Shown here piece by piece: positions 1-33,892 of a stretch of DNA of 33,892 bases. Origin of the DNA: an uncultured Gallionellaceae bacterium (GTDB lineage Bacteria > Pseudomonadota > Gammaproteobacteria > Burkholderiales > Gallionellaceae). Numbering within the stretch: the stretch's first letter is position 1; each line of letters opens with the position of its first letter. Position numbers and translations under genes: made by a program. The notes under the pieces were generated by a model. That model ran no database searches. It saw nothing but the letters and a program-made list of their open reading frames with translations, and was not told where the DNA came from. The DNA lies in the NCBI GenBank assembly GCA_903847155.1, contig CAINCU010000046.1, forward strand, positions 1 to 33,892. Direction: 5' to 3'.

Positions 1-1272
1 GTAGGTTTCCGGTGAACGCGCCTCATCTGCGGCGGCTTCAGTTGCGCCGGAGCCTTGCACCTGCACCAAACTTTCATTCAGCGCCAGATCCTGATGCGCT
101 TCCTTGAGCAGTGTCTGGATCATCTGCTCGGTTTCGGCATACGCGCCTTCGCCGAAATGCTGGTGGCGGATGCGGCCTTGCGCGTCGATCAGGTAATGCG
201 CGGGCCAGTATTCGTTGTGGTAGGCGTTCCAGATCGCGTACTGGTTATCCATCGCCACCGGATAGGTGATACCCAGTTCGCGTACGGCCTGCTCGACGTT
301 GTGCTGGTCTTTTTCGAAGGCGAACTCCGGCGCATGCACGCCAACGATGACCAGACCTTGCGCGCGATATTTTGCGTCCCACGCTTTCAGGTAGGGCAAT
401 GTGCGCAGGCAGTTGATGCAGGAGTAGGTCCAGAAATCCACCAGCACCACTTTGCCGCGCAGCATGTCATTGGTTAACGGCGGCGAGTTGAGCCACAACG
501 TTGCACCCGCCAGCGGCGGCATCATGGCGGCAGCGTCCACTTCGGTGGCGGCGGGGCGTTGTGCCAGACGTTCGATCAGCTTCTGTTCGGTGGCTGTGGT
601 GTTGGCCGAGGTGAACTGCGCGAGGAAGCGCGTATCCCAGCCGAAGGCGATAACCACGATGCCCGCCACCACCACCACCCCCAGCACACGGCGCACCCAT
701 TCCTCCACGCCGAAGCTGCGCTTCATCCAGCCGATGACACGCGCGCTGGCTAGCAAGGCCACCGCCAGCGAAGTCGCCGCTCCGGCAGCGAAGGTCAGCA
801 GCAACAGGGCGCTATACAGATTCACGCCGTGCAGCGCCGCACCCGCCAGCACCAGACCCAGTATCGGCCCGGCGCACGGTGCCCACAAAAAGCCGACGGC
901 CACACCCAGCAATAGCGAGCCTTTCATGCTGTCCTGCTGGTCGGCACGTTGTTGCAAATGTCCGCCGAGCGTGACGAACGGACGCATCATGCGTTCCGAC
1001 CACGATGGGAAAATCAGTGCCAGCCCCAACAACAGCAGCAACAGCATCGCCGCGTAACGCCCGTATTGGTTGACCTCCACCAGCCACGCACCACCCACCG
1101 CGGCCAGGCTGGCGAGCACGGTGAACGTCGCCGCCATGCCGAGCAGGATGGGCAAACCGGAGCGGCGGAACGATTGCTCGGAACGCGCAAAGACGAACGG
1201 CAGCACCGGCAACACACACGGGCTGAGGATGGTGAGGATGCCGCCGAGGTAGGCGAGCAGAAAAATTAACAT
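1..1272 (-). CDS. dipZ: DipZ-type thiol:disulfide interchange protein (C-terminus cut by window edge)
   Basis: Seen: 424 residues of an open frame running off the left edge. Residues 1-215 form a CcdA/DsbD-like membrane domain with paired cysteine motifs SPCVLP (C19) and APCAGP (C133). Residues about 255-395 form a TlpA-like thioredoxin domain with active site CINC (285-288). Family knowledge: DipZ proteins are about 570-600 residues, move electrons from cytoplasmic thioredoxin across the inner membrane, and end in a carbohydrate-binding-like module that would lie outside this window. The start is ATG with GGAG about 9 nt upstream. It lies downstream of msrB, which suggests it reduces the periplasmic methionine sulfoxide reductases. 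The domain call is secure; the electron acceptor is inferred. Confidence 0.9.
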   Translation of the reverse strand, partial: MLIFLLAYLGGILTILSPCVLPVLPFVFARSEQSFRRSGLPILLGMAATFTVLASLAAVGGAWLVEVNQYGRYAAMLLLLLLGLALIFPSWSERMMRPFVTLGGHLQQRADQQDSMKGSLLLGVAVGFLWAPCAGPILGLVLAGAALHGVNLYSALLLLTFAAGAATSLAVALLASARVIGWMKRSFGVEEWVRRVLGVVVVAGIVVIAFGWDTRFLAQFTSANTTATEQKLIERLAQRPAATEVDAAAMMPPLAGATLWLNSPPLTNDMLRGKVVLVDFWTYSCINCLRTLPYLKAWDAKYRAQGLVIVGVHAPEFAFEKDQHNVEQAVRELGITYPVAMDNQYAIWNAYHNEYWPAHYLIDAQGRIRHQHFGEGAYAETEQMIQTLLKEAHQDLALNESLVQVQGSGATEAAADEARSPETY

Positions 1273-1286
1273 GGGAATCTCCATTG

Positions 1287-1321
1287 GTAGGATGGGTATC
1301 GCTGCGCTCCACCCATCCTAC
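1287..1321. repeat. Palindromic intergenic repeat (11-bp stem)
   Basis: GTAGGATGGGT and its exact complement ACCCATCCTAC flank a 13-nt loop. It resembles the short GTAGGATGGGT-type palindromes scattered between genes in many proteobacteria. It lies between msrB and dipZ, so it would be transcribed as a hairpin if they are cotranscribed. Confidence 0.6.
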
Positions 1322-1341
1322 GATTTAGCAATTCAGGTTTT

Positions 1342-1408
1342 GTCATTCCGGCGAAGGCCGGAATCCAGTGTGTTAAATCAACTGGACACCGGCCTTCGCC
1401 GGTGTGAC
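1342..1408. repeat. Palindromic REP-like repeat, two GC-rich hairpins
   Basis: A GTCATTCCGGC-GAAG-GCCGGAAT hairpin is followed by a second hairpin (CACCGGC-CTTC-GCCGGTG), with matching outer arms (TCCAGT/ACTGGA and GTCA/TGAC). Such GTCATTCC-type elements are common dispersed repeats in beta- and gammaproteobacteria. It may act as a partial terminator or mRNA stabiliser after msrB. Confidence 0.65.
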
Positions 1409-1427
1409 GAATTCCTGATAACAGTTT

Positions 1428-1967
1428 TTATTTCGGTTTCGGCACAAACCGCAGCGCAACGGTGTTCATGCAATAGCGCAGTCCGGTAGGCTTAGGGCCG
1501 TCGTCGAACACATGACCCAGATGCGCATCGCAAAGAGTGCAGCGTACTTCGGTGCGCATCATGCCGTACATGGAATCGGTGACAACGTGCACGTTCTCCT
1601 GTGCGATGGGTTGCCAGAAGCTGGGCCAGCCGGTGCCGGAATCGTATTTGGATTTCGCGTCGAACAGTGCGTTGTCGCAGCACACGCAGCGGTAAAGCCC
1701 CTGCTCGTGCCGGTTGTAACCGGGTTGCGAGAACGCGCGCTCGGTGCCTTGTTGCCGTGTCACTTCATAGGCCAATGACGACAGGGTTTTTTTCCACTCG
1801 GCTTCTTTATGTACCTTGGGCACGGTGGCCAATCCCAGCGGCTTGCCATCGTCGGAAAAGCGCATGACTGATACTTCATCGTTGGCGGGCGTCATCCCGC
1901 CAAAAGAGCGCGTTGAGAACGCCAGCGCCACCCCGGATAAAGCATGTAAGAATTCTCTGCGTAGCAT
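1428..1967 (-). CDS. msrB: Periplasmic peptide-methionine (R)-S-oxide reductase with Tat signal
   Basis: It reduces the R-epimer of methionine sulfoxide in proteins. Seen: 179 residues; an N-terminal twin-arginine type signal (RREFLHALSG, residues 3-12); structural zinc cysteines C94/C97 and C143/C146; the GTGWPSFWQP core (111-120); catalytic C166 in RYCMN. The start is well supported by AGGAGGTGA, a near-perfect Shine-Dalgarno, a few bases upstream. Most bacterial MsrB proteins are cytoplasmic, so the export signal points to an envelope role together with the secreted MsrA nearby. It has its own candidate sigma-F promoter at 2030-2055 and is followed by dipZ, its likely electron source. Confidence 0.95.
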   Translation of the reverse strand: MLRREFLHALSGVALAFSTRSFGGMTPANDEVSVMRFSDDGKPLGLATVPKVHKEAEWKKTLSSLAYEVTRQQGTERAFSQPGYNRHEQGLYRCVCCDNALFDAKSKYDSGTGWPSFWQPIAQENVHVVTDSMYGMMRTEVRCTLCDAHLGHVFDDGPKPTGLRYCMNTVALRFVPKPK

Positions 1968-2029
1968 GATGTCACCTCCTGTGAATCTGGTTGAAACCGA
2001 TACTTTGGTTATCTCTATCTGCTACTTGA

Positions 2030-2055
2030 TTCGTTTTTGCCCGAAAAATAGTTAC
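2030..2055 (-). promoter_or_regulatory. Candidate ECF sigma-F promoter for msrB(-dipZ)
   Basis: On the minus strand GTAACT is followed by exactly 16 nt and CGAA. The Caulobacter SigF consensus is GTAACC-N16-CGAA, so 9 of 10 positions match with the right spacing. Transcription would start near 2022, giving a leader of roughly 55 nt before msrB. The spacer resembles that of the promoter at 3849-3874 (a T-run after the -35 element). Confidence 0.7.
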
Positions 2056-2096
2056 AGAATCTTTCCAATACCAAGGCGACACATCGCAAATTTGAT

Positions 2097-2804
2097 CTAC
2101 GACACAAACGGCGGCGCGCGGCCGACCAATGCTTCCGCCATGATCAACTCATCGTCGGTATGGTTGGGATGCGTCAGACGATCCGCTTCATGGATGCATT
2201 GTCCGGCGGATCCCTTGCCGTAGATATATAGCGGCTTGTCGTGATGCTTGGACACTACCGTCTCGTTGCTGGTTGCATCGCCGTTGGCGCTGACATCCAC
2301 TTCGCCGTAGCAATCGCAGAAATAGGTTTTCTCCGGCCCCGCTTCCAGATAAACCCCGGTGCCGCGAATGCCGATGGTGGCCGTCGGCGTTGCTATGCGC
2401 AGGCCTTTGTTGCGCGACACGGAAAGCAGCTTGCCGGCAAACAGGCGCAAACCGCCGATCAATAGCGAGGCGAGATCGTTGCTGTCTTTGCGCTCGATCA
2501 CCAGATGGCTGCCGCCGCGCAACAGCATGGCATGGTCGCCAACCACGAACACCAGTTCGGCGCCCTCTGCGGTCTTCACCGTGTCGCCGGGGACGATGCG
2601 CGTGTTGGCATCCACCCGGTTGCCGTTCACCCAGGCATGCCCCTTCACCCGATACACCGACTGCGTGGCAGGCAATTTTTCTGGCGGACTGAAAATTCCC
2701 GCGATGGCTCTGCCGGCTGGCAGCAGCAACACCAGCAACGCAGCACCCACGCCTTGCACCAAACGTCTGCGTTGCAAATTGGTCGGCATATATTTCTGGC
2801 TCAT
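2097..2804 (-). CDS. Tat-exported FecR-domain protein
   Basis: Seen: 235 residues. An RRR-plus-hydrophobic export signal (residues 12-36, ending AIAG) is followed by a FecR domain at about 50-160, with the typical VKGHAWVNG, GDTVKTAEGAELV and TIGIRGTGVYLE blocks. A cysteine pair FCDC (163, 165) and C203 could be redox active. FecR domains are usually in anti-sigma regulators of iron uptake, but this protein lacks an N-terminal cytoplasmic sigma-binding region, so it is better seen as a periplasmic sensor or structural protein. The chosen ATG has GGAG 6-7 nt upstream; an in-frame ATG at 2816 lacks a Shine-Dalgarno. It sits 45 nt after msrA, probably in the same operon. Specific role unknown. 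Confidence 0.8.
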   Translation of the reverse strand: MSQKYMPTNLQRRRLVQGVGAALLVLLLPAGRAIAGIFSPPEKLPATQSVYRVKGHAWVNGNRVDANTRIVPGDTVKTAEGAELVFVVGDHAMLLRGGSHLVIERKDSNDLASLLIGGLRLFAGKLLSVSRNKGLRIATPTATIGIRGTGVYLEAGPEKTYFCDCYGEVDVSANGDATSNETVVSKHHDKPLYIYGKGSAGQCIHEADRLTHPNHTDDELIMAEALVGRAPPFVS

Positions 2805-2849
2805 TTGGCGCTCCATCGGTTGATTGGGGTTAATTGCGGCACAGCAACA

Positions 2850-3473
2850 TTATTGGTACAGCGCCGGAAATTGCCTGTGCAAATGGCTAAGCTTGGGCTG
2901 ATCGTTGAACACAATGTAAGGTTGGAACGGATGTAGCGCTAGATAATTCTGGTGGTAATCCTCCGCCGGATAGAACTGTTTCAGCGGCACTACCTGGGTG
3001 ACGATGGGCGAAGAAAAAGCGTGCGTAGCGGTGAGTCTTTGAATATAGCTTTGTGCGATATTCATCTGCTCGGTGCTGGTGTAAAAGATCGCCGAACGGT
3101 ATTGGCTGCCCGTGTCCGGCCCTTGGCGGTTCAGCTCGGTCGGGTCGTGTGCCACATAAAAGAACACTTGCAGCAGTTGCTGGTAGGAAACCTGTTGCAG
3201 ATTGAAATTCACGCGCACCGACTCAGCATGCCCGGTGCGGCCCGTGCTCACATCGTCGTAATGCGCGGTGTCGGCATCGCCGCCTGCATAGCCGGACACC
3301 ACATCCGTCACGCCTTTGACGTGCTTGAATACGGCATCCACGCCCCAGAAGCAGCCGCCCGCGAACACCGCCGTCTGCTCGACAGGTTCGGCTCTGACGC
3401 TGGTCAGCCCGGCCAGACCCAGCAACAGGAACAGGCTGCTGCCGATGATCAAATTGCTGTTGATGCTTAACAT
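2850..3473 (-). CDS. msrA: Secreted peptide-methionine (S)-S-oxide reductase
   Basis: It reduces the S-epimer of methionine sulfoxide. Seen: 207 residues; a Sec signal peptide (1-28, cleavage after VRA); catalytic motif GGCFWG with C41; the conserved HDPTELNRQGPDTGSQYRSA core; the YHQNYL/PYI C-terminal block. C41 is the only cysteine in the protein, so no resolving cysteine is present and regeneration must use an external thiol, plausibly DipZ. The start at 3473 is chosen because AAAGGAG precedes it; an upstream in-frame ATG at 3494 has no Shine-Dalgarno and would place residues before the signal peptide. It follows the methionine-rich peptide gene by 35 nt. Confidence 0.95.
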   Translation of the reverse strand: MLSINSNLIIGSSLFLLLGLAGLTSVRAEPVEQTAVFAGGCFWGVDAVFKHVKGVTDVVSGYAGGDADTAHYDDVSTGRTGHAESVRVNFNLQQVSYQQLLQVFFYVAHDPTELNRQGPDTGSQYRSAIFYTSTEQMNIAQSYIQRLTATHAFSSPIVTQVVPLKQFYPAEDYHQNYLALHPFQPYIVFNDQPKLSHLHRQFPALYQ

Positions 3474-3508
3474 GATGACTCTCCTTTCACTCATCCGAAA
3501 CTGTATTG

Positions 3509-3760
3509 CTATTTACCCATCGAATCCTGCATGGGCATGGCTTCTTTTTTCATGGACTTCTTGTGCATTGGTTTCTTTTTTGCCATAGAAGTTTTGTTCA
3601 TGGCGCTATCGTCCTTTGAGTCTTTTTTCATCATGGCATCCTTACTCATGCCATCGTTGTTCATTGCACCTTTGTCCATCGGCATTGCATCCATGGCCAG
3701 TGCCAAGCCACTTGATGCGGTCAGGCAAAGTGCGAGTAATACGGAAGAAAGTTTGTTCAT
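3509..3760 (-). CDS. mrpX: Secreted methionine-rich peptide, MXKDX-repeat / MrpX-like
   Basis: Seen: 83 residues; a Sec signal (1-22, cleaved after LALA); then a 61-residue mature chain with 14 methionines, mostly spaced with Lys and Asp (MDKG, MSKD, MKKD, MHKK). There is no cysteine or aromatic residue in the mature chain. This matches the 'pentapeptide MXKDX repeat' small-protein type. Established: in Azospira suillum a periplasmic methionine-rich peptide (MrpX) under SigF/NrsF control scavenges hypochlorite by methionine oxidation and is regenerated by a sulfoxide reductase. Here the gene lies between msrA and sigF/nrsF and has a sigma-F type promoter. AAGGAGAT lies 6 nt before the ATG. 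Copper binding is an alternative role. The symbol is by analogy. Confidence 0.85.
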   Translation of the reverse strand: MNKLSSVLLALCLTASSGLALAMDAMPMDKGAMNNDGMSKDAMMKKDSKDDSAMNKTSMAKKKPMHKKSMKKEAMPMQDSMGK

Positions 3761-3848
3761 TTAAATCTCCTTGATTAAAGTAATTGGCTTCAACGCCTAT
3801 GGTTTGGTATTGTGAAATCAGGCAATACAACCCCCCTGCGCAAGTTAG

Positions 3849-3874
3849 TTCGAGCGGCGCGGAAAAAAGGTTAC
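3849..3874 (-). promoter_or_regulatory. Candidate ECF sigma-F promoter for mrpX-msrA-fecR
   Basis: The minus strand reads GTAACC, 16 nt, CGAA, an exact match to the sigma-F consensus reported for Caulobacter. It lies in the divergent region between mrpX and the sigma factor gene. Transcription would start near 3841, leaving a leader of about 80 nt before the mrpX ATG. Confidence 0.8.
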
Positions 3875-3894
3875 AAATAATTTTTGGAAATTGA

Positions 3895-4434
3895 TTGACA
3901 GAGCAAACCAACAATCTGGAAGCGCTGATGCGCCAGTCTCTGGCTGGAGACCAGCGCGCTTATGTCGAATTGCTGCAAGCCACCACACGCTTGCTGCGTC
4001 CTTTTCTGTCCAAACGCCTAAGTTTTTCCAGCGAGGTGGATGACGTGTTGCAGGAGATACTCATCTCTATCCACAAGGCGCGCCATACCTATGACGGCCA
4101 GCGCCCCTACAAGCCGTGGGCGTTCGCTATCGCCAGTTTTCGCCTGCAAGATCACCTGCGCATGCTCTACGCCGACCAGTTGCGCCATGCCACCGATTTC
4201 GACGAGCTGGAAGAAAGTTTGCATGAAGATGTAACCGAATCCGCGATCAGCTACGAATCAATCAGCAAGGAAGTGGAAAAACTTCCCGAGAAGCAGGCGA
4301 CCATCCTGCGCTTGATGCATCAGGACGGTTTCACCGCCAAGGAAGTGGCCGAGAAGATCGGCATGAAAGAATCGGCAGTGAAAGTCGCGGCGCACCGCGC
4401 CTACAAAGTATTAAAAGAAAGATTGGAAAGATAA
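3895..4434 (+). CDS. sigF: ECF sigma factor, SigF type
   Basis: Directs RNA polymerase to stress promoters. Seen: 179 residues; sigma-70 region 2 at about 18-95 (including SSEVDDVLQEI and the promoter-melting segment RPYKPWAFAIASFRLQDH) and region 4 at about 125-177 (LPEKQATILRL, then a helix-turn-helix TAKEVAEKIGMKESAVKVAAHRA). The start is TTG, since an in-frame stop lies immediately upstream; an ATG at 3928 preceded by GGAAG would remove conserved N-terminal residues. The ATG of the anti-sigma gene overlaps its stop codon (TAATG), so the two are translationally coupled. No GTAACC-N16-CGAA copy faces this gene, so positive autoregulation is not evident. Confidence 0.9.
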   Translation: MTEQTNNLEALMRQSLAGDQRAYVELLQATTRLLRPFLSKRLSFSSEVDDVLQEILISIHKARHTYDGQRPYKPWAFAIASFRLQDHLRMLYADQLRHATDFDELEESLHEDVTESAISYESISKEVEKLPEKQATILRLMHQDGFTAKEVAEKIGMKESAVKVAAHRAYKVLKERLER

Positions 4435-5069
4435 TGACCAACATCAATGACCTCGTGGCCAACCTGGCGCAAGAGGCGAGCGCAGTGAAACCGGCACCGC
4501 ACCCGTTCCTGCTCAGCCTGCAATGGATGGGCGCTGCCGCCATCTATCTGGCCGTGTCGCTTGCCTTCTCCGGCCTGCGCCCGCAAATTGTCGAACACCT
4601 GCAAAACGTGTGGTTCGCCGCCGAAATCGCCACGCTGCTCACTCTCTTCATCGTCACCTCGCTCAGTGCCGCGTTGCTAGCCTTCCCTGACTTGCACCAG
4701 AAACGCCGTCTAGCGTTCGCGCCAATTGCTTCCTTCGCGCTGTTTTTGCTCGTCATGATTTTCGCTTGGGGCGCCGACAGCCCGCCCGCGCCGTTGCCGG
4801 TACACAGCTTCGAATGCACACTCAGCATCACCCTGATGACACTGTTGCCCGCCGTGTGGACGTTCTACTCCCTGCGCCAATATGCCAGCACCCACTATCA
4901 CTTGGCAGGCTGCGTCGCCTCGCTCTCCGCGTTCAGCGTCGGTGCACTCTGGATGCGCCTGCATGAGGCCAACGACTCGATCGCCCACGTTGTCGAGTGG
5001 CATTACCTGCCGATGCTGGGCATCGGCTTGCTGGGCTTGTGGCTGGGAAAAGTATTCTTGAAATGGTGA
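4434..5069 (+). CDS. nrsF: NrsF-family (DUF1109) membrane anti-sigma factor
   Basis: Seen: 211 residues with six predicted membrane spans (about 27-47, 62-83, 94-112, 128-147, 156-174, 190-208) after a short cytoplasmic N-terminus. Family knowledge: NrsF/DUF1109 proteins are encoded next to SigF and hold it at the membrane until oxidants or metals act, with conserved cysteines implicated in sensing in Caulobacter and Azospira. Two cysteines are present here, C128 (in FECTLS) and C160 (in AGCVAS), both near predicted membrane edges. The one-base overlap with sigF supports a sigma/anti-sigma pair made in fixed ratio. Confidence 0.88.
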   Translation: MTNINDLVANLAQEASAVKPAPHPFLLSLQWMGAAAIYLAVSLAFSGLRPQIVEHLQNVWFAAEIATLLTLFIVTSLSAALLAFPDLHQKRRLAFAPIASFALFLLVMIFAWGADSPPAPLPVHSFECTLSITLMTLLPAVWTFYSLRQYASTHYHLAGCVASLSAFSVGALWMRLHEANDSIAHVVEWHYLPMLGIGLLGLWLGKVFLKW

Positions 5070-5106
5070 CGAACGGCACTGATTTCATTTAACACACCTC
5101 ATGGAG

Positions 5107-5127
5107 ATGCCCGTCAATAGGCGATCT
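5107..5127 (+). repeat. 21-nt repeat, copy A (inverted partner at 7751-7771)
   Basis: Core GCCCGTCAATAGGCGATCT, with AT in front, recurs exactly as the reverse complement 2.6 kb away. Both copies are intergenic. The 157-nt gap between nrsF and the antiporter contains nothing else I recognise. Confidence 0.6.
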
Positions 5128-5226
5128 ACGCTGTGCGTTTGATGGAGATTGCCGAGGTTATTTGATTGCAGGCAATGCAGATTTTGGTAGCTGCCAATTG
5201 TTAATTTGAAGCTTGGGTGACTAGCT

Positions 5227-6528
5227 TTACTTGCCGCGCCGCCAGAAAAGTCCCATTAACGGTTTGACGCTGGTGCCGTGAAGCAGGATAGAAAGCGTGA
5301 CAACAATCAGGGTCATTTGTATCAGTTGCAGCGACAGTGTTTCTGACAGCCCGTTTTCAATTGCGTACATCAGGTAGTAAAGCGAGCCGATTCCGCGCAC
5401 ACCGAACCAGCCTGTCATGCCGCGTATGCGCCATGAGGTGTGCGTGCCCAGCAGGCCGACGACGACGCTGATCGGTCGCGCAATCACAAACAAGAACAGC
5501 GCCAACCACACTGCTTGCCATGTCCACGAATTTAGATACAGCGAGCCTCCGATCAGGAGTACCAGCACCACTTCCGAGAGTCTTTCCAGATGTTCTTTGA
5601 ACACCAATGCCCCCTCGCTGACCGTTTCCGCTGGCTCTAATTCAGTTCGTGCTTTTCCGCTTGCACGTGCGGATTGCTGGGTTTTGCTTGCGTCAAAGGC
5701 CACTTGCGCAGCTTTTGCCAGCTTCAGTTCGGTTTGGCGCAGCGCGACAGCGGCGAAGAATACCGCCAGAAAACCCCAGCCGTTAACCATCACAGTCAAG
5801 CCGTAAACGATACCAATCATGCCGAGGCCGAGGAAGTCGTCCATGAGTTGGTGCTGGTGCGGTTTGCTGCGCAACTTCCAGCCTATACGCGCTAGTGCAA
5901 TGCCTGCCAAAACCCCGATGACTACGCCAGCCAATGTGGCCCAGAGTACATCCACCATTATCCATGTCATTCCAAAATTTCCGAGATCATGCAAGCCGAG
6001 CATTCCCATGCCCAGCATCACGAACGGAAACGCGCTACCGTCGTTCATGCCTGCTTCGCAGGTCAAGGTAAAACGCAACTTGTCGTGGTCGCCGGGATGG
6101 CGGATCTGCACATCGGTAGCCAACACCGGATCTGTCGGCGCCAGAATCGCGCCCAGCAGCACGCCTGCTCCCAATGGCAGATCCAGCAAATAGTATGCAA
6201 AGGCTGCCACCGCGGCGACGGTGATGGTCATGGAAACTGTCGCCAGCAAAATTGGCGCGCGCCATTGGGAAAAGCTGAACGGAACCGGCATTTTGACACC
6301 GGCAGAAAACAGGGAGATTAATACCGCGACTTCTGTCAGCACTTCCAACAGTGCTGATTCCTTGAGTGGGTTGAAATGAAATAAATCGAACGCACTAGGG
6401 CCGACCAGCACGCCCACTGCCAGATAGATAATGGCGGAGGTGATTGGCGAACGCTTGAGGATGGATGCAGTGAGGCCCATGAACAGCAACAGTCCGCCTA
6501 CGAATATGAACCATTGTGCGTCAGTCAT
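5227..6528 (-). CDS. CPA1-family Na+/H+ (cation:proton) antiporter
   Basis: Exchanges monovalent cations for protons across the inner membrane. Seen: 433 residues with about 12 hydrophobic segments. The CPA1 ion-site signatures are present: PTDPVLATD (131-139, D133) and EAGMNDGSAFP (158-168, N162/D163), with conserved RPxSV late in the protein. A charged cytoplasmic insert (about 275-305, rich in Ser/Ala/Arg/Glu) interrupts the membrane domain. There is no C-terminal CNMP, RCK or TrkA domain. It stands alone, facing away from the flanking genes; which cation it moves cannot be told from sequence. Confidence 0.88.
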   Translation of the reverse strand: MTDAQWFIFVGGLLLFMGLTASILKRSPITSAIIYLAVGVLVGPSAFDLFHFNPLKESALLEVLTEVAVLISLFSAGVKMPVPFSFSQWRAPILLATVSMTITVAAVAAFAYYLLDLPLGAGVLLGAILAPTDPVLATDVQIRHPGDHDKLRFTLTCEAGMNDGSAFPFVMLGMGMLGLHDLGNFGMTWIMVDVLWATLAGVVIGVLAGIALARIGWKLRSKPHQHQLMDDFLGLGMIGIVYGLTVMVNGWGFLAVFFAAVALRQTELKLAKAAQVAFDASKTQQSARASGKARTELEPAETVSEGALVFKEHLERLSEVVLVLLIGGSLYLNSWTWQAVWLALFLFVIARPISVVVGLLGTHTSWRIRGMTGWFGVRGIGSLYYLMYAIENGLSETLSLQLIQMTLIVVTLSILLHGTSVKPLMGLFWRRGK

Positions 6529-6717
6529 GGATACGTTTCGGATACATAAGGAAATTCAGATTATGTTTGGTGTTGATAACCAGCCACTTAGGCCGATTTT
6601 GGACAAGCAAGTTGAAGGCAGGATGCCCTATCTGGCTCAGGTAAGTTGGCAGCCTTAGCGATGGCCGGCGTTGCTGGCAAATCAATAAGGCAGTTGCTGC
6701 ACATCTGGAAGTTGGCT

Positions 6718-6873
6718 TTAACGCGCGCCCTTGTGATCTTTTTGGCCGTCATTTTTATGCCTGCCTGCAACCTCAAGCGCTTCAGCTTTCTGCTTTTGCT
6801 TGTTGGCTTCTGCTACCGGAAAAGGATGTGCCGGTACGGGTTTCTGATTCGTTTTTTTGGTTTGCTGAGTCAT
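6718..6873 (-). CDS. Small basic hydrophilic protein, 51 aa, unknown function
   Basis: I do not recognise it. The reading frame is open further upstream, but the ATG at 6873 has a strong Shine-Dalgarno (AGGAGG, 6 nt away), so this start is chosen. The product is very rich in Lys, Gln, Ala and His, has a KPVPAHPFPV stretch (11-20) and no hydrophobic segment; it looks cytoplasmic and perhaps unstructured. A perfect 9-bp hairpin lies in its leader. Codon use and size allow a real small protein, but only the ribosome site supports it directly. Confidence 0.5.
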   Translation of the reverse strand: MTQQTKKTNQKPVPAHPFPVAEANKQKQKAEALEVAGRHKNDGQKDHKGAR

Positions 6874-6901
6874 TAAAGCCTCCTGATTAATTAGCTCTTC
6901 A

Positions 6902-6923
6902 TTCGCATCGCACCCGATGCGAA
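6902..6923 (-). promoter_or_regulatory. Leader hairpin upstream of the 51-aa gene
   Basis: TTCGCATCG and CGATGCGAA pair perfectly around a 4-nt loop, 28 nt before the ATG. There is no T-run after it, so it is not a classic terminator; it could be an mRNA stabiliser or an operator. Confidence 0.35.
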
Positions 6924-7062
6924 GAATGTGAATTTTGCTCCCATCTGATTGCAAATTCTGTGCGCCAGTTAACATGGAGTTAAACGGGCGGAGCGAGTTG
7001 TTTTCAGCATGCAAAAGTCAGCCTGTCGAAGAGCCGGTGTAACAAATCATGTGAAGTGCAAT

Positions 7063-7518
7063 TCAGTGATCGCGGCCATGACCTTCGTCGTTGCCTTTGC
7101 CTTTACCGCGGTTGCCTTTCTTACTATTTCCGCGTTCATCATCGCGGCGCACGTTATTGCGGCCTTCGTCACGTCCACGTTGTTGTTCTTGGTAACGCGG
7201 TGCGTACTCGCGGTTGTACCAGTTGTCCTGCACAAAGAACACCTGCCTACCGCAGGCATTGTATTCATGGCAGTGCTTGCTCCAATGTTTAGCATGACCC
7301 GGTGGTACGCGCAGATAGATCGGCGGGCCATCCATTTGCCCCCGCGTGATGATCATCGGCTGAGCAAAGATCACTTTCGGCTGCGGCATGTTGCCGATGT
7401 CGATTTGTCCATAGAAGCCGGGTTGGCCAACGCTGACCGAGACTCCTACGTCGGCTGCGAGCGCGGGAGTAATGGTGGTGACAGCGACTACTGCCGCTGC
7501 GATCAGAAATCTTTTCAT
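7063..7518 (-). CDS. Exported protein with conserved core and charged Arg/Gly/Asp tail
   Basis: Seen: 151 residues; signal peptide (1-22, cleaved near ALAAD); a core at about 23-105 with GVSVSVGQPGFYGQIDIG, PPIYLRVPPGHAKHW and a KHCHEYNACGR segment holding C83 and C89, followed by VFFVQDNWY; then a low-complexity tail (110-151) rich in Arg, Asp, Gly, Asn and Lys. I recall similar exported proteins of unknown function in betaproteobacteria, with the same P-x-YLRVPPGH core. The open frame continues upstream, but the chosen ATG has AGGAGA just ahead and begins a proper signal peptide. Function unknown; envelope location is inferred. Confidence 0.8.
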   Translation of the reverse strand: MKRFLIAAAVVAVTTITPALAADVGVSVSVGQPGFYGQIDIGNMPQPKVIFAQPMIITRGQMDGPPIYLRVPPGHAKHWSKHCHEYNACGRQVFFVQDNWYNREYAPRYQEQQRGRDEGRNNVRRDDERGNSKKGNRGKGKGNDEGHGRDH

Positions 7519-7859
7519 GGTGAATCTCCTGTTGAGCAAATTCATTGGGTATTTAGAATGCGACCTATTGTTATCCATCTTTGCAAAGTGGCCTGCATTG
7601 ATAGTGTCAGAAATATTTTTAGCGTTCTTGAACGTACGGCACAGAAATATAACACCTCGATTATCTGCTTGCAGTTCAAAGATTCTGTGCTTCAGCACAC
7701 ATTTGACGCAAGAGCCCTTCAAACGCTCACTTCCATCGCGCGCATGACACAGATCGCCTATTGACGGGCATATTCACGGGGTAGCAGGGCGTAATCTTTG
7801 GCTTGCAGTAATTATGGCAAGCCAAGTCCATGCTCCGCCTTTAGCTCCACCTGACGAAA
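7519..7859. other. Intergenic region with no gene found
   Basis: Between the exported protein gene and the yqgE promoter I see no convincing coding frame or RNA gene. It must hold the promoter of the leftward gene, which I could not place with confidence. The only notable element is copy B of the 21-nt repeat. Confidence 0.5.
7751..7771 (-). repeat. 21-nt repeat, copy B (inverted partner at 5107-5127)
   Basis: Exact reverse complement of copy A. It lies about 90 nt upstream of the yqgE promoter. Flanking bases diverge within 2-3 nt on both sides, so the repeat unit is sharply bounded. Confidence 0.6.
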
Positions 7860-7888
7860 TTGTGATTGCGGGCGCAGAAAGTTACAAT
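7860..7888 (+). promoter_or_regulatory. Candidate sigma-70 promoter for yqgE operon
   Basis: TTGTGA (7860-7865), a 17-nt spacer and TACAAT (7883-7888) form a good vegetative promoter. The expected start point is about 7895, which coincides with the A of the yqgE ATG and suggests a leaderless or nearly leaderless transcript. Confidence 0.55.
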
Positions 7889-7894
7889 AGCAAC

Positions 7895-8455
7895 ATGTCC
7901 GATATAAACCTCACGCATCATTTCCTGATCGCCATGCCGGCGATGACTGATCCTTTCTTTGCCAAGTCGCTAACCTATGTTTGTGAACACAACGATCAAG
8001 GTGCAATGGGCATCGTGGTGAACCGTCCGATCAGCCTGACCCTGAGCGAATTATTCGCCCAGATCAACATGCCACTCAAGCCAGCCGAGTTGGAAGATGT
8101 GCTGGTTCACTTCGGCGGGCCGGTGCAAACAGATCGCGGCTTCGTGCTGCATGATGCTGGTGGACCATGGCAATCTACGCTGCAAGTCAACGATAGGATC
8201 GGCCTGACTACGTCCAAGGATATTTTGCAGGCGGTGGGCGAAGGTCAAGGGCCGCGCCATCTGCTGGTTACGCTGGGCTATGCCGGTTGGTCTCAGGGAC
8301 AATTGGAACAGGAGCTTGCTGACAATGCATGGCTTAGCGTCCCCGCATCCGAGCATATTTTGTTCGAATTGCCGGCTGAACAACGGCTGGAAGCTGCCAT
8401 GGCGCTGCTTGGAGTTGATTTTGCATCACTTTCCGATGAGACCGGACATGCCTGA
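7895..8455 (+). CDS. yqgE: YqgE/AlgH family protein
   Basis: Conserved protein of unresolved biochemical role, usually encoded just before ruvX. Seen: 186 residues, the family's usual length (E. coli 187), with the N-terminal [25 protein letters not shown] block, [10 protein letters not shown], and [13 protein letters not shown]. The ATG at 7895 fits the family start. An in-frame ATG at 7814 would add 27 residues not seen in the family and lies upstream of the best promoter. There is no Shine-Dalgarno ahead of 7895, consistent with leaderless initiation. It is first in the operon with ruvX, pyrB and pyrC'. Confidence 0.93.
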
Positions 8456-8906
8456 GGGCATGACTTCTGGCCTCATTTCCGGCACTTTTCTTGCGTTTGA
8501 TTTTGGCACCAAACGTATCGGTATTGCCGTCGGGAATTCAATTTCCGCCACTGCCCAGCCGCTCACGACGATCAACGATGAAAAGAATGATGCTCGTTTT
8601 GCTGCTATCTCTGCGCTTATTGTGGAATGGCAGCCCTCCGCGCTGGTGGTTGGCCTGCCTTGCAACGACAATGGCACACCACACGAGATGACCGCACTGT
8701 GCCGCCGCTTTGCCAACCGCCTGAAAGGACGCTTTAATTTGCCCACGTTATTGGTGGATGAGCGTTATACTTCCGCCGCCGCGAGCTCCGTACTGGATGA
8801 CATAGGGATACGCGGCAAAAAACAGAAATCTCTCATTGACCAGTACGCTGCGCAGCAAATACTGCAAGCTTATTTCGATGAACCTAGCGCTGGAATCTAC
8901 GCATGA
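8448..8906 (+). CDS. ruvX: Putative pre-16S rRNA nuclease / Holliday junction resolvase-like RuvX (YqgF)
   Basis: RNase H-fold nuclease implicated in 16S rRNA 5' end maturation. Seen: 152 residues from this start; the first catalytic strand [16 protein letters not shown], the conserved VVGLP, and DERYTSAAA followed by a late acidic/QYAAQQIL block. The start overlaps the yqgE stop by 8 nt; an ATG at 8460 with GAGG very close is an alternative that trims four residues. Its stop overlaps the pyrB ATG (ATGA), so translation is coupled. In many betaproteobacteria and pseudomonads pyrR follows here; it is absent. Confidence 0.92.
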
Positions 8907-9856
8907 ACAACCCACAGTTAAATAGCAACGGCGAGCTTCAGCACCTGCTGACCACCGAGGGGCTACCCGCGCGCATCTTGCGTGACATCCTCGACAGAGC
9001 CACCGAATTTGTAAACGCGGCCGAAGGTCGCGAAATAAAAAAAGTCCCGCTGCTGCACGGCAAGTCGGTATTCAACATTTTTTTCGAAAACAGCACACGC
9101 ACTCGCACCACCTTCGAAATCGCCGCCAAACGCCTGTCTGCCGACGTGGTCAACCTCAACATCGGCTCATCCAGCACCAGCAAGGGCGAGACGCTGCTCG
9201 ACACCGTGGACAACCTGTGCGCCATGCACGCCGACATGTTCATCGTGCGCCATTCCACCAGCGGCGCGGCGCACCTGATCGCCAAACATGTGGCACCGGA
9301 GATCCATGTCATCAACGCCGGTGATGGCCGTCATGCACATCCCACCCAGGCGTTGCTGGATATGTACACCATCCGCCACTACAAAAAAGAATTCCATAAC
9401 TTGCGCGTCGCCATCATCGGCGATGTGTTGCACTCGCGCGTGGCACGCTCGCAGATTCACGCGCTGACCACATTGGGCGTGCCGGAAGTGCGCGTCATCG
9501 GCCCGAAGACCCTGTTGCCCACCCACGTGGAAAAACTGGGGGTACAGGTTTTTCACGACATGGCGCAAGGCATGAAAGATGTCGATGTGGTGATGATGCT
9601 GCGTCTGCAAAACGAGCGCATGCAGGGCGCGTTGCTGCCCTCGGCGCAGGAATATTTCAAATATTACGGCCTGACCCAGGAACGGCTGGCGCTGGCAAAA
9701 GACGATGCCATCGTGATGCATCCGGGGCCGATGAATCGCGGCGTGGAGATCGACTCCAGCGTGGCCGACGGCTCGCACTCTGTCATCCTGCCGCAGGTCA
9801 CGTTTGGTATCGCGGTGCGCATGGCAGTCATGAGTATGCTGGCGGGGACAAAATGA
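8903..9856 (+). CDS. pyrB: Aspartate carbamoyltransferase catalytic chain
   Basis: Condenses carbamoyl phosphate with aspartate, the committed step of pyrimidine synthesis. Seen: 317 residues; carbamoyl-phosphate loop [11 protein letters not shown] (about 57-67); the mobile loop SSTSKGET; the [11 protein letters not shown] signature; and the aspartate-site [12 protein letters not shown]. No pyrI lies nearby. The partner is the dihydroorotase-like PyrC' encoded downstream, as in Pseudomonas-type class A enzymes where the inactive homologue is needed to assemble the ATCase dodecamer. The stop overlaps the ATG of the methyltransferase gene (ATGA). Confidence 0.97.
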
Positions 9857-10815
9857 AGCCGGAAACAAAATTCGATCCACCTGAAATCCAAAACTGCTTT
9901 TCGCCAGAAGCTGAAACGGTCATCTTTCAGGGAGATTGTTTAGACTTGTTACGACAAGTGCCGGATAAGTCGATTCAATTGGTGATTACTTCACCTCCCT
10001 ATAACATCGGCAAATCTTATGAAAAAAAACTGGATCTACAAGTCTATTATGAACAACAAAAAGAGGTCATAGAGCAATGCGCTCGTGTTCTAACTGAGCA
10101 TGGCAGCATCTGCTGGCAAGTTGGTAATCATGTCGATAATGGAGCAATTATCCCGCTGGATTCGCTGCTCTTCCCAATCTTTCACAACCTTGGCTTTGTG
10201 ATGCGCAATCGCATCATCTGGCACTTTGAACATGGATTACATTGTTCACGCAGACTGTCAGGGCGCTATGAAACAGTAATGTGGTTTACCCGCGACACCA
10301 AGGATTACGTGTTCAATCTCGATCCAATTAGAGTGCCGCAAAAATATCCAGGGAAAAAATATTTTAAGGGCCCTAAGGCTGGGCAATATTCATGCAATCC
10401 ACTTGGGAAGAACCCAGGAGATGTATGGGACATACCTAATGTCAAAAGTAACCACATAGAAAAGACTGAACATCCTTGCCAATTTCCAGTTGAGTTGATT
10501 GAAAGATTCGTACTCTCACTGAGCAATAAAGGAGATTGGGTGTTAGACCCATTCCTTGGTGTTGGCTCTTCGATAGTCGCCGCAGTCAAACATCACCGCA
10601 AAGGTATGGGGGCGGAGATAATTGGAAAATATGCTGAAATTGCTCGCGAGCGAACTCGTGCGGCCATGATGGGAAATTTACGCACACGACCTATGGGCAT
10701 GCCCAAATACGATCCGCTTTTGGCAGGAAATAAGCTGACTATTGCTCCTTGGGCAACAGTTCAAGACGAGCGTCAATTGCGTCTCTTACAAACTATTGCG
10801 GAATATAAGCCATGA
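9853..10815 (+). CDS. Type II DNA methyltransferase, beta class (amino-methyltransferase)
   Basis: Transfers a methyl group to an exocyclic amino group of A or C. Seen: 320 residues; motif IV TSPPY (46-50) precedes the SAM-binding motif [10 protein letters not shown] (232-240), the order of beta-class enzymes; HPCQFP (207-212) precedes the SAM pocket, as usual. SPPY favours N4-cytosine methylation, but TSPPY also occurs in N6-adenine enzymes. The next gene, overlapping by 4 nt, is a BglII-like endonuclease, so this is the protective partner. The sequence is visibly more AT-rich than pyrB and pyrC', with codons such as AAA, ATT and TTA, pointing to recent acquisition. Confidence 0.92.
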
Positions 10816-11423
10816 GAATTATTGAAACGTATTCTCACCTTAATGGACTTGAATTTTTGTTAGTTCATAAGCCAAAACTTTGGAAAGAACTAAAGGTTGT
10901 TATCGAGGCAATAGATGCGGCTGCATGCAAAACAAAAATCTCCAAGGAAAAAACCATGCGGGGCAAGGCGCTCTACAGCCCCGTGGCGATGAACCAAAAA
11001 TTCAATGAGCTTCTCGGCACACGCGGATGGGGCGAAAGTAGAGTGAGCTATTGGGTAACTAAAGATGCGCGTCTTATTAGAAAAACAATTGCACTGCCTC
11101 CTGCTGAACAAAAATTAGAAATTGAAGCAACGGGAGAAAAACCTATCTTTAGTTACAACCAGACAGACTTTGTAAAAGATCGCGTTGCGATTGAAGTTCA
11201 GTTTGGCAAGTATTCTTTTGTTGCCTATGATCTGTTCGTTAAGCATCTGGCATTTTATGTAGGCGATCAAATAGATGTAGGCATCGAAATCCTTCCGATG
11301 AAATCCATGCAATCGCAGATGAGTTCTGGCGTGGCATATTACGAAGGTGAACTTTATAACGTTGTGCGAAATGGCAGAGGTGTGCCCGCAGTGCCTCTCG
11401 TAATTTTGGGGATAGACGCATGA
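10812..11423 (+). CDS. BglII/BstYI-family type II restriction endonuclease
   Basis: Cleaves unmethylated DNA. Seen: 203 residues, near BglII in length (223). The core has D119, nine residues, then E128-V-Q130. BglII uses D84, E93 and Q95 with the same 9-residue spacing and the unusual E-x-Q in place of E-x-K. Downstream FGKYSFVAYDLF continues the core, and the C-terminal YNVVRNGRGVPAVPLVILGI strand is typical. It overlaps the methyltransferase at the front and pyrC' at the end by ATGA. Low GC like the methyltransferase. The likely target is a GATC-centred hexamer (AGATCT or RGATCY), inferred from the family only. Confidence 0.85.
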   Translation: MRIIETYSHLNGLEFLLVHKPKLWKELKVVIEAIDAAACKTKISKEKTMRGKALYSPVAMNQKFNELLGTRGWGESRVSYWVTKDARLIRKTIALPPAEQKLEIEATGEKPIFSYNQTDFVKDRVAIEVQFGKYSFVAYDLFVKHLAFYVGDQIDVGIEILPMKSMQSQMSSGVAYYEGELYNVVRNGRGVPAVPLVILGIDA

Positions 11424-12694
11424 ACATCCACATCAAGAACGGTCGCCTGATCGACCCCAAGAACAAGATCGATGCGCAACGGGATGTGTTCATCGCTGAT
11501 AGGCGCGTGGTGGCCATCGGCACGGCACCAGCAGGGTTTGTGGCAGAGCAGGTGATTGATGCCAGCGGATTGATCGTGATGCCGGGTCTGGTCGATGTCG
11601 CTGCACGTCTGCGCGAGCCGGGATACGAATACAAGGCCACGCTGGAATCTGAAATGCATGCGGCGGTGGCCGGTGGCGTGACTTCGCTATGCTGCCCGCC
11701 CGATACCGATCCGCCGCTGGATGAACCGGGATTGGTGGAAATGCTCAAGTACCGCGCGCGCTCGCTCAATCAGGCACGTGTGTTTCCGCTGGGCGCGCTG
11801 ACTTACGGTTTGAAGGGCACGGAGCTCACCGAGATGATCGAGTTGACCGAGGCCGGGTGCAAGGCTTTCGGTCAGGCCGATGCGCCGCTCACCGATACGC
11901 GCGTGCTGATGCGCGCCATGCAATACGCGGCAACCTTCGGCTATCGCGTTTGGCTGCGCCCGCAGGACAGTTTCCTTGCTCAGGACGGCGTAGCACATGA
12001 CGGTGAGGTCGCTACCCGCCTAGGTCTGCCCGGCATCCCGGTAGTGGCGGAGACCACCGCGCTGGCAACCATGCTGCAATTGGCGCAGGAGACAGGTGTG
12101 ACATTGCACATCTGCCGCATCTCCAGCGCGGCGGGTGTGGAGTTGGTGCGTGCCGCCAAGCGCGCCGGACTGAATGTCACCTGCGATGTGTCCATGAATC
12201 ATGTGCATCTGACTGAGATGGACATCGGATTTTTCGATGCCAACTGTCACCTCGTGCCGCCGCTGCGCAGTCTGCGCGACAGGGCTGCTTTGCGCGCCGG
12301 TTTGCTCGACGGCACCATAGACGCGATTTGCTCCAACCATTCGCCGGTGGATGAGGATGCCAAGCAATTGCCGTTCGCTGAAGCGGAAGACGGTGCGACA
12401 GGCTTGGAACTGCTGCTGCCGCTGGTGCTGAAGTGGGTTGAGCAGGACAAGATCCCGCTCTTGGATGCATTGGCGCGCATCACCATCAACCCAGCGCAAC
12501 TGCTGGGTGTGAAGATGGGGCATCTGTCGCTGGGCGCGCATGCCGATATCTGTGTGTTCGACCCCAAGACCAGCTGGAAAGTCGAACCTGTCGCACTCAG
12601 AAGTCAGGGCAAAAATACCCCGTTCAACGGATTTGAAATGATTGGTCGTGTGCGTTACACGCTGCTCGACGGTCAGCTCGTTTTTCAACAATGA
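11420..12694 (+). CDS. pyrX: Dihydroorotase-like PyrC', probably catalytically inactive
   Basis: Seen: 424 residues of the type I dihydroorotase/allantoinase fold (GLVDV at 56-60, LREPG at 64-68, GGVTSLCCPP at 85-94). The first metal-binding motif, normally D-x-H-x-H, is D59-V-A61-A-R63, so both zinc histidines are gone. The late motif normally TDHAPH is S-N306-H-S-P-V, so the catalytic aspartate is lost. This matches the PyrC' (pseudo-dihydroorotase) of Pseudomonas-like ATCases, which is structural. A functional pyrC must lie elsewhere. It ends the operon; a terminator follows 16 nt later. Annotation pipelines would often call it simply dihydroorotase. Confidence 0.9.
   Translation: MNIHIKNGRLIDPKNKIDAQRDVFIADRRVVAIGTAPAGFVAEQVIDASGLIVMPGLVDVAARLREPGYEYKATLESEMHAAVAGGVTSLCCPPDTDPPLDEPGLVEMLKYRARSLNQARVFPLGALTYGLKGTELTEMIELTEAGCKAFGQADAPLTDTRVLMRAMQYAATFGYRVWLRPQDSFLAQDGVAHDGEVATRLGLPGIPVVAETTALATMLQLAQETGVTLHICRISSAAGVELVRAAKRAGLNVTCDVSMNHVHLTEMDIGFFDANCHLVPPLRSLRDRAALRAGLLDGTIDAICSNHSPVDEDAKQLPFAEAEDGATGLELLLPLVLKWVEQDKIPLLDALARITINPAQLLGVKMGHLSLGAHADICVFDPKTSWKVEPVALRSQGKNTPFNGFEMIGRVRYTLLDGQLVFQQ
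11711..11711. other. Reference point: return to GC-rich codon use after the R-M insert
   Basis: From the first codons of pyrC' onward, codon use is again GC-rich like pyrB (CGC, CTG, GCG frequent), unlike the preceding 1.57 kb. Judged by eye only. Confidence 0.3.
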
Positions 12695-12710
12695 ATTTTA
12701 TCAACGGCAC

Positions 12711-12740
12711 GCGCACTCGTTCAAGTGCGCTTCGTTTTTT
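12711..12740 (+). terminator. Rho-independent terminator after pyrC'
   Basis: GCGCACT, 6-nt loop, AGTGCGC, then TTCGTTTTTT. It closes the yqgE-pyrC' operon. The T-run directly abuts the CAGGA ribosome site of prlC, so read-through or an internal promoter is needed for prlC. Confidence 0.8.
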
Positions 12741-12749
12741 CAGGATGCT

Positions 12750-14780
12750 ATGAACCCATTACTCGATTTCACCGGTCTGCCGCGTTTTGCGGAGATCAAG
12801 CCGGAACATGTTGCGCCCGCCATTGAGTTTTTGCTGAGCGAGAATCGCGCACTTATCTCGCGGCTGCTGTCCGCAACATCTCCTCCAACCTGGGATAATT
12901 TTGTACGCCCGATGGAAGATGCCAATGAGCGTTTGGCGCGGGCATGGGGGCCAGTCGGACATTTGAATGCGGTGATGAACTCGCCCGAATTGCGCGAGGC
13001 CTACAACGCCACATTGCCCAAGATCACCCAGTATTCCGCCGAACTGGGACAAAACCTGGCCTTGTTCGAGAAATTCAAAGTGCTGCGCAACAGCGCCGAA
13101 TTTTCCCAACTGAGCACGGCACGCCAGAAAATCATAGAAAACGAATTGCGTGACTTTCGACTTGGCGGGGCCGAACTGGCGGCTGACCAGAAGAAGCGGT
13201 ACCTGGAAATTCAGGAACGCCAATCTGAATTGTCCTCGCGTTTTTCCGACAATCTGCTGGACGCAACCAACGACTTTACGCTGCTCATTGAAAAACGCAG
13301 CGACCTTGCCGGTCTGCCGGAAGACGTGTTGCAAACGGCGCGCGAAGCGGCGCTGGCCGCCAAAAGGACCGGTTGGCTGTTCACGCTAAAAGCCCCGTCC
13401 TATATGCCGGTGATGCAGTTCGCCGACAACCGCGAGCTGCGCGAGAAGATTTATCGCGCTTATGCCACACGCGCTTCCGAGTTCGGTAAGCCGGATTGGG
13501 ACAACACACGCCTGATGGATGAGATCGTTGCGCTGCGCGCCGAGGAAGCTGAACTTTTGGGTTTTGCCAATTACGGCGAGCTTTCGCTGGCGGCCAAGAT
13601 GGCGGAGACGCCGCAGCAGGTGGTGACCTTCATGCGCGAACTGGCACAGCGCGCGCGGCCCTTTGCGGAAAAAGACCTGGCCGAACTGCGCGACTATGCG
13701 CGCGATGCACTTGCACTCAGCGAACTGAATTCGTGGGATGTCGCCTACGCAAGCGAGAAGCTGCGTGAGCAACGCTACGCTTTCTCCGAGCAGGAAGTGA
13801 AGCAATACTTCCCCGAAGATGCCGTGCTTTCCGGTTTGTTCAAGCTGGTGGAAACGCTGTATGGCCTGCGCATCAGCGCTTCCAGCGCACCGATTTGGCA
13901 TGAGACGGTGCGCTTCTTCGACATCAGCAATGCACAAGGCGAGTTGGTCGGCCAGTTTTATCTCGACCTGTACGCGCGCAACAGCAAGCGCGGCGGTGCA
14001 TGGATGGATGATGTCATCACGCGGCGGCGATTGGCTTCCGGCATTCAAACGCCGGTGGCGTATCTCAATTGCAACTTCTCGTCGCCGGTGGGCGGCAAAG
14101 CGGCTGTGTTTACCCATGACGAGGTCATCACCCTGTTCCACGAATTCGGTCACGGCTTGCATCATCTGTTGACCGAAGTGGAAGACCTCGGCGTGTCCGG
14201 CATCAATGGCGTGGAGTGGGATGCGGTCGAGTTGCCCAGCCAGTTTATGGAAAATTTTTGCTGGGAATGGGATGTGCTGCGAGACATGACGCGTCACGTG
14301 GAGAACAGCGCAACCTTACCGCGTGCTTTGTTCGACAAGATGCTTGCTGCAAAAAACTTTCAGAGCGGACTGGCCGCCTTGCGCCAGATCGAATTTGCGT
14401 TGTTCGACATGCTGATGCACAGCAGCTTTGAAGACGGAAAAGGCAAAAGCATCCTGCAACTGCTGGACGAAGTGCGCGCCGAAGTGGCGGTGCTGATCCC
14501 GCCCGCATTCAACCGTTTCCCGCAGAGTTTTGCGCACATATTTTCCGGCGGTTATGCGGCGGGTTATTACAGCTACAAATGGGCGGAAGTGCTTTCAGCA
14601 GATGCTTACAGTCTGTTTGAGGAACACGGAATACTTAACCCGGATGTGGGCGCCCGCTTTAGAGCAGAGATTCTGGCGATGGGCGGTGCGCGACCGGCGA
14701 TGCAATCATTCACCGCGTTTCGCGGACGCGAGCCGTCTATTGATGCGCTGTTGCGACATAATGGACTGGTCGAAGTTTGA
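12750..14780 (+). CDS. prlC: Oligopeptidase A (M3 metallopeptidase)
   Basis: Cytoplasmic zinc peptidase that degrades short peptides, including cleaved signal peptides. Seen: 676 residues, as in the family (E. coli 680); the zinc motif HEFGH at 464-468, with the third ligand expected in the NGVEWDAVELPSQFMEN block about 25 residues on; the C-terminal FSGGYAAGYYSYKWAEVLSAD motif typical of M3A. The start ATG has AGGA 6 nt upstream and begins the usual NPLLDFTGLPRF. The frame is open further upstream, but that part lies in the terminator and pyrC'. It is probably monocistronic: a repeat follows. Confidence 0.95.
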   Translation: MNPLLDFTGLPRFAEIKPEHVAPAIEFLLSENRALISRLLSATSPPTWDNFVRPMEDANERLARAWGPVGHLNAVMNSPELREAYNATLPKITQYSAELGQNLALFEKFKVLRNSAEFSQLSTARQKIIENELRDFRLGGAELAADQKKRYLEIQERQSELSSRFSDNLLDATNDFTLLIEKRSDLAGLPEDVLQTAREAALAAKRTGWLFTLKAPSYMPVMQFADNRELREKIYRAYATRASEFGKPDWDNTRLMDEIVALRAEEAELLGFANYGELSLAAKMAETPQQVVTFMRELAQRARPFAEKDLAELRDYARDALALSELNSWDVAYASEKLREQRYAFSEQEVKQYFPEDAVLSGLFKLVETLYGLRISASSAPIWHETVRFFDISNAQGELVGQFYLDLYARNSKRGGAWMDDVITRRRLASGIQTPVAYLNCNFSSPVGGKAAVFTHDEVITLFHEFGHGLHHLLTEVEDLGVSGINGVEWDAVELPSQFMENFCWEWDVLRDMTRHVENSATLPRALFDKMLAAKNFQSGLAALRQIEFALFDMLMHSSFEDGKGKSILQLLDEVRAEVAVLIPPAFNRFPQSFAHIFSGGYAAGYYSYKWAEVLSADAYSLFEEHGILNPDVGARFRAEILAMGGARPAMQSFTAFRGREPSIDALLRHNGLVEV

Positions 14781-14820
14781 TCCCAGATTGTTCATTAGAC
14801 CTGAATCTGGTGATTGAGCA

Positions 14821-14915
14821 GCATTCCCCCCTTTGAAAAAGGGGGGCTAGGGGGGATTTGAAGGTGGCACGAAAACAGAAATCCCCCTCAATCCCCCTTT
14901 TTCAAAGGGGGAAGC
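14821..14915. repeat. MITE/REP-like palindromic repeat, about 95 nt
   Basis: Long imperfect inverted repeat. The left arm (TTCCCCCCTTTGAAAAAGGG, then GGGCTAGGGGGGATTT) mirrors the right arm (AAATCCCCCTCAATCCCCC, then TTTTTCAAAGGGGGAAGC), around about 20 unpaired nt; each arm also folds on itself. CCCCCTTTGAAAAAGGGGG elements are widespread intergenic repeats in proteobacteria. It fills most of the prlC-glutaredoxin gap and may terminate prlC. Confidence 0.8.
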
Positions 14916-14981
14916 ATGTTGAATTTTACAATGGATTATTTGGGTTGATAATTTATGGCTTGGCATGAACATGGAGAAGTT

Positions 14982-15497
14982 ATGAAACTATTTTTCTTTT
15001 TGTGCACCCTTGTTGTGTTGGGCTGCGCAAATGCAGGCGAGCTTTACCGTTCCATCGACAGTAGCGGCAAGGTGCATTACAGCGATAAGCCGCTGGTCGG
15101 TTCGGAGGATATTGAAAAACTGAAATTGGGCAGCGAACCTGCGCCCGACGACAGCCTGCCTTACGAAACCATGCGCGCCAAACAGAACTTCCCGGTAACG
15201 CTGTATGCATTCCCCGATTGCGGTGCTGCCTGCCAGCAAGCGCGCGATTTGCTGAGCAAGCGCGGCATTCCCTTCACTGAAGTCAACTTACTGACTCAGG
15301 AAGAGATTGACGCGTACCGCAAAGCTTCCGGCTTCAATGATGCCCCGGCACTCGCCATCGGCAAGACTTGGATCAGGGGGTTTCTCGCCGAGCAGTGGAA
15401 CAAGGAACTGGATGTTGCCGGTTATCCCAAGAGTGCCCCCTACCGTCCGCGTCCTGCAACGTCTGCGGTCAAACCGGCCCCCGCACTTGCGCCATGA
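14982..15497 (+). CDS. Secreted DUF4124/glutaredoxin-like protein
   Basis: Seen: 171 residues; a hydrophobic signal (1-18; VLGC could be a lipobox at C15, or cleavage after ANA); a DUF4124 segment (GELYRSIDSSGKVHYSDKP, 19-37); a glutaredoxin fold at about 69-145 with VTLYAFPDC-GAAC (C80 and C84, a CxxxC rather than CxxC centre), and APALAIG as the cis-proline loop; a Pro/Ala-rich tail. It is likely an envelope thiol protein of unknown partner. GGAGAAG precedes the ATG; an in-frame ATG at 14955 has no ribosome site. The stop overlaps the xth ATG (ATGA). Confidence 0.85.
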   Translation: MKLFFFLCTLVVLGCANAGELYRSIDSSGKVHYSDKPLVGSEDIEKLKLGSEPAPDDSLPYETMRAKQNFPVTLYAFPDCGAACQQARDLLSKRGIPFTEVNLLTQEEIDAYRKASGFNDAPALAIGKTWIRGFLAEQWNKELDVAGYPKSAPYRPRPATSAVKPAPALAP

Positions 15498-16252
15498 AGC
15501 TGACCACCTGGAACGTCAACTCGCTCAAAGTGCGCCTGCCGCATCTGCTTGAGTGGTTGGTGACCAATCCGGTGGATGTGGTTTGTTTGCAGGAGACCAA
15601 GCAACAGGATGCAGATTTCCCGCAAGCCGAATTGAACGCAGCGGGCTACCACAGCGCCTTTAGCGGGCAGAAGACTTATAACGGCGTGGCCATCCTGAGC
15701 CGCGATCCGCTCAGCGAGGTGCAATACGGTATTCCGAATTTCGACGATGAACAGAAACGTGTCATCGCCGCCACCATCAACGGTGTGCGCGTGGTCTGCG
15801 TGTATATCCCCAATGGACAGGAAGTCGGCTCCGACAAATTCCAGTACAAACTCAAATGGCTGGCAGCGCTCAATGGCTGGCTAGCTGAGCAGCTAACGAT
15901 ATATCCCAAGCTCGCGCTATTGGGCGACTACAACATTGCGCCGGAAGACCGTGATGTCTATGACCCGGTCGCATGGCAAGGCAGCGTGCTGGTCAGCGAA
16001 CCGGAACGCAATGCTTTCCAAAGCCTGTTGCATTTGGGTTTGCGCGATGCGTTCCGGCTATTTGAGCAAGCCGAAAAAAGCTATTCATGGTGGGATTACC
16101 GCATGATGGCCTTTCGCCGCAACATGGGTCTGCGCATCGACCACATTCTCATCAGTCAGGCCTTGCAATGCACCGCGTGCCGCATCGACAAAGCTCCGCG
16201 CAAATTGGAGCGGCCTTCCGACCATACCCCTGTGATCGCGGAAATCAGTTGA
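15494..16252 (+). CDS. xth: Exodeoxyribonuclease III
   Basis: AP endonuclease and 3'-5' exonuclease of base-excision repair. Seen: 252 residues; N-terminal TTWNVNSLKVRL; the metal-binding LQETK; VYIPNGQEVGSDKF; catalytic GDYNIAPEDRDVYDP; RIDHILIS; and C-terminal PSDHTPV with the catalytic Asp-His. Length and motifs match the short bacterial ExoIII type. It overlaps both neighbours (ATGA at the start, TTGA at the end), so the glutaredoxin-like gene, xth and rluA form one translationally coupled unit. Confidence 0.96.
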   Translation: MKLTTWNVNSLKVRLPHLLEWLVTNPVDVVCLQETKQQDADFPQAELNAAGYHSAFSGQKTYNGVAILSRDPLSEVQYGIPNFDDEQKRVIAATINGVRVVCVYIPNGQEVGSDKFQYKLKWLAALNGWLAEQLTIYPKLALLGDYNIAPEDRDVYDPVAWQGSVLVSEPERNAFQSLLHLGLRDAFRLFEQAEKSYSWWDYRMMAFRRNMGLRIDHILISQALQCTACRIDKAPRKLERPSDHTPVIAEIS

Positions 16253-16872
16253 GTTCTGCTGTTCTCGAACTACTCTATCAAGACTCCTTTCTGCTGGTTG
16301 CCAACAAACCCGCCGGATTACTGTCCGTGCCGGGACGCGGAGCAGACAAGCAGGATTGTCTTTCTGCGCGCCTGCAACAGAAATTCCCCGATGCGCTGGT
16401 CGTGCATCGACTGGATATGGCGACTTCCGGCTTAATGGTGTTTGCGCGCGGCGCGGAAATGCAGCGCCGCCTTTCGCAGATATTTCGCGAACGTGAAGTG
16501 CAAAAACGCTATCTCGCGGTGGTGGGCGGAAAGCTGGAACTTACGATTGGCGAGGTGAATCTGCCTATCGTTGCAGATTGGCCGAATCGCCCGTTACGCA
16601 AGATTGATACTGAACAGGGTAAGCCCTCGCTTACGCGCTATCGGCAGTTGATCCTTGATGTTGACTCGTCGCGCGTTGAACTCGAACCCGTCACAGGGCG
16701 CACCCATCAGTTGCGAGTACACATGGCCGCCATCGGCCATCCCATCCTTGGCGATGCCTTGTATGGCGATGCAGCCAGTGCCCCGCGTTTGCTGCTGCAT
16801 GCGTGTTCGTTAAGTTTCGCGCACCCTTTAACTGGCGAGCCATTGAACTTTGGGAGCTCGCCCCCATTCTAA
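16249..16872 (+). CDS. rluA: Pseudouridine synthase RluA type
   Basis: Isomerises uridine in 23S rRNA and tRNA (RluA: U746 and tRNA U32). Seen: 207 residues from TTG; catalytic HRLDMATSGL with D56; the DWPNRP...ETGKP-like block (here DWPNRPLRKID, then QGKPSLTRY) that marks RluA rather than RluB/C/D; the GRTHQLRVHMAAIGHPILGD motif; LLLHA. There is no S4 domain, as expected for RluA. The TTG start overlaps the xth stop (TTGA); no later ATG or GTG precedes the conserved domain, which begins at once. Confidence 0.9.
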   Translation: MSSAVLELLYQDSFLLVANKPAGLLSVPGRGADKQDCLSARLQQKFPDALVVHRLDMATSGLMVFARGAEMQRRLSQIFREREVQKRYLAVVGGKLELTIGEVNLPIVADWPNRPLRKIDTEQGKPSLTRYRQLILDVDSSRVELEPVTGRTHQLRVHMAAIGHPILGDALYGDAASAPRLLLHACSLSFAHPLTGEPLNFGSSPPF

Positions 16873-16947
16873 CTGCGGTTCGCAATTGCGCTGTTTTAGC
16901 TGTTCCATTTTTTAGTTCGTTGTTTTTATCATTCCTTAAGGATTCCA

Positions 16948-17796
16948 ATGAAACGTTTTGCAATTTTCCTGACCATTGTTTTGACCAGCCTTTCTCTGCT
17001 TGCTGCAAACGCAGAAGCCAGACGTTTCGGCGGTGGCGGCAGCTTCGGCAAGCAGCGTACGATGAGCGCGCCGGTACAAAAAGCTCCTGCTGCTGCACCT
17101 GCGCCCGGCGCTCCGGCACAACCTGCTGCCGCTCCGCAATCCACCGGCAACAGATGGCTCGGCCCCTTGGCTGGTCTGGCCATTGGCGCCGGTTTGGGTG
17201 CGATGTTCGCTGGCGGTGGTATGGGTGGTATGGGCGGCGCGCTGGGTGGTATCTTGATGGCTTTAGCTGCCGGTGCTGTAGTCATGCTCCTGATATCGAT
17301 GTTCCGCCGCAAGCAGCAACCTGCGATGCAATACGCCGGAGCGGGCGCGCCTTACGGTGACATGCAGGAGCCTGTGCAACAACCTTTGAGCGGCAGCGTG
17401 GCAGCACCCGTCGCTGCGGCCAATATCCCCGCCGACTTCCCGGTGGAGAATTTCCTGCGCAGCGCCAAGACTTCATTCATCCGCCTGCAGGCTGCCAATG
17501 ACCGCAAGGATTTGGACGACATCCGCGAATACACCACACCCGAGATGTTCGCCGAGGTCTCAATGCAAATCCATGAGCGCGACAACACTCCGCAAAAGAC
17601 CGATGTGCTCGTTGTCAATGCGGACCTGCTGGAAGTGGTTACCGAGAACGACCACGCCATCGCCAGTGTGCGCATGAGTGGGCAATTGCGCGAGAACAAC
17701 GTCACGCCGGAATACTTTAACGAAATCTGGAATGTGCAGAAGAGCCTCAAGGACGACAAGTCTGTTTGGTTACTGGCCGGAATTCAGCAGGTTTAG
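16948..17796 (+). CDS. Tim44-like domain protein
   Basis: Seen: 282 residues; signal sequence (1-24, ending NAEA); an ARRFGGGGSFG motif typical of these bacterial proteins; a Pro/Ala-rich linker (40-66); a glycine-rich hydrophobic region, probably membrane embedded (71-118); then a Tim44-like domain (about 165-282) with DFPVENFLRSAKTSFIRLQAANDRKDLDDIREYTTPEMF. Related genes in betaproteobacteria lie between ubiE and ubiJ/ubiB, and the same adjacency to ubiB is kept here, although ubiJ is missing. The ATG has AAGGA upstream. Role in the envelope unknown. Confidence 0.88.
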   Translation: MKRFAIFLTIVLTSLSLLAANAEARRFGGGGSFGKQRTMSAPVQKAPAAAPAPGAPAQPAAAPQSTGNRWLGPLAGLAIGAGLGAMFAGGGMGGMGGALGGILMALAAGAVVMLLISMFRRKQQPAMQYAGAGAPYGDMQEPVQQPLSGSVAAPVAAANIPADFPVENFLRSAKTSFIRLQAANDRKDLDDIREYTTPEMFAEVSMQIHERDNTPQKTDVLVVNADLLEVVTENDHAIASVRMSGQLRENNVTPEYFNEIWNVQKSLKDDKSVWLLAGIQQV

Positions 17797-17818
17797 TCAC
17801 AATCTCAAGTAAAATAGT

Positions 17819-17850
17819 GGGCGCTGCATATTTCTGCGCCCTTATTTTTT
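17819..17850 (+). terminator. Rho-independent terminator after Tim44-like gene
   Basis: GGGCGC, 11-nt loop, GCGCCC, then TTATTTTTT. The T-run abuts the GGA ribosome site of ubiB. Confidence 0.75.
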
Positions 17851-17863
17851 GGAATCGATAGCA

Positions 17864-19387
17864 ATGCGTTTTTTCCGGCTACTCAAGATTATTTTTGTCG
17901 TCCTTCGTTTTGGTCTGGATGAATTTATACTGGCACACGAGAAGACAAGTTGGTTGCTGCGTCCACTCAATTGGTTACTTTTTTTTCGCAACACCTCTCG
18001 CCCGCGCGCCGTGCGGTTGCGCTTGGCGCTGGAGACATTGGGTCCGATCTTCGTCAAGTTCGGCCAGATGCTCTCCACTCGCCGCGACTTGATCCCTATC
18101 GACATAGCTGATGAGTTGGCTAAATTGCAAGATCGTGTACCACCTTTCCCTTCTGCACAGGCTGTCGCTTTGCTGGAATCTGCTTATGGCAAGCGGCTGC
18201 ATGAAGTGTTTGCTGAGTTCGATGAGACGCCGGTGGCCAGTGCTTCGGTTGCGCAAGTGCATTTTGCCGTGTTGCCGGACGGGCGCAATGCAGCGGTAAA
18301 AATTTTGCGCCCCGGCATCTTGCGCGTCATTGACCATGATGTTGCCTTACTGCAAATTTGTGCCGGATTGATTGAGCGCTGGTCGGCAGACGGCAAGCGC
18401 CTGAAACCAAAATTGGTTGTCGCCGAATTTGAAAAATACCTGCACGACGAACTGGATATGATGCGCGAATCAGCCAACGCCAGCCAATTGAGGCGCAATT
18501 TTGCCGACGCCAAATTGTTGTTGGTGCCCGAAGTCTATTGGGACTGGTGTTCCGAAAAAGTAATGGTGATGGAGCGCATGCACGGCATGCCGATTAGTAA
18601 CATCGCGGGATTGCGTGCGGCTGGAGTTGACTTGTCCATGTTGGCGGTCCACGGCGTGGAGATTTTTTACACGCAAGTATTTCGCGACGGCTTCTTTCAT
18701 GCCGACATGCATCCTGGCAACATTTTGGTCACGACCGATGGACGTTATGTAGCAATGGATTTCGGCATCGTGGGCACGCTCACCGACACTGACAAAAATT
18801 ACCTCGCACAGAACTTCCTTGCTTTTTTCAATCGCGACTATAAGCGCGTTGCTGAATTGCACATCGAATCCGGTTGGGCACCTGCAGATACGCGGGTGGA
18901 TGAATTCGAAGCCGCTATACGTTCGGTGTGTGAGCCGATATTTGACAAGCCTTTACGCGATGTTTCGTTCGGCAAAGTGCTGCTGCGCTTGTTCCAGACT
19001 TCACGCCGTTTTGGCATCGAGATTCAACCCCAGTTAGTGCTGTTGCAAAAAACTTTGCTCAATATTGAAGGCTTGGGACTGCAACTCGATCCAGAGTTGG
19101 ACCTTTGGAAAACTGCCAAACCTTGGCTGGAACGCTGGATGAGCGAACAAATCGGTTGGCGCGGTTTTGTCAAAGCATTGCGCTCCGAGGCTCCGCGTTA
19201 TGCAGCCTTACTGCCGCAACTGCCGCGCTTGTTACATCAGCGCTTGACCGATGATTCTGCTACGTTAACTGCTTCGCTGTTGCGCGAAATGCTCAATCAG
19301 CAGAAAAAACGCAATGTTTGGCTGGCTGTGATTGCGCTGCTATTAGGTGCGTTTTTGTTTTTTTCCGCATACTTATACGTCGCTTAA
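17864..19387 (+). CDS. ubiB: UbiB, ubiquinone biosynthesis accessory kinase-like protein
   Basis: ABC1/ADCK atypical kinase-like ATPase required for ubiquinone synthesis. Seen: 507 residues; the family KxGQ motif (KFGQ, 65-68) in [16 protein letters not shown]; the alanine-rich nucleotide loop [17 protein letters not shown] with the invariant lysine; HADMHPGNI and MDFGIVG for the kinase active site; a C-terminal membrane span (about 483-505). The ATG at 17864 is favoured; an in-frame TTG at 17849 would overlap the terminator. It ends tail to tail with the orphan ParA-like gene, the two stop codons sharing TTAA. Confidence 0.95.
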
Positions 19388-20148
19388 ACGAATCCGCTTT
19401 CCATTAGCTCTTTAGACAAAGCCTTGTAGTCCACCGCTCCCGGACTATGGGGTGCGTATGCAAATACGTCCAAACCGTGCATTGGGCTTGTCGCTAAAGC
19501 TACAGTCTCTCCGATGCGCGTCCTGCAAACCAAATCCCCATAACGTTGTTTTAGCTTGTCGTAAATGTCGTAGGAAAGTTTTCGGCGCGAATCGAAGCGC
19601 GTAACAAGTATTCGACGTTCAAATTTGCGTTTTAGTTTTTTTTCCAGCACGTTGAGTGCGGCATCCAATCTATGCACACCATGTTGCGACAAAAAATCCG
19701 CTGATACAGGTATCAATACCCGGTCTGCTGCCAGTAATGCATTCAGCGTTAGCACACCCAGCATAGGACAGCAGTCAATCAGGATTGGGGCGCCTGTAAG
19801 TGCTAACTCCTCGCTTAAACCCTGCTTTAACATTTTCGCGGCCTGCGGGTCACTTCCGTACAAAGCATCTATCTTTGAAAGTTCTAACGTTGCTGGAATG
19901 ATTTGCCAGCCTGCCGGAGTGTTATGCATCAATTTGGCAAGTGGAACCTTGTCCCTGAAGAAGGACACCATACTTTTTTCTTGAGTTGTGCCATTTTTTA
20001 GCCCTGAAGCCAGGCTCAGGTGTCCCTGCGGATCCATGTCGAGAGCTATAGGATTACGTTGCGACAGCGATAATGCTGCGGCAAGATTCAAGCAAGTAGT
20101 GGTTTTACCCACTCCGCCCTTTTGGTTGAATACGGCGATGACCGCCAT
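19384..20148 (-). CDS. Orphan ParA-family ATPase
   Basis: Seen: 254 residues; deviant Walker A KGGVGKTT (10-17) with the signature lysine; Walker A' region [10 protein letters not shown]; and [18 protein letters not shown], as in ParA/Soj. It is clearly different from the chromosomal ParA of this window (about one third of residues look shared by eye) and has no ParB next to it. The start ATG at 20148 has GAGGTG upstream; the frame is open to 20196 but without a ribosome site. It may position another cargo (for example flagella, chemoreceptors or carboxysome-like bodies) or be a second partition ATPase. The genuine partner is unknown. Confidence 0.82.
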
Positions 20149-20183
20149 GTTGAAACACCTCTGGTTAATGGAACGGAGCCAGA

Positions 20184-20211
20184 TTATTCTCCTCAAAGTT
20201 GACGAGAATAA
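20184..20211. promoter_or_regulatory. Dyad-symmetric element upstream of orphan parA
   Basis: TTATTCTC and GAGAATAA form an 8-bp perfect dyad, with an inner TCAA/TTGA pair after one mismatch. There is no T-run, so an operator or RNA hairpin is more likely than a terminator. It sits between the glmS stop and the ParA-like start. Confidence 0.4.
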
Positions 20212-20234
20212 GTCAGGAAATTGGCGCGTGTTGA

Positions 20235-22058
20235 TTACTCGACCGTGACCGACTTGGCAAGATTGCGTGGTTTATCCACATCCGTCCCCTTCTGCAATGC
20301 TACGTAATATGCCAGCAGTTGCAGCGGGATAGTGTGCAGAATAGGGCTGAGATAACCTGCGTGTTCGGGCATTTGCAGGATATGGATGCCTTCTGCTTCT
20401 TTGATGTGAGTGTTTGCGTCGGCAAACACATACAGCTCACCGCCGCGCGCTCGGACTTCCTGTAGATTTGACTTCAATTTTTCCAGTAAAGCATCATTGG
20501 GCGCGACCGAAACAACCGGCATGTCTTTGTCCACCAATGCCAATGGGCCATGCTTCAACTCACCCGCCGGATAGGCTTCAGCATGGATGTAGGAAATTTC
20601 TTTGAGCTTGAGCGCGCCTTCCAGAGCAATTGGATAATGCAGGCCGCGTCCGAGGAACAAGGCATGATGCTTGTCGGCAAAATATTTGGACAGTTCGGCG
20701 ATCTGCGGTTCCAACGCCAGGACTTTCTTCACTGCACTGGGTAAATGGCGCAGCTCGTGCAAGAACTGTTGCTCGCGCTCACTACTCAGGCGTCCGCGCA
20801 ATTTGGCCAGTACCAGCGTCAACAGGAACAAGGCTGCCAGTTGTGTGGTGAACGCTTTGGTGGAAGCGACGCCGATCTCGGGACCGGCGCGCGTCATCAG
20901 GCGTAATTTCGATTGGCGCACGATAGCGCTTTCCGGCACGTTGCAGATCGCCAGCGTGAATTCGTGCCCGGTCTGTTTGGCGTGGTTAAGTGCGGCCAGC
21001 GTATCCGCCGTTTCTCCCGATTGCGAGATAGTCACCACCAGTGTTTTTGGATTGGCGACGCTGGTGCGGTAGCGATATTCGCTGGCGATCTCGACCGTGC
21101 ATTGGATGCCGGCGAGTTCTTCCAGCCAGTAGCGCGCCACCATGCCCGCATGGTGGCTGGTGCCACAAGCCAGGATGAGGATGCTTTCGACTTGCGGAAA
21201 AACGGTATTGGCTTCTGCACCGAAGATGCCGGGTACCATGGAGCGGCTATTGCACACCGATTCCAGCGTGTCTGCCAGCGCCTGCGGTTGCTCGTGGATT
21301 TCCTTTTGCATGTAGTGCTGGTACTCGCCCAGCTCCACGCTGTCGTTATTCAACTCACTGACGTGCACCGCACGCTTTACCGCTTTGCCTTGCACATCGA
21401 AGATGCGGTAGTCGGCGAGGTTCACTTCGACCACGTCGCCTTCTTCCAGGTACACCACGTTCTTGGTGACTTGTAGCAGGGCGGACATATCGGATGCAAC
21501 GAAGTGCTCACTCTCACCCACTCCCAGCAATAACGGACTACCCTTGCGCGCGGCAATAAGCTGATGCGGATTGTCTGCCGCCACCACACCGATGGCATAG
21601 GCGCCGACCAGTTGCGCCAACGCCATTTGCGTGGCAACCAGTAGGCTGTTTTGCGCGTAGTGGCTGTGGATCAGGTGGGCAATGACTTCGGTATCGGTAT
21701 CGGAGGTGAATTCGTAGCCGCGTGCATTCAGGTCAGCGCGTAGCGCTTCGTAATTTTCGATGATGCCGTTGTGTACCACGGCGATAAGGTCGCAACTGAG
21801 GTGTGGATGTGCGTTACGCTCGCTCGGCATGCCGTGCGTGGCCCAGCGGGTATGTGCGATTCCCAGCTCGCCATGAGTGTTCGCACTTTTTTGCTCCAGC
21901 TCCGCAACGCGACCGATGCTGCGCACTCGCGTCAGTTTTCCATCTCGCACAACCACCAAACCTGCCGAGTCATATCCGCGATATTCCAGTCGCAACAAGC
22001 CATTTAGCAGAATTGGCACCACATTACGGCGCGCGACAGCGCCAACGATTCCACACAT
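20235..22058 (-). CDS. glmS: Glutamine--fructose-6-phosphate aminotransferase
   Basis: Makes glucosamine-6-phosphate from fructose-6-phosphate and glutamine, the entry to peptidoglycan and LPS amino sugars. Seen: 607 residues; N-terminal nucleophile C2 (MCGIVGAV), so the start at 22058 is firm although the frame is open further upstream; glutaminase domain 1 to about 230 with HTRWATHG; two SIS domains ([37 protein letters not shown]); C-terminal AKSVTVE. Only one base separates it from the glmU stop, so the two are cotranscribed. No glmS ribozyme was seen, as expected for a proteobacterium. Confidence 0.97.
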
Positions 22059-22059
22059 T

Positions 22060-23424
22060 TTATTTTTTCCCTTTTTGCGGCCGCTTCCAGCCTGCAATGG
22101 TCATTTGCTTGCTACGCGACAGCGTCAATTCTCCGGGAGGAGTATCTTTGGTGATAGTGGAACCAGCACCAATCGTTGCGCCCTTTCCCACTGTTACGGG
22201 TGCGACTAACTGCGTGTCTGAGCCTATAAATACGTCGTCTTCAATGATGGTGCGGAATTTATTCGCCCCATCGTAATTGCATGTGATGGTGCCTGCGCCA
22301 ATGTTGACGCGACTTCCCACGGTACTGTCTCCGATGTAACTCAGATGATTGGCCTTGCTTCCTCTGCCGATCTCGCTGTTCTTGATCTCAACGAAGTTGC
22401 CGACATGCGCATCGTCATGCAGTTTGCTGCCAGGACGCAGCCGCGCGTAAGGACCAATGTGGCAGTTAGCACCTACTTCGCTGTCGTTGATGTGGCTGAA
22501 TGGCGCGATCTGCGTATCTTGTGCAATAGTAGCAGTGCTAATCACGCTGTAAGCGCCTACTCGCACTCGGTCGCCCAATGTCACTTCACCCTCGAAGATA
22601 CAGCCCACATCAATTTCGACATCGCGTCCGCAAACGAGATTGCCGCGCACGTCGATGCGCGCCGGATCGTAAATAGTCACTCCTTGCGCCAGCATTCTGT
22701 TGGCGATGGTCTGCTGCCAAATGCGCTCAAGGTTAGCTAGTTGTACTTTGCTGTTGATGCCCTCGACTTCCCAGTGATGCGCGGGCTGCACCGTATGCAC
22801 CGTCAATCCTTGCTTAACGGCCATCGCGACAATGTCGGTCAGGTAGTACTCGCCTTGTGCATTGTTATTCCCCAACTTGCCCAGCCACGAGCGTAACTTT
22901 GATGTCGGTGCCAGCATAATCCCGGTATTCACTTCTTTGATATTGCGTTGCTCCGGCGTTGCATCTTTCTCTTCCACGATACATTGCACATCTCCCTGCC
23001 TGTTGCGCACTATACGACCATAGCCAGTTGGGTTATTAAGCCTGACGGTCAACAACGTAAGCCCGCCTCCCGCTTGCTGCATCTGGTGCAAGGTATTGTG
23101 TTGGATCAAGGGCACATCGCCATATAACACCAGCGTGCGGCTGTTATCGACAAAATGTGGCATAGCCTGCAGCACTGCATGACCGGTGCCAAGCTGCGGC
23201 TCCTGAATTACGAACTTTGCTCCATAGTGTTGCATTGCTTGTGGTACGGCTTCTCCGCCATGTCCGTACACTACGCATATTTGCGTTGGCTGAAGCGACA
23301 TTGCGCTATCCAGCACATGCTGCACCAGCGGTTTCCCTGCCAATTCGTGAAGCACTTTGGGCTTGTCTGAATGCATTCGTGTGCCCTTGCCTGCAGCCAG
23401 AATAGCGATGTTTAAAAGGTTCAT
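22060..23424 (-). CDS. glmU: Bifunctional N-acetylglucosamine-1-phosphate uridyltransferase / glucosamine-1-phosphate acetyltransferase
   Basis: Makes UDP-GlcNAc for the cell wall and LPS. Seen: 454 residues; uridyltransferase domain with [18 protein letters not shown] (9-26) and QLGTGHA; a left-handed beta-helix C-terminal domain with hexapeptide repeats (for example [52 protein letters not shown]). The frame runs upstream to 23511, but the conserved N-terminus begins at this ATG. No clear Shine-Dalgarno precedes it. It is followed by glmS with a 1-nt gap, so the GlcNAc pathway is grouped. Confidence 0.97.
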
Positions 23425-23466
23425 ATTCTGCGTTTTTTTAATGAATTCTAAGTATATAGTTTGCTC

Positions 23467-23498
23467 AACAAAAAAGCAGCCGAAGCTGCTTTTTTGTT
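23467..23498 (-). terminator. Bidirectional-type rho-independent terminator of the atp operon
   Basis: AACAAAAAAGCAGC, CGAA loop, GCTGCTTTTTTGTT: a perfect 14-bp stem with a T-run on either strand. It lies 20 nt after the atpC stop and just before glmU, so it ends the ATP synthase transcript; glmU then needs read-through or its own promoter. Confidence 0.9.
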
Positions 23499-23517
23499 CA
23501 ATGCTATACAATTTTTC

Positions 23518-23943
23518 TTAGTGTGAAGGCTTGCGCAATTGGTCAATTGCACGCAGTTGCGCTATTGCTTCAGCTAGTTCGGCTTGCGCTTGCGCGTAGT
23601 CGATATCTGAAATGCGGTTCTTCATCGCTTCTTCCGCCAATTGCTTGGTTTCCTTCGCTCGCGCTTCATCCAGATCCCCACCGCGAATTGCTGTATCGGC
23701 CAATACAGTAACCACTCCCGGTTGTACTTCCAGCATGCCGCCAGAAACGTAGATCAACTCTTCCTGTTCTTGATCTGGGCGTTTGATGCGCACCGCACCT
23801 GGTTTGATGCGAGTCATCAGGGCGGTATGGCGAGGGTAGATACCCAGTTCTCCCATCTCGCCCGGTACCACGATGACTTCCGCAAGGCCGGAAAAGATCT
23901 GCTCTTCGGCGCTCACAACATCCACGTGTACGGTCATTGCCAT
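23518..23943 (-). CDS. atpC: ATP synthase F1 subunit epsilon
   Basis: Rotor stalk subunit and intrinsic inhibitor of the F1 ATPase. Seen: 141 residues; beta-sandwich domain 1-88 with [30 protein letters not shown] and [19 protein letters not shown]; the C-terminal helical hairpin (90-138) rich in Ala, Glu and Lys, which can insert into F1. The start has AAGGA 8 nt upstream; a second ATG lies two codons later. It is the last gene of the atp operon, 18 nt after atpD. Confidence 0.97.
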
Positions 23944-23961
23944 GGTTATTCCTTTTGTTAA

Positions 23962-25395
<1,434 letters not shown>

Positions 25396-25407
25396 CTAAA
25401 TTAATTC

Positions 25408-26271
25408 TTATACCGCTGCTGCACCGCCGACAATCTCCGAAATTTCTTTCGTGATTGCTGCCTGACGCGCTTTGTTGTAAATCAGTTTTAGTTCGCCAAT
25501 TACGCTCTTCGCATTGTCTGAGGCTGCTTTCATCGCAACCATGCGTGAGCTCTGTTCAGATGCCATGTTTTCGACCACTGCCTGATAGACCAGCGATTCC
25601 ATATAGCGAACCAACAGCTCATCGATGACCTCTTTGGCATCCGGTTCGTAGATGTAATCCCAGCTTCCTTCGGCTGTACCGATTTGTTCACCCGAGAGCG
25701 GTAACAATTGCTCAACACGCGGCTCCTGTTTCATCGTGTTGATGAAATGGTTATAGCTTAGGTAAATTGCATCGATCTCGCCGGCCACATACGAATCCAG
25801 CATGATCTTGACGGCGCCAATCAATTTCTCGATGTGCGGTGTATCGCCCAGTCCTGTCAAATGCGACTTGACATTAGCACCCACGCGATTCATAAATCCT
25901 AAACCCTTGCTGCCTATCGGGCAAACGGTGATGCCTTTGCCTTCACCTTCCCACGACTTCATGCGGCTTATCGCCAGACGCAGCACATTGGTATTCAAAC
26001 CACCGCATAAGCCTTTGTCTGAAGTAACGACGATCAGGCCAACGTTTTTTATGCTGTTGCGCTTGACTAGAAACGGATGTTTATATTCCGGATTAGCGCG
26101 CGACAAGTGAGCTGCTACATTGCGAATCTTTTCGGCGTAGGGGCGTGCGGCGCGCATGCGTTCCTGCGCTTTGCGCATTTTCGCTGCGGCCACCATCTCC
26201 ATCGCGCGCGTGATCTTGCGTGTATTTTCAACGCTTTTGATCTTCGTGCGAATCTCTTTACTGCCTGCCAT
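25408..26271 (-). CDS. atpG: ATP synthase F1 subunit gamma
   Basis: Central rotor shaft of F1. Seen: 287 residues; the N-terminal helix [32 protein letters not shown] that sits inside the alpha/beta ring; the Rossmann-like middle with [12 protein letters not shown]; the C-terminal helix with [20 protein letters not shown] and [20 protein letters not shown]. Standard length. It follows atpA by 14 nt. Confidence 0.98.
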
Positions 26272-26285
26272 GATTTAGCTCCCGC

Positions 26286-27827
26286 TTAGTAAATAGCCGT
26301 TGCCTTGAATACTTCAATGGCTACAGCCAACGCTTTTTCATTATCCGCGGACAAATCCTTGGTGGATTCGATAGCATCCATCAACTCCTTGCTCTTAGAG
26401 CCGAGATGCGCATGCAGTGCTGCTTCAAAAGCCAGCACTTTGGGGATTGCTACATCGTCAAAGTATCCCTTGTTCACGCCAAACAATGTAGCCGCCATTT
26501 TGGAGACCGATAGCGGAGAGTATTGCAATTGTTTCATCAGTTCGGTCACCAAACGGCCTCGCTCCAACTGCTTACGGGTTGCTTCGTCCAAATCGGAAGC
26601 AAACTGCGCGAATGCAGCCAGTTCACGGAACTGCGCAAGCGCTAAACGCACACCGCCACCAAGCTTCTTGATGACCTTGGTTTGCGCTGCACCACCTACG
26701 CGCGACACTGATACACCGGCGTTGATCGCGGGACGGATACCTGCGTTGAACAAGTCAGATTCCAAAAAGATCTGGCCATCGGTAATAGAGATCACATTGG
26801 TTGGCACAAATGCCGAAACGTCGCCTGCCTGAGTTTCAATAATAGGCAAAGCTGTCAATGAGCCTGTCTTTCCTTTGACGGCACCATTGGTGAATTTTTC
26901 CACATAATCGGCATTGACACGCGCTGCTCGCTCCAACAAACGTGAATGCAAATAAAATACATCGCCGGGATAAGCTTCTCGACCTGGCGGACGGCGCAAC
27001 AACAGGGAAATCTGACGATAAGCCCAAGCTTGCTTGGTTAAGTCATCATAAACAATCAGTGCATCTTCACCTCGATCGCGAAAATATTCTCCCATGGTGC
27101 ATCCGGCATAAGGTGCGAGGAATTGCATCGCTGCGGAATCCGAAGCGGTTGCGGCAACCACAATGGTATAGCCCATTGCGCCGTGTTCTTCCAATTTGCG
27201 TACCACGTTCGCTACGGTCGAAGCCTTCTGGCCGATCGCCACGTAGATGCAGGTCATATTTTGACCCTTTTGATTGATGATGGCATCCACTGCTACCGCT
27301 GTCTTGCCGGTTTGTCGATCGCCAATAATCAATTCGCGCTGACCACGACCAACAGGAACCATGGAATCGATAGACTTCAGGCCGGTTTGCACTGGCTGGT
27401 CAACTGATTTACGTGCAATCACGCCGGGAGCAACTTTTTCGATCTTGTCGGTCATCTTGGCATTGATCGGGCCTTTTCCATCAATGGGCTGACCCAACGC
27501 ATTCACCACACGGCCACGCAACTCAGGACCAACTGGTACTTCCAGAATGCGTCCGGTACATTTGACCGTGTCACCCTCAGTGATGTGTTCGTAATCGCCC
27601 AGCACCACAGCACCGACAGAGTCGCGCTCAAGGTTCAGCGCAAGACCGAAGGTATTGCCGGGAAACTCGAGCATTTCACCCTGCATCACATCGGATAATC
27701 CATGTACACGTACGATACCGTCGGTCACGCTGACTACCGTACCTTCGGTGCGAGCTTGGGTCAGTGCTTCGAAGTTATCGATGCGACTGCGAATCAAATT
27801 GCTAATTTCGGAAGGGTTGAGCTTCAT
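26286..27827 (-). CDS. atpA: ATP synthase F1 subunit alpha
   Basis: Non-catalytic nucleotide-binding subunit of F1. Seen: 513 residues, the E. coli length; Walker A GDRQTGKT (169-176); [11 protein letters not shown]; the family signature near [49 protein letters not shown]. It begins [12 protein letters not shown], a typical start. It lies 30 nt after atpH. Confidence 0.98.
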
Positions 27828-27857
27828 CTGGTTTTCCTCATTCTTGATAATTCTTTA

Positions 27858-28391
27858 TCAGGCTAGGGCGTTCGCCATTTCACTGAGTCTGGTGCGCGCA
27901 GATCCGTCGATCACCTTGTCTCCGGCACGGATTACCACGCCACCCAGCAATTCCTTGTTAATTTGACAGACCAACTTGATTTCACAACCCATACGCTTTT
28001 TAAGCGAGCTGGCTATCTTGTCTTTTTGCGTAGATGACAATTCAAATGCCGAGTCGACCACCACATTTACGGACTTTTCCGCCTCAGCCTTCAGTGTCTC
28101 AAAGAGAACTGCAATTTCTGGAATCACTAACAGCCGCTGATTTTCTGCTAACACTCGCACAAAATTGTGTTGCTGCTTGCTTGCTTCGCCTCCAAGCAGC
28201 GCTTCCATAATGCTTTCTAGCTTCTTCTTGTCGAACCTGGGATTTGTAATGAGAGCTTGAATTTCTGGATGTCTGACAGCTTCTGTCAGAGAAAACAGTA
28301 TCTCCGACCAAGATTTCAGCGCATTCAGTTTTTGTGCCTCATCAAATGCCGCTTGGGCATAAGGACGTGCTGTGGTGATGGCTTCAGACAT
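27858..28391 (-). CDS. atpH: ATP synthase F1 subunit delta
   Basis: Peripheral-stalk subunit that ties F1 to the b subunits. Seen: 177 residues; the N-terminal helical bundle with ARPYAQAAFDEA; the C-terminal domain with LSSTQKDKIASSLKKRMGCEIKL and the family end GGVVIRAGDKVIDGSARTRLSEMANAL. Length normal. Gap of 5 nt to atpF. Confidence 0.96.
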   Translation of the reverse strand: MSEAITTARPYAQAAFDEAQKLNALKSWSEILFSLTEAVRHPEIQALITNPRFDKKKLESIMEALLGGEASKQQHNFVRVLAENQRLLVIPEIAVLFETLKAEAEKSVNVVVDSAFELSSTQKDKIASSLKKRMGCEIKLVCQINKELLGGVVIRAGDKVIDGSARTRLSEMANALA

Positions 28392-28396
28392 GGCGT

Positions 28397-28867
28397 TTAG
28401 ATTTCCGCTACGAGTTTATCGAGCATTTCGTTATGGGCCTTGGCATCAATCTCGCGACCAAGAATCTTACCTGCGCCTGCCAACGCAATTGCTGATACCT
28501 GTGTACGTAATTGCTCCTTGGCACGAAACACTTCCTGATCAATCTCGGCTTTTGCTCCCGCAACAATGCGGTCACCTTCACCTTTGGCTTGTGTTTTGGC
28601 TTCTTCTACAATTTCGCTGGCTCGCTTCTCGCCATTCACCACTATCTCGCCAGCCTTTTCTTTAGCTTCGCGTAGAATCTCTACAGAGCGTTTGGATGCT
28701 AATTCCAGGTCATGTTTTGCACGCTCTGCATCCGCTAAACCATCGGCGATCTGCTTCTTGCGTGCTTCAAGGGCAGCGATAATCGGTGTCCAGACGAACT
28801 TCATGCAGAACCACACGAACAGTGCGAACATGATCGTTTGGGCGAGAAGAGTTGCATTGATATTCAT
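28397..28867 (-). CDS. atpF: ATP synthase F0 subunit b
   Basis: Membrane-anchored peripheral stalk. Seen: 156 residues; a single N-terminal membrane span (about 5-27, [21 protein letters not shown]); then a long charged coiled-coil helix rich in Ala, Lys, Glu; C-terminal delta-binding end ([14 protein letters not shown]). Length as in E. coli (156). There is one b gene, so no b/b' pair. Confidence 0.97.
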
Positions 28868-28910
28868 GCAAGCTTCCTTTCTTAGTTATGCGTTGTCGCT
28901 AATGGCGAAA

Positions 28911-29162
<252 letters not shown>

Positions 29163-29195
29163 CTATTTGAAAAAGTTTAGTTAATGAATCAAAAT

Positions 29196-30062
<867 letters not shown>

Positions 30063-30539
30063 TTAGTCGCTATCTTCAGTCTTGATCTTCAAAAATAACC
30101 GGCCTGCCACAAGCGCCGCTTGCCCTAATACAAAACCACCTAAAACTACAGTAGGTAATAATTTCAACAATGCCAAGCATATCCCCAGCATTACAAACAC
30201 CAGCAAATATCGCTCGGCAGCAAAAAAATACAGTAACCTTAACTGTTGATGTGCATCATTGTTAGAAAGCAATGTTGATCTAGCCATTCTCCAAGCTAGT
30301 AGTGCTCCATTAACAATGGATACCCCGCCCCCCATTATCACCGGTATCGCATATTCGTGCGATAAACCCAAGCCGTAAGCTGTGCCTGATGCGGCTATGG
30401 TGACCCAAACTTGTAACCAGATCACTTTGCGAGCTAATTGTATTTCTTGAACTTCGGCATTGAAAAGCGGCGGAATAATATCGACGTTTGACGGGAGTGT
30501 CAAATTACGGATATGCCTAGCCCCCTTGCCACAGCTCAA
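30063..30539 (-). CDS. atpI: ATP synthase subunit I
   Basis: Small membrane protein at the head of atp operons, thought to assist c-ring assembly and Mg2+ supply. Seen: 158 residues from TTG; four predicted membrane spans (about 40-60, 68-88, 107-125, 130-150); ARKVIWLQVWVT and AERYLLVFVMLG. No ATG exists before the conserved part. A TTG at 30539 just past the parB stop, with AAGGA 8 nt upstream, is chosen; TTG at 30563 (inside parB) and at 30500 are alternatives. It is translationally close to parB, linking partition and ATP synthase genes on one message. Confidence 0.75.
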   Translation of the reverse strand: MSCGKGARHIRNLTLPSNVDIIPPLFNAEVQEIQLARKVIWLQVWVTIAASGTAYGLGLSHEYAIPVIMGGGVSIVNGALLAWRMARSTLLSNNDAHQQLRLLYFFAAERYLLVFVMLGICLALLKLLPTVVLGGFVLGQAALVAGRLFLKIKTEDSD

Positions 30540-30540
30540 C

Positions 30541-31407
30541 TCATCGTCCTTTTCGAAGCCCAACTAGTAGTTCATCCAAATGGTCATTATTCGAATACTC
30601 AATTACCAACTTACCGCCGCCCTTGTTATTCGATTTAATTTCTACGCGGGCACCGAGGTGCGCACTCATTTCTTCCTGTAACTGTTGTGTATCACGATCC
30701 AATTTTTGTGTGATTTTGTTTGACGTTTGGGTTGGCGTTTTATCACTTTGTTGTTGCACAAGTTTTTCAGCTTCGCGAACCGAAAGCCCTTCCAAAATGA
30801 TTTTATTTGCTAATAGCACTTGCTGCGCACCATCCATCGATAAAAGCGCACGTGCGTGCCCCATATCCAGCGAGCCTCCCATCAGCATGTCTTGCACTAT
30901 TTGTGGTAGTTTAAGTAATCGTAGAAGGTTGCTGGCTGCGCTACGTGAACGACCCACAGCATCAGCAGCATCCTGATGCGTCATTTGGAATTCGTCAATC
31001 AGTCGCTGGATACCAACCGCCTCTTCGAGTGGGTTGAGATCTTCGCGCTGAATATTCTCGATCAGCGCCATAGCTAAGGCAGCGTTGTCCGGTACTTTGC
31101 GTACGATGACTGGCACCAACTTCAGATCTGCTAGTTGAGCAGCGCGCCAACGACGTTCTCCAGCAATTATTTCATAACTTCCTTCTACAATTTCGCGCGC
31201 TAAGATCGGTTGCATGACACCCTGCACCCTGATCGAAGCAGCAAGTTCATTCAGTGATGTTTCGTCCATGCGGCTACGAGGCTGATATTTGCCTGGTTTT
31301 AGTTGTTCAACCTTTAATTCGCGCAGTATGTCGTGCTGTTTTGATGTGCTGTTACCGGAAAGCAACGCATCCAAGCCCCGCCCCAATCCCTTGATCGGTT
31401 TTGCCAT
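30541..31407 (-). CDS. parB: Chromosome partitioning protein ParB
   Basis: CTPase DNA clamp that loads at parS and spreads. Seen: 288 residues; N-terminal KPIKGLGRGLDALL (ParA-stimulating and basic); CTP-binding boxes QPRSRMDETSLNELAASI and IIAGERRWRAA; a helix-turn-helix (about 135-180, with THQDAADAVGRSRSAASNLLRLL); a C-terminal dimerisation region. AAGGGA precedes the ATG. It lies 24 nt after parA; no parS-like palindrome was found within the window. Confidence 0.97.
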   Translation of the reverse strand: MAKPIKGLGRGLDALLSGNSTSKQHDILRELKVEQLKPGKYQPRSRMDETSLNELAASIRVQGVMQPILAREIVEGSYEIIAGERRWRAAQLADLKLVPVIVRKVPDNAALAMALIENIQREDLNPLEEAVGIQRLIDEFQMTHQDAADAVGRSRSAASNLLRLLKLPQIVQDMLMGGSLDMGHARALLSMDGAQQVLLANKIILEGLSVREAEKLVQQQSDKTPTQTSNKITQKLDRDTQQLQEEMSAHLGARVEIKSNNKGGGKLVIEYSNNDHLDELLVGLRKGR

Positions 31408-31431
31408 GGTAATCCCTTATATATTATATAT

Positions 31432-32214
31432 TTATGATGTTGTGACTTGTGCTGTCGCGTTGTTAAGCATCTCGCCAGCTAATGCTAAATATGCTAGCGT
31501 TCCTTTGGATTGGCTGTCGTGGTACAACGCTGGAATTCCAAAGCTAGGCGCTTCCGCCAAACGCACATTACGTGGAATTACGGTGCGGTACACCTTGTCG
31601 CCAAAATGCTGTTGCAATTGATCAGATACTTGTTGAGCCAATGCATTACGTGGATCGAACATTGTGCGTAACAAACCCTCGATTTCAAGTTCAGGATTAA
31701 GATTTTCGCGAACCTTGCGGATTGTATTGACTAAGTCGCTCAAACCCTCTAGTGCGTAGTATTCGCATTGCATAGGAATCATTACTGATTTTGCAGCACA
31801 CAATCCATTGAGCGTGAGCAGATTCAGCGCTGGCGGACAATCTACCAAAATGTAATCATATTCGTGCAAGATCGGTAGTAATTCTTCTTTCAAGCGCATT
31901 TCGCGCCCTTCCACATCTACTAATTCAATCTCTGCACCCGCCAATTCGCGGTTTGCTGGCAAAACATCGTATTTGCACGTTCCTGATTGGACGCGCGCTT
32001 CCACAATGGTTTTTTCACCCATCAATACATGATAAATTGTCACTTCTAAATCTGCTTTATTGATACCACTTCCCATAGTTGCATTCCCTTGTGGGTCAAG
32101 GTCAATCAACAAAACTCTTTGTTTCGCAGCACCTAGGCTTGCCGCCAAGTTCACACTGGTCGTGGTTTTGCCTACTCCACCTTTTTGATTGGTAATTGCC
32201 AATATCTTGCTCAT
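31432..32214 (-). CDS. parA: Chromosome partitioning ATPase ParA
   Basis: Walker-type ATPase that works with ParB to segregate the origin region. Seen: 260 residues; deviant Walker A KGGVGKTT (11-18); DLDPQGNATMGSG; VDCPPALNLLTLNGLCAA; a basic C-terminal half for nonspecific DNA binding. Its ATG overlaps the rsmG stop (ATGA). With parB, rsmG and mnmG it makes the conserved block found next to oriC. Confidence 0.97.
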   Translation of the reverse strand: MSKILAITNQKGGVGKTTTSVNLAASLGAAKQRVLLIDLDPQGNATMGSGINKADLEVTIYHVLMGEKTIVEARVQSGTCKYDVLPANRELAGAEIELVDVEGREMRLKEELLPILHEYDYILVDCPPALNLLTLNGLCAAKSVMIPMQCEYYALEGLSDLVNTIRKVRENLNPELEIEGLLRTMFDPRNALAQQVSDQLQQHFGDKVYRTVIPRNVRLAEAPSFGIPALYHDSQSKGTLAYLALAGEMLNNATAQVTTS

Positions 32215-32834
32215 TTTTCTACCCTCAACACGACCAAACTTCGAGCCGCTTCTAGTTTAGGAACCTGCAAAGTTATTACTTTTTCCACTCTTACTCCCGT
32301 CGGAAGTCGAGATAATTCTTGTTTTGGTATACCCTTCATGGCTGCCCAACGGCCATTTTCGGCCAATAAATGACTAGTTAATGTAACGAAGTCAGTTAGT
32401 TCAGCAAATGCCCGAGAAATTATGCCGTCGAATTTTTGCTGTGTTTGTAAATGCTCTACCCGCTCGCAGCGAACCTCTATATTGTGCAACCCAAGCTCAA
32501 TTACAGCTTGCTGCACAAACCCTGTTTTTTTGCTGTTGCTATCAAGTAATGTGAACGACCACTCCGGTTTCATCACTGCTAATACAATTCCAGGTAATCC
32601 ACCTCCACATCCCACATCAAGCCAGCGTTTCGGCCACAGATATGGCAATACAGAAAGACTATCAAGTATGTGTGTACTTACCATTATTTCAGGCTGACGT
32701 ATGGCTGTAAGGTTGTACACCCCATTCCATTTATACAACAAGGCTAAATATTCGAGTAATTTAACCTGTTGATCCGACGTTACGTCTACGCCCAGTTGTG
32801 TAATACCAGTTTTTAGTTCGTGCGCCAAATTCAT
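32211..32834 (-). CDS. rsmG: 16S rRNA (guanine-527-N7)-methyltransferase RsmG
   Basis: Methylates G527 of 16S rRNA; loss gives low-level streptomycin resistance in several species. Seen: 207 residues; NLTAI (41-45) and [12 protein letters not shown]; the SAM-binding [15 protein letters not shown] (72-86); [15 protein letters not shown]; the ISRAFAEL active-site stretch. The ATG overlaps the mnmG stop and its own stop overlaps parA, so the three are coupled. Confidence 0.97.
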
Positions 32835-33892
32835 GCGAGTTTTTCTTGTTTAAAGCCCCGCTTCAAATGTACTAACAATAGGGAAATCGCTGCGGGAGTT
32901 ATTCCAGAAATGCGCGCCGCCTGTCCTAGCGTTTGCGGTTGATATTGATTCAGCTTTTGCAGAACTTCGATTGATAAACCACGTACGACTGAATAATCCA
33001 TTTTTTCCGGTAATTTTGTGTTTTCATTCACTTCTTGGCGTGCTATCTCGATCCGCTGCCGTTCTATATAACCCTGATATTTAGCCAGAACATCAATTTG
33101 GTCTGCAATTTCTGACTTAGCTTCCGTTTGCGCGCCATGCAAGGTCATTAAAGACGTATAACTCACCTCAGGACGGCGTAGCAAGTCAAACAAAGAATAT
33201 TCCCTTTCGATTTCTTTACCAAGAACGCGCTCAGCCTCAGCTTTTTCCAGTGTGCTCGGATTCACCCAAGTCGATTTTAGCCGCTCTAACTCGCGCGCAA
33301 TTCGTTCTCTTTTTACTTCAAAAGCTTGCCAGCGAATGTCATCCACAATGCCTAAATTACGCCCTATCTCTGTCAGACGCATATCAGCATTATCTTCGCG
33401 CAATTGAAGCCGATATTCCGCTCGGCTGGTAAACATACGGTACGGCTCTGATATTCCACGCGTTATTAAATCATCAACCATTACACCTAAGTATGCCTCG
33501 TCACGTCTCGGACACCAAGGCTCCCGTTCTTTTGCTTGCAAAGCGGCATTTATCCCAGCCAGCAAACCCTGAGCGGCGGCCTCTTCGTAGCCGGTTGTTC
33601 CGTTGATCTGACCAGCAAGGAACAACCCAGCTATCATTTTGCTTTCCAATGATATTTTTAGTCCGCGAGGGTCTAAGTAATCATATTCGATAGCATAGCC
33701 TGGTCGGGTAATATGAGCGTTCTCCAATCCCTTTATTGAGCGAACTAGTGCTAACTGCGTTTCGAATGAGAGACTTGTCGAAATACCATTGGGATATATC
33801 TCATGTGTAGTCAGCCCTTCTGGCTCCAAAAATATTTGGTGCGAATTCTTGCCAGAAAATCGTGTGATTTTATCTTCAATGGAAGGGCAATA
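32831..33892 (-). CDS. mnmG: tRNA 5-carboxymethylaminomethyluridine synthase subunit MnmG (N-terminus cut by window edge)
   Basis: FAD enzyme that with MnmE modifies the wobble uridine of certain tRNAs. Seen: the C-terminal 354 residues of about 630, entering at the right edge with the conserved YCPSIEDK (the cysteine implicated in catalysis), followed by [16 protein letters not shown], the [14 protein letters not shown] and [21 protein letters not shown] flavin-binding segments, and [18 protein letters not shown]. The N-terminal FAD dinucleotide fold lies outside the window. There is no internal frameshift; the ATG at 33829 is an internal methionine-like codon and not the start. Confidence 0.97.

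Follow-up and report, generated by a model that had tools for sequence, protein, structure and literature searches.

The EcfF/OsrA system of Bradyrhizobium japonicum pairs an ECF16 sigma factor with an NrsF-type anti-sigma factor, acts at GTAAC...CG promoters and controls peptide methionine sulfoxide reductases together with a periplasmic thioredoxin and a DsbD-beta protein, the last two being proposed by its authors to feed the co-regulated periplasmic Msr enzymes (PMC3420878). The locus described below resembles it in regulator pair, promoter sequence and type of target. The differences are that the EcfF/OsrA targets form seven separate transcription units rather than one island, that ecfF is preceded by a promoter of its own and that OsrA contains both cysteines (PMC3420878). 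In Azospira suillum, a SigF/NrsF pair lies, as here, by genes for a methionine-rich peptide (MrpX) and a methionine sulfoxide reductase (YedY1), although the repair system is of the MsrP/MsrQ type (YedYZ) rather than MsrA, MsrB and DipZ. Similarly, BcrS/AbcS-BcrXQP of Brucella combines such a pair with methionine-rich peptide and reductase genes and shares the promoter motif, but employs an MsrP/MsrQ-type system and a sigma factor gene autoregulated from upstream (PMC8315932). Two perchlorate islands encode MsrA and MsrB proteins that, as here, are predicted to be periplasmic, though these are described beside perchlorate reduction genes; the stress genes of such islands include sigF/nrsF, yedYZ and mrpX (PMC4623255).

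The source genome is that of a Sideroxydans-like bacterium (3.08 Mb in 76 contigs), of which one contig, 33,892 nucleotides in length and henceforth termed the window, was analysed. Open reading frames and family matches place sigF and nrsF divergently from genes for a methionine-rich peptide, MsrA, a FecR-like protein, MsrB and DipZ, so that all seven genes named in the preliminary description are present; the island was also called complete there, which is not quite true of the window, as dipZ runs off its end, with the rest of the gene on contig C65. On the plus strand, sigF (3895-4434, TTG start) encodes an ECF sigma factor of the ECF16/SigF type (TIGR02937, 76.1 bits; cut-off 42.9) and is followed by nrsF (4434-5069), encoding a membrane anti-sigma factor (PF06532, 140.7 bits; cut-off 26.8). 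The other genes are on the minus strand: that for a secreted methionine-rich peptide of a divergent MxKDx type (3509-3760; 83 aa), msrA (2850-3494), the FecR-like gene (2097-2816), msrB (1428-1967) and the first 428 codons of dipZ (1-1284). Signal peptides were assigned by visual reading only, rather than with a predictor, and appear Tat-like for MsrB (RREFL) and the FecR-like protein (RRRLVQG), and Sec-like for MsrA and the methionine-rich peptide. The FecR-like protein, probably exported, carries CxC, HHD and C-terminal HxDxEL...EALxGRxPPF motifs and has a predicted fold akin to the PupR periplasmic signalling domain, with a score against PF04773 of 18.3 bits, below the curated cut-off of 24.

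Two putative sigmaF-type promoters lie on the minus strand: GTAACC-N16-CGAA at 3849-3874, 88 nt before the methionine-rich peptide gene, which matches tGTAACc-N16-CGAA exactly, and GTAACT-N16-CGAA at 2030-2055, 62 nt before msrB, which has one mismatch. No sigmaF motif of its own was found for dipZ, and two inverted repeats separate this gene from msrB. Among related loci, GTAAC-N17-CGAA occurs at 83 sites in 59 loci, compared with 7 for the reversed pattern, and 32 of the 83 sites precede msrB. Weighing the other way, the motif is not enriched across the whole source genome (20 sites, two of them in the island, against 49 for the reversed pattern), nor within the window when two mismatches are permitted (26 against 21.9 expected). 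Besides the island's two, just two of the 20 genomic matches, L008 and L021, are followed within 250 bp by an ORF of at least 100 aa, and of these the L021 match itself falls inside another ORF; a large set of further sigmaF targets in this genome was consequently rejected.

Both reductases score well above the cut-offs of their families. MsrA (TIGR00401, 175.6 bits; cut-off 108.1) has a single cysteine, located in the GCFWG catalytic motif, while MsrB (TIGR00357, 186.7 bits; cut-off 113.05) has the RYCxN catalytic motif and two CxxC pairs, with no resolving cysteine at its SGTGWPSF site. The same is common in relatives' loci, where no cysteine follows GCFW in 41 of 45 MsrA proteins and SGTGWPSF is present in 46 of 53 MsrB proteins, these counts pooling all loci and including second copies. 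The part of DipZ encoded in the window comprises a CcdA-type membrane domain, with cysteines in SPC and APC, and a TlpA-like domain with a CINC motif, both exceeding Pfam cut-offs (DsbD_TM, 34.2 against 27.1; AhpC-TSA, 44.1 against 26). Contig C65 starts with an exact 141-bp overlap with the window and holds the remaining codons, giving a total of 569 aa. The C-terminus is of the Thioredoxin_10 type, PF17991 having been scored on the full-length protein of a relative, the C-terminus of which is 68% identical to the product of C65:1-564. Hence CcdA, TlpA-like and Thioredoxin_10 domains are joined in one protein, as judged from the window, C65 and the relative's homologue, and the positioning of MsrA and MsrB without the usual resolving cysteines beside such a carrier supports the reading of a repair cycle.

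No match to the PF00174 molybdenum oxidoreductase family (MsrP/YedY type) at E ≤ 0.001 was found in the whole source genome, in agreement with the earlier suggestion that MsrA, MsrB and a dedicated carrier replace the molybdenum enzyme. As a general rule, this replacement is rejected: the two types are found side by side in L026, L028, L119-L121 and L123, and PF00174-like genes lie near three of the 49 full family loci. Because both co-occur in some relatives, thiol Msr and molybdenum oxidoreductase look like interchangeable modules.

Across the 49 family loci for which 5 kb or more of sequence was available, MsrB is encoded in 41, MsrA in 37, DipZ in 35 and all three in 33, counting matches regardless of strand between 9 kb upstream of nrsF and 4 kb downstream of it in sequences that are related, such that the counts are not independent. 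The neighbours are therefore conserved together, the outcome on which the preliminary description had made its proposal depend, and a chance arrangement can be dismissed. Eight of the 49 have no Msr gene beside sigF-nrsF. The regulator itself is patchily distributed, an NrsF match being absent from 100 of 158 family genomes, many of which are incomplete, and present in 39 of 94 of good quality. A methionine-rich gene accompanies just 13 of the 49 loci by the analysts' own cut-offs (opposite strand, 300-1400 bp before nrsF, at least 14% Met). The window's peptide, with a mature form of 61 residues including 14 Met if cleaved after residue 22, as judged by eye, matches TIGR02953 at 30.4 bits (E 2.9e-7), below the curated cut-off of 41; among four of 14 relatives' peptides encoded at the same position, two pass (56.4 and 55.2), one scores 40.3 and one has no match.

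These observations make it rather likely that the locus is a sigmaF (ECF16)-controlled envelope module dealing with methionine oxidation, with altered control. SigF would be held at the membrane by NrsF until an oxidant- or metal-linked signal at the periplasmic face of NrsF freed it to transcribe the operon of methionine-rich peptide, msrA and FecR-like genes as well as msrB, and perhaps dipZ. Oxidant would be taken up by the Met residues of the peptide and the resulting S and R sulfoxides reduced by the 1-Cys MsrA and MsrB, with cytoplasmic reducing power passing through DipZ, from CcdA to the TlpA CxxC. In addition, SigF would transcribe nrsF rather than sigF, using a promoter within the sigF reading frame, and with this choice of target the loop would be negative. 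The core of the earlier scavenge-and-repair proposal thus gains from the conserved neighbourhood, the promoters and the 1-Cys Msr enzymes beside the DipZ carrier, but thiol-dependent Msr repair under SigF/NrsF-type control is not new, having been largely anticipated by EcfF/OsrA and the perchlorate islands. What the DNA of the relatives does suggest is a control switch whose wiring and trigger depart from those of the systems studied so far. Neither the sigF-internal element nor the NrsF residue change set out below had been noted in the preliminary description.

Variation in the switch was studied in 100 loci, namely the window and L026-L125 without L084. No sigF was detected in L034, L106 and L110; with L048 and L049 (near-copies of L047) and L078 (partial) also excluded, 70 sigF genes of clade A and 24 of clade B were left. 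The two clades are split on a branch with 100/100 support, as read off a midpoint-rooted tree, clade A being delimited at 45% identity, the analysts' own cut. The NrsF residue counts additionally exclude L038, L041 and L098, in which the start was not found.

The window's NrsF is modelled as six long helices (mean pLDDT 90.5), and a search of this fold against the PDB returned nothing at E 0.001 or better; against the NCBIfam equivalog AntiSigF_NrsF the protein scores 34.2 bits, under the cut-off of 300. Two cysteines are characteristic of the Caulobacter protein (C131/C181) and of OsrA (C129/C179), whereas the window's NrsF retains only the first, as Cys128, and has Glu178 at the position of the second. 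The first is kept in 68/68 clade A sequences, and the second is Glu in 68/68 of clade A but Cys in 20/23 of clade B. The cysteine-switch results from Caulobacter and Bradyrhizobium are therefore not simply transferable, and, as the cysteine needed for the response of OsrA to H2O2 is missing here, something other than hypochlorite may act as the trigger. His124, Cys128, Glu178, His185 and His190 are all invariant in the 68 clade A proteins, while four of the five differ in clade B, and in the confident model they lie near the same membrane face. In the NrsF of L138 the HxxxC pattern was not found, but the tail retains the Glu and His residues. Loss of the second cysteine alongside three invariant histidines hints at a different sensor, perhaps one linked to metals.

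The idea that a metal, whether copper, iron or another, is the signal and is bound by these five residues is possible, though less likely than not. It would account for their clade-specific invariance and common location, and fits with bufferin-type genes standing beside the same type of sigF-nrsF in 14 of the 49 full loci. Bufferins chelate copper, and published bufferin clusters with NrsF share the regulator pair, which in related loci adjoins DUF2282, MNIO, DUF2063 and DoxX genes, although the payload of those clusters is metal-chelating peptides, not methionine repair (PMC12452194). Nevertheless, the conserved His and Glu residues may be structural, and in OsrA the residue that corresponds to Cys128, Cys129, is predicted to be within the membrane (PMC3420878). 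A signal of the kind known from Azospira and from Brucella, where BcrS/AbcS responds to HOCl (PMC8315932), namely hypochlorite or a different reactive chlorine species, is somewhat unlikely. A methionine-rich peptide of MxKDx type would suit it, and in three Nitrotoga loci (99.7% alike) the operon divergent from the same sigF-nrsF consists of genes for chlorite dismutase, a thioredoxin-like protein and MsrB; Msr systems and such sigma/anti-sigma pairs are known from chlorite dismutase neighbourhoods (PMC9751292). Against it stand the replacement by Glu, throughout clade A, of the periplasmic cysteine on which the OsrA response to H2O2 depends, and the presence of iron, nitrogen and sulfur lithotrophs among the named carriers, which connect an oxidant-defence regulator known from earlier work with bacteria that oxidise iron, nitrite, ammonia and sulfur.

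The second difference in control lies inside sigF, where GTAACC-N17-CGAA spans codons 113-121 on the plus strand (4231-4257), about 180 bp before nrsF. This element, in the form tGTAAC-N18-CGAA, is exact in 66 of 70 clade A sigF genes and in 16/16 further loci, and in none of the 24 of clade B, the control for the scan being a simple letter shuffle. The distribution of exact GTAAC-N17-CGAA motifs upstream of sigF is the reverse: 22/24 in clade B and 0/70 in clade A, or 1/70 if one mismatch is allowed. Upstream of the window's sigF, on its own strand, there is no exact match to a sigmaF-type promoter, the best having three mismatches. Furthermore, the bases of the internal element are constrained beyond the protein they encode. 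The third base of codon 112 is T in 82/86 genes across nine amino acids; Val113 is encoded by GTA in 83/83, compared with 106/657 at other Val codons; Tyr120 is TAC in 82/83 and Glu121 GAA in 85/86. It is thus probable, on the evidence of these comparisons, that sigmaF drives the gene for its own anti-sigma factor from within sigF. Such an arrangement is described for SigH/RshA of Corynebacterium glutamicum, where a sigma-dependent promoter inside the sigma factor gene transcribes the anti-sigma factor gene only, albeit in another organism, with other -35 and -10 sequences and a SigH-type regulon (PMC3489674). Neither an internal nrsF promoter nor the His/Glu variant of NrsF was reported among the matches listed in the open-access literature.

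As the spacer is 17 rather than the 16 of the target promoters, the internal element could be weak or have a different function; some other signal in the DNA or mRNA requiring the same bases, such as a pause site for the SigF holoenzyme, a decoy site or an mRNA element, would be compatible with this spacing, with the bias at spacer codon 115 (third base A in 82/86) and with the pausing that intragenic sigma-like sequences can cause (PMC10771440), yet is improbable given that constraint is strongest on the two halves of the promoter motif and on the T before them, that the element takes the place of the upstream promoter clade by clade, and that the SigH promoter within sigH does drive rshA expression (PMC3489674). 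With an nrsF promoter as the preferred interpretation, the codon-locked element amounts to a precise prediction for one base position. Together with the sensor residues, it bears on how one sigma/anti-sigma pair may be rewired for other signals while similar targets are kept, and the control logic of SigF/NrsF is probably not uniform. Doubtful, though possible, is the fuller scenario in which this ECF16 clade passed from self-amplification to self-limitation, through loss of the sigF promoter and use of an internal nrsF one, and from a cysteine sensor to a His/Glu/Cys metal site, yielding a metal-linked switch of periplasmic methionine repair, and elsewhere of bufferins or chlorite dismutase, in lithotrophs.

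Codon constraint in sigF extends beyond the two halves of the element. Bias is weak at spacer codons 116-119. Counting against the promoter reading, codons 179, 172 and 174 (near the nrsF start), 125, 80 and 108, none of which belongs to the element, equal or almost equal the scores of codons within it; codons 113 and 112 are the only two to rank above all others.

In the window, the plus-strand genes sigF (3895-4434) and nrsF (4434-5069) are divergent from five minus-strand genes, encoding a methionine-rich secreted peptide (3509-3760), MsrA (2850-3494), a FecR-like protein (2097-2816), MsrB (1428-1967) and DipZ (1-1284, cut by the contig end). The Met-rich and FecR-like genes are family matches below the curated cut-off; the others were assigned by gene calls and family searches. 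The reported ECF16 promoter motif, tGTAACc-N16-CGAA (PMC3420878, PMC3511200), occurs on the minus strand exactly ahead of the Met-rich gene (3849-3874) and with one mismatch ahead of msrB (2030-2055). Neither this motif with up to two mismatches in the window (26 matches, 21.9 expected) nor GTAAC-N17-CGAA genome-wide (20 matches, the reversed pattern giving 49) is enriched, and therefore the evidence lies in the position of the sites rather than their number: two of the 20 genome-wide matches fall in the island, each on the correct strand ahead of a target gene. Across 59 loci, comprising the window and those of its family, there are 83 GTAAC-N17-CGAA sites versus seven of the reversed pattern. 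Thirty-two precede msrB, 11 a bufferin precursor gene and five FecR-like genes, while 26, the group into which Met-rich genes fall, precede no protein that was searched for. A site on the strand of the divergent operon lies 300-1100 bp ahead of nrsF in 44 of the 55 loci with enough sequence.

The same two boxes, with a 17-base spacer, are also found inside sigF on its own strand (4231-4257). SigF sequences fall into two clades parted by a 100/100 branch: clade A, comprising the 70 loci whose sequence shares 45% identity or more with that of the window, and clade B, comprising the other 24. The exact internal element is present in 66/70 clade A loci but 0/24 in clade B; ahead of sigF, in the same orientation, an exact motif occurs in 0/70 of clade A (1/70 at one mismatch) as opposed to 22/24 of clade B. 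All 16 additional loci have the internal element, and none has the upstream motif. Of 86 clade A sigF genes, 82 have T at the third position of codon 112, whichever of Asp, Pro, Asn, Ala, His, Tyr, Ser, Cys or Thr it encodes, and Val113 is GTA in all 83 cases, compared with 106 of 657 Val codons elsewhere in 70 clade A genes. Likewise, Tyr120 is TAC in 82/83 and Glu121 GAA in 85/86. Spacer codons 116-119 are near unbiased; codon 115, also in the spacer, is biased, with A as third base in 82/86. The top constraint scores across sigF in these 86 genes are at codons 113 and 112, with high scores also at 179, 172 and 174, close to where nrsF begins, and at 125, 80 and 108. These codon patterns suggest DNA-level selection within the sigF coding sequence, which would most simply be explained by a sigmaF promoter for nrsF. 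Just past the proposed transcription start, codon 125 shows a preference for G as third base in clade A (59/86).

Only four clade A genes lack the exact element. Two of these, L032 and L064, lie on the same strand as, and downstream of, bufferin genes bearing a sigmaF motif, yet L029, L061 and L073 share this layout and retain the element; the others are L040 and L075, the latter having no exact motif in the stretch scanned. The proposed arrangement is the same as that of SigH/RshA in Corynebacterium glutamicum, for which a promoter inside the sigma gene serving the anti-sigma gene has been demonstrated, and where the authors suggest a role in quick shut-off (PMC3489674). Clade B instead resembles the Brucella sigma operon described as autoregulated from upstream (PMC8315932).

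The clades also differ in NrsF. In OsrA, the anti-sigma factor of the same type in Bradyrhizobium japonicum, C129 is reported as required for holding the sigma factor EcfF and C179 for the response to H2O2 (PMC3420878). The first cysteine is retained in all NrsF sequences of both clades (68/68 and 23/23), while the second position is Glu in 68/68 of clade A versus Cys in 20/23 of clade B. His124, His185 and His190 are invariant in clade A, with mostly Thr/Ser, Phe and Tyr there in clade B. In the predicted model (mean pLDDT 90.5), residues 115-128 and 178-190 are at the loops of helices 3-4 and 5-6 and the ensuing helix starts, sharing one membrane side; the published topology places these loops in the periplasm (PMC3511200). 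A metal site on clade A NrsF is possible. No earlier report of the codon-locked element or the NrsF residue swap was found in searches of open-access text.

Of 158 family genomes, 58 gave an NrsF match, that of the window among them. The nearest locus (L041/L136; NrsF 83% identical) is from a Sideroxydans MAG. The NrsF type of the window has, among its named carriers, Sideroxydans, Gallionella, Candidatus Nitrotoga, Sulfuricella, Sulfuriferula and Nitrosomonas, and it also occurs in two alphaproteobacterial MAGs. Of 58 loci from other family genomes, the 49 with 5 kb or more of sequence to the operon side contain msrB in 41, msrA in 37 and dipZ in 35, with all three together in 33; eight have no Msr genes near sigF-nrsF. 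Fourteen of the 49 carry a bufferin-type MNIO gene, 13 a Met-rich gene and 13 a FecR-like gene; chlorite dismutase and a PF00174-like gene are present in three each. The most frequent order is msrB-dipZ-msrA (23 of 57 drawable maps, the window's being one of the 57); msrA is first in the window, L041 and L045. Bufferin-type genes (DUF2282, MNIO, DUF2063, DoxX) adjoin sigF-nrsF in L029, L032, L055, L061, L064, L073, L082, L083 and others, several with sigmaF motifs ahead of them. The Candidatus Nitrotoga loci with chlorite dismutase (L047-L049) are 99.7% alike over 10.3 kb; there, an operon encoding chlorite dismutase, a thioredoxin-like protein and MsrB, preceded by a sigmaF motif, diverges from the same sigF-nrsF type.

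Many MsrB proteins have a resolving cysteine where that of the window has Thr, and the window MsrA has a single cysteine. The same pattern is found in 41/45 MsrA and 46/53 MsrB across all loci; lacking a resolving cysteine, these enzymes need an external reductant, which DipZ may supply. The FecR-like protein is probably exported and recurs near msrB or bufferin genes. Its predicted fold (mean pLDDT 77) resembles those of a putative anti-sigma factor and of the signalling domain of PupR (PDB 4m0h, 6ovk; E ~1e-5 to 1e-4, TM 0.42-0.48), with conserved CxC, HHD and HxDxEL motifs; at a guess, it could be a periplasmic metal- or redox-binding accessory tuning the response. Control by EcfF/OsrA of three Msr genes together with genes for a thioredoxin and for a DsbD-beta protein was reported in 2012, and the electron path was already proposed there (PMC3420878). 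Exported MsrA/MsrB were reported in perchlorate islands in 2015 (PMC4623255), and published work also places Msr systems and regulators of this type in the vicinity of chlorite dismutase (PMC9751292). As these reports precede it, the island is a variant of systems already known.

The genome comprises 3.08 Mb in 76 contigs, and the remainder of dipZ is on contig C65, the start of which has an exact 141-bp overlap with the window contig (C46). The joined DipZ is 569 aa, its C-terminal end matching the Thioredoxin_10 end of a relative's protein; genes in the 8 kb examined beyond it have no apparent relation to the island. Between msrB and dipZ are a perfect 11 nt inverted repeat (1287-1297/1311-1321) and one of 31 nt, 84% complementary (1339-1369/1381-1411), which could terminate or weaken transcription into dipZ. 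A decayed second sigF-nrsF copy lies in a 130-aa frame on contig C63 of the same genome (L084, 15546-15935), its adjacent pieces matching window positions 3911-4032 (sigF start) and 4813-5154 (nrsF end) at 84-89% identity.
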